From: Gammaproteobacteria bacterium
GTDB taxonomy: Bacteria; Pseudomonadota; Gammaproteobacteria; Pseudomonadales; Azotimanducaceae
NCBI GenBank assembly: GCA_028821405.1
Contig: JAPPGK010000028.1
Coordinates: forward strand, 1 to 64,000
Direction: 5' to 3'
DNA: 64,000 nt
Of this stretch, positions 1 to 64,000 are shown piece by piece (positions within the stretch are counted from its first letter, which is position 1; every line of letters begins with the position of its first letter). Below the pieces are notes generated by a model that worked only from the letters and a program-made list of their open reading frames with translations, did not search any database and was not told the origin of the DNA. A program made the translations under genes and the position numbers.

Positions 1-749
1 CGGGCCCGGGGAGCGAAGCGGACGAAGTAGGAACGGCAGGTTGTCGGCGGCGGCCAGCGGAGAGCGCCACCCGCGTCGGCCGAGGGACGACGCCAGACGG
101 ATTTATCCACGCTTCGTCCAAGGCGCCGGTCCCCGACGAGTTGAAGGCGCGGTGGGCGACAGGGCGGGCAACTCCGCTCGTGGCGGCCGAGCGGAGCCAC
201 GGCGTCAACCAACGCGCCGCGCGTAGAGCCGCCGAAGGACCGCGCCGGTCAGTTCCTAGGGTTGGGACGAACGCCCGTCCGCCACGACCGAGCAAAGCGA
301 CGGCGTCAAACCAACGCACCGCGCGAAAAGCCGCCGAAGGATCGCGCCGGTCACTTCCTAGGCTCGGGACGAACGCCTGCCCGGCACGGCCGAGCGAAGC
401 CACCGCGTCAACCCCCATCGCGCGAGGGGCCGCAAAGGACCGCGGCGGTCGTCAGGGGTCGCTGGCTTGGACGTTCTCGCTGAAAGCGTGCAGTTTTCGG
501 TTGCCAGAAATGTGTAGTTCGCAGCTGCTATCGACAGCAACGCCGCTCGACACCATCGGACGAGGTCACACCTTCAACCAAAGCACCGTGCAAGAGGCGC
601 AGAAGATCGCGCGGGTTGTCCGATGAGGGCAGGCCAAGGTCGCACCCGACAACGCTTGATCGACGTCATCCCGGGCACAGGACAGCGCATCCGCGAACGC
701 TTCGCACGGGTCGGCGTCGCTCGGAATGCCTAGGAATCCCCGGAATCCC
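1..749. other. Gene-free 5' region
   Basis: No frame in this stretch looks like a real protein. The translations are Arg/Ala/Pro-rich and low in complexity, as expected from chance open frames in GC-rich DNA. The middle part is a degenerate tandem repeat (listed separately). The right end carries the rpmB promoter. In related bacteria radC often lies upstream of rpmB, but nothing like it is visible here. Confidence 0.6.
156..457. repeat. ~101-bp imperfect tandem repeat, three copies
   Basis: The segment gccgagcggagccacggcgt begins at 186. Close variants begin at 287 and 389, giving a period of 101-102 bp. Each copy continues with a gccgccgaaggaycgcgcc block and then ttcctagg. The second (261-361) and third (about 362-457) copies share most of their length; the first is weaker at its left end. 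The unit has no open coding frame. Function unknown. Confidence 0.7.
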
Positions 750-778
750 TTGGCTAGTCAACCCCCGTTTGGTATAAA
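750..778 (+). promoter_or_regulatory. Predicted sigma-70 promoter of rpmB-rpmG
   Basis: A -35 box TTGGCT (750-755) is followed after 17 bp by a -10 box TATAAA (773-778). Transcription would start near 785, about 22 nt before the rpmB ATG. Spacing is ideal and the -10 box is near consensus, as expected for a strongly expressed ribosomal operon. Confidence 0.65.
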
Positions 779-806
779 GCGCGCCTCCCGGAACACGAGC
801 CTCGCG

Positions 807-1058
807 ATGTCGAAGGTCTGTCAAGTCACGGGCAAGCGCCCGATGAGCGGCAACAACGTCTCGCACGCGCACAACAAGACGCGGCGGACGTTCGAGCCGA
901 ACCTGCACCACCATCGTTTCTGGGTGCCGTCCGAGAATCGTTTCGTGCGCCTGCGCGTTTCGGCGGCGGGAATGAGGGTGATCGACAAGAAGGGCATCGA
1001 GGCGGTTCTGAAGGATATCGAGAAGCGCGAATCCAAGGCCAAACGCGCGTTGGGATAG
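807..1058 (+). CDS. rpmB: 50S ribosomal protein L28
   Basis: An 83-residue structural protein of the large ribosomal subunit. The sequence begins [20 protein letters not shown], the standard L28 N-terminus, and continues through [12 protein letters not shown], also typical. An upstream in-frame ATG at 726 would add 27 unrelated residues and lies before the predicted transcription start, so ATG 807 is chosen. It is slightly longer than the usual 78 residues because of a basic C-terminal tail. rpmG follows after 22 bp, the usual rpmB-rpmG operon. Confidence 0.97.
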
Positions 1059-1080
1059 GTCGCGGCAAACAGAGGAACTC

Positions 1081-1236
1081 ATGCGGGAAAAGATCAAGCT
1101 TGTCTCCAGCGCCGGTACGGGGCACTACTACACGACGACCAAGAACAAGCGCACGATGCCGGACAAGCTCGAACTCAAGAAGTACGACCCGGTCGTGCGC
1201 AAACACGTCGTCTACCGCGAAGACAAGATCAAGTAG
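1081..1236 (+). CDS. rpmG: 50S ribosomal protein L33
   Basis: A 51-residue large-subunit protein, beginning [20 protein letters not shown] and ending REDKIK, diagnostic of L33. It lacks the CxxC zinc motif, so it is the zinc-independent C-minus form. The length is normal for the family. A purine-rich stretch (agaggaact) precedes the ATG. It lies 22 bp after rpmB and 35 bp before mutM, and is probably co-transcribed with both. Confidence 0.97.
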
Positions 1237-1271
1237 CGACAACTAGCGTCGTCTGACCCGCGAGGGCGCCC

Positions 1272-2081
1272 CTGCCGGAACTTCCCGAAGTCGAAACCAC
1301 TCGGCGTGGTCTCGACTCGGCGGTTGCGGGCGGGCGCCTGCATCGAATTGTCGTACGCAATCGGGCGTTGCGCTGGCCGGTCGAGGTGCCCGACGAAGTC
1401 GTGGGCCAGTGCATCGGTCGCGTGGGGCGGCGAGCCAAGTACCTTCTGCTGCGCCTCGATAGCGGTGCGCTGATCGTGCATTTGGGCATGTCGGGTCACC
1501 TGTCAATCGTTGCCGCCGATGCGCCGCCATCCAAGCACGACCACGTGGACTTCGTGCTCGACGACGGTCGGGCGGTCAGGCTTACCGATCCCCGCCGCTT
1601 CGGCAGCGTGCATTGGCAGCCGTATCCGGTGGAGGTCCATTGGCTGCTCGACGGACTCGGCCCGGAACCCCTGTCGACGGCTTTCTCGGGCGCGTACCTT
1701 GCGATGCGCGCGCGAGGTCGACGCGTAGCCATCAAGTCGTTCCTGATGGATGCCCGGGTGGTGGTCGGGGTGGGTAACATCTACGCCAACGAAGCGTTGT
1801 TCCTGGCCGGGATCCGGCCCCGGATCGCAGCGGGCAGGTTGTCGTTGCCGCGCCTTGGCGCGCTCGCAGATGCCGTGAAGGCGACGCTCGCGAGCGCGAT
1901 TCAAAGCGGCGGCACGACGCTTCGGGATTTTGCCGCGGCCGACGGGCGGCCGGGCTACTTCGTCCACGAACTGGCGGTCTACGGGCGCGGGGGCGAACCG
2001 TGTGTGCGCTGCCCAGGTGTGCTCAAGGAGGTCCGGCTGGCCGGTCGGGCGACGGTCTATTGCCCGCGCTGTCAGCACTGA
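1272..2081 (+). CDS. mutM: Formamidopyrimidine-DNA glycosylase (Fpg/MutM), CTG start
   Basis: A bifunctional glycosylase/AP lyase that removes 8-oxoguanine and formamidopyrimidines in base-excision repair; 269 residues, the family size. Residues 2-7 are PELPEV, where Pro2 is the catalytic nucleophile and Glu3 is essential. The codon before Pro2 is CTG, and a start elsewhere would lose the nucleophile or bury it, so CTG 1272 is chosen. GAGGG (1262-1266) is suitably placed as a ribosome binding site. Lys56 matches the conserved DNA-contact lysine, and VGVGNIYANEALF is the conserved helix-two-turn-helix segment. A C-terminal zinc finger has Cys244, Cys247, Cys264 and Cys267. Confidence 0.93.
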   Translation: MPELPEVETTRRGLDSAVAGGRLHRIVVRNRALRWPVEVPDEVVGQCIGRVGRRAKYLLLRLDSGALIVHLGMSGHLSIVAADAPPSKHDHVDFVLDDGRAVRLTDPRRFGSVHWQPYPVEVHWLLDGLGPEPLSTAFSGAYLAMRARGRRVAIKSFLMDARVVVGVGNIYANEALFLAGIRPRIAAGRLSLPRLGALADAVKATLASAIQSGGTTLRDFAAADGRPGYFVHELAVYGRGGEPCVRCPGVLKEVRLAGRATVYCPRCQH

Positions 2082-2159
2082 GCGTCACCGGATGGGCGAC
2101 CGCTGCGCTATAGTGCTGCCCTTCGCCAAGTTCACAAGCTCGTTCTTTGGAGGATCGGA

Positions 2160-2867
2160 GTGAGAGACAAACGATGCATGGCTGCAGCCACCTTGGCCCT
2201 AGGGGGCCTTGTTGGTGCACAGGCGGTGGTCGCTGATGAGTTCCGGGTCGGCGTGCAGGGCGGCCTGCCAGTTTGGAGTTTCGATGTTGGCGTACCCGCT
2301 CTCGGTCAATCCACCACCGTGGATCCTGACATGGAGTCCTCCTTTGGTGTTGTGGGCCAATACATCATTCGCTCGGGCGCGGGTGACGACGGCAATTTCT
2401 ATGTGGGTGTGGAGGGGTCTTTCGGTGCCGAAAGCGCGTCCGGCATGGATCGGCTCACCCTCCTTGGGGCGAACGTCGAACTAGTCACCGAGACCACTTG
2501 GGTGGCCGACGTCGCATGGCTGGCGGGTTTCAACCTCGGCGAAACCACCGCCTTGGGTGGCCTTGGGGACGTCACCGTGTTCGGCAGCGTGGGTGCGAGC
2601 TACGCCAAGGCTGATCTCGGCGTAACCCTGCCGGACCTGGGTCTAACGGGCGGCGACGAAGGCAAGCACTTCGGGTGGAAAGCCGGTGCGGGCGTCGAGT
2701 TCGACATCGGTACGTCCGCGACGCTTCAAGTCCGCGCCAACTACACCTACTACGAGGATCGGACCTACCGGGGTCAGGGGGTTAGCCTCGACGTTGAGCC
2801 GGGCGCGTTCGAAATACGCGCGACCGTGCTGTATCGCGTCGACTATTGCGCCTTGCTCGGCTGCTGA
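2160..2867 (+). CDS. Outer-membrane beta-barrel protein (OmpA/OMP_b-brl type)
   Basis: Encodes 235 residues. The first ~25 form a signal peptide: basic start, hydrophobic AAATLALGGLVGAQ core, cleavage after AVVA. The rest alternates polar and hydrophobic residues with many Gly and aromatics, typical of an 8-stranded outer-membrane barrel (FYVGVEGSFG, YYEDRTYRGQGVSLDVEPG). The start is GTG, set by GGAGG about 7 nt upstream; an ATG six codons later would shorten the signal peptide. There is no OmpA peptidoglycan-binding domain. The protein ends in an atypical Leu-Gly-Cys rather than Phe. No specific function can be assigned. Confidence 0.7.
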   Translation: MRDKRCMAAATLALGGLVGAQAVVADEFRVGVQGGLPVWSFDVGVPALGQSTTVDPDMESSFGVVGQYIIRSGAGDDGNFYVGVEGSFGAESASGMDRLTLLGANVELVTETTWVADVAWLAGFNLGETTALGGLGDVTVFGSVGASYAKADLGVTLPDLGLTGGDEGKHFGWKAGAGVEFDIGTSATLQVRANYTYYEDRTYRGQGVSLDVEPGAFEIRATVLYRVDYCALLGC

Positions 2868-2903
2868 CGAGTCCGAAGCGCGGGCGAGGGCCACACCGTG
2901 GGT

Positions 2904-3025
2904 GACGGGCTTGTCCGTCCCAGGGCCAACACTTCCGTCGCGATCCGCACACCGACCCGATCAGGCCGCTGCAGCGGTGCAGAGGCCGATTCGCTCAAGC
3001 GGGCGGGCCGTTAAGGGTCGCCCGC
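2904..3025. repeat. Two short palindromes between convergent genes
   Basis: GACGG (2904-2908) pairs with CCGTC (2915-2919) around gcttgt, and GCGGGC (3003-3008) pairs with GCCCGC (3020-3025). They lie between the convergent ends of the barrel gene and coaD. The first shares ACGGGCTTGTCCG with another copy near 10566 and belongs to a dispersed family. Either hairpin could end transcription, but no T-run follows. Confidence 0.5.
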
Positions 3026-3031
3026 GAGACG

Positions 3032-3511
3032 CTAGCCGTTCGACTGTTGATAGTGAGCGGCGACCGCGGGGTGGACGAACTCCGAAATGTCGCCTCCCAG
3101 CACCGCGATTTCACGCACGAGGGAAGACGAGAGGAAAGCCCACTGGCGAGACGTGGGTAGGAGCACGTACTCGAGCTCCGGATCCATCGTCTGGTTCATG
3201 GCGATCATCTGGGACTCGTAGTCGAAGTCCGAAATCGTCCGCAATCCCCGAACCACGAAGTGCGTGTCCTTGCTGCGTGCGTAGTCGACCAGCAGCGTGT
3301 TGAAACCCTCTACCTCGACCCTGTCGCCGAATTCGGCCAGTGCGAGCCGGCATAGTTCGATGCGTTCGCGAAGGTGCGTTTCCGGATCCTTGTCCGCGGC
3401 GGTGCCGACCGCCACGACAACTCGGTCGAACAGGCGTAGGGCGCGTTCGACGATGTCCCGGTGACCGTAGGTGATGGGATTGAAACTGCCTGGGTAGACG
3501 ACACTCGTCAT
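3032..3511 (-). CDS. coaD: Phosphopantetheine adenylyltransferase
   Basis: Transfers AMP from ATP to 4'-phosphopantetheine, giving dephospho-CoA, the penultimate step of CoA synthesis in the cytoplasm. At 159 residues it is the usual length. It opens with VVYPGSFNPITYGH, in which TYGH (14-17) is the nucleotidyltransferase (T/H)xGH motif. The C-terminal segment WAFLSSSLVREIA is the conserved ATP-binding region. It lies 102 bp downstream of rsmD on the same strand, the common rsmD-coaD pairing. Confidence 0.97.
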   Translation of the reverse strand: MTSVVYPGSFNPITYGHRDIVERALRLFDRVVVAVGTAADKDPETHLRERIELCRLALAEFGDRVEVEGFNTLLVDYARSKDTHFVVRGLRTISDFDYESQMIAMNQTMDPELEYVLLPTSRQWAFLSSSLVREIAVLGGDISEFVHPAVAAHYQQSNG

Positions 3512-3613
3512 GGCGGTGGCCGGCGGAAACGCGCATCGATCTTAAGCGATGCATTGGCATGCGACAAATGCCATCCCTTCGGGCATAGCGCACAACGGCG
3601 ATGGTCGCGGTGG

Positions 3614-4186
3614 CTATCTCCCCAGTAAACCGTAACGCGCGGCGCCTGCGCTCGAGTGCCGCAGGATCGTGAGCCCCGAGGCCGCTGCCGTGCCATCCCA
3701 GTCGAAGCCGGCACCGGATTCGGCGTAGACGACACCGCTTTCGGACAAGTGGCCCGCGACGACCCCCACGGTCGTCGCGAGTAGGGACGAGTCGAACGGC
3801 GGATCGAGGAACACCACGTCCCAGCGTTCCTCGGGGGGTTGGTTTGCCAGCCACTGCACGGCATCGGCACGTACGATGTCCGCGTCGACGGCCTCGAGGA
3901 GCGTCTGGTGGCGGCCGAGACGCTCGATTGCCGAGCTGCTGTTGTCCACGAAGGTGACGTGTTTGGCCCCCCGGGACAGGGCCTCGAAACCCAGGACGCC
4001 GGTACCGGCAAAGAGATCGAGTACCCGGGCGCCGGGGAGTTCCGCGGCGAGCCAGTTGAACAGGGTGACGCGCGCCCGATCCGGCGACGGTCTGATCGAA
4101 GGGCTGGCGACGTGCAGCTTTCGCCCCCTCCACTTACCGCCGATAATGCGGACTTGGACGCGTTTGGGGGTGGTCCTTCGAGGCAT
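3614..4186 (-). CDS. rsmD: 16S rRNA (guanine966-N2)-methyltransferase
   Basis: Methylates G966 of 16S rRNA in the small subunit using S-adenosylmethionine. It has 190 residues, the normal size. VRIIGGKWRGRKL (12-24) is the family N-terminal signature, DLFAGTG (57-63) is the SAM-binding motif I, and DPPF (128-131) is the catalytic motif IV of N2-guanine methyltransferases. The gene diverges from ftsY, with only about nine bases between the two predicted starts, an arrangement conserved in many gammaproteobacteria. Confidence 0.95.
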   Translation of the reverse strand: MPRRTTPKRVQVRIIGGKWRGRKLHVASPSIRPSPDRARVTLFNWLAAELPGARVLDLFAGTGVLGFEALSRGAKHVTFVDNSSSAIERLGRHQTLLEAVDADIVRADAVQWLANQPPEERWDVVFLDPPFDSSLLATTVGVVAGHLSESGVVYAESGAGFDWDGTAAASGLTILRHSSAGAARYGLLGR

Positions 4187-4195
4187 GGCCCGATA

Positions 4196-5158
4196 GTGCT
4201 AAAAGGCAGAACAAAACTCGACCCCGCCGGGGAAGAAACATCTTCATGGGACCGGCTTAGGTCCTCGCTCGCCAAGACCCGCCAGCGGATCGCCGCTGGC
4301 GTCGGGGACTTGATCCTCGGCGAGCGCGTGATCGATACCGACCTGCTCGACGAGCTGGAAACGGCGTTGCTGGTCGCCGATGTCGGCGTCGAGGCGACCG
4401 ATGGGATCATCAACGCCATCAAGGAACGCGTCTCGCGACGCGAGCTCGGCGATGCGGCGCAGCTTCGGGACGCGCTTGTCTCGGAACTCGTCGAGATGCT
4501 TGCGCCGGTGGCGAAACCGTTCGAAGTCGGCCCCGAGCGCCCGTACGTGGTATTGGTCGTGGGCGTCAATGGCGTTGGCAAGACCACGCTGATCGGCAAG
4601 CTCGCGAAGCGCTTGGTCGCTTCGGGACACGAAGTGCTATTGGCAGCGGGGGACACCTTTCGCGCCGCGGCGGTCGAGCAGTTGAGCGATTGGGGCAAGC
4701 GCAACGGTACGGCCGTGATCTCGCAGGGCAAAGGCGCGGACAGCGCGTCGGTGATCTACGACGCGATCGAGGCCGCCAAGGCGCGCAACGTGGATGTCGT
4801 ACTTGCTGATACAGCCGGCCGCCTGCAGGCCAAGGTGGGGCTCATGGACGAACTCGAGAAGATCAAACGCGTGATGGGACGCTTGGGCGGCGGCGCACCC
4901 CACGAGGTGCTGCTGGTGCTTGACGCCGCGGTAGGCCAGAACGCGCTGGTTCAGGTCGCGGAGTTCGACAAGGCCGTCGGTGTGAAGTCGTTGGCGATCA
5001 CCAAGCTCGATGGAACAGCCAAGGCCGGTGCGATTGTCGCCATCGCGGCAGCGACCGGCCTGCCGGTCCGCTTCATCGGCGTCGGCGAGGGCGTGGACGA
5101 CCTGCAGGAATTCGACCCCGAGACATTCGCAAACGCGTTGTTGGCGGATCTTGGCTAG
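4196..5158 (+). CDS. ftsY: Signal recognition particle receptor FtsY
   Basis: GTPase that docks SRP-ribosome complexes at the inner membrane. From GTG 4196 it has 320 residues: a short N-terminal segment, an N domain (about 20-110) and a GTPase G domain. GVNGVGKT (123-130) is the G1 loop, DTFRAAA is a G2 element, DTAGR is G3, and TKLDGTAK is the guanine-specificity motif. The long acidic A domain of E. coli FtsY is absent, as in many species. The open frame continues upstream across rsmD, but that part is antisense to rsmD, so the GTG just outside rsmD is preferred. ftsE follows after 59 bp. Confidence 0.92.
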   Translation: MLKGRTKLDPAGEETSSWDRLRSSLAKTRQRIAAGVGDLILGERVIDTDLLDELETALLVADVGVEATDGIINAIKERVSRRELGDAAQLRDALVSELVEMLAPVAKPFEVGPERPYVVLVVGVNGVGKTTLIGKLAKRLVASGHEVLLAAGDTFRAAAVEQLSDWGKRNGTAVISQGKGADSASVIYDAIEAAKARNVDVVLADTAGRLQAKVGLMDELEKIKRVMGRLGGGAPHEVLLVLDAAVGQNALVQVAEFDKAVGVKSLAITKLDGTAKAGAIVAIAAATGLPVRFIGVGEGVDDLQEFDPETFANALLADLG

Positions 5159-5217
5159 CGGTGGCACCCCAGCCCGACAAGCCTGGCCCCTACGACGGTA
5201 GAGCGTAGAAAGGGTGC

Positions 5218-5901
5218 ATGGGCATCGAATTCCACCACGTCGTCAAGCGCTTCGAGAACGGCTCGGTGGCGCTTTCGGATGTGTCGATGACTATTCCGGA
5301 GGGGTCGTTGACCTTCCTCACGGGGCACTCGGGAGCGGGCAAGACCACGTTTCTCAATCTGTTGCTTCGCTTGGAAAAGCCGACCGGCGGCCGGATCCTC
5401 GTCAATGGCGTGGACATCGCCACGCTCCGTCGTCGGCATCTGCCGGCCTATCGGCGCTATCTCGGCATGGTGTTCCAAGACGGCCAATTGCTCGAGGAGC
5501 GCACGGTGTTCGGCAATGTGGCGGTTCCGCTGCATGTGGTGGGGATGACAGCGCGGGACGCCGGCCGGCGTGTGCGAGCGGCGCTTGAGAGCGTCGGCCT
5601 CCTCCCCAAGGCTGCGCTGTTGCCCGCTCAGCTTTCGGCGGGAGAGCGCCAACGGCTGGTAATTGCACGGGCGGTCGTCAACCGGCCCAAAATCCTGTTG
5701 GCGGACGAGCCGACCGGCAATCTCGATCCGACCTTGTCGAAGGCGGTCATGGGCTTGTTCCACCGGTTCCGTGGCGTGGGCGTCACCGTGATCGTCGCAA
5801 GCCATGACATGGCCTTGGTCGGCACGATGGGAAGCCGGGTCGTGGAGTTGGAGCACGGTCGCGTTGTCGGCGACACCGAGCGGGGCATGGCCGGTGGCTA
5901 G
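5218..5901 (+). CDS. ftsE: Cell division ATP-binding protein FtsE
   Basis: ATPase of the FtsEX complex, which links the divisome to peptidoglycan hydrolase activation. It has 227 residues. GHSGAGKT (36-43) is Walker A, LSAGER (139-144) is the ABC signature (usually LSGGEQ, so Ala and Arg are substitutions), and LADEPTGNLD (161-170) is Walker B. ATG 5218 is preceded by gaaaggg. Its stop overlaps the ftsX start, and it sits in the standard ftsY-ftsE-ftsX-rpoH order. Confidence 0.96.
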   Translation: MGIEFHHVVKRFENGSVALSDVSMTIPEGSLTFLTGHSGAGKTTFLNLLLRLEKPTGGRILVNGVDIATLRRRHLPAYRRYLGMVFQDGQLLEERTVFGNVAVPLHVVGMTARDAGRRVRAALESVGLLPKAALLPAQLSAGERQRLVIARAVVNRPKILLADEPTGNLDPTLSKAVMGLFHRFRGVGVTVIVASHDMALVGTMGSRVVELEHGRVVGDTERGMAGG

Positions 5902-6847
5902 CAAACGGGTCTGGCCGGTGGAGAAGCGGCCGCGGGGTGCCTATTGGCGCGACCACGCGCGGGTTTTGGCTAGCACCTTAAGCCATCTGTCCCGGCGTTT
6001 CGCGACGACGCTGTGGGTCTGGGTGATGATCGGCATCGCCTTGGCCCTGCCGGCCGCGCTCTATCTGCTGGAGTCGAATCTCGTCCGCATCGCGGGCGAG
6101 TGGCGCGAGAATCCGGGATTCTCCGTCTACTTTGCCCCCGGCGTGTCGATGGACCAGCCACGGGCGCTCGTCGGGCGTTTGGAGTCCCTGGCGGAAATCG
6201 ACGGCGTGTGGCTGACGACCCCTGAAGATGCGCTCGCCGAGTTTCGCGGATTGACCGGCGTGGGCGAAGCCCTGGCGCTGTTGGACGACAATCCACTGCC
6301 GGCAAGCGTGCGCGCCACGGTGACGGCAGACGTCTCATCGGCTCGACTGTCAACCTTGGCCGAAGAAGCAGCCGGAGCAAGCGGCGTGGACGAGGTTGTC
6401 GTGGAGCGGAGTTGGCTCGAGCGCCTCGCGGCGATCCGCGGTGTCGTTGGCCGCCTGTCGTGGTCTCTGGCCGGGATACTCGGACTCGGCGCGATCCTGA
6501 TCTCGTCAGCGGCCGTCCGCCTGGCCATCGAGGCGCGCCTGAAGGAGGCCAGGGTACTCACGCTGGTCGGTGCGGGTGGACGTTATGTGCGGCGGCCGTT
6601 CCTCTACCTCGGCGCGGCGTACGGACTGGGGGGAGCGCTCATCGCGGCGATGTCGATCTCGGCGCTCTTGATCCTGCTCGAAGAGCCGTTGGTCCGCTTG
6701 TTCGGCAGCTACGGCAGAGACTTGGAACTCACGGGGTTCGACCCCATGTTCCACCTCATGCTCTTGGCAAGTGGTGCCGTCTTGGGGATTCTCGGTGCCG
6801 TAGTCGCCTCAGTTCAACGGCTTAGGCGGCTAAACACCGCCTCGTAG
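5894..6847 (+). CDS. ftsX: Cell division permease-like protein FtsX
   Basis: Inner-membrane partner of FtsE, 317 residues from GTG 5894, overlapping the end of ftsE by 8 nt, which implies translational coupling. A cytoplasmic N-terminus precedes TM1 (WVWVMIGIALALPAALYLL). A periplasmic domain follows, then three more TM segments near the C-terminus, the last being FHLMLLASGAVLGILGAVVA. This four-TM plan is that of FtsX. The open frame begins further upstream but only inside ftsE. Confidence 0.94.
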   Translation: MASKRVWPVEKRPRGAYWRDHARVLASTLSHLSRRFATTLWVWVMIGIALALPAALYLLESNLVRIAGEWRENPGFSVYFAPGVSMDQPRALVGRLESLAEIDGVWLTTPEDALAEFRGLTGVGEALALLDDNPLPASVRATVTADVSSARLSTLAEEAAGASGVDEVVVERSWLERLAAIRGVVGRLSWSLAGILGLGAILISSAAVRLAIEARLKEARVLTLVGAGGRYVRRPFLYLGAAYGLGGALIAAMSISALLILLEEPLVRLFGSYGRDLELTGFDPMFHLMLLASGAVLGILGAVVASVQRLRRLNTAS

Positions 6848-6893
6848 GGGGTCACCCCGTGTCGGGCTGCCAACGCCAGGCTGGGGATGATTG

Positions 6894-6920
6894 TTAGCAC
6901 TCTCGGAACAAGAGTGCTAA
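6894..6920 (+). promoter_or_regulatory. CIRCE operator overlapping the rpoH promoter
   Basis: TTAGCACTC (6894-6902), 9 bp, GAGTGCTAA (6912-6920). Both half-sites match the HrcA-binding CIRCE consensus at every position, with the consensus 9-bp spacing. A plausible promoter lies inside it: TTAGCA (6894-6899), 18 bp, TAATAT (6918-6923), so a bound repressor would block RNA polymerase. The predicted transcript would start near 6930, leaving about 70 nt before the rpoH ATG. CIRCE normally controls groESL or dnaK operons. HrcA itself is not in this window. Confidence 0.92.
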
Positions 6921-6998
6921 TATCCGGTCTAAGTGTTACCAAAGGTAGCGTTCGCGACATCCCGATGGCGCGGACCCTCAGGGTAGCGGAGGGATGAT

Positions 6999-7865
6999 AT
7001 GAGCACCAACGTACTTTCGCCGGCGAACCTCTCGCCGGGCGGCGATCTGGAAGCCTATATCCAAACCATCAACGCGTTTCCCGTTCTAAGCGCCGAGCAG
7101 GAACGTGCGTTGGCGGAACGTTTCTACTACGAACAAGACCTTGAGGCGGCGCGCGAGCTTGTGCTCTGCCACATGCGCTTCGTCGTGCATCTCGCCCGCA
7201 GCTACGCGGGCTACGGACTTCCCCAGGCCGATCTCATCCAGGAAGGCAATATCGGCCTCATGAAAGCCGTGCGGCGGTTCGATCCGCAAGTCGGCGTTCG
7301 CCTGGTGTCCTTCGCCGTGCACTGGATCCGCGCGGAGATGCACGAATTCATCCTCCGCAACTGGCGAATCGTCAAGGTCGCGACCACCAAGGCCCAGCGC
7401 AAGCTCTTCTTCAACCTGCGCAGCAGGAAGAACAAGCTGGGCTGGTTGAACGACGCCGAAACGCGGGCCATCGCACACGACCTCGGTGTGCCACCGGCCA
7501 CGGTTACGCAGATGGAGGGACGCCTGTCGTCACGGGACGTCGCCTTCGACGGCTATCCCGACGACGATGCCCTGGAATCGCCGCCGGCCCCGGCGTACTA
7601 CCTGGAGGATCCGACATCCAATCCCGTCGACATCGTTGTGGAGGAGGACACGGCGCGGGTTGCTTCGACGCACTTGGCGGAGGCCATCAAGACGTTGGAC
7701 GAACGCAGCCGGGATATCGTCGAATCGCGCTGGCTGCGAGACGACAAGGAAACCTTGACCGCACTCGCCGGCCGCTACGGCGTCTCGGCGGAGCGCATTC
7801 GTCAGCTTGAGCAGAACGCGATGAAGAAGCTCCGAAAGCACATGGAGGTCGCCGAAGCGGCTTGA
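6999..7865 (+). CDS. rpoH: RNA polymerase heat-shock sigma factor sigma-32
   Basis: A 288-residue group 3-type sigma factor directing heat-shock transcription. Region 2 includes [19 protein letters not shown] (78-96) and the -10 recognition stretch around 97-125. QRKLFFNLR (133-141) is the RpoH box, specific to sigma-32. Region 4.2 ([18 protein letters not shown]) is the -35-binding helix-turn-helix. GGAGGG precedes the ATG. Its stop overlaps the TTG start of trmB. Control is unusual: a perfect CIRCE element covers its promoter. Confidence 0.97.
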
Positions 7866-8548
7866 CCAAGGCAGCCGCGCCGCAACCCTATCTTCGTCGC
7901 CGAGGTCGCCTGACGACGGCCCAAGCGCGTGCCCTTGGCCGCCTGTCCGGCCGTTACTTGGTTGACCTCCCCGAAACGGCCATCGATGCGGGTTTCTGGC
8001 GGGGGGTCTTTGGTCGTGTCGGGCCGCTCGCCATCGAAACCTGTTTCGGCAACGGCGCCGCGTTGGCGCATCTCGCCAAATCTCATCCCACTTGGAACTG
8101 CCTGGGCGTCGATGTCTACCGACCGGGATTCGGGGCGCTGATCCTCGCTTGCGAACGCGACGGTCTCGACAATGTGCGTATCGCCGATGCCGAGGTTCTC
8201 GGTCTTCTACGCCGTCTCGAACCCGGGACCGTCCACCGGGTCAGCGCGTTCTTTCCCGATCCCTGGCCGAAGAAGCGGCACCACAAGCGGCGCCTGGTCA
8301 ACGAAGACTTCGCGGCGGCCGCGACCGCGTGTCTCGAAGTCGGCGGCACGTTGCACCTGGCCACCGACTGGGACGACTACGCGGCGCAGATGATCGACGT
8401 GCTGGATGCGGCGCCGGACCTGGCGGGCGGTGTGACTGGGCGGTCTGAACGTCCCGTGACTCCCTTCGAAGCCAAGGGGATCGCGGGAGGTCGACGGGTT
8501 GTCGATTTGGCGTACCGCCGATTGGCCCCGGGAAGAGTCGCGCCGTAG
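7862..8548 (+). CDS. trmB: tRNA (guanine46-N7)-methyltransferase
   Basis: Forms m7G46 in tRNA. From TTG 7862 it has 228 residues, and the start overlaps the rpoH stop by 4 nt (TTGA). SAM motif I reads [10 protein letters not shown] where most TrmB have EIGFGMG, a modest change. [16 protein letters not shown] is the family catalytic/tRNA signature, and the C-terminal TPFEAKG matches the conserved TxFExKG. trmB is usually near hemW-rdgB in pseudomonads, as here. Confidence 0.93.
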
Positions 8549-8584
8549 GGGCGACCCTCGTGGCCGCACGACCCTTGGTCGCCC
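8549..8584. repeat. REP-like palindrome
   Basis: GGGCGACC (8549-8556) and its exact inverse complement GGTCGCCC (8577-8584) are separated by 20 bp, directly after the trmB stop. Relatives occur at 10634-10655 and 32999-33017. This is a dispersed intergenic palindrome, not a classical terminator, because no T-run follows. Confidence 0.6.
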
Positions 8585-8643
8585 GAACCGCGGAACCGCT
8601 ACGATGTCCCGCGAATGCACCCCGTTGGCGGTTCGGCTCTGTT

Positions 8644-9381
8644 ATGGTCGCCGGCGTGAACGTACCCGATGAATCCGTCGTCTCACCGAGACGGTCCGGC
8701 ATTGGTTTCGGCCGCGTCTTTGCAGCGTCGGTTGCCATCGCTGCCCTGCAAAGCTGCACCACGCTGTCGGAAGACGACTGTCTGACCCTCGACTGGGCCG
8801 TGCTCGGCGAGACGGACGGGGAACTGGGACGCCCGCTGTCGGACCTCAACCGTTATCGAAGGGATTGCGCAAAGTACGATGTGGTTCCCGACTCCCGCGC
8901 CTATATGGAAGGCCGGCAGCGGGGCCTCGTGGTCTTCTGCACCGAGGACAACGGCTATCGCGAAGGCCGCAACGGTGCCGCTAGCAGGCTGGTCTGTCCT
9001 GCCGCCCTCGAGCCGGGATTCCGACGGGGGTACGAGTTGGGACGGGCGGTCTATGCGTCGGTCACGGAACTCCGCGCCAGCAACGATTCCATCGTCGCCG
9101 CCCGAAGCGAAATCGAGCACCTCGAGTCCGAAATCGAAGATCGCAAGCGATCGGCTCGTTCTGACGACATTGACGACAAGGAAAAGCAGACCCTCCACGA
9201 CGAGATCGATGACATGGAACGACGCATCGACCAGCTTGATGAGGACATCGGAATCCTGATCGCAACCCTGGCGGTTTCGGTGTCCCAGTACCACGCAGCC
9301 GTCGGCGCGGCGCGTCGGGAGGGCTACGACGAGCCCATGGAGACCGAACTGCTGTCAGCGCTTCGCCGACTTGCCCAGTGA
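8644..9381 (+). CDS. DUF2799-type lipoprotein with C-terminal coiled coil
   Basis: Encodes about 245 residues from ATG 8644; a GTG at 8656 is also possible. A hydrophobic stretch ending ALQSC forms a lipobox, so the protein is probably lipid-anchored in the envelope. The mature part matches the DUF2799 pattern: DCLTLDWAVLGETDG, RDCAKYDVVPDSRAYMEGR, VVFCTEDNGYREGRNG, with conserved cysteines. The last third is heptad-rich (SEIEHLESEIEDRKR, DDMERRIDQLDED) and should form a coiled coil. The role is unknown. An open frame starting at 8560 adds a stretch overlapping the palindrome and is rejected. Confidence 0.75.
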   Translation: MVAGVNVPDESVVSPRRSGIGFGRVFAASVAIAALQSCTTLSEDDCLTLDWAVLGETDGELGRPLSDLNRYRRDCAKYDVVPDSRAYMEGRQRGLVVFCTEDNGYREGRNGAASRLVCPAALEPGFRRGYELGRAVYASVTELRASNDSIVAARSEIEHLESEIEDRKRSARSDDIDDKEKQTLHDEIDDMERRIDQLDEDIGILIATLAVSVSQYHAAVGAARREGYDEPMETELLSALRRLAQ

Positions 9382-9450
9382 GATTCGTCGGGGACGCCCC
9401 TGTGGCGTCCCGCGGCGGTGGCGTGATGCCGGCCACCGCAATGGTCGCCC

Positions 9451-10680
9451 CTAGGGTAGAAAACGCGCCACGACGCCGTTCAATTGGCGAAATCCCTGCG
9501 GCGTCAGCGCCAGTCGATCAGGGTGCATGAGGCCCCAATCGACCATCTCGGCGACGGTCGGCTCGACGACGTCGAATCCCAAGGCGGTGCGCACCTCGAA
9601 TAGCTCGCGTTCGACGCCGTCGACGAGTCGCAGCGCATTCATCATGAACTCACCCGGTAGATCGTCGCGCGTCACGGTGGCGTTGCGGTCGTTGGCACCG
9701 TCCAGATAGAGGCGCGGCTGGCTTGCCTTGGCGGTGCGAACGACGTTGCCGGCGCCGTTCGTGAGCTTGCCGTGGGCGCCGGCGCCGATGCCCATGTAGT
9801 CGCCGAATCGCCAGTAGTTCACGTTATGTGCGCAGACATGACCGTCCCGGGCGAACGCGGAGACCTCGTAGCGTTGGTAGCCGTGACTGGCCAGCAACTC
9901 GATGCCGGCTTCCTCGATCTCGCCACAGCGGTCGATATCGGGGAGGCCCGCAGGCGGGCGGCGGGCGAACTCCGTCTTCGGTTCGATGGTGAGTTCGTAC
10001 CAGGAGATGTGTTCCGGTTCCAGACGAATGGCCTTCGCCAAGTCGTCGAGGGCTTGGGCGACGGTCTGGCGCGGGAGCGCGTACATCAGGTCGATGTTGA
10101 GGTTGGCGATCCCCGCAGCCTTCGCGTCAGCAGCGGCGAGGCCAATATCCTCCGTGCCGTGGATGCGCCCCAGCACATTCAGGCGTGCCGGGTCGAAGGA
10201 CTGTGCGCCGAGGGAGACCCGCGTGATGCCGGCTCGACGGTAGCCGTTGAAGTCGCCATGCTCGATGGTCCCGGGATTGGCCTCGAGGGTGACCTCGCCG
10301 GCATCGGGAAGATCCCTGAGCAGAGCTCGAAAGGTACTCGGCGAGAAAAGGCTCGGGGTGCCGCCGCCGAAATAGACGGTCGTAACCCGGCGATGGCCGA
10401 ATCGGCGGTGTTCCCGTTCGAGGTCCGCTAGCAAGGCGTCGAGGTACTCGGTTTCACGCAACGATCCCCGCAAGGGATGCGAATTGAAGTCGCAGTAGGG
10501 GCACTTGCGTACGCACCAGGGGAAGTGGACGTAGAGACCCGCGTCCCTCGACACGACCGTCGAGGACGGGCTTGTCCGGTCCTTCCAACGCCGGCTTTGC
10601 CCCTTGCCGTCAGAACCCGAGGCATCGCGAGTCGGGCGACCACGAGGGTCGTCCCTACGGGTTCCGATGGAAACGCTCAT
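9451..10680 (-). CDS. hemW: HemW-like radical SAM heme chaperone
   Basis: Radical SAM protein related to coproporphyrinogen dehydrogenase that delivers heme; often misnamed oxygen-independent coproporphyrinogen oxidase. CVRKCPYC gives the CxxxCxxC cluster ligands, and the gap-free FGGGTPSL and LGAQSFD motifs are typical. From ATG 10680, which overlaps the rdgB stop (ATGA), it has 409 residues, longer than the usual ~380. The first ~42 residues are basic, unconserved, and largely encoded by a REP-like palindrome (10634-10655). A GTG at 10554 would give a more typical 367 residues (VSRDAGLYVHFPWC), so the true start is open. Confidence 0.9.
   Translation of the reverse strand: MSVSIGTRRDDPRGRPTRDASGSDGKGQSRRWKDRTSPSSTVVSRDAGLYVHFPWCVRKCPYCDFNSHPLRGSLRETEYLDALLADLEREHRRFGHRRVTTVYFGGGTPSLFSPSTFRALLRDLPDAGEVTLEANPGTIEHGDFNGYRRAGITRVSLGAQSFDPARLNVLGRIHGTEDIGLAAADAKAAGIANLNIDLMYALPRQTVAQALDDLAKAIRLEPEHISWYELTIEPKTEFARRPPAGLPDIDRCGEIEEAGIELLASHGYQRYEVSAFARDGHVCAHNVNYWRFGDYMGIGAGAHGKLTNGAGNVVRTAKASQPRLYLDGANDRNATVTRDDLPGEFMMNALRLVDGVERELFEVRTALGFDVVEPTVAEMVDWGLMHPDRLALTPQGFRQLNGVVARFLP
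10634..10655. repeat. REP-like palindrome inside the hemW N-terminal frame
   Basis: GGGCGACC (10634-10641) and GGTCGTCCC (10647-10655) form an inverted repeat with one mismatch, flanked by ctacgg, as in the copy at 8549. On the minus strand it is read in frame as part of the hemW N-terminal extension (TRRDDPRGRPTRD). A second dispersed motif, ACGGGCTTGTCCG, lies at 10566-10578. Confidence 0.6.
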
Positions 10681-11300
10681 GGTCGCGAAATGGGGATGTC
10701 GCAGTCGTCGGCCATGAGTTCCGCCAGCATCCGGCATGCCTTCCCCCGGTGGGACAAGCGGTTCTTCTCGTCGACGGCGAGTTGCCCGGCGGTCTTGCCC
10801 AGGGTGGGAACGAGGAAGTGCGGGTCGTAGCCGAAGCCATTGGTGCCGCGCGGGGAATCGATGATGAGGCCATGCCAGCGGGCCGTGGCAATGATCGGTG
10901 CCGGATCCCGGGGCGATTGGAGGTATACGAGACAACAGGTGAAGTGTGCGGGGGATGGTGTGCTAGGGAGTTCCCCTAGAAGCTTGGCGTTGTTCGCGGC
11001 GTCGGATGCGTTCGTGCCGGCATAGCGAGCCGAGTGGATACCGGGTGCGCCGCCCAAGGCGGGAACCACCAGTCCGGAATCGTCGGCGATCGCCGGCAAG
11101 CCTGATTCCCGGGCCGCATGTCGGGCTTTGCCGAGGGCGTTCTCCAGGAACGTACAGGACGTCTCCGGTGCCGCCTCGATACCGAGTTCGCCTTGGGTGA
11201 GGAGTTCGAAGCGCAGCCCTGCCAATGCCGCGCCGAGTTCCTTCACCTTGCCGGGGTTCCCGGTCGCGACGACGACCCGTCTTGGCGATCGTTCGCTCAC
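10677..11300 (-). CDS. rdgB: dITP/XTP pyrophosphatase
   Basis: Housecleaning NTPase that hydrolyses non-canonical purine triphosphates (ITP, dITP, XTP) to monophosphates. From GTG 11300 it has 207 residues. VVVATGNPGKVKEL near the N-terminus is the substrate-binding signature, ADDSGL is a metal-binding element, and TNGFGYDPHFLVP and LSHRGKA are conserved in the family. The GTG overlaps the stop of the preceding DUF4426 gene (GTGA), and its own stop overlaps the hemW ATG. It is part of the metX-to-hemW operon. Confidence 0.95.
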   Translation of the reverse strand: MSERSPRRVVVATGNPGKVKELGAALAGLRFELLTQGELGIEAAPETSCTFLENALGKARHAARESGLPAIADDSGLVVPALGGAPGIHSARYAGTNASDAANNAKLLGELPSTPSPAHFTCCLVYLQSPRDPAPIIATARWHGLIIDSPRGTNGFGYDPHFLVPTLGKTAGQLAVDEKNRLSHRGKACRMLAELMADDCDIPISRP

Positions 11301-11731
11301 CGTGTTTCGCCGTCGCGGTAAAGGGGTTGCTGGAACCGGAAAGTCTCGGTGCCGTGTTTCGGCAGGTCGACGGTGACTTCGAAACGCAGGTTCTCGGCGT
11401 GTTCGAAGTCGAATGCCGCCAGGTAGTAGACGGTTCCCTTGTCGTCGATCTCCCGGAAATCGAGGGTCTTCGATTGGTCGAGAAGATTCTTGAACTTGCC
11501 CCGGACCGTGACTTTCTCGCCCCGCCCGGAAGGTCCGACCGCGGTGATGTTCACCAGCGCCTTGTGGCTGCCCCGAACGATGTCGTAGCGCTCGGCGACT
11601 TCGGCAGAAAGCACCGAGGCATTGAAGGCGATGTAGTGCACCCGCCAGTCGCCGAAGCGCTTGACCTGTTCGCCGTGGGCCGCCAGCACGGCGAACAACA
11701 ACCCGGCCCCCACGAGCATCGCCTTGTTCAC
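11297..11731 (-). CDS. DUF4426 exported protein
   Basis: 144 residues from GTG 11731, whose start overlaps the metW stop; an ATG at 11719 would shorten it by four residues. The N-terminus (AMLVGAGLLFAVLAAHG) is a signal peptide. The mature part has GDWRVHYIAFNAS and GTVYYLAAFDFEHAENLRF, matching the DUF4426 family found between metW and rdgB in pseudomonads. Probably periplasmic. The function is unknown; the conserved position in the met-rdgB operon is the only clue. Confidence 0.8.
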   Translation of the reverse strand: MNKAMLVGAGLLFAVLAAHGEQVKRFGDWRVHYIAFNASVLSAEVAERYDIVRGSHKALVNITAVGPSGRGEKVTVRGKFKNLLDQSKTLDFREIDDKGTVYYLAAFDFEHAENLRFEVTVDLPKHGTETFRFQQPLYRDGETR

Positions 11732-12330
11732 GTCGAGTTGCTCCGGCCGAGTCGATAGAAGGCGATGGTGCCGAACAGGTTGCGCAACGGCCCCATGCGT
11801 CGATGGATGCGGTAGCGGCCATCGCAGACATGGCGCTCGATGATCGGCAACCGCTTGTCCGACACCAAGCGCTCGAAGTCGTGGAAGGTGCACAGGTGGA
11901 TGTTCGGCGTGTCGTACCATTCGTGGGGCAGGTGCGTCGCGACGGGCATGCGGCCCAACGTGGCAAGCTGCAGCCGGCAGCGCCAATGGCCGAAGTTGGG
12001 GAAGGTGACAACGCACTGCTCGCCGATGCGCAGCATCTCGTCGATGAGGTCGGATGGCGACGCCACGGCCTGCAGGGTCTCGGTCATCACGACCATGTCG
12101 AAGCTGGAGTCCGGAAAACGTCCCAGACCCTTGTCGAGATCGTGTTCGATCACGTTGACACCGGCGCGAACGCAGGCGCTGATCTGGGCGGGATCCTTCT
12201 CGATCCCGTAGCCGTTGACACCTTTCTCCGTGGCAAGTTGCTTGAGGAGCTCTCCGCTGCCGCAGCCGAGGTCCAGTACCCGCGCTCCGGGATTGACGAG
12301 GGCGGCGATGATCTCGAGATCCGGCCTCAC
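11728..12330 (-). CDS. metW: Methionine biosynthesis protein MetW
   Basis: A 200-residue SAM-methyltransferase-fold protein that acts with MetX in homoserine acylation. Motif I is [12 protein letters not shown], and the family-specific [16 protein letters not shown] and [15 protein letters not shown] are present. GTG 12330 overlaps the metX stop (GTGA), which makes metX and metW translationally coupled. Length is normal. Confidence 0.95.
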
Positions 12331-13493
12331 GACGGCGAATCCGCGCCTTGGGCGACGGCGTCGAGGTATCCCCCGAGAACCTCGAAATACCGTTCGTTGT
12401 GAAGCAGGAACGAGTCGTGCCCGTGGGGAGCGTCGATGGTGGCGCTGACGACATCCTTGCGGGCTTCGATCAGCGCATCGACGATCTCGTTGGAACGCGC
12501 CGGCGAAAACCGCCAATCCGACGTGAACGAGAGCACGAGGAACTTGGCTTGGGTCTCGGCGAATGCCCGAACGAGGTCGCCGTCGAACTCCAGCGCCGGG
12601 TCGAAGTAGTCCAGCGCGCGGGTCATGAGCAGGTACGTGTTGGCGTCGAAACGTTCCGAGAACGAGGTCCCCTGGTAGTGGAGATAGCTCTCCACCTGGA
12701 ACTGGACGTCCTGTGCCGAGCCGATGTCCCCGGATTTGAGCTCGCGGCCGAAGCGGTCGCCCATGCTGTCGTCGGAGAGATAGGTCACATGCCCCACCAT
12801 CCGGGCGAGCATCAAGCCCTTGCGCGGAATCGCGTCGGCTTGACCGTAGCGGCCCTCGCGGAAATCCGGGTCGGATTGGATCGCCTGTCGGGCGATCTCG
12901 TTGAAGGCGATGTTCTGGGCCGATAGCTTGGCGGCGGCGGCGATGGCAATGGCGTGTCGCACCCGGTCTGGATAGTCGATCGCCCATTGCAATGCCTGCA
13001 TCCCGCCCAAGCTGCCGCCGACGACGGCGGCGAAGCGCTCGATGCCCAACGCGTCGGCAAGCATTGCCTGGCTCTTGACCCAGTCCTTGACGGTCACCGT
13101 GGGAAATCGCTCCCCGTAGGCCTCGCCGGTTTTGGGATCCGTCGTTCTCGGCCCCGTGCTGCCGTTGCACCCCCCGAGGTTGTTCAGCGCGACGACGTGG
13201 AACTTCGTCGTGTCGATGGGTTTGCCGGGACCGATGCACGTGTCCCACCACCCCGGCTTGGCGTCGTCCGGGGAGTGGAACCCGGCAGCGTGGTGGTCGC
13301 CGGACAGGGCGTGGCAGATCAGCACCGCGTTGTCGCGATTCTCGTTGAGTTCACCGTACGTCTCGTAGACGAGGTCGAACCGCCGCAGCGTCTCCTGGCA
13401 CTGCAGGGCGAACGGTTGATCGAAGTGGGCGGTGCGCGGTTCGACCAATCCGACGCCACCCTCGGCGCCGTTCAACCGCACCACAATTGGCAC
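12327..13493 (-). CDS. metX: Homoserine O-acyltransferase MetX
   Basis: Alpha/beta-hydrolase-fold enzyme that acylates homoserine as the first committed step of methionine synthesis; acetyl or succinyl specificity cannot be read safely. [13 protein letters not shown] holds the nucleophilic Ser (GGSLGG), an Asp follows in FTSDWRFSP, and [10 protein letters not shown] carries the catalytic His. Starts at GTG 13493, 13484 or 13481 are all possible; 13493 gives 388 residues and an N-terminus like other MetX. It overlaps the 3' end of yggT by 22 nt. Confidence 0.94.
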
Positions 13494-14032
13494 GGCAGGG
13501 CGGCGTTGATGGCGAAACTCTGGATCAACATCAACGCCACGATGGTGATCATGGGCGAGAGGTCGATGCCGCCGAGCGGCGGCAGGATGCGCCGCGCCGG
13601 GGCGAGCAGCGGCTCGGCAAGCTCCCGGGCGATGATCGCGGCCGGCGAGTACACCTGGGGTGCGATCCAGCTCATGATGATCGACACGAGGATCGCCACC
13701 ATGAAGATGCCGACGACGAGGCTCAAGGTCGCGCGCAAGCCGTCCGTCAGGATGGCGAACACGTCGAGCGAAAGCCCGGCCGCCCAGACGAAAACCACGG
13801 CGGCCAGCATGTGCATCACCCAAGCCATGACGAACGAGGCGAAGTCCAGGTTGCGATACGGGCGCAGCAACTTCCGCATCGGCTCCAGGACCGGGTTCGT
13901 GAACCGGACGATGCCCTCGGAGAACGGGTTGTAGAAACTCGCGTGTACCGCCTGCAGAACAAAGCGGAGCAGGAACAACAGCGCGCCGACTCGTAGCGCG
14001 AGCGTCACGACGAAGGTCAATGGGTCACCCAT
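13472..14032 (-). CDS. yggT: YggT family membrane protein
   Basis: 186 residues with two YggT repeats, each about 85 residues with two hydrophobic segments: [15 protein letters not shown] and [20 protein letters not shown] in the first, [18 protein letters not shown] and [19 protein letters not shown] in the second. [20 protein letters not shown] is typical of the family. Inner membrane; linked in other bacteria to cell shape or osmotic stress, but the mechanism is not established. It sits between proC and metX, as in Pseudomonas. Confidence 0.93.
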
Positions 14033-14132
14033 CTGTCAGCACTCCTTTCGACAATGCGCTGGTCATACCGTTGGTCATAGTCAAGCCGTCGATCCCATCT
14101 GCGTAACTGATCCGTGCCGGTGACGGCGCGCC

Positions 14133-14939
14133 CTAGTCGGATGCACCGGCCAGGTCGCGCGCCAGTTCCCGTGACCGCTCGAAAGCGCCGCGAACCGCCT
14201 CGTCGAGCGCCTCGTGAACGGCACGTTCGGCAAGTATAGAGAGCGCCCGCTCTGTCGTCCCGCCCGGGGAGGTGACCCGCCGACGAAGTTCGGCCGGATC
14301 GTCGCTGTGGGCCATTGTCGCAGCGCCGCGAGCCGTGGCGACGACCAGCCGCTTGGCCGTCTGGGCATCGAGACCGATGTTCGTGCCCGCGGCGATCAGC
14401 GCTTCGATCACGGCGAAGAAATACGCGGGACCGCTGCCGGAGAGCGCCGTCACGGCATCGAGTGCAGCGTCGGAATCGAACCAGATGACCTCGCCGGCCG
14501 TACGCAGGATGGCCTCGGCGTCGTCGCGTTGGTCGCCTGTCACCGCCGCATTGGCGGCTAAGCCGGTGATGCCGGCGCCGACGAGGGCGGGCGTGTTGGG
14601 CATGCAGCGCACCACGGCGCGATCCGCCCCGAGCCAAGACTCGATGGCGGCAATGGGTACGCCGGCGGCGATGGACACGACAAGTTGGTTGTCCCCGACC
14701 GTTGGGGCGATCTCGCGAACGACGGCTTGGAGGACTTGGGGCTTGACTGCCAGCACAATCGTCGACGCGGCTTGAACGGCCTCGGTGTTGTGCGGCGTCG
14801 TCGTGACCGGGCCGGCGAATCGCGCGCGCTGTTCGGCGAGAGGTTCGGCGACCACGACATCGAACGCGCCCGCAGCCAAGCGAGTCGCCAGCGCATGCGC
14901 CATGTTGCCGCCGCCGACGAAGGCAACGCGCCGGGTCAC
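14133..14939 (-). CDS. proC: Pyrroline-5-carboxylate reductase
   Basis: Reduces 1-pyrroline-5-carboxylate to proline with NAD(P)H, the last step of proline synthesis. 268 residues from GTG 14939. VAFVGGGNMAHAL is the Rossmann nucleotide motif. VRCMPNTPALVGAG, ALSGSGPAYFF and VTSPGGTTERAL are the conserved substrate and dimer motifs. The GTG overlaps the yggS stop (GTGA). The 100 bp between proC and yggT may hold a separate promoter. Confidence 0.96.
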   Translation of the reverse strand: MTRRVAFVGGGNMAHALATRLAAGAFDVVVAEPLAEQRARFAGPVTTTPHNTEAVQAASTIVLAVKPQVLQAVVREIAPTVGDNQLVVSIAAGVPIAAIESWLGADRAVVRCMPNTPALVGAGITGLAANAAVTGDQRDDAEAILRTAGEVIWFDSDAALDAVTALSGSGPAYFFAVIEALIAAGTNIGLDAQTAKRLVVATARGAATMAHSDDPAELRRRVTSPGGTTERALSILAERAVHEALDEAVRGAFERSRELARDLAGASD

Positions 14940-15628
14940 GCGGTCACCCGATCACGAAACGCTGCGCTGCGGGGTCCGAAGATCGCGGTGCCGATACGCA
15001 CCATCGTGGCGCCTTCGTCGATGGCCGTCTCGAAGTCCTCGGACATGCCCATGGACAGGGAGTCCCAGTGGTCGCCGGCATCGGCGCCAAGGTCGTCGAA
15101 CAGCGAGCGCAACTCTCGGAAGCTCGCCCGGCGGTCGCCGCCGGCCCGGGGAATGGCCATCAGTCCCCGAAGTCGAAGGCGCGGCAAGGCGAGGACATGG
15201 TCGACGAGCGCCGGAAGATCGCGCGCGGACACGCCTGCCTTCTGGGGTTCGTCGTCGACGTTGACCTGAATGCAGACATCGAGAGGGCGTTCGGCAGCCT
15301 GGTCCAGGCGGTTCGCGATCTTCGGCCGGTCCACGGTGTGGATCCATTGGAAGTGCCGTGCGATGTCCGTGGTCTTGTTGGATTGGATCGCGCCGATGAA
15401 ATGCCAGACGATGTCGAGCTCGGCGAGGGCTTTGATCTTGACAACGGCTTCCTGGAGGTAGTTCTCGCCGAAGTCGCGCTGACCCGCGGCATGGGCGTTG
15501 GCGATCTCGGAGGCGGTACGCGCTTTCGAGACGGCAACCAGCCGCACGCAGCCGGGGGTCCGGTCCGCCCGGCGTTCGGCGTGGCGGATCGCGGCGTTGA
15601 CACTCTCGATTCGCTGATTGCAGTCCAC
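14936..15628 (-). CDS. yggS: PLP homeostasis protein YggS (PLPBP)
   Basis: A 230-residue single-domain PLP-binding TIM barrel without known enzyme activity that buffers pyridoxal phosphate. LVAVSKARTASEI carries the PLP lysine. FGENYLQEA, WHFIGAIQSNKT and SLSMGMSEDFETAI are family signatures, and VRIGTAIFGPR is at the C-terminus. GTG 15628 (VDCNQRIESV) gives the usual length; the open frame extends further, but without family similarity. First gene of the yggS-proC operon. Confidence 0.95.
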   Translation of the reverse strand: MDCNQRIESVNAAIRHAERRADRTPGCVRLVAVSKARTASEIANAHAAGQRDFGENYLQEAVVKIKALAELDIVWHFIGAIQSNKTTDIARHFQWIHTVDRPKIANRLDQAAERPLDVCIQVNVDDEPQKAGVSARDLPALVDHVLALPRLRLRGLMAIPRAGGDRRASFRELRSLFDDLGADAGDHWDSLSMGMSEDFETAIDEGATMVRIGTAIFGPRSAAFRDRVTA

Positions 15629-15719
15629 ACCGCAGTTTAACCCGCGTTGTCGGCGCCGGGCGGACCAATCAACGCTCGGCCCATGGGGCGATCCGCCCAC
15701 GCGCTGGGCACACGGATCG

Positions 15720-15740
15720 GGGACGGGCACGTCCCGTCCC
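15720..15740. repeat. Perfect short palindrome GGGACGGG/CCCGTCCC
   Basis: 8-bp arms around a 5-bp loop (cacgt) upstream of yggS. It resembles the dispersed hairpins at 2904, 10566 and 18877. Confidence 0.6.
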
Positions 15741-15834
15741 GTTGCGAGGCGCGGTGCATTCGGCGGGCTACCCGCGCGCTTCGGGCCCGTTAGGGCGCCC
15801 GTACGGCGGCCAGGCGATTCAACGGGTTTGGCAG

Positions 15835-15930
15835 GAAACGATTATGTGGTGTGGTGAGACGATTAAGTAATTGATTGTATTGAATTGATGGCGCAATTCA
15901 GCCAATCGTTTCAACCATTCTGAAACGATC
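15835..15930. promoter_or_regulatory. AT-rich block with four GAAACGATT-like words
   Basis: GAAACGATTA (15835-15844), GAGACGATTA (15856-15865), the inverse AATCGTTTC (15904-15912) and GAAACGATC (15922-15930). The composition drops sharply in GC compared with both flanks. Repeated half-sites in both orientations upstream of pilT suggest a regulator-binding region; the protein is unknown. Confidence 0.4.
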
Positions 15931-16058
15931 CGTTCAACGGATGAACCCTGCTAACGGCGCATGTCGGGAGGTCTGCGCCCCGATTTTCAGATATGTCGCA
16001 CACCCGCACGGGTCATTCTCTGTAGTGGGCGACGAACCACCGACGGTAGAGTTGGCGC

Positions 16059-17132
16059 ATGGCAATTGCAGACCTTCTGGCCTCGGCCGTCGAACGTGGC
16101 GCGTCGGATGTGCATCTCTCCACGGGCCTGCAGCCGCTGGCGCGAGTTGACGGTGAAATCGAACCCCTGGTTGCCGAACCGGTGCTGGCTGGCGAGCTGC
16201 GCGCGTGGATCGACGACATGGCCACCGAGAGGCATCGGCGGGACTTTGCCGAACGCCATGAAGCGGACTTCAGCTTGGCGTTGCCCTCGGTGGGTCGTTT
16301 CCGGGTGAACGTGTTCGAGTCCAGTCGCGGTCCGGGCGCCGTGTTCCGGACAGTGCCGGAACACATCCCGACGTTGCAGGACCTAGGCCTCGGCCCGACG
16401 TTTCAGCAGATCGCCGAGGCCCCGCGCGGCCTGGTCCTGGTCACGGGCCCCACCGGATCGGGCAAGAGCACGACCCTCGCGGCGATGATCGACCACGTCA
16501 ACAAGACACGCCGAGGACACATACTCACCATTGAGGATCCCATCGAGTTCATCCACGAACCGAGGGACTGCCTTGTCAACCAACGGGAGGTGGGCCGCGA
16601 CACGTTCACCCTTTCCGGCGCCTTGCGCGCGGCGCTAAGGGAGGATCCCGACGTAATCCTTATCGGCGAACTGCGCGACCTCGAGAGCATCCGGCTCGCA
16701 CTCACCGCCGCCGAGACGGGCCACCTGGTCTTCGCCTCGCTGCATACCCCATCCGCGCCGAAGGCCGTCGACCGGATCCTGGACGTGTTTCCGGCTGGCG
16801 AGAAGGAGACGATCCGCTCGATCCTGTCGGAGTCGCTCCATGCCGTGATCTGGCAGACGCTCTTGAGGCGGGAGGACGTCGGCAGCGGGTACGCCCCGGG
16901 CGGCGCGGGACGCCGCATGGCGGCACACGAGATCCTCATCGCCACGACGGCGGTTCGAAACCTCATCCGGGAGCAGAAGATCGCGCAGATCTACTCGACG
17001 ATGCAGACCTCGGCGGCGTCCGGCATGCAGACACTCGACCAATGCCTTCAGAACCTGCTGGCGGGCGGCGCGATTAGCGCGGAGACGGCGATGGCGAACG
17101 CTCGCTTCCCGGACGCCGTGCGCGTTCGCTGA
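16059..17132 (+). CDS. pilT: Type IV pilus retraction ATPase PilT
   Basis: Hexameric ATPase that depolymerises type IV pili for twitching motility. 357 residues: a PAS-like N-terminal domain (SDVHLSTGLQPLARVDGEI, 16-34), Walker A GPTGSGKST (130-138), an Asp box with the ILTIEDPIEF element, Walker B ILIGELRDLESI, and AAETGHLVFASLHT (His box). MAAHEILIATTAVRNLIRE corresponds to the AIRNLIRE motif essential in PilT. Its last 59 bp overlap the convergent ruvX. Unlike Pseudomonas, no pilU follows, and the pilGHIJ-chpA genes expected near gshB are absent from this window. Confidence 0.9.
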   Translation: MAIADLLASAVERGASDVHLSTGLQPLARVDGEIEPLVAEPVLAGELRAWIDDMATERHRRDFAERHEADFSLALPSVGRFRVNVFESSRGPGAVFRTVPEHIPTLQDLGLGPTFQQIAEAPRGLVLVTGPTGSGKSTTLAAMIDHVNKTRRGHILTIEDPIEFIHEPRDCLVNQREVGRDTFTLSGALRAALREDPDVILIGELRDLESIRLALTAAETGHLVFASLHTPSAPKAVDRILDVFPAGEKETIRSILSESLHAVIWQTLLRREDVGSGYAPGGAGRRMAAHEILIATTAVRNLIREQKIAQIYSTMQTSAASGMQTLDQCLQNLLAGGAISAETAMANARFPDAVRVR

Positions 17133-17526
17133 GCCAGGTCTCGCCGATGATCTCGGCCGCTTGCGCGTGCGCGTCGTCTGCGGGCGCCCCTCGTGACAGC
17201 GCCTCGAAAGTGGACAGGCGTTCGTCGGCGTATTCGACGGGGAGCGAATAGCGAGCGGCGAGACGTTGGCCGAAGCGTCGCGCCTGCGCTGAGCTATCGC
17301 TTGGCGTGCCGTCCATGTTGATGGGCAGGCCAACGACCAAACGCTCCGGCTGCCATTCCTTCACCACGGGGTCGAGAACATCCCAACGCGGTTCGCCCTC
17401 GCGGGCCGGGATCGTTCTCAGCCCTCGGGCGAGGTCGGCCTTGGGCTCGGCAACGGCGATGCCGATGTGTTTCCTGCCGAAGTCGAAGACCAGTGCCGTG
17501 CCGGACGCCTTGGTCGCGGGCGTCAC
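17074..17526 (-). CDS. ruvX: RuvX/YqgF RNase H-fold nuclease
   Basis: 150 residues from GTG 17526, which overlaps the yqgE stop (GTGA). ALVFDFGRKHIGIAVAE carries the first catalytic Asp of the RNase H fold, VVGLPINMDGT is the second conserved segment, and VEYADERLSTFEA has DERLST. The family acts as a Holliday junction resolvase or in 16S rRNA maturation. The C-terminus runs 59 bp into the end of pilT on the other strand and is Ser/Arg/Pro-rich, so the antiparallel overlap may be an extended tail. Confidence 0.92.
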   Translation of the reverse strand: MTPATKASGTALVFDFGRKHIGIAVAEPKADLARGLRTIPAREGEPRWDVLDPVVKEWQPERLVVGLPINMDGTPSDSSAQARRFGQRLAARYSLPVEYADERLSTFEALSRGAPADDAHAQAAEIIGETWLSERARRPGSERSPSPSPR

Positions 17527-18077
17527 GCGACGCCGCCCTCGGAGGCGAACAGGCGCCAGTCGATGCCCAGTTGCGCCGCAACGCGGTCGAGGCGCTGTTC
17601 GAAGGGCGTCTCGAACAGGATGTCATGGGAACTCGGGGCGGTCAGCCAGGCACCATCGGCCAACTCGTCTTCCAGTTGCCCCGCTCCCCAGCCCGCATAG
17701 CCAAGGGCGAGCAGGAACCGGTTTGGCCCGCGTTCCGTGGCGATCAGCTCGAGCAATTCGCGGCTGTAGGTGATGTTCAGGCCGACGCCCCCGGCGCCGG
17801 CGGCGGGCTGGCTACCTTCGACGCTGACGTCGTCGGTGTGCAGGATGAACCCTTGCTGCGGATCCACGGGGCCGCCGGACACCACCTTGCCGGCGAGGTC
17901 CGCCGACGTCGGCAACTGCAGTTGGTTCATCAATTCGCCGAGCGTCAGATCGAAGGGATGGTTGACGACGAGGCCTTGCGCGCCGTTCTCGTCGTGGGCC
18001 CACAGATAGATCAGACTGTCGCCGAAAAAGCTGCCGCGCAGCTTGGGCATGCTGATCAGGAACTCACCGCCGTGCAC
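17523..18077 (-). CDS. yqgE: YqgE/AlgH family protein
   Basis: 184 residues from GTG 18077, close to the family's 187. MPKLRGSFFGDSLIYLWAHD, GAQGLVVNHPFDLTLGELM and LALGYAGWGAGQLEDEL are diagnostic. Biochemical role unknown; AlgH in Pseudomonas was linked to alginate. The yqgE-ruvX pair is conserved. Upstream in-frame codons to 18179 are not conserved and are left out. Confidence 0.93.
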   Translation of the reverse strand: MHGGEFLISMPKLRGSFFGDSLIYLWAHDENGAQGLVVNHPFDLTLGELMNQLQLPTSADLAGKVVSGGPVDPQQGFILHTDDVSVEGSQPAAGAGGVGLNITYSRELLELIATERGPNRFLLALGYAGWGAGQLEDELADGAWLTAPSSHDILFETPFEQRLDRVAAQLGIDWRLFASEGGVA

Positions 18078-18238
18078 TTGCTTCTCCCATCTGGTGGGTT
18101 GCACTTGAACGGCTAGTTTACAAACGTCGCCTGCGGATTGGGCAGTCGACTTGAACTGGATTCGGTGGTCCGCCGCCATTGGCCTTGGGAGAGTGTGCTA
18201 CGGTCGCATGGATCGGAGGGAGGTAAGCGAGGCAACAA

Positions 18239-18877
18239 ATGCGGTACGTGATTGACATGTCGACCTTGAAGAAGGAAGGCGAATTCGGGTCGAAGGAGTG
18301 GGGCGAGGCCTGTGCCGCGGCGGCGGTCAAGATTCTCAAGGAGGCCGATCTGCCGAAGGATTTCGAGTGGGCATTCACCGAGTGCTACACGCACCCGCCG
18401 CCACGCCTCATGGAAGGCGGTCGGGAAAAGGCTGGCTATTTCATCATCGTCAAGGACGGCGAGATCTGGGGCGGTGACGGCGAACCGGAAGAAGCCTTGG
18501 CCATTCGGGGGTTCCACATCCGCGCGCGATGGGCCGCGATCTGCAACCAGTCCGGCGCGTTCTATGGCCGGGAAGGCGGACGCAAGCGGCGCGAGGGCCA
18601 ACAGGCCCTTCTGGCGGCGATCGAGAAGCACGTCGGACGGAAAAACCCCTACGGCGAGGAGCAGCCCTCCGAAATGTACTGGCCCGACGAGGTCAGCGGT
18701 CCCCTGATGGCCGGCGCCGAAGAGGGCAACGGGCTGCACAACATCGCTGCGGCGATGCAGACCCAGTCGCCGGAGTTCGTGGATCTACCCGTCACCGAGA
18801 TGCGGGTGCCGATCTTCGAGGAGATGACCGAACAACAGAAGAAGGACTTCCTCAAGCTGCTTGCGGTCGAGATGTAG
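18239..18877 (+). CDS. Hypothetical soluble protein, unrecognised
   Basis: 212 residues with a good ribosome binding site (ggagggaggt) and codon use like its neighbours, so probably real. No signal peptide, membrane segment or known catalytic motif was recognised. It is charged and Trp-rich (KEWGEACAAAAVKILKEAD, FIIVKDGEIWGGDGEPEEA, RARWAAICNQSGAFYG), with a helical, acidic C-terminus (EEMTEQQKKDFLKLLAVEM). A GH172-type gene follows in the same direction after a hairpin. Confidence 0.65.
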   Translation: MRYVIDMSTLKKEGEFGSKEWGEACAAAAVKILKEADLPKDFEWAFTECYTHPPPRLMEGGREKAGYFIIVKDGEIWGGDGEPEEALAIRGFHIRARWAAICNQSGAFYGREGGRKRREGQQALLAAIEKHVGRKNPYGEEQPSEMYWPDEVSGPLMAGAEEGNGLHNIAAAMQTQSPEFVDLPVTEMRVPIFEEMTEQQKKDFLKLLAVEM

Positions 18878-18899
18878 GGGACGGCTTGTACCGTTCCCC
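18877..18899 (+). terminator. Hairpin after the hypothetical gene
   Basis: GGGGACGG (18877-18884) pairs with CCGTTCCCC (18891-18899) around cttgta; the left arm overlaps the stop codon region. It is followed by ttgctcg, not a clean T-run, so it could be a weak terminator or a member of the dispersed palindrome family. Confidence 0.45.
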
Positions 18900-18961
18900 T
18901 TGCTCGCGAACGCGCTCGGGACTTCATCGCGCAACACGAGGCTTCGGTTGAGGACAACCCC

Positions 18962-20089
18962 ATGGATCTTGGGCGACTAGCGAGAATCGGTTCCGGCAGC
19001 ACTGCCCGGGCATCTTCCTGGGACACCACCGGCCGCAACGACGACGCCTGGAACATCGAGCCCGGCGAGCGGCGCGTGCTCGCCGACATCGAGGGCCCGG
19101 GGACGATCACCCACCTCTGGATGACGCAGCGCAACCACTACCGCGAATGCCTGCTGCTCGTCACCTGGGACCACGCCGATCATCCCAGCATCGTCTGTCC
19201 GCTAGGGGACTTCTTCGGGCTCGGGCATGGCATCGTGAACTCGTACCAGTCGCTGCTGTTCTCCGCCTCCACGCGCGCCAACAACCGCTTCAACCAGGGT
19301 TGCGCGCTCAACGCCTACCTGCCCATGCCGTTCCGCGAACGCGCCCGGGTCGAGCTTCTCAACGAAAGCGGCGAGACGCACCGTCAGTACTTCTATGTCG
19401 ACTACGAACGTGGCGACGTGGCAGCGGACGCCGGGTACCTGCACGCCGAGTTCCGCCGGGCCAACCCGTTCCCGGGCTGGGGCGGCGACATTCGCGTCAA
19501 TACGCCTGACGCGAACGTCGCGAACAAGGAACGCCTGGCGTGGGACAACAACTACGTGATCCTGGACGCCACCGGTCGCGGCCACTACATCGGCTGCAAC
19601 CTGTCGGTGACCAATTTCCAGGGCACGTGGTGGGGCGAGGGCGACGACATGATCTGGGTGGATGGCTACAAGTGGCCGCCGGACCTGCACGGCACGGGTT
19701 CCGAGGACTACCTGAACCAGGCGTGGGGTATGCAGGACAACGCGTTCCTGCGCAACGGGTCGTCGATCTTCGAACACAACACCCGCGGCTACCAGACGAG
19801 CTACGTGCATCACATCGAGAATCCCGTTCGATTCCAGCGCGAGATCAAGGTCACCATCGAGCACGGCCACGGCAACCACCTCGCCAACGAGATGTCGAGC
19901 GTGGCGTACTGGTACGCGGATTCGCCGGGCCCGGTGCGGGATTGCCCCCCCGTGCGGCAACGCTTCGCGGTCAGACGCGACAATCTGACCGGCGATTGGC
20001 TGCAGGACTCGGCGGGCCAAACGGACTCGCCGCCCGTCAGGCTGAACGACGAGATGCGCGCCGTGCGAAAACGCCGCTCGGGCGATTGA
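18962..20089 (+). CDS. DUF2961 / GH172-type glycoside hydrolase
   Basis: 375 residues belonging to the DUF2961 family, now classed as glycoside hydrolase family 172, whose characterised members act on fructofuranosides or arabinofuranosides. Recognisable features are GPGTITHLWMT, CPLGDFFGLGHG, NRFNQGCALNAYLPMPF (beta-jelly-roll core), the acidic DDMIWVDG and GTGSEDYLNQAWGM. No signal peptide is evident, so the enzyme may be cytoplasmic or start elsewhere. It stands alone, without sugar transporters or other glycosidases. Substrate not predictable from sequence. Confidence 0.78.
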   Translation: MDLGRLARIGSGSTARASSWDTTGRNDDAWNIEPGERRVLADIEGPGTITHLWMTQRNHYRECLLLVTWDHADHPSIVCPLGDFFGLGHGIVNSYQSLLFSASTRANNRFNQGCALNAYLPMPFRERARVELLNESGETHRQYFYVDYERGDVAADAGYLHAEFRRANPFPGWGGDIRVNTPDANVANKERLAWDNNYVILDATGRGHYIGCNLSVTNFQGTWWGEGDDMIWVDGYKWPPDLHGTGSEDYLNQAWGMQDNAFLRNGSSIFEHNTRGYQTSYVHHIENPVRFQREIKVTIEHGHGNHLANEMSSVAYWYADSPGPVRDCPPVRQRFAVRRDNLTGDWLQDSAGQTDSPPVRLNDEMRAVRKRRSGD

Positions 20090-20239
20090 GCCTTCCACGG
20101 CCTTCCCGGGTCAAATCCGCTGCGCCGCGCCGGGTTGTCAGATGGCTGGGGGGAAGCTGACCCATGGCGGGTGAAGAACAGACTGACAACGGCCATTGAG
20201 GCTGCTGGTCGTCCCGGGCGAGCGGCCAGCGTCACGGGC

Positions 20240-21052
20240 TCACGGTACCGGCGTCAGGCGATCCTTCTGGAAGCGCCACGTGCGCTCGATCTCCAGCACG
20301 TCGATGCGGGTGCGCATGTTCGCCGTGAAGGGGGAGAACGGGGCGGCCAGTTGGACGATTCGCACGGCCCCGTCATCCAACAACGGGTGTCCACTGGAGG
20401 CGAGCACCTGCACATCCTTGAGGCCACCGTCCGGGTCGATGACCACGAGCAGTTGCAGGGTCCCCGACAGACCGCGTGCCCGCGCCTCGCTCGGATAGTT
20501 GATGTTGCCGACGCGTTCCACCTTGCGCCGCCAAGAGTCCAGGTAGTACGCCAGTTCCGGGTCGCCTGCCGGCGGGCCGGTCAAGCGCCGGACGCGAAGG
20601 GACTCGCCGTCATCGGCACCGCTTCCGTGCAAACCAGCCGTTTCGAGTTTCTGGGCTTCGGCCGCGATGGCGCTCGCGAGATCGTGGGCTGTTGCATTCG
20701 CCAGCCCGCTTTCGGGGTGCCCCGAAGCCGCTTCGTACCGGGCCTTGGGCACGGTCTCGGTTGATGGGTGGGGCGCTTCTTCGGGAAGTTCCGCGTTGGG
20801 ACCAACCTCCTGGGGAACTGTCGGTGTTGCCGCGGGCGCGTCCAACCTGCGGTCAGGCTCGACATTGGCTTCCTGGCGGGACGGGGCGGGCGTGAACCCC
20901 GGTTGCAGCACGACGTCGATGGGCCCCAACGGGTTCCGCAGGGGCGGTTCGGGCACCTTGACGGCCAGGATGACGACCACGTGCAGCGCGGCGGCCAGCA
21001 CCAGGCAGGCTGCCAGGCGTCGCCGATCGCCCATGGTCGCTTCGATCGTCAA
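20240..21052 (-). CDS. tonB: TonB family energy transducer
   Basis: 270 residues. An N-terminal TM anchor (LAACLVLAAALHVVVILAVKV) is followed by a Pro-rich periplasmic spacer (about 40-125) and a C-terminal TonB domain (NINYPSEARARGLSGTLQLL, VLASSGHPLLDDGAVRIV). It couples the proton motive force to outer-membrane transporters. ATG 21052 overlaps the gshB stop (ATGA); ATG 21034 is an alternative. No ExbB or ExbD is adjacent. The yqgE-tonB-gshB order matches Pseudomonas apart from the genes inserted here. Confidence 0.9.
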   Translation of the reverse strand: MTIEATMGDRRRLAACLVLAAALHVVVILAVKVPEPPLRNPLGPIDVVLQPGFTPAPSRQEANVEPDRRLDAPAATPTVPQEVGPNAELPEEAPHPSTETVPKARYEAASGHPESGLANATAHDLASAIAAEAQKLETAGLHGSGADDGESLRVRRLTGPPAGDPELAYYLDSWRRKVERVGNINYPSEARARGLSGTLQLLVVIDPDGGLKDVQVLASSGHPLLDDGAVRIVQLAAPFSPFTANMRTRIDVLEIERTWRFQKDRLTPVP

Positions 21053-22053
21053 TCGAGCCCCGCTGCAAGCGTGTCCAGAAGGTCACCGGCGATGTCGAGC
21101 CCGAAGTGCCGATCGAGTTCGCGGATGCAGGTCGGGCAGGTGACGTTGATCTCCGTGAGGTAATCGCCGATCACGTCGATGCCGACGAACCGCAGCCCAC
21201 GCGTGCGCAGGTCGGGACCGACCCGGGCGGCGATGGCGGCGTCCCGCTCGGACAGGGGCTGACCGACACCGGCGCCGCCGGCGGCCAGGTTGCCCCGGGT
21301 CTCGCCGGGTTTCGGAATGCGGGCCAGGGCGTAGGGCACGGGCTCGCCGTCGATCAGCAGGATGCGCTTGTCGCCCGCGCTGATGGCCGGGATGAACGCT
21401 TGCGACATGATGGGCGTGGTGCCGTTGTCGGTCAGGGTCTCGATGACGACACGCAGATTGGGATCGTCCTTGCGCACCCGGAAGATGCTCGTGCCGCCCA
21501 TGCCGTCGAGCTTCTTGAACACCACGTCGCCGTGCTCGGCGTGGAAGTCGAGCAGAACGTCCTGCCGGGCAGCCACGACCAGCGGCGGCGTGCAGTCGCG
21601 GAAACCGGTGGCGTAGAATTTCTCGTTGCAGTCCCGGAGGCTCACCGGATCGTTGACGACCCTAGCCCCGGCATCGCGCGCGCGTTCGAGCAGGTACGTG
21701 GCGTAGACGTATTCCATGTCGAACGGCGGATCCTTGCGCATCATCACCAGGTCGACGTCGTCAAGCGCGGTGCGTCCCTCGGGGCCGAGGCGGTAGTAGT
21801 CGCGCGGGTCCGCTGCATCGAGATCTTCGACCGCCTCCCGGGTAAGCACGAGATCGCGGGTCCAGCCCATCGTGCGGCCATGCTGCAGGGCGAGGTCGCC
21901 GGGTCCGAGCACCGATATGCGCCAGCCGCGCCGTTGAGCTGCGCGAATCATCGCGAGGGTGGAGTCCTTGGCGACGTTCAGCGTCGCGATGGGGTCGATG
22001 ACGAACGCGATGTGCAACACGTCTTGCCGAACCGGCGAAGTTGCGGTGAACAT
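21049..22053 (-). CDS. gshB: Glutathione synthetase
   Basis: ATP-grasp enzyme joining gamma-glutamylcysteine and glycine. 334 residues from ATG 22053. HIAFVIDPIATLNVAKDST is the N-terminal signature, MMRKDPPFDMEYVYAT and NDPVSLRDCNEKFYA are substrate motifs, and VVFKKLDGMGGTSIFRV with FVGIDVIGDYLTEINVT form the ATP-grasp and metal sites. Upstream codons lack similarity. The divergent gene at 22071 begins only 17 bp away. Confidence 0.96.
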   Translation of the reverse strand: MFTATSPVRQDVLHIAFVIDPIATLNVAKDSTLAMIRAAQRRGWRISVLGPGDLALQHGRTMGWTRDLVLTREAVEDLDAADPRDYYRLGPEGRTALDDVDLVMMRKDPPFDMEYVYATYLLERARDAGARVVNDPVSLRDCNEKFYATGFRDCTPPLVVAARQDVLLDFHAEHGDVVFKKLDGMGGTSIFRVRKDDPNLRVVIETLTDNGTTPIMSQAFIPAISAGDKRILLIDGEPVPYALARIPKPGETRGNLAAGGAGVGQPLSERDAAIAARVGPDLRTRGLRFVGIDVIGDYLTEINVTCPTCIRELDRHFGLDIAGDLLDTLAAGLD

Positions 22054-22070
22054 ACGACAAGGGCAACACC

Positions 22071-22802
22071 GTGGCCAGCGGCCAAAGCAGGTACGAAGTC
22101 GTGGAGACCAGGCAAGTGGGCGAGGCGAGCGAGAACCGTGGACAAGATCGCGCGACGGGCGCGGCGATCGCGGCTTGGCGCCGCAGACCCGAGGATGCAC
22201 ACGCCTTGGCGGGTGTCCGTGCCCTGTTGCTGGCATGCCGGGCGAACGCGATCCAGGCCGGGGCGGGAGGCGATCACGCCCGCGACCTCGCGCGCTCGGT
22301 TTGCAACCTGCTCGATCGCATCCGGGAGGGTATGGTCGATCCAAGCGAAAGCTCGATCGGTGCGGTGGCCGATGCCGCGGGCCTGCTAGGGAACCTGACC
22401 CAAGGCCTCGACGACGCAACCGTCGGCATCCTGGTGGAACGGCTCGACGCCTACGCCTCGGGTTTGACGGATCTGGAACTGGAGGACAGCCAGGACCGGG
22501 GGGGCCTTGGCAACGAGCCGCCGCTGCTCACCGTGCGTCATGACGGCGTGCGGGTGACGCCGGGATCCTTCGACGCGGCTTCCGAGACCGAGGATCTGGG
22601 AGGCGAGCTTGCCGTCCTTCTGGACGCGTGGGAGGCCATCGCTGTTCAACTGCATGGCCAGGTGACGGCCGTTCGCGCCATCGACATGGACGGCGCCAAT
22701 CGCAGACTGCGCCGACTTGCCGAGAGTCTGCAAACCACGGTGGACACGGTTGAACGTTTGCACCAGGTATTGGCGTCCTACGCACGCCGGGTCTCCGGAT
22801 GA
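22071..22802 (+). CDS. Hypothetical helical protein at the chemotaxis-cluster position
   Basis: 243 residues from GTG 22071. Not firmly recognised. It is almost all helical, with no signal or membrane segment. The segment DAHALAGVRALLLACRANAI followed by DLARSVCNLLDRIREGMVD resembles an HPt domain such as those at the N-terminus of ChpA/PilL, but the phospho-accepting His and the following Lys-Gly are missing. In Pseudomonas the pil-chp chemotaxis genes lie between gshB and metF, exactly where this gene sits, so it may be a remnant or divergent relative. That link is inference. Confidence 0.5.
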   Translation: MASGQSRYEVVETRQVGEASENRGQDRATGAAIAAWRRRPEDAHALAGVRALLLACRANAIQAGAGGDHARDLARSVCNLLDRIREGMVDPSESSIGAVADAAGLLGNLTQGLDDATVGILVERLDAYASGLTDLELEDSQDRGGLGNEPPLLTVRHDGVRVTPGSFDAASETEDLGGELAVLLDAWEAIAVQLHGQVTAVRAIDMDGANRRLRRLAESLQTTVDTVERLHQVLASYARRVSG

Positions 22803-22815
22803 GGCTATGGGCCGG

Positions 22816-23640
22816 CTATGGGACGAGCCGCTCGGCGATCGCCTCGGTGGGCGGGGCCTTGTTCAACGTGTAGAAGTGGAGGCCCGGCGCCCCGCCGGTC
22901 AGCAGGCGTTGGCAAAGGATTGACACGACCTCGGTGGAAAAGTCGAGGAGGGCGTCGGCGTGTTCCCCGATCTCGTCGAGCCGACGCTGCAGCCAGCGGG
23001 GAATGTCCACACCCGCCTTGGCCGAGAACCTGGCCAGGGTGTCGTAGTTGGTGATCGGCATGACGCCGGGCACGATGGGCACATCGATTCCCGCCGCCGC
23101 GCAGCGGTCGCGGAAGTGGAAGTAGGCTTCGGCATTGTAGAAATATTGCGTGATGCAGCCGTTGGCGCCGGCATCGATCTTGCGCTTCAGGAACTCGATG
23201 TCACGGCTTGCGGACGGTGCATCGGGATGCACCTCGGGATACGCGGCGACTTCGATGTAGAGCGGCGCGTCGATGCGGGCGCGGATCAGGCGTACCAATG
23301 CATCGGCGTAGCGGAACTGATGGGAGGAACCGGCACCGGACGGGACGTCGCCGCGCAACGCGACGATGCGGTCTATGCCGAGCTTCAGATACTCGTTGAG
23401 CAAAGCGATGACGTCGTCGGCGTCGACGCCGCCCCACGACAGGTGCGGAATCGCGTTGATCCCCGCTTCTCTGAGGGCGGCGACCGCCTCGTAGGTTCGT
23501 TCGCGGGTGGAACCGCCCGCCCCGTAGGTCACCGAGTAGAACTCGGGCCCCAAACGCGAGAGTCGCTCGGCCGTGGCCACGAGATTGGCCCTGCCTCGCG
23601 ACGACCGGGGCGGAAAGAACTCGAAGCTGAACTGGGGCAT
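22816..23640 (-). CDS. metF: 5,10-methylenetetrahydrofolate reductase
   Basis: FAD enzyme producing 5-methyltetrahydrofolate for methionine synthesis. 274 residues from ATG 23640 (MPQFSFEFFPPRS), the family start; a TTG at 23664 would add eight residues. SVTYGAGGSTRERT, PHLSWGGVDADD, IVALRGDVP and GCITQYFYNAEAYFHF are diagnostic. It follows metK on the same strand after 112 bp. No SAH riboswitch was recognised in that gap. Confidence 0.95.
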   Translation of the reverse strand: MPQFSFEFFPPRSSRGRANLVATAERLSRLGPEFYSVTYGAGGSTRERTYEAVAALREAGINAIPHLSWGGVDADDVIALLNEYLKLGIDRIVALRGDVPSGAGSSHQFRYADALVRLIRARIDAPLYIEVAAYPEVHPDAPSASRDIEFLKRKIDAGANGCITQYFYNAEAYFHFRDRCAAAGIDVPIVPGVMPITNYDTLARFSAKAGVDIPRWLQRRLDEIGEHADALLDFSTEVVSILCQRLLTGGAPGLHFYTLNKAPPTEAIAERLVP

Positions 23641-23685
23641 GGCGTCGAGGCGGACGGCTGGCAACGCTACGCGACAACGGCGCTT

Positions 23686-23700
23686 TGCCCCAAGGGGGCA
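23686..23700. terminator. GC hairpin between metK and metF
   Basis: TGCCCC (23686-23691) and GGGGCA (23695-23700) form a tight stem with a 3-base loop in the 112-bp gap between metK and metF. On the minus strand it is followed by aaagcg, so it is not a standard intrinsic terminator; an attenuating structure in the metF leader is possible. Confidence 0.35.
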
Positions 23701-23752
23701 GTGCCGACCGGGACGGGTGGGATTGGATTGCCCCGACGCTGAGTTAGCGTTC

Positions 23753-24916
23753 CTAGGACCCGTTGGCGGCGGTGCGCAGTTCCTCGGCCTTGTCCGTTCT
23801 CTCCCAAGTGAAGGTCTCTTCCTCGCGACCGAAGTGTCCGTAGGCAGCCGTGGTGCGATAGATGGGTCGTTTGAGGTCCAGCATGTCGATGAGTCCCTGG
23901 GGCTTCAAATCGAAGCATGCACGGATCAGTTGAACGATCCGCTCGTCGGAGATCGTGCCGGTGCCGAAGGTGTTGACGCTGACCGAGGTCGGCTCGGCGG
24001 TGCCGATGGCGTAGCTGACCTGGATCTCGCAGCGCTTGGCGAGACCTGCCGCAACGATGTTCTTGGCCACGTAGCGGCCCGCGTAGGCTGCGGAACGGTC
24101 CACCTTCGAAGGGTCCTTGCCGGAGAACGCGCCGCCGCCGTGACGCGCCATGCCGCCGTAGGTGTCGACGATGATCTTGCGCCCGGTTAGGCCGCAGTCG
24201 GCGATCGGACCGCCGGTCTCGAAGCGTCCGGCGGGGTTGATGAAGGTCTTGGTGTCGGCCGTGATCCAGTTGCCGGGCAGGACCGGCTTGATGATCTCCT
24301 CCATCACCGCTTCGTGCAGCGTTGGATCGTCCACCGACGGGGAATGCTGTGTCGACACGACGATCGCGTCGACGGCGATGGGAATGCCGTCGCCGTTGTA
24401 CTGGAACGAGAGTTGGCTCTTGGCGTCGGGGCGCAGGAAATCGATCCCTGCGCGCCGCACGTCGGCGTGGCGGCGCATCAGCCGGTGGGCGTAGGTGATA
24501 GGGGCGGGCATCAATACGTCGGTTTCGGCCGTGGCGTAGCCGAACATCAGCCCCTGGTCGCCCGCGCCCTGCTCATGGTCGGCGGTCGCGTCGACGCCTT
24601 GGGCGATTTCGGCCGACTGTTGGCCCAGGATATTGAGGACCTGTGCCGAGGCCAGATCGTAGCCGCTGTCGGGGTCGCCGTAGCCGATGTCGTCGATGAC
24701 GCCCCGGGCCAGGGCATCGATGTCCACCGCCGCCCGGGATCGGAACTCGCCGGCGACCACGACCAGGTCGTCCTTGAGCAGCACCTCGCAGGCCACTCTC
24801 GATTCGTCGTCCTCCGCGAGCATGGCGTCGAGGACGGCGTCGGAGATCTGGTCGGCCATCTTGTCCGGATGGCCTTCCGACACCGACTCGGAGGTGAAGA
24901 CCGAGTAGTCAGACAT
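23753..24916 (-). CDS. metK: S-adenosylmethionine synthetase
   Basis: Makes SAM from methionine and ATP. 387 residues, the standard length. [20 protein letters not shown] is the N-terminal signature with the catalytic His, [12 protein letters not shown] is the conserved hexapeptide region (usual GAGDQG), and [19 protein letters not shown] is the phosphate-binding P-loop. It diverges from pgk with about 120 bp between them. With metF next to it, and metXW nearby, methionine-cycle genes are concentrated here. Confidence 0.97.
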
Positions 24917-25035
24917 GGGGAGGAACCTTCGCCCAGGTGAAAAAAGGGGCGCATTGTACCGCGCAGGGAGCCCCCGCGACCGTCGCGGCCAGGTGGGGAG
25001 GTGGGGAGACGGAACTGTCTGGTAGTCTCAGCGGG

Positions 25036-26196
25036 ATGGCCATCGCATCGCTCAAGAGCTTGGACATTGCCGGTAGACGAGTTCTCATCCGGGAAGACCT
25101 CAACGTACCGGTTCGAGACACTCGGGTGACGAATACCGCGCGCATCGACGCGGCCGTGCCCACGATCCGCCACTGCCAGCAAGCGGGCGCGCGCACCATC
25201 GTGGCATCGCACCTTGGCAGGCCGGACGCAGGTCGTGTCGATCCCGCCCTATCGCTCAAGCCGGTTGCCGAGGCGCTCGGGGATGCGCTTGGCTGCGTAG
25301 TGCCGGTGCTTGAAGACTGGTCGGGCGGCGTCGACGTAGCGCCGGGCAAGGTGGCGCTGCTGGAGAACATCCGCTTCGAGCCGGGCGAGACGTCCAACGA
25401 TCCCGACCTTGCCCGCCGCCTTGCCGATCTCTGCGACGTCTTCGTCATGGACGCCTTCGGCACTGCGCACCGCGCCCACGCGTCCACGGCGGGCGTGGCG
25501 CTGGCGGCGCCCCTGGCTTGCGCCGGGCCGTTGCTGGAAGCGGAACTCGACGCCTTGGGACGGGTACTGGACGAACCGGCCCGGCCGTTGGTGGCGATCG
25601 TGGGGGGTGCGAAGGTCTCGACCAAGATCGAAGTACTCGAGTCGCTCGCGCGTTTCGCCGACACGGTCATCGTTGGCGGCGGCATCGCCAACACCTTCCT
25701 GCTGGCGGATGCAGAGTCCATCGGCGCTTCCCTGGCGGAACCGGATCACCTGGATACCGCTCGCCGGATCATGGCCCGGGTGGATGTCCCGATGCCGGTC
25801 GACCTGATGACCGCGCGGCGGCTCGATGCGACACACGTGGCTCGCTTGCGGCTTCGGGGGGAGGTCCGCGGCGACGAGATGATCCTGGACATCGGTCCGG
25901 AGACCGGGCGCCGGCTCGCGGCGCTGGTCGCAGGTGCCCGCACCATCCTCTGGAACGGCCCGCTGGGCGTGTTCGAGTTCGATCAGTTCGGCGAAGGTAC
26001 ACGGGTGCTGGCGGAAGCCATCGCGGGTGCCGACGCATTCTCCGTCGCCGGTGGCGGCGACACGCTGGCGGCGATCGGGAAGTACGGCGTCGGCGAGGGC
26101 ATCTCGTACCAATCGACGGGCGGCGGCGCCTTTCTCGAGTACTTGGCAGGCGCGAGCCTTCCCGGGGTCGCCGCCCTCGAAGGGCGCGGGCCGTGA
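25036..26196 (+). CDS. pgk: Phosphoglycerate kinase
   Basis: Glycolytic enzyme transferring phosphate between 1,3-bisphosphoglycerate and ADP. 386 residues from ATG 25036; the longer open frame upstream is unconserved. REDLNVPV (usually RvDLNVP), TIVASHLGRPD, NIRFEPGETSND, FVMDAFGTAHRAHAST, AIVGGAKVSTKI and FSVAGGGDT are all present. Its stop overlaps the GTG of the next gene (GTGA). In pseudomonads pgk is in a gap-pgk-fba cluster; neither gap nor fba is adjacent here. Confidence 0.95.
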   Translation: MAIASLKSLDIAGRRVLIREDLNVPVRDTRVTNTARIDAAVPTIRHCQQAGARTIVASHLGRPDAGRVDPALSLKPVAEALGDALGCVVPVLEDWSGGVDVAPGKVALLENIRFEPGETSNDPDLARRLADLCDVFVMDAFGTAHRAHASTAGVALAAPLACAGPLLEAELDALGRVLDEPARPLVAIVGGAKVSTKIEVLESLARFADTVIVGGGIANTFLLADAESIGASLAEPDHLDTARRIMARVDVPMPVDLMTARRLDATHVARLRLRGEVRGDEMILDIGPETGRRLAALVAGARTILWNGPLGVFEFDQFGEGTRVLAEAIAGADAFSVAGGGDTLAAIGKYGVGEGISYQSTGGGAFLEYLAGASLPGVAALEGRGP

Positions 26197-27560
26197 TTGA
26201 AGTGCTCGGGCGCGTGTTCCCGCCAGAGCGCGTGACCACGGCGCCGGGGGATCTCGAGAACTGGGGCCGGGATTGGACCCGCAGCTTTGCCGTTGCACCC
26301 TCGGCCGTCGTGTTTCCGGAAACCGTCGAAGAGGTGGTTGCCGTCACCCGCCTTGCCAACGAGAACGGTTTCGCCCTGGTGCCGTCGGGAGGTCGAACGG
26401 GCTTGTCGGGCGGTGCCGTCGCGAGCCATGGCGAGGTAGTGGTCTCCTTCGACCGGATGAACCGCATCCTGGGCTTCGACGAGTCCGACCGGGTCGTTCG
26501 CTGTCAGGCCGGGGTCGTGACCGCCGCGCTGCACGAATTCGCGGCCGAACGGGGTCTTTGCTACCCGGTCGAGTTCTCCTCGACCGGGTCCAGCCAGATC
26601 GGGGGCAACATCGCCACCAATGCCGGCGGCATCAAGGTGATCCGCTACGGAATGACCCGCGACTGGATCGCGGGACTCACGGTCGTCACCGGTGCCGGGG
26701 AGGTGCTGGAACTCAACCGGGGCCTTGTGAAGAACGCCACCGGCTACGACCTGCGACACCTGTTCATCGGCGCCGAAGGCACCCTGGGGTTCGTGGTCGA
26801 AGCCGACGTCAGGCTCACCGAGGCTCCGCCGCCGACCCGGGTCATGGTGCTTGGGCTCGATCGGATCAAGGACATCCTCGGCGTGTTGACGCGGTTCCAG
26901 GCCGAGGTAACGCTGTCCGCGTTCGAGTTCTTCTCGGATCTGGCATTGCGAAGGGTGACCCGGCATCGTTCGTTGCCCGACCCGCTGGACTCGTCAGCGG
27001 CGTTCTACGCCCTTCTCGAGTTCGACGCCGACGACGAAACGGCCGCCTTGGCGGCGTTCGAGGACTCACTCGCGGCCGGCTGGGTGAGCGACGGCGTGAT
27101 GAGCCAATCCGATGCGCAGGCCCGGGCGCTCTGGGCGTTGCGGGAAGGCATCACCGAGAGCATTGCCCCGGAGATGCCGTACAAGAACGACTTGGCCGTG
27201 CGGGTCTCCGAAGTCCCCGGTTTCCTCACCGACGTGGACCGAGCGGTCGGTCGGCACTACCCGGATCTGGAGATCTGCTGGTTCGGCCATATTGGAGATG
27301 GCAACCTGCACCTCAACATCCTGAAGCCACCTGCGCTTTCTATGGATGCCTTCTACGAACGCTGCCATGCCCTCAGTCCGGAGTTGTTCAAGCTCGTGCA
27401 GGCACGCCGCGGCAGCGTCTCCGCCGAGCATGGCGTCGGTTTGCTCAAACGGGACTTTCTCGGATTCTCGCGTAGCGCCGCCGAGATCGAGGTCATGCGC
27501 GCCGTCAAGAATGCCCTCGATCCAAACGGCGTCATGAACCCGGGAAAGCTACTGCCGTAG
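26193..27560 (+). CDS. FAD-linked D-2-hydroxyacid dehydrogenase (D-2-hydroxyglutarate type)
   Basis: 455 residues from GTG 26193, coupled to pgk. An N-terminal PCMH-type FAD domain carries VPSGGRTGLSGGAV and FSSTGSSQIGGNIATNAGG. The C-terminal FAD-oxidase domain has FGHIGDGNLHLNIL and SAEHGVGLLKRD, the metal/substrate motifs of the GlcD/D2HGDH/DLD group. The size and the position next to rpiA resemble Pseudomonas D-2-hydroxyglutarate dehydrogenase, which recycles a by-product of SerA. Glycolate or D-lactate oxidation cannot be excluded. Confidence 0.85.
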   Translation: MIEVLGRVFPPERVTTAPGDLENWGRDWTRSFAVAPSAVVFPETVEEVVAVTRLANENGFALVPSGGRTGLSGGAVASHGEVVVSFDRMNRILGFDESDRVVRCQAGVVTAALHEFAAERGLCYPVEFSSTGSSQIGGNIATNAGGIKVIRYGMTRDWIAGLTVVTGAGEVLELNRGLVKNATGYDLRHLFIGAEGTLGFVVEADVRLTEAPPPTRVMVLGLDRIKDILGVLTRFQAEVTLSAFEFFSDLALRRVTRHRSLPDPLDSSAAFYALLEFDADDETAALAAFEDSLAAGWVSDGVMSQSDAQARALWALREGITESIAPEMPYKNDLAVRVSEVPGFLTDVDRAVGRHYPDLEICWFGHIGDGNLHLNILKPPALSMDAFYERCHALSPELFKLVQARRGSVSAEHGVGLLKRDFLGFSRSAAEIEVMRAVKNALDPNGVMNPGKLLP

Positions 27561-27630
27561 GGCTTGTCCCGTCCCGATCATGGGGCCGAGCGGGCCACAC
27601 CGCGCTTTCGCGGGGTGACGGCAAGAGGCG

Positions 27631-28326
27631 CTAGGGTCGTGGACCGTCGGAGGGCGTGAACTCGCGAACGCCGTCGGACGTGCCCACCAGCACCAGGTCC
27701 GGCCGATTGACAGCGAAGATGCCGTTCTCCACCACTCCGGCAACGTTGTTGAACCGCGCTTCGATGGCGTGCGGTTCGGCGATGGAAAGCCCATGCACGT
27801 CGAGTACCGCGTTGCCGTTGTCGGTGACGAAACCGCCTCGCTCCCGGACGTCGCCGCCTAGGCTTTGAAGACGACGCGCCGCCGACCGGCGCGCCATGGG
27901 AACGACCTCCACGGGCACGCCGAACGCGCCGAGCGTATTGACCATCTTGCTGTCATCGACGATGCAGACGAACACCTCGGAGGCCGCGGCGACGATTTTC
28001 TCCCGGGTGTGGGCGCCCCCGCCACCCTTGATAAGGGCACCGCCCGGCTCGACTTCGTCGGCCCCGTCGACGTACACCGCGACGGCATCGACGTCGTTCA
28101 AGTCCAGGACTTCGATGCCGTGGGCGGCGAGCCGCTCGGCACTGGCGTCGCTACTCGAGACAGCGGCATCGAACCGTTCCTTGACGCTCGCCAGGGCGTC
28201 GATGAAATAGTTGGTGGTACTGCCGGTACCCACCCCGACGATACGCCCGGCGCCGAGGGACGGCAGAACGTGCGCGAGAGCCGCTTGGGCGACGCGCCGC
28301 TTCAACTCGTCCTGGGTCATCGCCAT
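27631..28326 (-). CDS. rpiA: Ribose-5-phosphate isomerase A
   Basis: Interconverts ribose-5-phosphate and ribulose-5-phosphate. 231 residues. IVGVGTGSTTNYFIDAL, AVSSSDASAERL, VDGADEVEPGGALIKGGGGA (catalytic Asp and Lys loops) and VPVEVVPMA are conserved. Starts at ATG 28326 or ATG 28320. Nineteen bp after ygfA on the same strand, so probably co-transcribed with it. Confidence 0.96.
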   Translation of the reverse strand: MAMTQDELKRRVAQAALAHVLPSLGAGRIVGVGTGSTTNYFIDALASVKERFDAAVSSSDASAERLAAHGIEVLDLNDVDAVAVYVDGADEVEPGGALIKGGGGAHTREKIVAAASEVFVCIVDDSKMVNTLGAFGVPVEVVPMARRSAARRLQSLGGDVRERGGFVTDNGNAVLDVHGLSIAEPHAIEARFNNVAGVVENGIFAVNRPDLVLVGTSDGVREFTPSDGPRP

Positions 28327-28345
28327 GGGTTGAGTATCCGCTATT

Positions 28346-28891
28346 TCAGAACGACTGCCACCCGTTTTCCGTGACCACGTCGGTCAAGGCGACGTCCGTG
28401 GGTGCACTCGGGAGCCCGTCGGCTCGTTGGCACTCGTGGGCGATGCCGATGCGCTTCGCTATTGGCGTCGCGTTGAAGTAGCGGTCGTAGTAGCCCCCGC
28501 CCATGCCAAGCCGGTGACCCTGGCCATCGAACGCGACGAGAGGCGTCAGGACCACGTCTGGCGTTACGAATTCGGGCATCGACGGTTCGTCGATCCCGAA
28601 ACGGTTCGCGCGCAGCGGTTCGGCGCGACGGTACGCGGCGAAGCGCATCTCGCGGTGCAGTAGCACGGGAACGGCGACCGAGATCCCTCTCTGCCAACAC
28701 CTCTCGATGAGGTTCCCGAGGTCGACCTCGCCGTCCCGGGCAAGGTATGCGGCTACGGTTGCATCGTCGGCAAGACGTTTCGAGATCTCCTCGGCAACCG
28801 TGCGTGCGTGACGACGTTGGCAATCTTCGGAGAGCGCACGGCGGGCCGCTCGGTAGAACTGGCGCAGGGATCGTTTTCGGCTTGCCGGCAT
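28346..28891 (-). CDS. ygfA: 5-formyltetrahydrofolate cyclo-ligase
   Basis: Converts 5-formyl-THF to 5,10-methenyl-THF with ATP. 181 residues. The N-terminal RRALSEDCQRRHARTVAEE is basic and helical. PEFVTPDVVLTPLVAFDGQG and RLGMGGGYYDRYF are the diagnostic nucleotide and folate motifs. It lies directly downstream of the 6S RNA gene, the arrangement known from E. coli (ssrS-ygfA). Confidence 0.94.
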   Translation of the reverse strand: MPASRKRSLRQFYRAARRALSEDCQRRHARTVAEEISKRLADDATVAAYLARDGEVDLGNLIERCWQRGISVAVPVLLHREMRFAAYRRAEPLRANRFGIDEPSMPEFVTPDVVLTPLVAFDGQGHRLGMGGGYYDRYFNATPIAKRIGIAHECQRADGLPSAPTDVALTDVVTENGWQSF

Positions 28892-28944
28892 CGGACACCT
28901 TTCGCGGGAGGGAATCGCGAGGTTGCGTCACCCCTGGTCGTGCC

Positions 28945-28996
28945 ACGAGAAACGCGCCGCAAGGGCGGCGCGCTGAACGCGCCTTTGGGCGGCGCG
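28945..28996 (-). terminator. Tandem GC hairpins downstream of 6S RNA
   Basis: On the minus strand, CGCGCC/GGCGCG (28978-28996) is followed by CGCGCCGC/GCGGCGCG (28953-28972, 4-nt loop) and then tttctcg. This is a plausible end for the 6S transcript or an attenuator ahead of ygfA. Confidence 0.6.
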
Positions 28997-29001
28997 AATT
29001 T

Positions 29002-29209
29002 GTCTCCCGGCGGTGCGGCTGCTTGGTAACCCTGAACCGTTCTGGTTCAAGGCGGGGATCCAGGCGGCTCCTAAGGCTTCCCGCGAACTCCCGCTCACTC
29101 GAAGCTCGCGGGTCATCGGTTGGGTCTGCACACCGGCGCCGACGCCAGATCTCCTTAGGTTTCTCTAACGGCTCTAGGATGACGGAAGCTGGCCAGCACC
29201 CCAGGAGAC
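29002..29209 (-). ncRNA. ssrS: 6S RNA
   Basis: On the minus strand between zapA and ygfA, the classic 6S locus. The 5' end gtctcctggggtg and the 3' end ccgggagac can pair to close the long hairpin. The 3' half contains gccttgaacc, ggttcagggttacc and gcagccgcaccgcc, very close to the same region of E. coli and Pseudomonas 6S RNA, and gaagccttagga matches the conserved AAGCCUUAA block. About 208 nt. It binds sigma-70 RNA polymerase and serves as a pRNA template. Ends are approximate. Confidence 0.88.
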
Positions 29210-29215
29210 CACACA

Positions 29216-29244
29216 AGTATAGACACAAAACCGTGCTTCGGTGG
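29216..29244 (-). promoter_or_regulatory. Promoter of 6S RNA
   Basis: On the minus strand a -10 box TATACT (29221-29216) lies 7 nt before the predicted 6S 5' end (29209). The -35 region around 29239-29244 (ccaccg) is weak. Confidence 0.55.
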
Positions 29245-29351
29245 AACCGGGTGCGGTGCGCGACGACCCGCACATGCCGCAGTCGTCGTGGGCGGCCCTT
29301 GCGGCCGTCCGCACATGCCGCGAGGTTGGCCGGGCCGGGGCAAGCCTGGGC

Positions 29352-29666
29352 CTACCCGCCCGTCTTCCTGTGCGATTCGACCGCCTGCTCGACGCGCTTG
29401 GTCAGTTCGGTCACCTTGTCGGGCGTCACTTGATTCCCGGCGCCGACCTCCCGGTGCAGACGGCGGTTGTCGTGAATGGCGTTGAGTGCCGCCATGACGG
29501 CGATCCGTTCGACCCCGAATACCTTGCCGGCTTCGCGTATCCGGGTCATGCGCTGGTTGAGGTCACGAGCGGCAGCGGCGAGTTCGTCCGCCTCGGACTC
29601 CGGGCAGCTAACCTGGTATTCGTTGTCGAGTATGCGGATTCCAATGGTGGTGGTTGCATCGCTCAC
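29352..29666 (-). CDS. zapA: Cell division protein ZapA
   Basis: 104 residues from GTG 29666. IRILDNEYQVSCPESEADEL and AAARDLNQRM are the ZapA globular domain; the C-terminal half is a helical coiled coil (VERIAVMAALNAIHDNRRL, then VEQAVESHRK). It bundles FtsZ filaments. The GTG overlaps the stop of the upstream small coiled-coil gene (GTGA). Confidence 0.94.
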   Translation of the reverse strand: MSDATTTIGIRILDNEYQVSCPESEADELAAAARDLNQRMTRIREAGKVFGVERIAVMAALNAIHDNRRLHREVGAGNQVTPDKVTELTKRVEQAVESHRKTGG

Positions 29667-29887
29667 CGGCGTTCTCCTACCTGCGTCGCGTCCATTGACT
29701 TCAAGCGGCTGATGAGCGCGTCGATCTTGCTTCGGGCCAGTTCGTTGCGCTCGAGGAGCTCGGATTTTTCGGCAGCCCAGGCCCGGTTTCGCTCGCGAAG
29801 AGCCCGGTTCTCGTTGGCGAGGGACTCGCAGAGCGCGATGAGTTCCTCGACCTTGGCTTCGAGGGTAATAAGGTCTTCCGCCAACAT
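29663..29887 (-). CDS. Small coiled-coil protein, ZapB-like (TIGR02449 type)
   Basis: 74 residues, nearly entirely heptad coiled coil (LITLEAKVEELIALCESLAN, RALRERNRAWAAEKSELL). Matches the small protein encoded just upstream of zapA in pseudomonads. By position and structure it may be a divisome partner of ZapA, like ZapB; not demonstrated from sequence alone. Confidence 0.85.
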   Translation of the reverse strand: MLAEDLITLEAKVEELIALCESLANENRALRERNRAWAAEKSELLERNELARSKIDALISRLKSMDATQVGERR

Positions 29888-30089
29888 GTAGCTAAGTTTG
29901 GCGTGATCGAGCGCTCTTGTGAAGTCGCTAACCTGGAGGATCTCGCTGCACGGAATGCTCCCATCGTCCGGCCGGCACAGCCGACGCGATTATTAGGGGG
30001 ATCATGAACGTTCTTATTGCACGGCGAGCGAGGATGCTGACAGACTCGCCAACCGTGGCTATGAGCCGCGACTGTTTCGCGGTCGCCCC

Positions 30090-30112
30090 GAGAATTCGCT
30101 GTGTGAATTCTC
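30090..30112. repeat. Perfect inverted repeat upstream of ubiH
   Basis: GAGAATTC (30090-30097) and GAATTCTC (30105-30112) with a 7-bp spacer, about 50 bp before the ubiH-type start. In the 276-bp divergent gap it could be an operator or a leader hairpin. No canonical glycine riboswitch was seen here, though gcv genes follow. Confidence 0.45.
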
Positions 30113-30163
30113 CCGGCGGAGCGGCGGCGCTGACCGCCAGGCAACAAACGGTGAATCTGTCCC

Positions 30164-31435
30164 ATGCGAGAAACGGTTTACGACGCCGCCGTGGTCGGCG
30201 CGGGCATAGTAGGGCTTGCTGCGGCGAACGCCCTGGCTGGGGCCGGCTACCGCACTGCGCTGGTCGAGCGCACGCCGCCGCCACGCCGCCGTGGCGAGTT
30301 GGGTTTCGACCTGCGCACCGTTGCGCTTACGCCGAAGTCGGTGGCGTTTCTGCGCACTCTCGCCTGGATTGACGATGCAGAACTCGGCCCTGTCGAGGCG
30401 ATGCATGTTTGGGAATACGACGGCGCCGGATCACTGCGGTTTGCCGGCGATGGCCCACTCGCCTATGTCGCCGAGAACAGCGCGCTCACCACCCGTCTGT
30501 GGGGGGCTGCCAAACGGTGCCTGGACATCTTGCCGGAAAAGTCGGTGACCGGGCTGACGCACACGCGGGACGCCGTTGTGCTTACCGGGCCCGACTTGGC
30601 CGCGCGTTTGGTGGTTGCCGCGGACGGCGCGGACAGCGTGGTCCGAGGGCTGACCGCGACGCCGGTGCGGTACGAGCCCTCGTATCGGCGGGGGCCCCAG
30701 CACGCCATCGCGACGATTGCACGCACCACGCGGCCGCACGTCAACGTCGCCTACCAGCGCTTTGGCCGTACCGGTCCGGTGGCGCTGCTACCGCTCGTCG
30801 ACAGCACTCCTGCCGGAACGTCAGGGGGTCGGGGCCATACGGTTGCGGTGATCTGGAGTACATCGGCTGTCGAGAGCGACCGGCTCCAACTGTTGGACGA
30901 CGACGGCTTTCGGGCCGCGCTGGGTGCCGAGGTCGAGGGCGTGCTTGGCGAATTCGCGGCGATCGACCGCCGCCTTTCGTTTCCGGTCCGCCAGGGCTTG
31001 ACCGCGGACTTCAACCCAGCCCCGAGGATTCTCATCATCGGCGATGCGGCCCGCACCCTGCACCCGCTGGCAGGCCAAGGCGTCAACGTTGGCTTGGAGG
31101 ACGTTCGCGCACTTGCGGCCACGGCATCCGCCTCCGACCTCGGCGCGGGCAGGTGGCGAGACTTCGCCCGTGAACGGCGGACCCGGTCGAAGCTCATGAT
31201 GGCGTCGATGCGCGCGCTGCTCGCGGCCTACTGCGGACCCCGGGCCAGCAATCCCTGGATGCGGCTGGCGAGGAATGCGGGTGTCCGGTTCATCGACGCC
31301 GCGCCGGTCATCAAGGCCCAACTGGTTCGCGAGGCGATGGGCCTCGGGCCCTTGGCCATGCACCGGGAGACGCGTGCCGAGCCTGGGGCTTCGAACGGTT
31401 TCGAGAGCCCGGGGACGTCATCGGAGATTGCATGA
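30164..31435 (+). CDS. UbiH/UbiI/VisC-family FAD-dependent hydroxylase
   Basis: 423 residues. AAVVGAGIVGLAAANAL (FAD Rossmann motif), a DG motif in VVAADGADSVVRG, and ILIIGDAARTLHPLAGQGVN (GD/FAD motif) define the family of ubiquinone-ring monooxygenases. Pseudomonas has two adjacent paralogs (ubiH, visC/ubiI) before gcvT; only one is present here, so the hydroxylation position cannot be assigned. Upstream open codons are absent; ATG 30164 is the natural start. The C-terminal ~25 residues are low-complexity. Confidence 0.88.
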   Translation: MRETVYDAAVVGAGIVGLAAANALAGAGYRTALVERTPPPRRRGELGFDLRTVALTPKSVAFLRTLAWIDDAELGPVEAMHVWEYDGAGSLRFAGDGPLAYVAENSALTTRLWGAAKRCLDILPEKSVTGLTHTRDAVVLTGPDLAARLVVAADGADSVVRGLTATPVRYEPSYRRGPQHAIATIARTTRPHVNVAYQRFGRTGPVALLPLVDSTPAGTSGGRGHTVAVIWSTSAVESDRLQLLDDDGFRAALGAEVEGVLGEFAAIDRRLSFPVRQGLTADFNPAPRILIIGDAARTLHPLAGQGVNVGLEDVRALAATASASDLGAGRWRDFARERRTRSKLMMASMRALLAAYCGPRASNPWMRLARNAGVRFIDAAPVIKAQLVREAMGLGPLAMHRETRAEPGASNGFESPGTSSEIA

Positions 31436-31507
31436 AACTCACGCCGATAATGGGTGGTCAAACCCGACGCCGGCGATGTCGCGGGCACGAGCAGGCGAGC
31501 AAGGTAC

Positions 31508-32578
31508 ATGGCTGAACGAAGGACGGCGCTCTACGATGTGCACGTGGCCGCAGGGGCGCGCATGACGCCTTTCGCGGGTTGGTCGATGCCCCTCAACTAT
31601 GGTTCCCAGATCGCCGAGCACCACGGCGTCCGGCGATCCGTGGGCATGTTCGACGTATCGCACATGACGATCACGGACCTGGCAGGCGACGGTGCCCGGT
31701 CGCTACTCGCCGAGGTATTCGCCAACGATGTCGCCAAGGCTGAACCGGGCAGGGCGGTCTACGGCGTGCTGCTCAACGAATCCGCAGGCATCGTCGACGA
31801 TGTCATCGTCTACGGCAGAGATGCGGGCTACCGGTTGGTCTCCAACGCGGGTACTCGTCAAAGGGTCCTCGAGTGGCTGGGCGTCCGCGCCGCCGACAGC
31901 GACATGGAATTGCGCCGACGCGACGATCTCGCCTTGCTGGCCGTCCAGGGGCCGGATTCCTTGGCCGTATTCGCGAAGGCGTCGGGTGTGGATGTGGCGA
32001 ACCTCGGGGCATTTCGCGTACGCGAGCGAAACGACTGGATGATTGCCCGCACCGGCTACACGGGAGAGGACGGCGTTGAAGTCGCCTTGCCCGAGGACGA
32101 AGCGCCCGCGCTCTGGCGGCGACTGGCGGACGCAGGCGCGATGCCGGCGGGACTCGGGGCGCGGGACACCCTCCGCCTGGAAGCGGGTCTGCTGCTCTAT
32201 GGTCAGGACATGGACGAGACCACGTCGCCGCTTGAATCCAACCTGGGCTGGACGGTTGCCTGGGATCCGCCGAACCGAGCCTTCGTGGGTCGCGACGCGC
32301 TCGCACGACAGCGATCAGCGGGGCCGGAACGGGTCTTGAGGGGCATCGTTCTGACCGTCAGGGGCGTCATGCGCCACGGCCAGCGCGTACGGTCGAACGC
32401 CGGCGACGGCACCGTCACCAGCGGTATCTTTTCTCCCACCTTGGGGTACAGTATCGGCTTCGCGCGGGTTCCCCGCGGGGCAGCCGGGGATTGTCTGATC
32501 GAGATACGCGGCTCGGACATCCCTGGTCGAATTGTCAGACCGCCGTTCGTGCGGCAGGGAAAGCAGGTATTCAAATGA
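31508..32578 (+). CDS. gcvT: Glycine cleavage system T protein (aminomethyltransferase)
   Basis: Transfers the aminomethyl carbon from lipoyl-GcvH to tetrahydrofolate, releasing ammonia. 356 residues from ATG 31508. [28 protein letters not shown] and [17 protein letters not shown] are diagnostic, and [18 protein letters not shown] is conserved. The stop overlaps the gcvH start (ATGA). It begins the gcvT-H-PA-PB operon. Confidence 0.96.
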
Positions 32579-32997
32579 ACGATGTCACTTCCGACATGCC
32601 GGCGGACATACCCGACGATGTTCGGTACGCGCCGAGCCACGAATGGGCGCGCCTCGACGACGACCTGGTCACCGTCGGCATTTCGGACTTCGCGCAACAG
32701 TCGTTGGGCGACGTGGTGTTCGTCGAACTGCCGGAGGTCAACGACGAGGTCCACGCGGGTTCGGAAGCGTGTGTCGTGGAATCCGTCAAGGCGGCGGCGG
32801 ACGTCTACGCCCCGGTCTCCGGTACCGTGGTGGCGGTGAACGACGCACTTGAGGACGCCCCCGAGACCGTCAACCAGGATCCCTACGGCGACGGCTGGTT
32901 CTTCAAGGTGGAGCCCACCGATCTGGATGAACTGGACGACTTGCTCGATGCCGACAGCTACGGACAGCATTGTGAGTCCGAGGGCGACGAAGACTAG
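32575..32997 (+). CDS. gcvH: Glycine cleavage system H protein
   Basis: 140-residue lipoyl carrier. [20 protein letters not shown] is the start of the lipoyl domain. [16 protein letters not shown] places the lipoylated lysine at position 72. It continues with [13 protein letters not shown] and [13 protein letters not shown]. The C-terminus is unusually acidic (CESEGDED). Translationally coupled to gcvT. Confidence 0.97.
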
Positions 32998-32998
32998 C

Positions 32999-33017
32999 GG
33001 TGACCGCAAGGGTCGCC
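32999..33017. repeat. REP-like palindrome between gcvH and gcvPA
   Basis: GGTGACC (32999-33005) and GGTCGCC (33011-33017), with one mismatch (G-T pairing in RNA), followed by ctacgg. Same family as 8549 and 10634. It may tune expression between gcvH and gcvPA, which are 69 bp apart. Confidence 0.55.
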
Positions 33018-33066
33018 CTACGGCATTGAGGTATAGCGCTCGCTAAGCGGGAGCTAGACGGGAATA

Positions 33067-34443
33067 GTGCCTTTCATACCCCACACCGACGATGATGTCC
33101 GCGCGATGCTCGCGAGGATCGGCGTGACATCCATCGACGCGCTCTTCGACGAGATCGAGCCGGCCCTCAAGACGGCTGATTTCAGCGAGATCGACGACGG
33201 CGTTGACGAAATGACGATGCTTGCCGAGATGGCGAGCCGCGCCCGCCGGGACGAGACAGGGCCCTGCTTCACCGGAGCGGGATGCTACGACCATCACATC
33301 CCGGCGGCGGTGTGGGACATTGCCGCGCGGGGCGAGTTCATGACCGCCTACACGCCCTACCAGGCGGAAGCAAGCCAGGGCACGCTGCAGCTCATCTACG
33401 AGTACCAGACCATGATCACGGCCCTGACGGCGCTCACCGTCTCCAACGCGTCGGTCTACGACGGGGGATCGGCGCTCGGAGAAGCCGTTCTCATGGCCGT
33501 GCGCGCCAACCGCCGCCATCCGTCGATGAAGACCGATGGCCCCCGCCGTGTCGCCGTTGCCGGCGCGTGCCATCCGCACTATGTCGATGCGGCGGCGACC
33601 ATCACGCGAAACCAGGGTATCGAACTGGTGTCGACGGGGACATCGGGTGGGCGCGCCAGCCTCGATGCGCTCGCCGACATGACCGGCGAGCGTGCGCCCG
33701 TCGCGGTGGTCGTCCAGCAACCGAATTTCTTCGGTCTGATGGAGCCGGTCGACGAGATTGCCGACTGGGCGAGCGCAAACGGCGCCTTGGTCATCGCCGT
33801 TGTCAATCCCACGTCGCTCGCGATCCTGAGACCGCCGGGCGAGTGGGGTGCGAACGGTGCCGACATCGCCTGCGGGGATGGTCAGCCGCTGGGTATTCCG
33901 ATGGCGTCCGGTGGTCCCTCTTTCGGCTTCATGTGTACGCGAGAGAGCCATGTTCGCCAGCTTCCGGGGCGCTTGGTGGGACGCACTGTTGACCGTGACA
34001 ACCGACCGGGCTTCACGCTGACCCTGCAGGCCCGGGAGCAGCACATCCGGCGTGGCAAGGCGAGGTCGAACATCTGTACGAACCAGGGGCTGCTGGTGAC
34101 CGCGGCGACGATCTACCTGGCGATGATGGGGCCGACGGGCCTGGCGCGGATCGCGACCCGGTGCCACGAGCGGACCCGGGAACTGCTGCGGACCCTCGTC
34201 GGCATCGAAGGCGTGGCAACGCGCTTTGGCGGTCCGTTCTTCCACGAGCAGGTGATCGACGTAGGGCAGGACGCGGATCGCGTGGCGGGGGACTTGGCGG
34301 CCCGCGGCATCGTCGGCGGACTGCCCCTCGGACGCTACTTTCCCGAGCTTCGGGACTGCCTCCTGGTGTGCGCAACCGAGAAACGCACCGACGATGACAT
34401 CGCGCGCTTCGGCGATGCCCTCGAGCAGGTACTCCACGGATGA
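33067..34443 (+). CDS. gcvPA: Glycine dehydrogenase (decarboxylating) subunit 1
   Basis: 458-residue N-terminal half of the P protein, in the split two-gene form. Recognisable segments are [73 protein letters not shown] and [13 protein letters not shown] start with a gggag upstream. The stop overlaps the gcvPB start (ATGA). The pair decarboxylates glycine with PLP bound in subunit 2. Pseudomonas and E. coli use a single fused GcvP; the split form is common in other bacteria. Confidence 0.96.
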
Positions 34444-35903
34444 CTCCGGGCGATACGATCTTCGACATCGGATCCCCCGGACGGCGGGCGAGTGCCCAGT
34501 ATCCCGCGGCCGGGGATGTATCGGACCTGCCAACGAGCTGCCTTCGAACCCAACCGCCAGGACTGCCCGAGGTTTCCGAACTGCAGGCGGTGCGCCACTA
34601 CACGAACCTGTCGGCTAGGAATTTCTCCATCGACACCCAGTTCTATCCGCTGGGATCCTGCACGATGAAGTACAACCCGCGGGGCGCGCATCGGGCGGCC
34701 AGCCTGCCGGGTTTCTCAAACCGCCACCCGCTGGCGCCGGCGTCGGCGAGCCAGGGATTCCTAGCTTGCCTCCACGACCTTCAGGAAACCCTGAAACAGG
34801 TTACGGGCATGGCTGCGGTCTCGCTGACCCCCATGGCCGGTGCCCAGGGGGAGTTCGCGGGCGTGGCCATGATTCGCGCCTGGCACGATGCCCGTGGGGA
34901 CGCCGGACGCCGGGAGATTCTCGTGCCCACGGCCGCCCATGGGACCAACCCGGCCACCGCCGTGATGTGCGGCTACCAGGTGCGCGAAGTGGCCGTCGCG
35001 GAGGACGGCGACGTCGACGTGGCCGCCTTGAAGGAGGCGCTCGGCGAGAGAACAGCCGGCATCATGCTCACCAACCCGTCCACCTGCGGGGTCTTCGAAC
35101 GTCGCATCCGGGAGATTGCCGACGCCGTGCACACCGCGGGCGGGCTGCTCTACTACGACGGCGCCAATCTCAACGCGATCCTCGGCAACGTCCGGCCCGG
35201 CGACATGGGGTTCGACGTGTTGCACATGAACCTGCACAAGACCTTCGCAACACCGCACGGCGGCGGCGGTCCCGGCTCGGGCCCGGTGGGTGTGGCGGAG
35301 AGGCTGGTTCCGCATCTTCCGACACCCTTTGTCGTGCGGGACGGCGATGCCTACCGCTGGGTGGAGGGCGACGAGATGCCGGGATCGATCGGCCGCTTGT
35401 CGGCGTTCATGGGCAATGCCGGCATCCTGCTGCGCGCACTGGCCTACGCCCGGATGCTGGGTCGGGAAGGCATGCGACGGGTCGCCGAGTACGCGACACT
35501 CAACGCCAACTACCTGATGGCGCGCCTTGCCGACGCGGGATTCGAACTCGCCTACCCGGAGCGGCGGGCGAGCCACGAATTCATCATCACGTTCCGGAAC
35601 GAAGCGAAGACCCTCGGTGTCACCGCGATGGACTTCGCCAAGCGCCTGCTCGATTTTGGCTTCCATGCGCCGACCACCTATTTCCCGTTGCTCGTCCCGG
35701 AGTGCTTCCTCATCGAGCCAACGGAAACCGAGACCAAGGCCGAACTCGATGCCTTCGTCGACGCGATGGTCCGCATCCGTGCGGAAGCCGAGGCGGATCC
35801 GGAACGGGTGAGGACCGCCCCGCACACGCTGCCGGTCAGTCGGTTGGACGACGTCAAGGCAGCGCGGGAACTCGACCTGACGCACGTGCGATCTCCGACC
35901 TGA
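34440..35903 (+). CDS. gcvPB: Glycine dehydrogenase (decarboxylating) subunit 2
   Basis: 487-residue C-terminal half of the P protein. [59 protein letters not shown] and [18 protein letters not shown] are conserved; Lys267 in the last is the PLP Schiff-base residue. Coupled to gcvPA by a 4-nt overlap. The last codons run into a downstream repeat. Confidence 0.96.
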
Positions 35904-36053
35904 GCGCGTGCGATATCTCGCACGACCCATGAGACCGAAATCGGGTGTGTCCGATTTCGGAATCCTCGGCCTTGTCATTCGGGACTTCCGACCTGAACGC
36001 GTGCGACATCTCGCACGACCTGTGAGACCGAATCGCGTGTGTCCGACTCCGGA
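35895..36053. repeat. 93-bp-spaced direct repeat with internal hairpins
   Basis: About 66 bp beginning ccgacctgagcgcgtgcga at 35895 recur at 35988 with several changes. The first copy holds two perfect inverted repeats: GTGCGA/TCGCAC (35908-35923) and CCGAAATCGG/CCGATTTCGG (35935-35960). The second copy keeps the first hairpin (36001-36016) but has a decayed second one. The left copy starts inside the gcvPB stop region, so it may also end the gcv transcript. Confidence 0.7.
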
Positions 36054-36102
36054 ACCGTGTTCCCGGCGACGACGCGCCCTGGCGGGCGCGTTAGGGTCGC
36101 CC

Positions 36103-36921
36103 CTACTTGGTCGCCGTCAACTCGAAGAGAAGGGGAAGCAGGTCGCGGTCGAAGGGTAGTCGCCAGAGGCCATCGTCGCCTTGGGTCATGCCGGAAAACT
36201 GCCTGTAGAGGGTTGCCGGGTGCTCGGCGAATGACGTGAGGCGCAGGCCCGCATCCAAGAGGGCGCCAAGGATCTCGCCGATGCTGTGCTGCCATTCGTG
36301 GCATGCCGAGGCGATGGGTTGTTCGCCCGCGTAGGATGGCGCGCCGCCGGCGAAGGACATGCCGTCGGGGTCGGGGAAGTAGCCGTAGCGGACGTTGAGG
36401 TCGCGCTCGGACGCGAGGGTCGTCTCGTCGTCGAAGACCTGGCTCGCGGGGTGGATTTCGAGGAGGTAGAACAGTCCGCCGGGCTTCAGGTAGCGCGAGA
36501 CCAGACTCGCCCAGGAGACGAGATCCGGGAGCCATGCGAGAACCCCCATGGCGGTGTAGACGATGTCGAACTCGCCATCGAGAACCGCCGGCAGGTCGTA
36601 GATGTTCGAACGGATGAACCGGGCATCGAGTCCGGCCTCGTCGTTCAGCCGACGTGCCAGGGCGACGGCCTCGTCCGAGATGTCGACGCCGGTGGCCTTC
36701 GCGCCAAGGCGCACCCAGGACAGGGTGTCGAGGCCGAAGTGGCATTGCAGGTGCAGGAGCGACTTGCCGCGAACGTCGCCTACGGTCGCGCGTTCGAATT
36801 GGCTCAAGGTATTCCGACCCGACTTGAAGCCCGTCACATCGTAGAAGTCGGACGCGGCGTGGACCGGCGTCCGTTCGTTCCAGTTCGCGCGATTCAGCGC
36901 GATGCGCGCATCATTGGCCAT
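36103..36921 (-). CDS. Class I SAM-dependent methyltransferase
   Basis: 272 residues. LLHLQCHFGLDTLSW is motif I in a form common in this subfamily (HLQCHxG), with ATGVDISDEAV as motif II and FDIVYTAMGVLAWLP as motif IV. The family acts on small molecules; the substrate is unknown. Third gene of a minus-strand run with the desaturase and the DUF255 protein (18 bp after the latter). Confidence 0.8.
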   Translation of the reverse strand: MANDARIALNRANWNERTPVHAASDFYDVTGFKSGRNTLSQFERATVGDVRGKSLLHLQCHFGLDTLSWVRLGAKATGVDISDEAVALARRLNDEAGLDARFIRSNIYDLPAVLDGEFDIVYTAMGVLAWLPDLVSWASLVSRYLKPGGLFYLLEIHPASQVFDDETTLASERDLNVRYGYFPDPDGMSFAGGAPSYAGEQPIASACHEWQHSIGEILGALLDAGLRLTSFAEHPATLYRQFSGMTQGDDGLWRLPFDRDLLPLLFELTATK

Positions 36922-36939
36922 GGTATTCCCGCCGTCACG

Positions 36940-39015
36940 CTACGCGATTGCCTTCTTGAATTCGGCAAGATCCTTGATCGGTGCCGAGCACTGCAGACCG
37001 GTGCAGATGTAGCCGGCCACCGCCGGATCGACATCGTCGGTGACCAACCGTAGGGGATTGGCCGGCGGCAGGTAGCTCGGCAGTCGCCGGGCGTCCTCGG
37101 GTATGCCATACACGAGGCGCGACGGTCGGTAGCCGGCGCGAGCCGCTGCCAGCCACGGCGCGAGAGCCTCGCCGGGCCCGCGGACGATTACAAGCTCGCC
37201 CGGATGCCGGTGTTCCTCGAGGGCGGTAAGCAGCGTGCAGTGGCTTGCCGGATGCTGCGCGATGAAACCGCGCCCCCAGGCGACCGTCTGCTCGGCTGCG
37301 GTCAGGAAGCGGGGCTCCCCGAGCAGGTGACCGAGGCCGAGGAGGGCCCGGGCGGCGACGCCGTTGCCGGGCGGCATGGCATCGTCCGCAGTGGGCTTCG
37401 GCCGGTGGATGAGCTGTTCGTGATCGTGAGCGGTGAAGAAGAAACCACCGGTGTCCGGATCCTGAAAGCGCCGGAGCAGCTCGTTGCCGAGAAAGATGGC
37501 GAAGTCCAGGTCGTCGTCACGCCACACCGCGGAAAGCAGCGACAACACGCCGAGGAGCATGTTGGCGTAGTCGTCCAGGTAGGCCGGGTAGTTGACGGTG
37601 CCGTCCTTCCAGGTCGCGAACAGCCTGCCGTCGTCGACCATCCGCGTGCGCACGAAGTCGACAGCCCGGGCCGCCGAGTCGACCCACGCCGGCTCGCCGA
37701 GCCGTACGCCGGCCTTGGCCATGCCGTGGATCGCGAGGCCGTTCCACGCTGCGATTACCTTCTCGTCCTTGCCCGGCGGCACCCGTTTGACGCGTTCCGC
37801 GAGCAACTTGGTCTTGGCGCTCGCGAGCAGCGCTTCCGCCTTGTCTTCGTCGAGGTATAGCCGTTCGACGACGGAGCGCCAGGAGTCGCGCCGGCACAGG
37901 TTCCATTTGCCTTCGAAGTTGGCTGGCTTGTCGAGGCCGTAGAGCGTCTCGACGAGCAGGTACTCGTCCTCGGTCAAGGCCCGTTTCACGGCATCCCGGC
38001 GCCACACGTAGAACTTGCCCTCCACGCCCTCGCTGTCGGCGTCCTGGGCGGCGAAGTAGCCCCCGTCGGGATGCTGCATCTCGCGCATCATCCAACCGGC
38101 CGTATCCCGTACGGCACCGGCGAACAGCGAATCGGAACCGAGCCCCAAGGCGTCCGAATAGAGCGCCAGCAATGCGCCGTTGTCGTAGAGCATCTTCTCG
38201 AAGTGGGGGATCGTCCACCGTCGGTCCGTCGAGTACCGGCAGAAGCCGCCGCCCAAGTGGTCGTAGATGCCGCCCCGGGCCATCTTCGTCAAGGTGGTCA
38301 TGACGATGTTGAGCGCTACGCGGTCGGGCTTGAGCGAGAGATCGGCATGGCGGCGCGCCCAATGCCGCAGCAGCCGCTCGATCGCCGTCGGCATCGGGAA
38401 CTTCGGTGCCGAACCGAAACCTCCCGCCGCCGAGTCGTACATGGCTTCGAGTTGCTCCCGGGCGTTCGCCATCAGGGTCTCGTCGTCCTCTTCGGACTCG
38501 TGCTCGAGTCGCTCGAGATTCGCGAAAACGGCGGCGAGGCGCTCGCCTTGGGTTGCGACTTCCGCACGTTTCGCCGCGTAGGTGTCGCCGATGCGCATCA
38601 GGAGGTCGGTGAAGCCCGGCAGCCCGTGCCGCGGCTGGCACGGGAAATAGGTTCCCGTGAAGAACGGCAGAAGCGTCGGCGGATCGAGGAATACGGTCAA
38701 CGGCCAGCCACCCGCCTGTCGGGTCAACAGCTGGTGGCTCAGTTGGTAGATGCGGTCCAAGTCCGGCCGTTCCTCCCGGTCGACCTTGATGTTGACGAAG
38801 CGGGCATTCATGACTTCCGCCGTCGCCGTATCCTCGAAGGACTCGTGGGCCATGACGTGACACCAGTGGCAGGACGAATAGCCGATGGAGAGCAGGATCG
38901 GCACCTTCTCGGCCCGGGCGCGTTCGATCGCCTCCTCGCCCCACGGATACCAGTCGACGGGATTGTCGGCGTGTTGGCGGAGGTAGGGACTCGTCTCCCG
39001 GGCAAGCCGGTTCAT
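36940..39015 (-). CDS. DUF255 thioredoxin-domain protein (YyaL/SPATA20 type)
   Basis: 691 residues. The N-terminal ~160 form a thioredoxin-like domain with [20 protein letters not shown], whose CHWC (49-52) is the CxxC motif. The remainder is an (alpha/alpha)6-barrel resembling N-acylglucosamine epimerases or cellulases ([47 protein letters not shown]). The family is widespread and its reaction is not established. A long overlapping frame in the same region (to 39991) is a shadow. Confidence 0.9.
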
Positions 39016-39021
39016 GGCGTG

Positions 39022-40128
39022 CTATGCGGCCGGCGGTACGCGGATCGACCGGGAGCTCTCCCGGTGTGTCGGTGCCGGGCACTCGGGGACGAACCGGTAC
39101 GTGGGGTCGGCGATGCACTTCTTGCGCAGTGCCAGGAGTTCGCGCCAGGTGGCGACGAGACCGTGGGTGGCTGGCGGGAGGTCGTGTTCGATCGCCTTGC
39201 GCAGCTTCGGCAGGTTGTAGAAGGGCACGGCGGGATACATGTGGTGTTCCAGATGGTACTGCATGTTCCAGTAGTAGAACGCGGGAAGCCACGAACAGGT
39301 GAACGTTCGGGTGTTCTGGCGAAAGTCCGGGATGTCGGGGTTCAGGCCGTAGTGCTGGGGTCGCCCGCACAGCAGCCCAAACCAGGCGCAATAGAACGTG
39401 CCGAAGGTGTAGACGACGATCAGGAACGCGTTCCCGGAGAGCAGGAAAGCCAGCGCCAGCACCCCGTGGCCGCCGAGCAGCGTGCGTGCCCAGTTGCGAT
39501 GCCGACGACGCAGTGGTTCGTTCGATTCCGGAAGGACATGGTTGTACCAGTCGCCTTGGATCCGACCGTTGGCGTGGTGCCAGACGAGCTTGAGCCGCTG
39601 CCAGGTCGCCAACGGATCCCAGGCGAGGATGCCCAGCCAGAAACGCCATCGGCGCAGACTGAATCGTATGGGCAGGGGGACCTCGCCGTCGTAGTCGCGA
39701 TGGCAGGTGGCCTGGTGGTGAATCGCGTGGCTCTCTTGGTACCAGATGTAGTCCGACCAACTGATGAACGCATAGACCTTCTCGAAAAACGCGTTCAGAT
39801 TCTTCGACTTGAAGACCGTTCGGTGCTGAAGCTCGTGTACGGCGATTAACCCCATGAACGGGCCAATGGTCCCGTGTATGAACAACGACGCCAACAGGAG
39901 TGGTACCGACCACGGCCAGTTGGTGCCGTCGATGTTGAGGAATGCGAGGTACGCCAAGGCCCCGGTAACGAAGAAGAGCCCGAGGTGGCAAAGCGTCTGG
40001 GTCCAGCCGCTAAGGTCGTTGCGCTGCATCAGTTCGGCGAGGGTTGCCCGATCGATGGGGCTTCGGTACCAGTCGATCTTGAAGTCGGAGACAAACGGCG
40101 GCTTGGGGGTAGTCGCTTGCATGGTCAT
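39022..40128 (-). CDS. Membrane fatty-acid desaturase family protein
   Basis: 368 residues from ATG 40128 (also ATG 40122). Histidine boxes HELQHR, HAIHHQATCH and HLEHH are the di-iron ligands of integral-membrane desaturases/hydroxylases. Several hydrophobic stretches (GLFFVTGALAYLAFL, VPLLLASLFIHGTIGPFMGL, VLALAFLLSGNAFLIVVY) form the membrane anchor. Substrate (acyl lipid or carotenoid) is not predictable. Seven bp before the DUF255 gene. Confidence 0.88.
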   Translation of the reverse strand: MTMQATTPKPPFVSDFKIDWYRSPIDRATLAELMQRNDLSGWTQTLCHLGLFFVTGALAYLAFLNIDGTNWPWSVPLLLASLFIHGTIGPFMGLIAVHELQHRTVFKSKNLNAFFEKVYAFISWSDYIWYQESHAIHHQATCHRDYDGEVPLPIRFSLRRWRFWLGILAWDPLATWQRLKLVWHHANGRIQGDWYNHVLPESNEPLRRRHRNWARTLLGGHGVLALAFLLSGNAFLIVVYTFGTFYCAWFGLLCGRPQHYGLNPDIPDFRQNTRTFTCSWLPAFYYWNMQYHLEHHMYPAVPFYNLPKLRKAIEHDLPPATHGLVATWRELLALRKKCIADPTYRFVPECPAPTHRESSRSIRVPPAA

Positions 40129-40302
40129 CCGCAAATGGGGTCCGGGTATTGTGCCGGAGACGCTCGGTATCGGCGCTCCGGCCGTGGGCGATCATTACCG
40201 ATTCACCGTAGAGGCTTGCGCAGCGCCGGTCAACCGGGTGTAGCGGTGTCGACCGGCGAGCCCCAACGTGCCGTTACTGCACCAATGTGGAACAATCGGT
40301 GA

Positions 40303-40830
40303 ATGGAGGGATATTCGGACAACCTCGACCGCGACGGATTTCGACCCAACGTAGGGATTGTTCTGCACAATGATCGTGGCCAGGTGTTCTGGGGACGCCG
40401 TGTTGGCGGATTTGACGCTTGGCAGTTCCCCCAGGGCGGTATCGAACGGGGCGAGTCCATCGAACAAGCGCTGTACCGTGAACTGCACGAGGAGGTGGGG
40501 CTCAACGAACCGGATGTGGAAATCCGGTGCCGCACCCGGGGTTGGCTTCGTTATCGAACCCCGGAGGGTCTGCGCCGGCGCGGTTCGGCACCGGGTTTTC
40601 AAGGCCAGAAGCAGAAGTGGTTTCTGCTTCGCTTGCTCGTTGACGACAGCGCGGTCTGTACGTTGCGTGCCGACAAGCCCGAGTTCGACGAATGGCGCTG
40701 GGTGAGCTACTGGTATCCGGTAGGCCAGGTCATCGCCTTCAAACGGGGTGTGTACCGGCGTGCGCTACGTGAGCTGGCGCCCTCGCTTACCGTCGCGACC
40801 GGCAATGGCGAACCGTGCTCGACGCGCTGA
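40303..40830 (+). CDS. rppH: RNA pyrophosphohydrolase
   Basis: Removes pyrophosphate from mRNA 5' ends and starts decay. 175 residues. [10 protein letters not shown] and [10 protein letters not shown] are family-specific; the Nudix box runs from 45 to 67 (GGIERGE then RELHEEVG). C-terminal [14 protein letters not shown] is conserved. The last 16 bp overlap ptsP, and the rppH-ptsP pair is conserved. Confidence 0.96.
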
Positions 40831-43106
40831 GACAAATCGTCCAGGACGTGGGGGCCGCCTCCGGCTTCCGTGCCGCCTTGGACCTCCTTGTCGCCCGGGT
40901 CTCGATGATCCTCGATGCGGAGGTCTGTTCGATCTATCTGCGCGACCAGCAGACCCGCCGTTTCGTGTTCGTGGCCAACGAAGGGTTCAACCAGGAGATG
41001 GTCGGGCGCGTGTCCCTGGACCCCACGGAGGGCGTCGTGGGGCTCGTGGCGGAGCGTGCCGAGCCCATCAATCTGGAGAATGCCCCGGCGCACGACCGCT
41101 ACCACAAGATACTGGGCATCGGCGAGGAGTCGTTCCAGGCTTTCCTCGGCGTCCCGATCATCCATGTCCGCGAGGTTCTGGGCGTTCTCGTGGTCCAGGA
41201 CCGGGAGTCCCGGCGCTACCGCGAAGAAGAGGTCGCGTTCCTGGTCACCCTGGCGGCGCAGGTCGCGGGACTGGTTGCACACGCCGAGGCCACCGGCGAC
41301 GTCGACGACCTGTTTCCGGGCGCCGATGGCACGGCAGACCGCGAAGCCCGCTTTCACGGCATCCCTGGGGTTGCCGGCATCGGCATCGGCACCGCCTACG
41401 TCGTACTGCCGGCGGCGCGCCTGGAACTGGTCACGGATCGCGAAGCCGACGACGTGGAAGCCGAGCTTGCGCTCTTCGACCGGGCGATTGGTCAAGCTCG
41501 CGACGACATCGAGCGGATCAACGCGCAGATGGCGAAGAGCCTCGGGCCCGAGGAACGCGAGCTGTTCGATGCCTATCTGCACATGCTCGATGACGGCGCG
41601 CTGGCGGGGGATGTGAGGTCCGGCATTCGCGAGGGGCAATGGGCCCAGGGCGCCCTGAAGCACGCCATCCTCGAACAGGCCGCGACCTTCGAGCGGATGC
41701 AGGATTCCTACCTGCGCGAGCGGTCCGCCGACGTGCGCGAACTTGGCCAGCGGGTGCTGGCCAACCTGCAGGAAATCGGCGATACCCGGGTGAGCTACCC
41801 GGAAGAGATGGTTCTCGTCGCCGAGGAGCTCACGGCGCCCATGATGGCGGAACTTCCCATCGAGCGACTGCGAGGAATCGTCTCGCTCAAGGGGTCGCGC
41901 AACTCCCACGGCGCGATTCTCGCCGATGCGTTGGGCATCCCGACGGTGATGGGTGCCGTGAACGTGCCCATCTACGAGCTCGAAAACCGAACCGTCGTCG
42001 TCGACGGTCACTACGGCGAGGTATTCGTCAACCCCAGTTCGGCGGTTCGCGACCTCTACGACGGTTTCCAGGAGGAAGAGGAGGAGTTCGCACGGGAACT
42101 CGAGACCCTGCGCGACCAGCCGAGCATCACCCGCGACGGCCACCGCATCAACCTATGGGTCAACATCGGCCTGGTGAGCGAAATCACCCGTTCATTGGAT
42201 CGCGGGGCGGAGGGTATCGGCTTGTTCCGCACCGAGGTGCCGTTTGCCGTGGGTGATCGTTTCCCCACCGAGGAGGAGCAGCGGGTCATCTACCGTGAAC
42301 ACATGGAGGCCTTCGATCCGCGCCCGGTGACCATGCGAACCCTGGATATCGGGGGGGACAAGCCGCTGTCCTACTTCCCCATCGAAGAGGAGAACCCGTT
42401 CCTCGGCTGGCGGGGCATTCGCATCACCCTGGATCATCCGGAGATCTTCCTCGCCCAGGTGCGCGCCATGATCAAGGCCAATGACGGCTTGGAATGCATC
42501 CTGCGGATCATGTTGCCGATGGTAAGCCGCTTGGAGCAGGTGGAGGATGCCAGGGCGCTGATCCGCCGTGCCTACCAGGAGGTCAGGGAGGAAGGCCACG
42601 ACGTCAAGGCGCCGCTGATCGGGGTGATGATCGAGGTTCCGGGCGCCATCTACCTGATCCGCGAGTTCGCCCGGGCGGTGGACTTCGTGGCCGTCGGGTC
42701 CAACGACTTGACGCAATACATGCTCGCCGTCGACCGCAACAACTCGCGGGTCGCCGATCTCTTCGAGGAGGTCCACCCGTCGATGCTGCACGCGCTACGC
42801 GAAATCGCCAAGGCCTGCCACGCGGAAGGCAAGCCGGTCGGGATTTGCGGCGAGCTCGCAGGCACCCCGGAGGGGGCGGTGCTTTGCGTCGGCATGGGCT
42901 ATGACGTGCTCTCGATGAACGCCGCGAACCTGCCGCGGGTCAAATGGGTGATTCGCCACGTGTCGCTGCTCGACTGCCGCCGCATCCTGGCCCGGGCGCT
43001 CAGGATGCGGTCGAACAGCGAGATTCTCGACTTCGTGCGGGATCAGCTTGTGGGTGCCGGACTCGACCGCGCCGTCCCCCACCACGAGGTGCCGATCAGT
43101 TTCTGA
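40815..43106 (+). CDS. ptsP: PtsP, phosphoenolpyruvate-protein phosphotransferase (EI-Ntr)
   Basis: First component of the nitrogen-related PTS. 763 residues from GTG 40815: an N-terminal GAF domain (about 1-160; glutamine/alpha-ketoglutarate sensing in E. coli), the PTS EI N-domain with [20 protein letters not shown], where His365 is the phospho-acceptor, and a PEP-binding C-terminal domain ([50 protein letters not shown]). Downstream NPr and EIIA-Ntr are not in the window. Confidence 0.96.
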
Positions 43107-43206
43107 TCGGCCCGGCGTTGCGGGCGGGGCAGCCGCGTCCGAATGACGCGCGTTCGCCATTCGCCGTGCGCGCCGGGGTGCACGCGATCCGCGACGGCAC
43201 GACTTG

Positions 43207-43387
43207 GGTTTCCTCCGGTGCCGCGAGGGTTTCGCGAGGGCTAGGAAACCTCTGTTCAAGTCCGTCCTTGGACTTGAACAGTAGCGAAACAAATAGTTTC
43301 GCTCGCAAATTCAATGGCTTACGCCATCGAATTTGGCGGCACATCCCTGTGCCGCGCTAGGGAAGGTCTTGTTCAGACCTTCCCTAG
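43207..43387. repeat. Seven consecutive hairpins after ptsP
   Basis: In order: GGTTTCCT/AGGAAACC (43207-43250) enclosing CGCGA/TCGCG (43222-43236); CTGTTCAAGTCC/GGACTTGAACAG (43252-43281); AGCGAAAC/GTTTCGCT (43283-43303); CAAATTC-a-ATGGC/GCCAT-c-GAATTTG (43306-43335); GCGGCAC/GTGCCGC (43336-43355); CTAGGGAAGGTCT/AGACCTTCCCTAG (43357-43387). All arms but one are perfect and loops are 4-7 nt. The last stem overlaps the stop codon of the convergent SDR gene. No coding frame. It may combine terminators with a structured RNA. Confidence 0.85.
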
Positions 43388-44166
43388 ACCACCCGAGACA
43401 ATCCGCCGTCCATGTTGATCGCGCAGCCGGTGAGATAGGACGCCGCGTTGGACGCCAGGAACAGGGCCACGTTGCCGCATTCCTCCGCCTCGCCCATGCG
43501 GCCCATCGGCAGCGATTTGCCCGAGTTGGCCATGAATTCCTCGAAGCCCACGCGCTTGTCCGATCGGTCGTAGGCGCGGCGCACCTGATCCGACTTGATG
43601 CTGCCGATCATGAGCGCATTGACCAGCACGTTGTGCGGCGCGCCTTCGCCGGCCAACACCTTGGTGAGTGCCATGCCCGCAGCGCGGGACACGGAAGTCG
43701 GGGCGGAACCGGGCGGCGGGGCCTTGGCCGCGGTATTCAGGATGTTGACGATGCGACCCCAGCGACGCTCCTTCATGCCCGGAAAGACGAGGCGGGCGAA
43801 CCGTATGGCCGCGAACAGCTTGAGATCGAGGTCGGCTTGCCAGATTTCGTCGGTGAGGTCCTCAAAGCGACCGGTCTGGGATTGGCCGGCATTGTTCACC
43901 AGGATGTCCACGGCACCGAGATCCGCGACAACCGCCGCGACGGTTCGCTCGATGGCCTGCGCGTCAGTGACGTCGCAGGGGTAGGCGGCGATGCGTCCGC
44001 CGTCTTGTGCCTCGATGGCTGCCTTGGCTTGCGCGAGCAAGTTCTCCCGGCGCGCGATGAGCGCCACGTTGGCGCCGGCGCCATGGAAGGCTGCTGCCAT
44101 CGCTCGGCCGAGGCCGAGGCTGCCGCCCGTGACCAGGGCGGTGCGACCGGTAAGATCGAGATCCAT
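43384..44166 (-). CDS. SDR-family protein lacking the catalytic Tyr/Lys
   Basis: 260 residues with the Rossmann motif TGGSLGLG (13-20), CDVTD and LVNNAG. By alignment to FabG-like enzymes, the YxxxK pair falls in PTSVSRAA, giving Thr157 and Arg161 instead of Tyr and Lys, and the usual Ser of NISS is in NILNTAA. C-terminal NMDGGLSRVV is typical. NAD(P) binding looks intact, but classical reductase chemistry is doubtful. Alone on the minus strand with the NRDE gene 18 bp upstream. Confidence 0.85.
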   Translation of the reverse strand: MDLDLTGRTALVTGGSLGLGRAMAAAFHGAGANVALIARRENLLAQAKAAIEAQDGGRIAAYPCDVTDAQAIERTVAAVVADLGAVDILVNNAGQSQTGRFEDLTDEIWQADLDLKLFAAIRFARLVFPGMKERRWGRIVNILNTAAKAPPPGSAPTSVSRAAGMALTKVLAGEGAPHNVLVNALMIGSIKSDQVRRAYDRSDKRVGFEEFMANSGKSLPMGRMGEAEECGNVALFLASNAASYLTGCAINMDGGLSRVV

Positions 44167-44184
44167 ATCGTCTCCTCTCGTGGG

Positions 44185-45036
44185 TTACTTCGGGGTGCGC
44201 CCGAACTTGATCGTCGTTGCCGAACGTTCGCCCGGTTCGCCGAACGGTCCGTACTGGCGTTCGACGAATTCTAGCGAGTCGCAGGCAAGGATGACGGCTG
44301 TGCTTGCCCTCGTGCCGTAGTCGGCGCCGTGGATGAAGCACGGCGAATAGCTTCGCTCGGGTGCGAGTTCCCGATCGGGCGGTGTTTCGAGCGGCAGGTG
44401 GGGCAGGGATAGGAGTCGGATGAGGTCGTCGGTCGACGCCTTCGGAGCGATGTCGGCCAGCGCGGCCGCGCCGAATACGGCCTTGGGCCACTGCTCGTAG
44501 CGTCCCACAGCCGGGCCGGGGGCGCCCGGAGGACGTGCCTTCGCCATTCGCTGTGCGTTCCGATGCGCCGCTTGCGGCGCGCCGTGGGGCGGCCCGAGGC
44601 GCGTGTTGGTAAGGCCGTAGACACCGGCGCCGAGCACGCGCACTTCGCCGGTTCGGTTGGAGGTGTAGACCAGGTCGACGCCGTCGTAGGCGATGAAGTT
44701 GAACCCGGCGTAGCGGTCGGGGTCGATGGTGTCGACGAAATCCCGGGCAGGCAGGATTCCGCGCAGAAAGTGCCAGGGCAGGTCGCCGCGAGATCGAGCC
44801 GATTGCGGGGCGCTCCGATCCTCGGTCCAGTTGGTGACCGCCGCGAGACGACCGTCCCGGGACACCGCAAGCCAAGTGCCGAGCGCTTCGTTGTCGCGCC
44901 CGCCGAAGATGACGGTTTGGCCTTCGTCCCACCAGTGTGCGGCACGGGCGGGTCGTGCGTAGAATTCGTCGCGGTTGGCGGCGACGACCAGGGGCCGGTC
45001 TGGGTGCGACCGGTAGGCGAACAGGATCAGGCACAT
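44185..45036 (-). CDS. NRDE-family protein (TANGO2-like)
   Basis: 283 residues. The N-terminal Cys2 (MCLILFAY) and VVAANRDEFYARP with the NRDE motif define the family; Cys2 suggests an Ntn-hydrolase-like fold. GLTNTRL and RSYSPCFIHGADYGTRASTA are conserved. Linked to heme or lipid homeostasis in eukaryotic TANGO2; the bacterial role is unsettled. Divergent from lgt with 11 bp between starts. Confidence 0.88.
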   Translation of the reverse strand: MCLILFAYRSHPDRPLVVAANRDEFYARPARAAHWWDEGQTVIFGGRDNEALGTWLAVSRDGRLAAVTNWTEDRSAPQSARSRGDLPWHFLRGILPARDFVDTIDPDRYAGFNFIAYDGVDLVYTSNRTGEVRVLGAGVYGLTNTRLGPPHGAPQAAHRNAQRMAKARPPGAPGPAVGRYEQWPKAVFGAAALADIAPKASTDDLIRLLSLPHLPLETPPDRELAPERSYSPCFIHGADYGTRASTAVILACDSLEFVERQYGPFGEPGERSATTIKFGRTPK

Positions 45037-45047
45037 AGCGAACGAGT

Positions 45048-45875
45048 ATGAACTATCCCGTGATCGACAAGGTGCTCGTCGACCTGGGTCCGTTGTCGAT
45101 CCGCTGGTACGGGCTGATGTATGTCTTCGGCGTGGCCGCCTTCTACCTGTTGGGGAAGTGGCGGGTGCGGCGCGGCAAGAGCGATTGGTCGGTGTCGGAT
45201 GTTGCCGATCTGGTCTTCTACGGTGTCTTCGGCGTCATCGTCGGGGGACGGGTCGGTTTCGCGCTTTTTTACGGTATGGATATCCTGATCCGCGATCCGC
45301 TTTGGCTATTTCGCATCTGGGAAGGCGGCATGTCCTTCCACGGTGGCCTGTTGGGCGTGATCGTCGCCTGCTGGGTGTTCGCACGCAGGACCCAGCGGCG
45401 CTTCCTCGAGATCACCGACTTTGCCGCGCCACTGGCGCCATTGGGTCTTGGGCTCGGTAGGCTCGGCAACTTCATCAATGCCGAGTTGCCGGGGCGGGTA
45501 ACCGAACTGCCGTTCGGTGTGCACTTTCCCTGCGACAGCGTTCGGGAATTGACGCTACGCTGCTTCGGCGACTTCGAGGCCGTCACCCGGCACGTGTCCA
45601 GCCTCTACCAGGCCGTCTCGGACGGCGTTGTGCTCTTGCTCGTCGTTTGGCTCTACGCTGCCAGGCCCCGTGCCGCCGGTCGGGCGTCGGGGATGTTCCT
45701 GGTGGTGTACGGCACCCTTCGGTTCCTGACCGAGTTTGCGCGGGAGCCCGACCCCGGCCGGGGGTTCGTTGCATTCGACTGGATGACCACCGGACAACTC
45801 CTGTCCTTGCCCATGTTGCTGTTGGGTATCTTCCTGCTCGTCTGGCGCGCGCGACAACGAACCACCCCGTCGTGA
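45048..45875 (+). CDS. lgt: Prolipoprotein diacylglyceryl transferase
   Basis: Inner-membrane enzyme adding diacylglycerol to the lipobox Cys. 275 residues with about seven TM segments. PLSIRWYGLMYVFGV, GGRVGFALFYG, WEGGMSFHGGLLGV (catalytic His) and LGRLGNFINAELPGRVTE (Lgt signature with GNFINxE) are conserved. thyA, its usual downstream neighbour in gammaproteobacteria, is missing; folA follows after 27 bp. Confidence 0.96.
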   Translation: MNYPVIDKVLVDLGPLSIRWYGLMYVFGVAAFYLLGKWRVRRGKSDWSVSDVADLVFYGVFGVIVGGRVGFALFYGMDILIRDPLWLFRIWEGGMSFHGGLLGVIVACWVFARRTQRRFLEITDFAAPLAPLGLGLGRLGNFINAELPGRVTELPFGVHFPCDSVRELTLRCFGDFEAVTRHVSSLYQAVSDGVVLLLVVWLYAARPRAAGRASGMFLVVYGTLRFLTEFAREPDPGRGFVAFDWMTTGQLLSLPMLLLGIFLLVWRARQRTTPS

Positions 45876-45902
45876 GATCGTGAGTTAGGCGGCGAGCCAA
45901 AA

Positions 45903-46394
45903 ATGCCCCAGCGCCTCTCGCTGATCTGGGCCATGACCCGGAACCGTGTGATCGGCAACGCCGGTGCCTTGCCGTGGGATCTACCCGACGAGATGGCCCA
46001 TTTCACGCGAACCACGCTCGGGCATCCGGTCATCATGGGTCGGCGCACGTTTCAATCCCGCGGCTCGCCATTGCCCGGGCGCCCCAATATCGTCCTGTCG
46101 AGGCGAGCTTTCGTCGCTGCCGGCGCCACCACCGTTCCCGACTTGGACGCGGCGTTGACGGCGGCGGGCGAAGGAGACTGCTTCGTCATCGGCGGGGTAT
46201 GGCCATTGATCGAAGCCCTTCCCCGCGCCGATCGGCTGATCGTGACGGTCATCGATGCGGAGATCCCAGGCGACACCGTGCTGCCTGATCTGGACCTGGA
46301 GGCCTGGCGCATTGCCGACTGCGCCCCTCACGAGGTGGACGAACGGCATCCGTTCGCGTTCACCGTCATAACGATGACCCGCCGGGCCGGGTGA
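45903..46394 (+). CDS. folA: Dihydrofolate reductase
   Basis: NADPH-dependent reduction of dihydrofolate; 163 residues. IWAMTRNRVIGNAGALPWDL contains the catalytic acidic residue region (LPWDLPDEM with Asp), VIMGRRTFQSRG is the NADPH-binding segment, and FVIGGVWPLIEALPRADRL has the GG motif (usual IGGAxLY; here VWPLI). It probably forms an operon with lgt. A GC hairpin terminator follows. Confidence 0.93.
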   Translation: MPQRLSLIWAMTRNRVIGNAGALPWDLPDEMAHFTRTTLGHPVIMGRRTFQSRGSPLPGRPNIVLSRRAFVAAGATTVPDLDAALTAAGEGDCFVIGGVWPLIEALPRADRLIVTVIDAEIPGDTVLPDLDLEAWRIADCAPHEVDERHPFAFTVITMTRRAG

Positions 46395-46461
46395 CGAACC
46401 GTCGTCTGGGAGTGGTCCGCCCTTGGCGATTGCCTGGGTTTCGGGCGACAAACCAACCCCA

Positions 46462-46482
46462 CCCGCCTTTTTGGCGGGGCTT
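46462..46482 (+). terminator. Terminator after folA
   Basis: CCCGCC (46462-46467) and GGCGGG (46473-46478) around ttttt, followed by gcttt. A bidirectional-looking stem between folA and the convergent small membrane gene. Confidence 0.6.
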
Positions 46483-46564
46483 TCGGCGTACGGTCGGAAC
46501 CGCACGCCGGATGTCGTCGTCAGTTGCTAGAGAGCGTCTTTCTCAAACAACATCCAATGCGCGG

Positions 46565-46903
46565 TCAATCCCCGTCGGACGGCATGAGACGGTTCCACGT
46601 CCGGACCACGAGGATGGCCACCACTCCGCCGAGCAGCGCTACATTCACCTGGCCGACGATGGCGTCGAGGTACTCACCGATGAAGTGGATGTTGTTGAGC
46701 ACACCTGTTGAAGATGCCCCCCAGACGGCGATGGCAACGGCCAGGTACGCCGTCGCGTCTTCGGCATCCAAGCACACGAAACCGTATGCCAGTCCTAGGA
46801 CGACGAGTGCCAGCGGCAGGATGTCCTGTGGCACGCCGCCGGCCCACAGGCCTTCGACGATCGCGGCGATAACAATCAAGCCAATGATGATTCTGGCTGC
46901 CAT
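46565..46903 (-). CDS. Small hypothetical membrane protein
   Basis: 112 residues with GGGAGG just upstream of the ATG. Hydrophobic segments at IIIGLIVIAAIVEGLWAGG, LPLALVVLGLAYGFVCL, AYLAVAIAVWGASSTGVL and VNVALLGGVVAILVVRTW suggest four TM helices. No family was recognised. Monocistronic. Confidence 0.6.
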   Translation of the reverse strand: MAARIIIGLIVIAAIVEGLWAGGVPQDILPLALVVLGLAYGFVCLDAEDATAYLAVAIAVWGASSTGVLNNIHFIGEYLDAIVGQVNVALLGGVVAILVVRTWNRLMPSDGD

Positions 46904-47012
46904 TTGTTGCCTCCCTAATATTGTTGTTGTCGTGTGCGGCCACGCCCCGATATAGCTGGAACGACTTCAACAGCACCCTCGGACATATAGCACCATCGCA
47001 AGGACGCCGATA

Positions 47013-47099
47013 GTGGCAACATGTAGCAAAATGTTGAGGTTTGTAACCGTGTTGCCACATGAACGCGGCCGTATCGCGAAGGGCATCGGCGTCTATACT
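47013..47099. promoter_or_regulatory. fabV upstream region: inverted repeats and -10 box
   Basis: GTGGCAACA (47013-47021) and TGTTGCCAC (47050-47058) form a perfect 9-bp inverted repeat. Overlapping it, CAACAT (47018-47023) and ATGTTG (47031-47036) form a second. A -10-like TATACT lies at 47094-47099, 30 bp before the fabV ATG, without a clear -35 box. The layout suggests an operator region serving fabV or the divergent membrane gene. Confidence 0.45.
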
Positions 47100-47128
47100 T
47101 GGGCGCTCCTAACGGTTCCGCCTTGCGA

Positions 47129-48304
47129 ATGATCATCCAACCTCGTATTCGTGGCTTCATCTGCACGACCGCCCACCCGGACGGGTGCCGCGCCAACGTG
47201 AATCGCCAAGTGGCCGTCGTCGAGGGCCGAGGAGCGTTGCCGGGGTCGAAGAACGCGCTCGTCATCGGCTGTTCCGGAGGCTTCGGACTGGCATCGCGGA
47301 TCGCTGCCGGCTTCGGCTGCGGCGCGGCGACCATCGGGGTGTCTTTCGAACGGGAACCCTCGGCAAAGCGAACCGCCACGGCTGGCTGGTACAACAACCG
47401 GGCCTTCGAGTCGGCGGCCGCCGAACGCGGTCGATACGCCCGGACCTTCGACGGCGATGCGTTCGCCGATGAGCTGCGGGCGCGGGTGGTCGACGCGATC
47501 GTCGAGGACATCGGCACCATCGATCTCCTCGTCTACAGCCTGGCAGCACCGGTCCGGACCCACCCCCGAACCGGCGAGCGGTTCCGGTCCGCGATCAAGC
47601 CGCTTGGCAATCCGCTGGCGGTCAAGACGCTGGACATAAATCGGGGCGAAGTGCGTGACATCGTCCTTGAGGCGGCGAGCGAGGCGGAAGCGCACGCGAC
47701 GGTCGGCGTGATGGGCGGCGAGGACTGGGAGTTTTGGATCGATGCTTTGCTCGCGGCAGGGGCGCTGGCACCGGGCTTTCAGACGGTTGCCTATTCCTAC
47801 CTCGGCAGCGACCTCACCGCGCGAATCTACCGGGAGGGTACGCTGGGACGCGCCAAGGCGGACGTGGATCGCGCGGCGTCGGCAATCACCAAACGACTCG
47901 CCGACCTCGGCGGCAGGGCGAGGGTTGCCGTCCTGAAGGCGATCGTGAGCCAGGCCAGCGCGGCGATTCCCGTTGTTCCGCTCTACATGTCGATCCTGTT
48001 CCGCGTCATGCGCGAACAGGGTAGCCACGAGTCATGCATCGAGCATATTGATCGTTTGTTCCGCGATGGACTCTACGGCGAGGTCTTGCCGCGGGACGAG
48101 TGGGGACGGCTGCGCGCGGATGCCCGCGAATTGGCCGAGACGGTGCAGACGGAAGTCAAGCGCCGCTGGGACGTCGTGGACACCACGAACATCGGCGACC
48201 TCGCCGACTTCGACGTATTCCAGCGCGAGTTCCTGGAAGTCTTCGGATTCGGATTGCCGGGCGTCGACTACGAGCGCGACGCCGATCCCCTGGACGGGAG
48301 CTAG
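47129..48304 (+). CDS. fabV: Enoyl-[acyl-carrier-protein] reductase FabV
   Basis: NADH-dependent, triclosan-insensitive reductase of the last step of fatty-acid elongation. 391 residues from ATG 47129 (MIIQPRIRGFICTTAHP). VIGCSGGFGLASRIAAGFG is the nucleotide motif, GWYNNRAFE is conserved, and Tyr234-x8-Lys243 (AYSYLG then YREGTLGRAK) is the FabV active-site pattern. SHESCIEHIDRLFRDGLYG is typical of the C-terminus. A VanZ-like gene follows after 6 bp. Confidence 0.95.
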   Translation: MIIQPRIRGFICTTAHPDGCRANVNRQVAVVEGRGALPGSKNALVIGCSGGFGLASRIAAGFGCGAATIGVSFEREPSAKRTATAGWYNNRAFESAAAERGRYARTFDGDAFADELRARVVDAIVEDIGTIDLLVYSLAAPVRTHPRTGERFRSAIKPLGNPLAVKTLDINRGEVRDIVLEAASEAEAHATVGVMGGEDWEFWIDALLAAGALAPGFQTVAYSYLGSDLTARIYREGTLGRAKADVDRAASAITKRLADLGGRARVAVLKAIVSQASAAIPVVPLYMSILFRVMREQGSHESCIEHIDRLFRDGLYGEVLPRDEWGRLRADARELAETVQTEVKRRWDVVDTTNIGDLADFDVFQREFLEVFGFGLPGVDYERDADPLDGS

Positions 48305-48310
48305 ACGCTC

Positions 48311-48685
48311 TTGGGTGTAGGCGTCGCGGCGACGGCAGTGTTGGTCAAGGCGGCGTTCTGGATTCCCCTCGCGCTCTGCACGATGGTGGCTTTCCGGGCC
48401 AACCCCACCGACCTCACGGCCACCTTCTCCGGCATCAGTGCCCATGCCGTGGCATTTGCGTATCTCGCCGTGGCGTTGTTTGTGGCGCATTTCCGAAGCG
48501 GGCCGGTCCTGCCGGTGATCCTGTGGATGCTTGCCTTCGGCGTGATGATCGAGGTGGGCCAGACCTTCGTCGATGGCAGGACCGGGGAGTTGTTCGACGT
48601 CTTCGTCGACGGCGTCGGAATCGCGGTCGGATGTGCTATCTACCGCACCTGGCTGTGGCGGCGCCCGCATGCAAGAACCCCGTAG
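48311..48685 (+). CDS. VanZ-like membrane protein
   Basis: 124 residues from TTG 48311. Four hydrophobic segments (AVLVKAAFWIPLALCTMVAF, AHAVAFAYLAVALFVAHF, VLPVILWMLAFGVMIEVGQ, GVGIAVGCAIYRTWLW) and the motif MIEVGQTFVDGRTGELFDVF, with D-GR, fit the VanZ family. Role unknown. Likely co-transcribed with fabV. Confidence 0.8.
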   Translation: MGVGVAATAVLVKAAFWIPLALCTMVAFRANPTDLTATFSGISAHAVAFAYLAVALFVAHFRSGPVLPVILWMLAFGVMIEVGQTFVDGRTGELFDVFVDGVGIAVGCAIYRTWLWRRPHARTP

Positions 48686-48761
48686 CGCCCCAAAGCCGTC
48701 CCCGGCGCTTCGCTTCGCTGTGCGCAGGGGTTCGCCTCCGGCCCAGCCACGCCGACCTACC

Positions 48762-48810
48762 CATGGAACAATCGCCACGGTCGCAGGCTCCCTTTGGCGT
48801 TTGTTCCATG
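48762..48810. repeat. Large inverted repeat between convergent genes
   Basis: CATGGAACAA (48762-48771) and TTGTTCCATG (48801-48810) are perfect 10-bp arms, extended inward by CGCC/GGCG after one mismatch. The rest of the 201-bp gap (48686-48886) is GC-rich without a gene. Possibly a bidirectional terminator or a small mobile-repeat remnant. Confidence 0.5.
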
Positions 48811-48886
48811 CAAGGGGCAACGCCTGTCGTCGCCCGCACTCACTGTGCCGGGCCAAAACCCGGCCTACGGCCGCGCCACGGGTCGG

Positions 48887-49960
48887 CTAGTTTATGCAGC
48901 CCCGGGCGGTCGCCTCGATCACGGATTCGACAACGCCGTTTCGAACGCCGAGGAATCGGTCCCAGCGGTTGATCGTCACGTCCTGTTGGTGGGTGAGGAG
49001 CAGGAAGGTATCTCCCACGGCCACGTCCTCGACGCCTTCACCACGTAGTACGACGCCGTGGTGGTCGATCGAGACGACCCTTATGCCCGCCGGGGCGTCC
49101 ACCGTCGGGACGCCGTTGGGGGTGCCGATCGCGTCGATGGTCACGTCGCCGAGGGCGGTGTGCGGGTCGGGTAGGTCGACGATGCGCCCCATCACCCGGG
49201 CCGCGAACCGGAACTCGCTCATGTAGGCATAGGGCACTTCCATGATGACGTAGGTCCCGCCCTGGATCTCGTCGACCTCGGGATGCAGCGCGGCCACGTC
49301 GTAGGTCCAGGACTCCCCGGTGGAGACTAGGTCGACGGGTATTCCCACGGCCTCGATGGCCCTTTTCACCTCCAGGACACGAGTGATCCAGCGATTGCCC
49401 TCGGCGAAGCGCTGCGCCCGCGACGGTGGCCGGCCGGTGGGGACCTGGTGGCTCATCACGCCGCGGAATCGTAGGTTCGGCGCCTGCGCGGCAAGCTTCG
49501 CAAGCGCCACCGCCTGTTGCGTGGTTCGCACGCCCCCACGGCGCATGGACGTGTCGACCTCGATGACGACGCCGATCTCCACGCCGCTCTTCCGGGCACC
49601 CGTCGAAAGCTGCTCGACCTGCACATCCGAATCGACTGCCACGGTGGTGTCGACACGCCGGGCGAGGTCGGCTAGCCGGGCGATCTTGTCTTCTCCCACC
49701 ACCTGGTTCGCGATCAGCACGTTGCCGGCGCCGGCTTCGACGAATACCTCGGCTTCGGACACCTTGGCCGCGCAAACTCCGCCTACCGTCCCGCCGGCCT
49801 CCACCTGCATGGCGAACACCTGCGGCGACTTGTGGTTCTTGCCGTGCGGTCGCAGTCGGATCGACTTGCCCCGGTAGTGTTTCGCGATGACGCCGATGTT
49901 GTGTTCGAGGGCATCGAGGTCGATGAGAAGCGCCGGGGTTTCGACGTCGTCCAGGGGCAT
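48887..49960 (-). CDS. D-threonine aldolase / D-serine dehydratase-like PLP enzyme
   Basis: 357 residues from ATG 49960. DDVETPALLIDLDALEHNI starts the alanine-racemase-like TIM barrel. SIRLRPHGKNHKSPQ carries the PLP lysine (RPHxKxHK). VGGVCAAKVSEAEVFVEAG and IDHHGVVL are typical, and the C-terminal beta domain keeps a metal-type His (LTHQQD). It cleaves or dehydrates a D-3-hydroxyamino acid; substrate unclear. An extended open frame upstream runs through the truncated paralog. Last gene of the argE-argA-ilvD run. Confidence 0.82.
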   Translation of the reverse strand: MPLDDVETPALLIDLDALEHNIGVIAKHYRGKSIRLRPHGKNHKSPQVFAMQVEAGGTVGGVCAAKVSEAEVFVEAGAGNVLIANQVVGEDKIARLADLARRVDTTVAVDSDVQVEQLSTGARKSGVEIGVVIEVDTSMRRGGVRTTQQAVALAKLAAQAPNLRFRGVMSHQVPTGRPPSRAQRFAEGNRWITRVLEVKRAIEAVGIPVDLVSTGESWTYDVAALHPEVDEIQGGTYVIMEVPYAYMSEFRFAARVMGRIVDLPDPHTALGDVTIDAIGTPNGVPTVDAPAGIRVVSIDHHGVVLRGEGVEDVAVGDTFLLLTHQQDVTINRWDRFLGVRNGVVESVIEATARGCIN

Positions 49961-50029
49961 TAGAAAGCGCCCCCGGCGGCGATGGGTTTCGACCTCATCC
50001 AAGGCATCAGAAAGCGCCCCGGGCGGCGA
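49936..50029. repeat. 48-bp tandem duplication at the junction of two paralogs
   Basis: gggtttcgacgtcgtccagg (49936 on, ending near 49982) recurs as gggtttcgacctcatccaag (49984-50029) with about eight changes and a one-base gap. On the minus strand each copy contains the end of an upstream gene (gcgctttctga / gcgctttctaa) and the start of a downstream gene (atgcc). The upstream copy gives a 15-codon dead-end frame (MPWMRSKPIAAGGAF). Confidence 0.75.
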
Positions 50030-50699
50030 CCGGCCACGCCGCCTCCAGTCTGCCGTCCCGGACGGCGTAGACGAAGTCGTGCAGTGCGAAGACCGTGGCC
50101 ATGTCGGCAGGGACGAGTTGCAGCCAGTCGCCGATCGCGAACGCCTCCGGGCCCGGGAACAAGGCGATGCCGTGCTCGGCGCTGCCGGCCGACGCCGTGC
50201 AGTCTTCGTGGCCGAGCAGAACGGGATCGCCGAAGTCTCGGCCAACGGCCTTCTGCCCGGCGTCGAGGATCGCTCGTCCCGGTTCGGGGACGCCGACGAC
50301 CCGGGTCGAGACGGTAACAGCGTCGTGGAACCAATCCGCGCCGCAAAGCGGCCGGTCGGGTTCGAATACCAGCGTGGCGGTGGTCGCAAGGGCTGTGGCG
50401 CGCTGCCGGGAACGTACCGTGACCAACCCTCGCATGATGCGGATGTCGTCGAACCCGGCGGCAGCGAATACCTCCGCTTCGGCGATGCTGCGCACGGCGA
50501 TGCCGACCACGCCGTTCAAGGCTAGCTGTTTCGCCGCGATGGCCGGCGTCTTGTGGACCCAGGCCTCGGCTCGAGCCGGCTGTTCGGAATCCACGAACCG
50601 GGACGCCACGTCCTCGAACGTCTCGAGGTCGAGTATCAGCGCCGGCGTGTCGAGTTCCTCGACCCTTGTACCGACCGGTTTCTGAATGGGACGCTGCAA
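50007..50699 (-). CDS. Internally deleted D-serine dehydratase-like paralog
   Basis: 230 residues versus ~360 for the family. The N-terminus is intact to about residue 105 (VEELDTPALILDLETFEDV, EAWVHKTPAIAAKQ with the PLP lysine, AVRSIAEAEVFAAAGFDDI). It then passes directly into the C-terminal beta domain (STRVVGVPEPGRAILDAGQK, SAEHGIALF, VAARGAF). Most of the TIM barrel is missing, and the metal-binding HxC of the family is replaced (VPADMATVF). The frame is open, so the remnant may be expressed, but activity is unlikely. Eighteen bp after ilvD. Confidence 0.72.
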   Translation of the reverse strand: MQRPIQKPVGTRVEELDTPALILDLETFEDVASRFVDSEQPARAEAWVHKTPAIAAKQLALNGVVGIAVRSIAEAEVFAAAGFDDIRIMRGLVTVRSRQRATALATTATLVFEPDRPLCGADWFHDAVTVSTRVVGVPEPGRAILDAGQKAVGRDFGDPVLLGHEDCTASAGSAEHGIALFPGPEAFAIGDWLQLVPADMATVFALHDFVYAVRDGRLEAAWPVAARGAF

Positions 50700-50717
50700 C
50701 GTTCCGGACGCAACGGC

Positions 50718-52394
50718 CTAGAGGTACTTGTCCGTGACCGCCCCTTCCGATGCCGACGAGACGAGCTTGGCGTACTTGGCCAGGGTGCCGTGCAGGGCAT
50801 AGGGCTCGGGTCGCTGCCAGCGCCCGCGCCGCTCGGCGAGTTCATCGGGACCGACTTCCAAGTTGATCTCCCGTCGTTCGGCGTCCACGGTGATCGTGTC
50901 GCCGTCCTCGACAAGCCCGAGGGGGCCGCCTTCGAACGCCTCGGGGGTGACGTGGCCGATCACGAAGCCGTGCGAACCGCCGGAAAACCGACCGTCGGTG
51001 ATGAGTGCCACGTCCGACGACAGGCCGCGCCCGTTGATGGCACTCGTCGGACTCAGCATTTCGCGCATGCCCGGACCACCCTTGGGGCCTTCGTAGCGGA
51101 TCACGACCACGTCGCCTGCTTGCACCGTGCCGTCCATGATCGCGGCCATGCCGGCCTCTTCGCCGTGGAATACCCGGGCGGTGCCGCTGAACCGGAGGCC
51201 TTCGTGGCCCGTGATCTTGGCCACCGCACCCTCGGGTGCGAGGTTCCCGCGCAGGATCACGAGGTGTCCATCCGGCTTGATCGGATCGTCCAACGGTCGA
51301 ATGATGCGCTGGCCTGTTGGATAGGGCTGGGTGTCGGCGAGGTTTTCGGCGAGCGTCTTGCCGGTGACGGTCAGGCAATCGCCGTGCAGCAGTCCCGCGT
51401 CGAGGAGGGTCTTCATCAACGGCACGATGCCGCCGATGGCGATCAGTTCCGACATGGCGTAGTTGCCCGCTGGCCGCATGTCGGCGAGCACCGGGACGCG
51501 GCTGCCGATGCGGGTGAAGTCGTCGAGGGTGAGCGGCACCCCCGCACAATGGGCAATGGCCAGAAGGTGCAGCACCGCGTTGGTTGATCCTTCCAATGCC
51601 GTTACCACCGTGACCGCGTTCTCGAAAGCCTCCCGGCAGAGGATGTCGGAGGGCTTGATGCCGTCCCGGACCAGCCGAGCCGCGGCGACGCCGGCGTCGT
51701 GGGCGTCGCGGCGCTTGTTGTCGCTGACGGCCTCCTGGGCCGACGAGTTGGGTAGCGACATGCCCATCGCCTCGATGGCCGACGCCATGGTGTTGGCGGT
51801 GTACATGCCGGCGCAGGACCCGGGTCCGGGTATGGCCGTCTGTTCCACGGCCAGTAGTTCCTCGTCGCTCACCGTACCGGCCGCGTGGCCGCCCACGGCC
51901 TCGAACACCGAGATGATGTCCCGCCGTTCGTCCCCGGTCTGGATGGTTCCCCCGTAGACGAAGACGCTCGGCCGGTCGAGCCGCGCCATGGCCATGGCAC
52001 AGGCGGGCATGTTCTTGTCGCAGCCCCCGATGGCGACGAAACCGTCGAATCCCTGGGCGCCGACCACGGTCTCGATGGAGTCCGCGATCACCTCCCTTGA
52101 GACCAGCGAATAACGCATGCCCGGGGTGCCCATCGAGATGCCGTCGGAGACGGTGACGGTGTTGAAGACGACGCTCTTCGCGCCGGCTTCGTCGGCACCG
52201 ACCGCAGCGGCTCGTGCCAGCTCGTCGATGTGCATATTGCACGGTGTCACCATCGACCAGGTCGACGCGATGCCGATCTGGGCCTTTGCGAAGTCTTCGC
52301 GCTTGAAGCCAACGGGGTAGAGCATGGCGCGGCTCGGCGCTTGCTCGACGCCGTCGACGACGATGGAGGAGTAGGGGCGGCTGCTATCGGTCAT
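50718..52394 (-). CDS. ilvD: Dihydroxy-acid dehydratase
   Basis: Fe-S dehydratase of branched-chain amino acid synthesis. 558 residues from ATG 52394, overlapping the argA stop (ATGA). [23 protein letters not shown] and [12 protein letters not shown] hold the cluster cysteines. [20 protein letters not shown] with [17 protein letters not shown] is the C-terminal signature. The length is that of the shorter (2Fe-2S type) enzymes. Confidence 0.96.
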
Positions 52395-53620
52395 CGACTC
52401 AGATCTTTGATGAGGACATGGGAGTTGCGGCGGTAGTTGTACAGCGCTTTGCGGTCGACGGGAAGCGCTTCGACGGAGGTTCTGCGAAAGCCGTGCTCCA
52501 CGAACCAGTCCGCCGCCTGGGTGGTGAGCGCGAACAACCGGCGCACACCGCCGGTACGCGCGGCGACTTCGACGGTCGCCAATAGTCGCGGGCCGAGCGC
52601 ATCGCCGCCGACCAGGCAGGCGAGTTCCGCAGCGTCGGCATCGAGGGGGAACAGCGCGCAACAGCCGGTGAGCGTGCCGTCGAGTTCGGCGACGAAGAAG
52701 CGCTCGATTTGGCGTTCGATGAGATCGCCCGGCCTGGGCGTCAGCGTGCCGGATGCTACGAGGGGTCGCATGAGTTCGATCACCGCCCCGGCGTCGGCGG
52801 GCACGGCCCGTCGTATCACGCGGTAGTCGCCGTCGCTGACCTGCGTGCCGGCGCCCTCGGCGGTGAACAGTTCCTTAAGCAACACCCCGTCCTCGTCGAA
52901 CCCGATCAGGTGCGTGCGGGGGACGCCGCGACGACAGGCGTCGGCAAGCGCGGCGACGCGTCGCGCCGTGCGGGCATCCGGTCTCCAGGTGGTCCTCAAC
53001 CGCGTTAACTCGTCGGTGGTGACGTCGCTCCGGCCCGCGATGCGCCGGGCGGCGTCGTAGACGATCAATTTGTGCGCGCGCAGGTCTCCCGCAACGGTCG
53101 CGGCGAGTTTTTCCACGCCAAGGGCGTAGGTAGCCCCGGTGTTGCCGTAGCCCACGGGGGAGATCAAGACGACGCTGTCGGCGTCGAGGAGGCGCCGGAT
53201 GGTGTCGACGTGTACGCGACGTACCGCGCCGGCGGCCAGTTGGTCGACACCGTTGACGATGCCGATGGGCCTTGCCGTCACGAGGTTGCCGCCGGCCAAC
53301 GGAATATGGCGCTCGCGCAACGGACTCAACGGTATGCCCGTCGTGAACAGCGACTCGAGCTTCGACCGGGCGATGGCAGCCGAGGCTTGGATGTCGTCGA
53401 GTAGACCAGATTCCACCGGCCCGTCGGCTTCGGTCTCCGCGCCGTGCACGACCACCAGGCGCACGCCGAGCACGTGCAGCAGGGCGAGGTCGTGGACCAT
53501 GTTTGCGGCATTGTCGGCCGCCAGCGCATCGGCGCCGATCATGACGACGAACGTTCGACCCCTGTGGGCGCGAATGTAGGGGGAGGACGCGCGGAAGAAG
53601 CGCGCGTAGTCGTCGTTCAT
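52391..53620 (-). CDS. argA: N-acetylglutamate synthase (ArgA type)
   Basis: 409 residues from ATG 53620, 2 bp after the argE stop. The N-terminal amino-acid-kinase-like domain (YIRAHRGRTFVVMIGADAL, VVVHGAET) lacks kinase function in this family but binds arginine. The C-terminal GNAT domain carries acetyl transfer (YRVIRRAVPADAGAVIELMR, ELACLVGGDALGPRLLATVE). VGYGNTGATYAL corresponds to the conserved ArgA segment. First step of arginine synthesis, coupled with argE and ilvD. Confidence 0.92.
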   Translation of the reverse strand: MNDDYARFFRASSPYIRAHRGRTFVVMIGADALAADNAANMVHDLALLHVLGVRLVVVHGAETEADGPVESGLLDDIQASAAIARSKLESLFTTGIPLSPLRERHIPLAGGNLVTARPIGIVNGVDQLAAGAVRRVHVDTIRRLLDADSVVLISPVGYGNTGATYALGVEKLAATVAGDLRAHKLIVYDAARRIAGRSDVTTDELTRLRTTWRPDARTARRVAALADACRRGVPRTHLIGFDEDGVLLKELFTAEGAGTQVSDGDYRVIRRAVPADAGAVIELMRPLVASGTLTPRPGDLIERQIERFFVAELDGTLTGCCALFPLDADAAELACLVGGDALGPRLLATVEVAARTGGVRRLFALTTQAADWFVEHGFRRTSVEALPVDRKALYNYRRNSHVLIKDLSR

Positions 53621-53622
53621 GC

Positions 53623-54762
53623 CTACACGCAATACTGCCCGATCAGGGCAGCGAGAGCGTCTTGGGCGGGTTCCAGCTGGGTGGCGTCCAGGAATTCGTC
53701 GGGCTGGTGGGCCTGATTGATGGAGCCGGGACCGAAAACGACGGTCTCGATGCCCAGCATCTGGAAGAATGGCGCCTCCGTGCCAAAAGCGACGGTGCGT
53801 GCACCTCGCCCGGAAAGGGCTTCAAGCGACTTCACCAACGGGCCGTCCGAAGGCGTTTGGTACGGCAGGACGGGTTCGAACAGCGGCTGCACGGTGGCCC
53901 GCGTGCCCTCGCTTGCGGCCTCCACGCGCTGGCGAAGCTCGTCGAGGACGTGAGCCGTATCCATTCCCGGCAGCAAGCGGATGTCGATCTGCAGTTCGGC
54001 GTGCTCGCAGATGCGGTTGGGATTGTCACCGGCGTGAAGACAGCCGAGGTTCATGGTGGGGGCGCACACCTCGAACGCCGGATCGACATGCCGCTCCGCC
54101 AATTCGCGCCGAAACGCGATCACAGCCCCCATCACCCGATGCATGGCATCCAGCGCATTGTCGCCAAGATCGGGATTGGAGGAATGCCCGGAGGAACCTG
54201 CCAAGGCGATGGAGATCATGGCGACGCCCTTGTGGGCGCGGATGGGTGCAAGTCCCGTGGGCTCGCCGATGACCGCGGCGGCCGCCTTGACCACGCCATT
54301 GGCGGCCAACACGCGGGCGCCGTCCATGGACGACTCCTCGTCGGACGTCGCGACGATGGTGAGCGGTTTGGCCAGCCCGGCATCCCGGTAACGCGCGGCG
54401 GCGGCAAGGGCCAGGGGGAAGAACCCCTTCATGTCGGCCGTGCCGAGCCCGTAGAACTTCGAGTCTCGCTCCGTAACAGCGAAGGGATCGACGCTCCACA
54501 GCGTCTCGTCGCAGGGCACGGTGTCGGTGTGGCCAGCGAGCACCAGCCCGTCCTCGCCGCTGCCGCGTTTTGCCACTAGGTTGGCCTTTCCGGGTTTGGC
54601 GGGCAACGGCTGAACGTCGACGCGGAAATCCAGGTCCTCGAGCCAGTTCGCCAAATGGTGGATGACGCCGAGGTTGCTCTGGTCGTGGGCGGCGTTGATG
54701 CAGCTCACCGACGGCTCGGCGATCAGCGTGCGGAGCATGTCAATGGGTTTGGGGAGGGGCAC
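53623..54762 (-). CDS. argE: Acetylornithine deacetylase
   Basis: M20 metallopeptidase-fold enzyme releasing ornithine from N-acetylornithine. 379 residues from GTG 54762. LAGHTDTVPCD (metal His and Asp), FYGLGTADMKGFFPLALAAA, ATSDEESSMDGARVL (catalytic Glu-Glu) and IGEPTGLAPIRAHKG are typical. FGTEAPFFQMLGIETVVFGPG and NQAHQPDEF close the active site. Head of the argE-argA-ilvD operon. Confidence 0.95.
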   Translation of the reverse strand: MPLPKPIDMLRTLIAEPSVSCINAAHDQSNLGVIHHLANWLEDLDFRVDVQPLPAKPGKANLVAKRGSGEDGLVLAGHTDTVPCDETLWSVDPFAVTERDSKFYGLGTADMKGFFPLALAAAARYRDAGLAKPLTIVATSDEESSMDGARVLAANGVVKAAAAVIGEPTGLAPIRAHKGVAMISIALAGSSGHSSNPDLGDNALDAMHRVMGAVIAFRRELAERHVDPAFEVCAPTMNLGCLHAGDNPNRICEHAELQIDIRLLPGMDTAHVLDELRQRVEAASEGTRATVQPLFEPVLPYQTPSDGPLVKSLEALSGRGARTVAFGTEAPFFQMLGIETVVFGPGSINQAHQPDEFLDATQLEPAQDALAALIGQYCV

Positions 54763-54770
54763 GGAACTCT

Positions 54771-54790
54771 CGCAACCTCAAGGGGTTGCG
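54771..54790. promoter_or_regulatory. Inverted repeat just upstream of argE
   Basis: CGCAACC (54771-54777) and GGTTGCG (54784-54790) around tcaagg, 9 bp upstream of the argE GTG. In the mRNA it would place a hairpin at the ribosome binding site; as DNA it could be an operator. It does not match the ARG box. Confidence 0.4.
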
Positions 54791-54916
54791 CATTGTGCCG
54801 GGAATGCGGACGCCGTTCCATGCGATTCGGCCATGGGGCCGCCGCCGACCGGGCGACTTCGCGAAGGGGGTGCTACAGGCAGCGTAGTACCACTGACCAA
54901 GGACAACGGTGCCCGC

Positions 54917-55843
54917 TCAGGGTGGAAGTCGACCCAGGAAGTCGTCGAGGCTGGTGCTCTCGAGTGCTGCCCGGAGGACCGTGTCCCGTGGCAGCGCGGC
55001 AATGCGGTGCGCTTCGGCATGGAACCGTGGCGTGACATCGATGCCCCGCGTCTCGAGCAGGCCTTCGAGCATGGACATCCGTTCGTCTTGGCGGCCCTCG
55101 CGCCGGCTAAGCCGGCGTTCGACGCCGAGGAACGGGTCGTCCTCCGGCCCGGTTCCGGTACGCCGGCCCATGATGTCGCCGACCCGGCGCACGGTTTCCA
55201 CGGTGGCTGCGGAGGTGCTCGGCTCGTTCAGCGCCGCGTGGATCTCCACCGCCGTCAACGTTGGGAACGCCGCGCTCTCGTCGCGCTCCCGGAACCGGCC
55301 GTCCTCGAGAAGGTGGATGGTCAAGCCCGGTCGCTTGCGCTTGCTCGGCAGATCCGCGTCGGGTACTTCGACCCACAGCTCCGGAACACCCCAGGCGGCG
55401 TAGACGTCGAGCTTCCGGTCGCGGATGTCGGTGGTCAGGTCCACCTCGAATACGACGTCGGGTAGTGGGAGGTCGCCGACCACGAATACGTCGGGCACGT
55501 CGTAGCGGTAGTCGACGTAGATCAGTTCGTCGGCCTGGGCGGCGCGTATCCGAGAGCCGCCGACCCCGCGTTCCTGGAGGTCCGCGGTGCCGAACATCGC
55601 CATGGGTATGCCGCGCATCTTGGCAATGTCCCCAATCAGTTCGGCCAAGCGTGCGCTCGGTCGCTCATGCTTCGGACTGGTGTCGCGCAATTCCCAGGCG
55701 ACGCCGGCTTCCCAATACTCGTAGTGCCCGTCGTAGTCGGCCATCTCGGCAGCCGACAGGGGGAAGGGCCGGCAGCCGGAGAGCGCAAAGGTGCTCTCAA
55801 GCCTGCACGTGGGCGCCGATTGCAGCGGCGAGGATGCCGTCAT
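54917..55843 (-). CDS. Uma2-family PD-(D/E)XK nuclease-like protein, copy 1
   Basis: 308 residues from ATG 55843, which aligns with the start of copy 2 (both begin MTA and share STFALxGCRPF). LPDVVFEVDLTTDIRDRK contains the D-x3-E and Lys of the Uma2 nuclease core; WGVPELWVEVPDADLPSKRK follows. A C-terminal extension (EDDPFLGVERRLSRREG and beyond) resembles that of copy 2. Uma2 proteins multiply in genomes of symbionts and cyanobacteria; function poorly known. The ATG overlaps the stop of copy 2 (ATGA). Confidence 0.85.
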   Translation of the reverse strand: MTASSPLQSAPTCRLESTFALSGCRPFPLSAAEMADYDGHYEYWEAGVAWELRDTSPKHERPSARLAELIGDIAKMRGIPMAMFGTADLQERGVGGSRIRAAQADELIYVDYRYDVPDVFVVGDLPLPDVVFEVDLTTDIRDRKLDVYAAWGVPELWVEVPDADLPSKRKRPGLTIHLLEDGRFRERDESAAFPTLTAVEIHAALNEPSTSAATVETVRRVGDIMGRRTGTGPEDDPFLGVERRLSRREGRQDERMSMLEGLLETRGIDVTPRFHAEAHRIAALPRDTVLRAALESTSLDDFLGRLPP

Positions 55844-56826
55844 CGAGAAGTGCGCCCAGCGGTTCGACACAGGAAGTCGTCGGCGTCGGTACTATCGAGC
55901 GCCGCTCGGAGGATCCTGTCCCGAGGCAACGCGGCGATCCGATCCGCCTCGGCCCGCAACGTTGGCGTGATGTCGATGCCGCGGGCCACGAGCAGACCTT
56001 CGAGCATGGATATCCGTTCGTCGCGGCGGCCTTCGCGGCGGCCTTCGCGGTGACCTTCGTGGTGGCCTTGGCGGCGACCCTCGCGCCGGCTCAGCCGGCG
56101 TTCGACACCGAGGAACGGGTCGTCCTCCGGCCCGGTTCCGGTGCGCCGGCCCATGATCCCGCCCACCCGGCGCACGGTTTCCACGGTCGTTGCGGACATG
56201 CTCGGCTCGTTCAGCGCCGCGTGGATCTCCCGTGCCGACAACGTGGGGACCGCCGCACTTTCGGCGGACTCACGGAACGTGCCGTCGTCGAACAGGAGGA
56301 TCGTCAGGCCCGAGGACTTGCGCTTGCCGGGCATGTCCGCGTCCGGCACTTCCACCCACAGCTCCGGAATGCCCCAGGCGGAGTAGACATCGAGCTTGCG
56401 ATCGCGGACGTCGGTGGTCAGGTCCACCTCGAACACCACGTCGGGCAGGGGGAGCTCGCCGACCACGAACACGTCCGGCAGGCCGTAGCGCCAGTCGAGG
56501 CAAACCAGCTCGTCGGCCTGCACGGCGCGCAGCCGGGTGCCCCGGGCGTCGCGCTCCTGGAGGCCCGTGGTGCCCAACAAGGCGATCGGCACGCCGCGCA
56601 TCTTGGCGATGTCGCCGATCAGTTCGACGAGGCGGCTGCGTGGCCATTCGTGCTTCGGGCCGGGTTCGCGCAACTCCCAGGCGACGCCGTCCTCCCAGTA
56701 CTCGTAGCGGCCCTCGTAGTCGATCAGGTGGGTGTCGGTCATCGCGAAGGGTCTGCAGCCGGCGAGTGCGAAGGTACTCTGGAACTTGGTGCGGTGCGCT
56801 GATCGCAACATCGGGAACGCGGTCAT
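55840..56826 (-). CDS. Uma2-family PD-(D/E)XK nuclease-like protein, copy 2
   Basis: 328 residues, a tandem paralog of copy 1. Asp129, Glu133 and Lys144 (PDVVFEVDL then RDRK) form the nuclease core. Residues 248-269 expand a (R/H)EG(R/H) motif (REGRRQGHHEGHREGRREGR), present in copy 1 as a single REGR unit. Both copies end with a conserved helical tail (ERISMLEGLLVARGID, RIAALPRD). A MTAFPMLRSAHRTKF N-terminus precedes the domain. Confidence 0.85.
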   Translation of the reverse strand: MTAFPMLRSAHRTKFQSTFALAGCRPFAMTDTHLIDYEGRYEYWEDGVAWELREPGPKHEWPRSRLVELIGDIAKMRGVPIALLGTTGLQERDARGTRLRAVQADELVCLDWRYGLPDVFVVGELPLPDVVFEVDLTTDVRDRKLDVYSAWGIPELWVEVPDADMPGKRKSSGLTILLFDDGTFRESAESAAVPTLSAREIHAALNEPSMSATTVETVRRVGGIMGRRTGTGPEDDPFLGVERRLSRREGRRQGHHEGHREGRREGRRDERISMLEGLLVARGIDITPTLRAEADRIAALPRDRILRAALDSTDADDFLCRTAGRTSR

Positions 56827-57057
56827 CGAGGAGTGCGACTGTTCGGTCCGGAAATCGGAACATATCCCCAGACTTCACCGGGTGCAAGGGCGAGCACCCG
56901 AAAAATGTAGCCAAAACAACGTACTTAGTCCACTTCTGTGCGAGTCGCCCCGCCTTGGGGGCGCGCCCGGCTGTCGTGTGGTTGCGCCTGACGATCCAAC
57001 GGTTTGTTGACCGTGACGGGAACGGCTAAGCTCGCGCAACCTCCTAGGGTGGCAATC

Positions 57058-57993
57058 ATGGCTCAAGACACCCTCGACGACCGCGACGGTTGGATCTGGC
57101 AGAACGGCGAACTCGTGCCCTGGCGCGATGCCCGGGTCCACGTGCTCACCTACACGCTGCACTACGGCATCGGCGTGTTCGAGGGCGTGCGGGCCTACGA
57201 CACCCCGGCGGGCACGTCCATATTCCGGCTCCGCGACCACACCCGACGCCTGATGGACTCCGCGCAGATCGTGCAGATCGAACTCCCCTATTCCCAGGAC
57301 GAGCTTGAGGCCGCGCAATGTGACGTGTTCGCCGCCAACGAACTCCGGGAAGGCTACCTTCGACCCGTCGTCTACCTGGGTTCGGAGAGCATGGGCCTGC
57401 GAGCCAAGGGCTTGAGCGTTTGCGTCGCCATAGCCTGCTGGCCGTGGCCGAACTATATGGACCCCGAGGCCCGGGAACGCGGCATCACCGTACGCACGTC
57501 CTCCTATACGCGCCATCACGTCAACATCACGATGTGCAAGGCCAAGGCGAACGGCAACTACATCAACTCGATCTTGGCGCTGCGCGAGGCCCAGGATGCG
57601 GGATGCGACGAGGCGCTGTTGCTCGACAATGAAGGCTATGTCGCGGAGGGAACCGGCGAGAACGTCTTCCTGGTCAAGAACGGCACCATCCACACGCCGG
57701 AACTCACCTCCTGCCTGCCCGGGATCACCCGCGACACGATTCTCGTCTTCGCGCGCGAGCAGGGCATCGAAGTCGTGGAAAGGCGCATCACCCGGGACGA
57801 GGTCTACATCGCCGACGAGGCCTTCTTCACGGGCACGGCCGCGGAGGTGCTGCCGATCCGCGAACTCGACGCCCGGGTCATTGGCAACGGCAAACGGGGT
57901 CCTGTGACCGAGACGCTACAATCGCTTTACTTCGATCAGGTGCGGGGACGCCGCGAGGCGCATCCCGAATGGCATACGCCGGTCACCATGTAG
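57058..57993 (+). CDS. ilvE: Branched-chain amino acid aminotransferase
   Basis: Class IV PLP aminotransferase; 311 residues from ATG 57058. WIWQNGELVPWRDARVHVLT, YGIGVFEGVRAYDT, VTMC-type segment ITMCKAKANGNYINSI with the PLP lysine, and EGTGENVFLVKNG are diagnostic. FFTGTAAEVLPI is conserved. Works with IlvD in branched-chain synthesis. Its last 25 bp overlap waaF, the same ilvE-waaF order as in P. aeruginosa. Confidence 0.96.
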   Translation: MAQDTLDDRDGWIWQNGELVPWRDARVHVLTYTLHYGIGVFEGVRAYDTPAGTSIFRLRDHTRRLMDSAQIVQIELPYSQDELEAAQCDVFAANELREGYLRPVVYLGSESMGLRAKGLSVCVAIACWPWPNYMDPEARERGITVRTSSYTRHHVNITMCKAKANGNYINSILALREAQDAGCDEALLLDNEGYVAEGTGENVFLVKNGTIHTPELTSCLPGITRDTILVFAREQGIEVVERRITRDEVYIADEAFFTGTAAEVLPIRELDARVIGNGKRGPVTETLQSLYFDQVRGRREAHPEWHTPVTM

Positions 57994-58982
57994 CCGCGGG
58001 GAAGGTACTGGTAGTAGCCCCCGCCTGGGTCGGGGACATGGTCATGGCCCACACGCTGGTGCCGGGCTTGGTCCGTCGCGGTGCCGTGGTCGAGTTCCTG
58101 GCGCCGCCGGCATGCGCCGACCTCGCCCGTCGCATGCCGGGCGTCGCGGCGGTCCATGACTTGAACGTCGGGCACGGTGAACTCGGTCTCGGCGAGCGAA
58201 CGCGGGTTGCTCGGCGTCTGCGGTGCCGAGAGTTCGACTGGGCGATCGTGCTACCGAACTCCTTCAAGTCGGCGCTGGTGCCCTTTCTCGCCGGTATACC
58301 CCGTCGCACGGGCTTCACGGGGGAAGCGCGGCTCGGACTCGTCAACGACAGGCGGAGACTCCGGGTTCGGGACCTGCCGCGCCAGGTAGACCGGTTCGCG
58401 GCCCTCGCCGACGTGACGCCCGAGGATCCCCGCCTGTGCGCCGACCCGGCCAACCGCGCGGCGTTGCTTCGCAGACTCGGGCTGGGTGCGGCTGGCAACC
58501 TCGTCGCGCTCTGCCCGGGCGCGGAATACGGACCCTCGAAACGCTGGCCCGGGGAGCGGTTCGCGGAACTGGCGAGGCGATTGGCGACGGCCGGGGTCGC
58601 GGTCTGCGTCCTGGGTAGTGCCCGCGACGCCGAACTGGGGGAAGCCGTCGCTAGCGATTCCCCGGCGCATGACCTGACCGGTAGGACCGACCTCCTGGAC
58701 GCCGTGGACATCCTCTCGGCGTCTTGCCTCGCGGTCACGAACGATTCCGGGCTGATGCATGTCTCGGCGGCGCTGGGTGTGCCGGTCGTTGCCATCTACG
58801 GATCCACGACGCCCGAATTCACACCGCCGCTGTCGACCCGGGCGGTCACCATCGGCCAGGATCTTCCGTGTCGGCCCTGCTTTCGGCGGGAGTGCCCGTT
58901 GGGCCATCGAGCCTGCCTCAACAACACGTCGGTGGAACGCGTGATGGGGGAGGTCCACGAACTCGGGGTTCTTCGCGGATGA
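57969..58982 (+). CDS. waaF: ADP-heptose:LPS heptosyltransferase II
   Basis: GT9 enzyme adding the second heptose to the LPS inner core. 337 residues from ATG 57969, inside the end of ilvE. VLVVAPAWVGDMVMAHTL is the N-terminal motif. CPGAEYGPSKRWPGERFAEL and VTNDSGLMHVSAALGVPVVA with YGSTTPEFTPP form the ADP-heptose site. Stop overlaps the waaC ATG. Confidence 0.95.
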   Translation: MAYAGHHVAAGKVLVVAPAWVGDMVMAHTLVPGLVRRGAVVEFLAPPACADLARRMPGVAAVHDLNVGHGELGLGERTRVARRLRCREFDWAIVLPNSFKSALVPFLAGIPRRTGFTGEARLGLVNDRRRLRVRDLPRQVDRFAALADVTPEDPRLCADPANRAALLRRLGLGAAGNLVALCPGAEYGPSKRWPGERFAELARRLATAGVAVCVLGSARDAELGEAVASDSPAHDLTGRTDLLDAVDILSASCLAVTNDSGLMHVSAALGVPVVAIYGSTTPEFTPPLSTRAVTIGQDLPCRPCFRRECPLGHRACLNNTSVERVMGEVHELGVLRG

Positions 58983-60028
58983 ACGTGTTGCTCCTCAAGA
59001 TGTCGTCGTTGGGCGACATCGTGCACACGCTGCCTGCCGTCGCCGATGCCGAGCGCCAGGGCGTACGGTTCGACTGGGTCGTGGAGGAGAACTGTCGGAC
59101 CGTACCGGCTCGGGCCCGCGGCGTGGAACAGGTGATCGAGGTGGCCTTCCGGCGTTGGCGAACCGCGCCGTTCGGGTTCGCCCCGGAACTGGCGGCGTTT
59201 CGTCGGCGCCTCCGGCGGCGCCGCTACGACTTGGTGCTTGACGCCCAGGGGTTGATCAAGAGTGCCGTCGTCGGGGTTTGGGCACGAGCGGATGAACGCG
59301 TCGGCTTCGATGCGGCGAGCGCCCGCGAACGCGCCGCGACGTTGGGCTACGGTCGCCGCATTTCCGTCCCCGGCCGCTGGCACGCGATCGATCGGACGCG
59401 CCGCTTGTTCGCGGCCGCGCTCGGCTATGAACAGCCCGATCGCGATCCTGTGTTCGACCTGCGCGGCACGGGCCGCGATGTTGGCACGGGCCGCGAGGTG
59501 GTGCTGGCCCACGGAACGACATGGACGACGAAGCACTGGCCGGAAGCGTTCTGGATCGCGCTTGCGCGGCTCGCGACAGCCCATGGACTCGTTCCGGTAT
59601 TGCCGTGGTCGCCCGGCGAGCGTGGCCGCGCCGAACGTATCGCCAACGCCGTGTCCGGCGCCCGGGTCTGCCCGCCGTCGGACTTGGACGGCATCATGGA
59701 ATTGCTCGCGACCGCGAGCGGTGTCGTCGGGGTTGACAGCGGACTCGCGCATCTCGGGGCTGCCTTGGGACGGCCGACGGTGGCGTTGTTCGGACCGACG
59801 GACCCGTTGCTCACCGGTTCCCGGGGCCCATACGTGTGCAATCTCACCGCGTCGTTGGCGTGTTCGCCGTGCCGTTCGCGGCGCTGCCGGCTGGAAGGTC
59901 GGTTCCCGAGGCGATACGGCGCCAGTCGTTCGGTACCCCCGTGCCTGCAGGCCGTCGAGCCGGTGCGCGCATGGGCCGCGCTGACCGACCTGATGAAACG
60001 GCAGTGCCGCGATTGCCTGGCGAGGTAG
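58979..60028 (+). CDS. waaC: LPS heptosyltransferase I
   Basis: Adds the first heptose to Kdo2-lipid A. 349 residues from ATG 58979. NVLLLKMSSLGDIVHTLPAV is the signature start, LDAQGLIKSAV is conserved, and HGTTWTTKHWPEAFWIAL plus VGVDSGLAHLGAALGRPTVA and LFGPTDPLLTG are the GT9 donor motifs. The C-terminus has an unusual Cys/Arg-rich extension (LACSPCRSRRCRLEGRF) reminiscent of the CxxC segment of WaaF-type proteins. Confidence 0.94.
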   Translation: MNVLLLKMSSLGDIVHTLPAVADAERQGVRFDWVVEENCRTVPARARGVEQVIEVAFRRWRTAPFGFAPELAAFRRRLRRRRYDLVLDAQGLIKSAVVGVWARADERVGFDAASARERAATLGYGRRISVPGRWHAIDRTRRLFAAALGYEQPDRDPVFDLRGTGRDVGTGREVVLAHGTTWTTKHWPEAFWIALARLATAHGLVPVLPWSPGERGRAERIANAVSGARVCPPSDLDGIMELLATASGVVGVDSGLAHLGAALGRPTVALFGPTDPLLTGSRGPYVCNLTASLACSPCRSRRCRLEGRFPRRYGASRSVPPCLQAVEPVRAWAALTDLMKRQCRDCLAR

Positions 60029-60041
60029 CCACGAACGATCC

Positions 60042-62117
60042 ATGCACGTCGCGTTTGCCATCTTCAAGTTCTTTCCCCACGGCGGTTCCGCCCGGGACCT
60101 CGTCAAGATCGTCTCGCGGTGCCGGGAGCGAGGACACGATGTGCGCATCTACGCGCTCGAGTGGCAAGGCGCCCCTCTCAAGGGCGCGGAGACGATTGTG
60201 CTGGCGGCGGCGGGCGTTCGCAGCCATGTCCGACAACGTCGATTCGCCGGTCTCGTCGCGGATCACGTCGCTCGCCATCCGGTCGATCTCGTCGTTGGAA
60301 TGAACAAGATGCCCGGCCTCGACGTCTACTACGCCGCCGATTCCTGTTTCGAGCAGAAGGCGCGAACCCAGCGTCCGTGGTCATATCGACTGACGGCCCG
60401 CTATCGACATTACGCCGAGTTCGAACGTGCCGCTTTCGCCGAACACGGCCGCACCCGCATCCTGACGATCGCCCCGGACCAGGACGCGGCCTTCAAGGCC
60501 ATCTACCGCACACCGGCTCACCGGTTTCATCCATTGCCTCCGGGGATCGAGCGGGACCGGGGATCCGCCACGGCACAGGCGGGTAGGGCGCTGAGAAGTG
60601 AACTCGGCGTCGCCGCCGCCGACATCCTGCTGCTGTTTGTCGGGTCGGGCTTCGTCAAGAAGGGGCTCGACCGGGCCATTGCGGGCGTGGGCGCACTGCC
60701 GCTTGAGGTGCGGGCACGGGTGCGTCTGGTGGTCGTTGGCGACGACAGGGCCGCGCGATTCAAGCGATTGGCGCAGCGACTGGGGGTCGCATCGCAGGTG
60801 CAGTTCGTAGGCGGACGGGACGACCTGGCGGCCTGCTATCGGGCTGCGGACGCCTTGGTGCTCCCCGCCTACGACGAGGCGGGAGGGATGGTGATTCTGG
60901 AGGCCGCCAGCGCGGGCGTTCCCGTGCTGGCGACGGCGAACTGCGGCTACGCGTCCTATCTGGAGGAAGCCAACGCGGGGATCGTCACGCCTGAACCCTT
61001 CGAGCAGGCGCGTTTCGACGCCGACCTCTTGAGGCTGCTCACCGCGGACGAACGGGACGCCTGGCGCCGGGGAGGGCGGCGACTGGCGAGGGACGACTGC
61101 CTATCGGCGATGGCGCCCCGCGCCGTCGAGTTGCTCGAGACGTTTGCCGCCGGGTGTGAGCCACCCATGGTGAGCTTTTCCGCGCTCGACTATTCGAGGG
61201 CCGATCCCAAGTATCGGTCGCTGTTCCCGGTGGCACATGCTTGCCAACAACGGGGCATGAAGGTGCGGGTCTTCGTCGGCCGATGGCGAGACTTTTCGCC
61301 GGCCGGGATCGACATCGTGGCGGTACCGGTGACGGCCCTCGGCCGGGCGGCGAGACGCAGGCGTCGCCGGGATTGGGTGGCCGAATGCCTCCGGCTGACG
61401 CCGGCGGGATGCTTCGTCGATGTCGATGCCGCGTCCGGCATCGGAATCGAAGCAGGAACGGCGGACGACCCCAAAGCCGATCCTCGTCTACCCCTGGGGC
61501 TGGAACGGTCGAGGAACCGGGCGGGGATCCGCAATGCGCTGCGCGAGGAACATGGTTTCACCGCTCGGACCGTCGTCTTTGCGATGGCCGGCGGCGACTT
61601 GGTCGAGCATGGGATCGAGCGCATGCTGATGGCGCTGGGAAGGTTGCCCGAGGCGCTCCGCGACCGCTGTGCCGTATTGGCTACCGGTCGATTGGACCGG
61701 GGTTTCGGCGCCGCTGGGCGGGTGCTGAAACTGGACGGTCGGATCGTCGTCCTCGATGAACTCCCGGCGCTCGACGCCATCGCCGCCTCGGACGCGTTCG
61801 TGGATCTACCCTACAGGGCGTCTGCCAACGGCTGGGTCTTCGACGCGATCGCCGCTGGACGACCGGTGATCACCCACGCTGGTCTCGAAGAGTCGACGCT
61901 GGTCCAAGCTGCCGACGCCGGCCTCGTGCTGGCCGTGCCGTTCCGGCAACGGGACTTCAACCTCGCAGTGGCGGACTTCGCGGGATCGGTCGAGGCGCGC
62001 GGGACGTGGTCCGCCAATGCCACGCGGTTCGCCCGGGATCCGGCGAATTACGGTCACGCGGATCGGGTGGCGGTGGCCATCGAACGACAGGCGCAGATGG
62101 GGAGCGCGCGTGCGTGA
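60042..62117 (+). CDS. WaaG-type glycosyltransferase fused to a second GT-like domain
   Basis: 691 residues, about twice WaaG (~374). Residues 1-375 are a full GT4 enzyme like WaaG (core glucosyltransferase): HVAFAIFKFFPHGGSARDL, a Kdo/heptose-facing VVGMNKMPGLDVYYAADSCF, LLFVGSGFVKKGLDRAI, and LVLPAYDEAGGMVILEAASA with the E-x7-E motif. Residues 376-691 repeat the plan in decayed form: RNALREEHGFTARTVVFAMA, VEHGIERMLMALGRLPE, FVDLPYRASANGWVFDAIAA, with no E-x7-E pair. No stop, frameshift or internal start with a clear ribosome site separates them. It overlaps the kinase gene by 8 nt. Confidence 0.85.
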   Translation: MHVAFAIFKFFPHGGSARDLVKIVSRCRERGHDVRIYALEWQGAPLKGAETIVLAAAGVRSHVRQRRFAGLVADHVARHPVDLVVGMNKMPGLDVYYAADSCFEQKARTQRPWSYRLTARYRHYAEFERAAFAEHGRTRILTIAPDQDAAFKAIYRTPAHRFHPLPPGIERDRGSATAQAGRALRSELGVAAADILLLFVGSGFVKKGLDRAIAGVGALPLEVRARVRLVVVGDDRAARFKRLAQRLGVASQVQFVGGRDDLAACYRAADALVLPAYDEAGGMVILEAASAGVPVLATANCGYASYLEEANAGIVTPEPFEQARFDADLLRLLTADERDAWRRGGRRLARDDCLSAMAPRAVELLETFAAGCEPPMVSFSALDYSRADPKYRSLFPVAHACQQRGMKVRVFVGRWRDFSPAGIDIVAVPVTALGRAARRRRRRDWVAECLRLTPAGCFVDVDAASGIGIEAGTADDPKADPRLPLGLERSRNRAGIRNALREEHGFTARTVVFAMAGGDLVEHGIERMLMALGRLPEALRDRCAVLATGRLDRGFGAAGRVLKLDGRIVVLDELPALDAIAASDAFVDLPYRASANGWVFDAIAAGRPVITHAGLEESTLVQAADAGLVLAVPFRQRDFNLAVADFAGSVEARGTWSANATRFARDPANYGHADRVAVAIERQAQMGSARA

Positions 62118-64000
62118 TCACTATCTGCGTGACGATCTCGACGTCGCGTGGCGATCTGGCGCCCTGGGTAGCGGCGGCGACGTCTTCGCAGCGCTGTCGA
62201 CCTTGCAGGGGGAGGTCTATCGGACCTCGGCTCGTCGACGCACGTCGCGGGTCGTGGTTGCCCGGAGAGCGTACTTCGTCAAGGTTCACTTCGGGGTCGG
62301 CTGGCGGGAGATCGCGAAGAACCTGCTGTCCGGCAAGCGACCGGTGCTGGGCGCCCGGCAAGAGTTCGAAGCCAGCCGGCGACTACGCGCCTGCGAGGTG
62401 CCGGTGCCCGGTGTCGCCGCTTTCGTCGAGCGTGGAGTCAACCCCGCACGACGCCGCTCGTTCGTCGCCTGCGATGCCTTGGACGGCTTCACGAGCCTTG
62501 AGGAAGTGGGCAACGGTTGGCTCGAGTCACCCCCCGAGGTGCGGCTCAAGCGAGCGTTGGTAGCCGCCGTCGGTCGGCTTACCGCCGCGATGCATGCGGC
62601 GGGCGTTTGCCACCGTGACTACTACGCCTGCCACCTGATGGCGAATGCGGGCAAGCTGGGTCGGGGCGAGGTGGAACTTGCGATCATCGACCTGCACCGC
62701 GCGCGGGTGAACCGCCATGTCTCCACCCGCGCGCGGGTGCGGGATCTCGGGGCACTTCTCTATTCGACCGCCACGATGCCGCTCACCGATCGCGATCGAC
62801 GCCGTTTCGTGGCGGCCTATGCGGGGCAGTCGTCGAATCGTGAACTGCGATGCCCGGGGTTTTGGCGTGCGGTAGCGCGTCGCGCCGAACGACTATGCGC
62901 AAGGGCCGCGGCCGCCGGCGTCGCAACAGGCCGGAACGTGCTTGGCGGGGCGCAGATCGCCTCGGTAGGCCGCCTTGCCGATCTGGATCGGCATCCGCCG
63001 TTGCCGTTCCGGTTCGATGCGGATCTCGGCGACGGCGGTGTGCGGGTCGTATGCACTGGTGTGCTTCGGGCCCAACCCGGTCGCCGGCTGGTGCTGCACG
63101 CCCTCGCCGACGGCCGCGAACTGGTCCTGAAGGCGTACTTCGGGCGCCGTGCGCAGCGCGACTGGCGGCGCGAACAGAACGGCGCAAAGCTCCTAGGGTC
63201 GTGTGACGTGGCGACGCCGGAACTGCTGGCCACCGGTCGAGGTGCCGGGGCGCGCCTGCTGGCCTTCGAAGCGATCAAGGACGCACAGCCACCGTCGGTC
63301 GGTGATGTGGGTGAGCTGATTGACGTATTGGCGCGGATGCACCGGCACAGGGTTCGTCAACGCGACCTGCACCCGGACAACTTTCTCGTCTCACGGGGGC
63401 GGGTGTTTGCGATCGACGGGGGCAACGTCGCCAAGTCAACGACCTTGCGCGACTCGCGCCGGTTGGCGGACATCGCGGGACTGCTGGCGCACTACCCCGT
63501 TGAAGCGCTCGCGCCGCTCTCGGAGTTGGCCAGGATGTACCAGGACGCGGCCGGCGCCCCGTTGCCCGAACGTGCATTGCGTCGTCTCGGAACCCGCGTG
63601 GCGGGCGCTCGCCGCCGCCGCGTCGCCAAGTTCGTTGCAAAGACAGGGCGCGAGTGCTCGGCGTTCGCCGTCCGCCAGGAGCCAGGTCGCCGAGTGGTCG
63701 TCGCCCGCGGCGACGACGATCCCGAGCTTCTGGCCATCATCGACGATCTCGAACATGCCCTGGCCGAGGGCGAGCCGTTGAAACGCGGCAACACGGCAGC
63801 CGCCGTCCGGTTCGGCGGCTTCGTTGTCAAGCGCTACAACGTCAAGGACCGATGGCATCGGCGCCGCTTGGGACTGCGGCGGCGCCGGGCCCGGCGAGCC
63901 TGGCGGGCCGGACATGGTTTGCGGTTCGTTGGCTTGGCCACGCCACGACCACGCGCGCTGATCGAGATGCACCGGCCCGATGTCGGCAATGCCGTCGCCT
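62110..64000 (+). CDS. Fused LPS core kinase: WaaP domain plus further kinase domains (partial)
   Basis: Open frame from GTG 62110 to the window edge, at least 630 codons, no stop. Domain 1 (about 1-265) is WaaP, heptose kinase: YFVKVHFGVGWREIAKNLL with Lys58, and HRDYYACHL, where Asp170 is the catalytic base. Domain 2 (about 280-500) has LVLKAYFGRRAQRDWRRE (Lys341), RQRDLHPDNFLV (Asp419, Asn424) and VFAIDGGN. A third begins near 545: LKRGNTAAAVRFGGFVVKRY (Lys574), then a basic stretch and FVGLATPRPRALIEM. Pseudomonas has separate waaP, wapG, wapP and wapQ genes; here at least three kinase modules form one chain. The 3' end is outside the window. Confidence 0.82.
   Translation, partial: MRDHYLRDDLDVAWRSGALGSGGDVFAALSTLQGEVYRTSARRRTSRVVVARRAYFVKVHFGVGWREIAKNLLSGKRPVLGARQEFEASRRLRACEVPVPGVAAFVERGVNPARRRSFVACDALDGFTSLEEVGNGWLESPPEVRLKRALVAAVGRLTAAMHAAGVCHRDYYACHLMANAGKLGRGEVELAIIDLHRARVNRHVSTRARVRDLGALLYSTATMPLTDRDRRRFVAAYAGQSSNRELRCPGFWRAVARRAERLCARAAAAGVATGRNVLGGAQIASVGRLADLDRHPPLPFRFDADLGDGGVRVVCTGVLRAQPGRRLVLHALADGRELVLKAYFGRRAQRDWRREQNGAKLLGSCDVATPELLATGRGAGARLLAFEAIKDAQPPSVGDVGELIDVLARMHRHRVRQRDLHPDNFLVSRGRVFAIDGGNVAKSTTLRDSRRLADIAGLLAHYPVEALAPLSELARMYQDAAGAPLPERALRRLGTRVAGARRRRVAKFVAKTGRECSAFAVRQEPGRRVVVARGDDDPELLAIIDDLEHALAEGEPLKRGNTAAAVRFGGFVVKRYNVKDRWHRRRLGLRRRRARRAWRAGHGLRFVGLATPRPRALIEMHRPDVGNAVA

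Follow-up and report, generated by a model that had tools for sequence, protein, structure and literature searches.

An LPS core operon in the 64,000-nucleotide window (the whole stretch of DNA analysed) contains a gene whose single frame encodes three kinase modules, WaaP (D1) followed by two eukaryotic-like modules, D2 and D3, with the catalytic residues intact in all three. The frame and its kinase modules are real, far beyond chance. Judged from its size and from the order of genes and modules, the counterpart of D2-D3 is PA5006, a putative Pseudomonas kinase without a gene name. On trees of both halves, the join between WaaP and D2-D3 arose several times in evolution. The product is probably a three-module cytosolic enzyme of inner-core phosphorylation that links WaaP to a PA5006-type kinase.

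The fused gene and its modules

The features of the locus, all on the forward strand, are as follows.

57969 to 58982, +: waaF, heptosyltransferase II (TIGR02195, 360.7 bits against a cut-off of 134.6)
58976 to 60028, +: waaC, heptosyltransferase I (TIGR02193, 289.3 bits against a cut-off of 185.3)
60042 to 62117, +: fusion of the glycosyltransferase in the WapG/WaaG position with another, divergent glycosyltransferase copy (domain matches and locus comparison)
62110 to 64000, +: fused, putative LPS-kinase gene of 731 aa; GTG start, the stop lying beyond the window at 64303-64305 of the contig
62155 to 62910, +: D1, predicted WaaP heptose(I) kinase module, residues ~16-267 (NF011703, PF06293 and 6dfl matches)
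62611 to 62625, +: HRDYY, residues 168-172 of D1 (read in the sequence)
62893 to 62961, +: D1-D2 junction, residues 262-284; the frame reads through in the compared relatives, with no conserved start codon of the window gene
62962 to 63639, +: D2, probable first module of the PA5006-type kinase, with Lys341, RDLHPDN (418-424) and IDGG (PF01636, PDB-chain profile, catalytic columns)
63655 to 64000, and on to ~64284 on the contig, +: D3, probable second module of the PA5006-type kinase, with LKRGNT and VVKRYN and, past the window, HGDTKASN and LDLD (PDB-chain profile)

Starting at either ATG 62017 or GTG 62110, the frame stays open up to the window edge at 64000. GTG 62110, from which residues are numbered here and the 731 codons counted, overlaps the stop of the upstream glycosyltransferase by 8 bases, and the stop of the fused gene ends at 64305. 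A first-pass annotation, made from the window letters, had claimed one frame of at least 630 codons with a complete WaaP-type kinase, a second kinase and the beginning of a third; reading on past 64000 upheld the single frame and showed the third module to be complete. The residues on which that annotation had relied (HRDYY with Asp170, Lys341, RDLHPDN, LKRGNT and VVKRYN) are all present, and three MAG relatives align to the protein over almost its full length with 66-69% identity.

By its sequence D1 is a WaaP/RfaP heptose(I) kinase module, for which phosphorylation of heptose I is predicted, in agreement with the first-pass assignment. It scores 256.2 bits against NF011703, the curated NCBIfam equivalog for RfaP/WaaP (cut-off 170), and matches PF06293 at 1e-48 and the solved P. 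aeruginosa WaaP chain 6dfl (PA5009) at 4.9e-57, with the same catalytic residues: the alignment columns for the catalytic Lys, the Glu, the HRD Asp and the second metal-binding Asp are all occupied as expected. Identity at six catalytic columns extends to 25 of 27 fused sequences; among the triple fusions, G435 has Asp in place of Glu at the Glu column and G430 has unread letters within D1. As a WaaP gene would, the fused gene lies downstream of waaF, waaC and a glycosyltransferase gene, but whereas WaaP is a separate protein in Pseudomonas-type loci, here ~460 more residues with two kinase modules follow.

D2 and D3, the second and third kinases of the first-pass annotation, are kinase modules by sequence profile. 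D2 alone just passes PF01636 (24.2 bits, cut-off 23.2), and the best match among PDB chains is again 6dfl for the profiles of both D2 (4e-8) and D3 (8.9e-9). All 18 triple fusions are identical at seven catalytic columns of D2 and at eight of D3, and more broadly 61-62 of 62 D2 and 68-70 of 71 D3 sequences retain the catalytic Lys, Asp and Asn and the second Asp, unlike typical pseudokinases. D3 resembles Bud32/TP53RK and RIO kinases in sequence; an identification as Bud32 was rejected, as its score against TIGR03724 (51.4 bits) is far below the cut-off of 125. D3 also differs from Bud32 in being encoded in an LPS operon. An AlphaFold2 model (L003 as query, alignment of four rows) had a mean pLDDT of 39.1 and was too poor for use.

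Continuity of the frame across the junction

That an assembly error or missed frameshift has joined two separate genes is extremely improbable. The genome behind the window is indeed a draft in 122 contigs, but the same join is present in 10 of the 16 genomes of the genus, among them one listed as a single-contig assembly (G438), and the substitutions at the junction follow a codon-like pattern: over residues 251-300 there are 70, 63 and 180 differences at codon positions 1, 2 and 3 (300 codon comparisons, six relatives). The full-length relatives likewise argue against the frameshift that the first-pass annotation had raised as a possible refutation. The junction comparison comprised six relatives, L068, L069 and L070 having been left out by a motif filter; counts of substitutions in the D1 core were set aside because L066 holds unread letters. 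As to separate start sites for the individual kinases, the other possibility raised there, the check covered the start codons present in the window gene, and neither of those between residues 240 and 310 is conserved among the six relatives.

Identity of the D2-D3 partner

In the Pseudomonas-type loci L100, L101 and L133, profiles grown from the window modules find D2 followed by D3 in frames of 511-531 aa that lie between the WaaP-family genes and the carbamoyltransferase (wapO) gene, the place of PA5006; a carbamoyltransferase frame also comes directly after the fused gene on the contig. L100 is assigned to Pseudomonas on the strength of its WaaP, which scores 482.8 bits against the P. aeruginosa chain 6dfl, and it is from these three loci, rather than from PA5006 of PAO1 itself, that the PA5006 layout is judged. 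Module order, similar length and position before the carbamoyltransferase gene are thus shared with PA5006, which is described as a putative kinase (PMC8707732); the difference is that PA5006 is a separate gene in Pseudomonas while in the window D2-D3 shares one frame with WaaP.

The first-pass annotation had suggested that the second and third modules correspond to one two-module protein of the WapQ type, the novel joint being that of WaaP to the rest. The two-module protein and the place of the joint stand, whereas the name does not: WapQ is PA5007 in the published naming (PMC8005017, PMC8707732), and on gene order and names it was rejected as the partner in favour of PA5006. The annotation's listing of WapG as a core kinase is similarly at odds with the same two sources, in which WapG (PA5010) is a sugar transferase, though it is not without basis since names in print conflict and the kinase PSPTO4998 is listed as wapQ/wapG/inaA (PMC8982409). 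WapP and WapQ (PA5008, PA5007) are LPS kinases of the same Pseudomonas operon and similar to WaaP but, unlike D2-D3, are single-module paralogues. Searches of the window genome with PF06293 and a WapP/WapQ profile gave no convincing separate WapP or WapQ gene, the latter profile matching D1 itself (5.9e-22) and one stretch of 41 model positions at 4.6e-4; with these two and a D3 profile, no other strong gene of these types was found.

Distribution and repeated origin

The first-pass annotation had proposed a search for the same fusion in related genomes, and in the 10 genomes of the genus the three modules lie together in a frame free of stops; three fused genomes of other genera of the family (G423, G424 and G252) are also listed as single contigs. 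The fusion is not required, because within the genus G425 and G436 have WaaP without D2-D3 and, in G437, D1 and D3 do not share a frame. In a sample of the class (369 genomes, 55 with a match) at least four genomes besides that of the window carry the triple fusion (G441, G800, G779 and G573), and in a sample of the order (244 genomes, 81 with a match), where one fusion can appear as two matches, the window genome alone has a stop-free match from D1 to D3 among the matches listed.

WaaP, D2 and D3 share one frame in 18 of the 79 WaaP rows chosen for study, a proportion that is not a frequency since the 80 loci were chosen by hand and fused cases were sought out. WaaP-D3 and glycosyltransferase-WaaP fusions each account for a further 8 of the 79. 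The WaaP-D3 rows retain D3 without D2, an observation that goes against D2-D3 being an obligatory unit; conversely, G439 has lost D3 together with the catalytic residues of D2. In the triple fusions the linkers vary among lineages in sequence and in length, profile matches being 0 to 22 aa apart. G250, first reported as one frame of 811 aa, was rejected as a fusion and counted as separate because its DNA has stops between the parts, and G041 was rejected as having two separate frames.

At least seven changes are required on the trees to account for the triple fusion, both for WaaP (seven on a quick tree, eight on a careful D1 tree) and for D2-D3, and a single fused clade is rejected with p of 9.2e-61 and 7.7e-46, respectively. 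The trees left out L102, which is cut by its contig end; the careful D1 tree also left out G762 for its long branch, and the D2-D3 tree used 60 of 62 rows, two short ones being omitted. The fusion is neither unique, with 18 of the chosen rows showing it, nor an isolated oddity, given the repeated changes in both halves. In the open-licence literature, as covered by one such library, no description of a WaaP fusion was found.

Proposed function and its rivals

In the mechanism favoured here D1 would act at the inner membrane, phosphorylating heptose I of the nascent lipid A-core, and D2-D3, of which D3 is the more constant module, would place a further phosphate on the same heptose region. Many relatives encode these activities in neighbouring genes; the fusion would keep them together on a single nascent core molecule, so that the later phosphorylation follows that of WaaP. 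That D2 and D3 act as LPS kinases is inferred, as is a role of the join in coupling. Processivity and a fixed stoichiometry, which the first-pass annotation had proposed for such an enzyme, are conjectural. The repeated join suggests that WaaP and the PA5006-type kinase work as a team; independent recurrence of this kind is 'Rosetta stone' evidence tying PA5006 to WaaP in action on the inner core. More tentatively, and with the odds rather against it, the protein may by itself carry the heptose phosphorylation of this lineage's inner core, as an LPS kinase with three active sites working in sequence on one bound core. It would then have been assembled repeatedly and independently, and D3, with help from D2, would represent a new class of LPS kinase that needs the WaaP product.

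The operon shows other recurrent joins, WaaP-D3 and glycosyltransferase-WaaP, and a glycosyltransferase-glycosyltransferase join occurs in it also. Another two-activity protein of the same pathway, the bifunctional heptose kinase/adenylyltransferase HldE, is encoded downstream in the same locus, but its parts belong to other families (PfkB and cytidylyltransferase-like) and its substrate is a sugar precursor and not the LPS core.

A serious rival, with an appreciable if lesser chance of being right, is that the fusion is real yet functionally neutral, operon neighbours having been joined through stop loss or a small indel with the modules working just as separate proteins would. Neighbouring genes of this operon fuse easily, as the two other kinds of WaaP fusion in the chosen rows illustrate, so the join may be close to neutral; in unfused relatives the genes are adjacent with overlapping stop-to-stop frames, several different joins are found in the operon, and the lineage-specific linkers also fit. 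The repeated joining of WaaP to D2-D3 and its retention in most genomes of the genus speak against neutrality, though neutral joining could give the same pattern. It is unlikely, though it deserves some weight, that D2, D3 or both are not LPS kinases but kinase-like modules with a regulatory or scaffolding role, acting on WaaP or tethering it to partners in the membrane. In bacterial two-hybrid assays PA5006 forms dimers and interacts with the membrane protein PA2576 through a prey fragment, 300-493 (PMC8707732), which would fall on the D3 side if PA5006 has the layout of L100, but the retention of catalytic residues in nearly all D2 and D3 sequences weighs against such a role. Less probable again is that D2-D3 phosphorylates an existing phosphate to yield the di- and triphosphates of the Pseudomonas core, with the fused enzyme building chains at one site: the P. 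syringae core has di- and minor triphosphates by 31P NMR, and the same source names three heptose kinases and lists the PA5006 equivalent, PSPTO_4997, as unknown (PMC8005017), but no biochemical evidence for chain-building was found.

The repeated fusion makes directly testable the role of PA5006, which is the fourth kinase gene in the core operon of P. aeruginosa and is called putative in PMC8707732, and the fused protein provides a single construct in which the order and coupling of core phosphorylations could be measured.

The fused gene and its surroundings

The kinase frame that crosses the window end continues on a 120,342-base contig, of which the window is bases 1-64000 (draft genome, 4.77 Mb), and the stop that the first-pass annotation wanted sought beyond 64000 is at 64303-64305, 731 codons counted from GTG. 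There are two candidate starts, ATG 62017 and GTG 62110, of which the GTG is more likely; a gene starting there shares eight bases with the upstream glycosyltransferase gene, up to the latter's stop, and the alignment of three named relatives begins at the GTG residue. Upstream are an aminotransferase gene, waaF, waaC and a double glycosyltransferase gene; downstream are a carbamoyltransferase (PF02543, PF16861), another glycosyltransferase and hldE.

54917-56826 (-): two similar Uma2-family (PF05685) putative endonuclease genes in tandem, just before the LPS operon
60042-62117 (+): double glycosyltransferase, directly upstream of the kinase gene
62110-64305 (+): fused kinase, from the GTG

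The double glycosyltransferase is a fusion too, of an enzyme in the WapG/WaaG position with a second, very divergent copy, and elsewhere in the family several genera have two copies that both score well (loci L087, L090, L142-L145). On visual inspection the E-x7-E motif is without its first Glu in the second half, which may therefore be inactive.

Three kinase modules

The first module, D1 (about residues 16-267), exceeds the NCBIfam equivalog cut-off for WaaP, matches PF06293 at 1e-48 and the P. aeruginosa WaaP structure 6dfl at 4.9e-57, and is by these matches assigned as WaaP. No Pfam family besides PF06293 is above its cut-off in the whole protein; alone, the second module, D2, scores 24.2 bits against an APH cut-off of 23.2, and the third, D3, matches no Pfam family at E 0.01. 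Profiles of D2 (47 rows) and D3 (46 rows) match many solved kinases, best 6dfl (4e-8 and 8.9e-9), and are similar to each other (hhalign probability 98.9%); 24 of the 47 and 45 of the 46 single rows match PF06293 at E 0.01. Catalytic columns are near constant, with Lys, His, Asp, Asn and second Asp kept in 61, 62, 62, 61 and 61 of 62 D2 rows and in 68, 71, 70, 70 and 70 of 71 D3 rows. Taken as families, D2 and D3 are on sequence grounds kinases. Across 18 triple fusions (WaaP-D2-D3 in one frame) all examined D2 (7) and D3 (8) columns are the same as in the window protein, while in D1 a single fusion carries Asp instead of Glu and another contains unread letters.

The window genome has one PF06293 gene, D1 is the only strong match there to the WapP/WapQ profile, and a D3-type search gives otherwise just short, weak matches, with E no better than 1.7e-7. 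Hence every core-kinase module recognised by these searches, WaaY-type being outside their scope, is in the fused protein.

Identity of the partner

Pseudomonas-type loci L100, L101 and L133, the first so placed by a 482.8-bit match of its WaaP to 6dfl, run waaF, waaC, glycosyltransferase, waaP, two WaaP-like paralogues, a D2-D3 frame of 511-531 aa and carbamoyltransferase. Two papers (PMC8005017, PMC8707732) give P. aeruginosa wapG, a sugar transferase, as PA5010, waaP as PA5009, wapP as PA5008, wapQ as PA5007 and PA5006 as an unnamed putative kinase, one of them adding wapO, a carbamoyltransferase, as PA5005. Because the locus order matches these names, D2-D3 is by gene order assigned to the PA5006 type, and not to WapQ (PA5007), as had been proposed at first. 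Kinase names are not uniform in print, since PSPTO4998 is entered as wapQ/wapG/inaA in PMC8982409. Two-hybrid tests reported in PMC8707732 have PA5006 dimerising and binding the membrane protein PA2576.

Distribution and origin of the fusion

The genus is represented by 16 genomes, and in 10 of them the three modules share one frame (the window genome G000, G427, G428, G430 to G435 and G438; eight loci were read a second time, and G431, G433 and G435, the genomes of the named MAG loci L004, L005 and L003 respectively, are each counted once). G438 is listed as one contig and G430 has a run of unread letters within D1. Contig ends cut the locus of G429, which is consistent with fusion; G439 retains D1-D2, G425 and G436 have D1 without D2-D3, in G437 D1 and D3 do not share a frame, and G426 (74% complete) gave no match to the fused protein. 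At junction residues 251-300, six relatives (300 comparisons) differ at codon positions 1, 2 and 3 in 70, 63 and 180 cases; one-residue insertions are present, as whole codons in the protein alignment. Two candidate starts within residues 240-310 of the window gene are kept in none and two of the six relatives. The suspicion of an assembly error or missed frameshift is thus not borne out, given the join in ten genomes and differences mostly at third positions.

The search for the same fusion in relatives succeeded beyond the genus as well, and the architecture is not unique: of 369 genomes sampled from the class, 55 of which gave a match, the window genome and at least four others have it. Among 79 WaaP rows, which are not random, fused cases having been sought out, 44 have WaaP alone in frame, 18 WaaP-D2-D3, eight WaaP-D3, eight glycosyltransferase-WaaP and one WaaP-D2. 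With gains and losses pooled, the triple fusion requires seven changes on a quick WaaP tree, all forced by starred branches, which merit less trust; eight on a careful WaaP tree with one long row left out; and seven on a careful D2-D3 tree (60 rows), forced by starred branches and constant across the 5-95% bootstrap range. A single clade of fused rows is rejected (p 9.2e-61, WaaP tree; 7.7e-46, D2-D3 tree). The seven groups of the quick tree (the window genus; G423/G424; G252; G387/G388/G398; G441/G800; G779; G573) vary in linker length and sequence. Since unfused rows are the majority, gains are the simpler reading.

Other joins were seen. WaaP-D3 frames without D2 (L095, L096, L097, L118, L119, L120, L121, L122) come from several families, with four changes on the quick tree, and a glycosyltransferase is N-terminal to WaaP in a shared frame in L077, L078, L079, L093, L103, L111, L126 and L139, with six; L077-L079 have no D2-D3 within the locus region examined. 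A D2-D3-like match (query 403-721) in a 793-aa frame, G002:C146:5650-6657, is possibly another kinase fusion. L083 (G250) as one 811-aa frame was ruled out, its DNA having stops that separate two genes.

Possible function

In P. aeruginosa, according to PMC6147952, heptose I phosphorylation by WaaP appears needed for later core phosphorylation. By analogy D1 is expected to be the kinase for heptose I. On the most probable interpretation D2-D3 would then add the next phosphate or phosphates, and being fused would keep the enzymes together on one nascent core. The processive action suggested earlier is conjecture. A serious rival is a neutral join of adjacent operon genes, and different joins do recur within this same operon. 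D3 looks like the constant partner: it is present in 26 of the 27 fused rows, eight of which have no D2, and in the exception, L073 (G439; 5017-6621, WaaP-D2), D2 has lost the catalytic Lys, Glu, second His, Asn and second Asp and is by its sequence a putative decaying partner.

The component parts of the fused protein belong to known kinds, and a literature search of one open-licence library did not find the WaaP-D2-D3 architecture in print. The main source of interest is that the fusion offers a testable assignment for PA5006.
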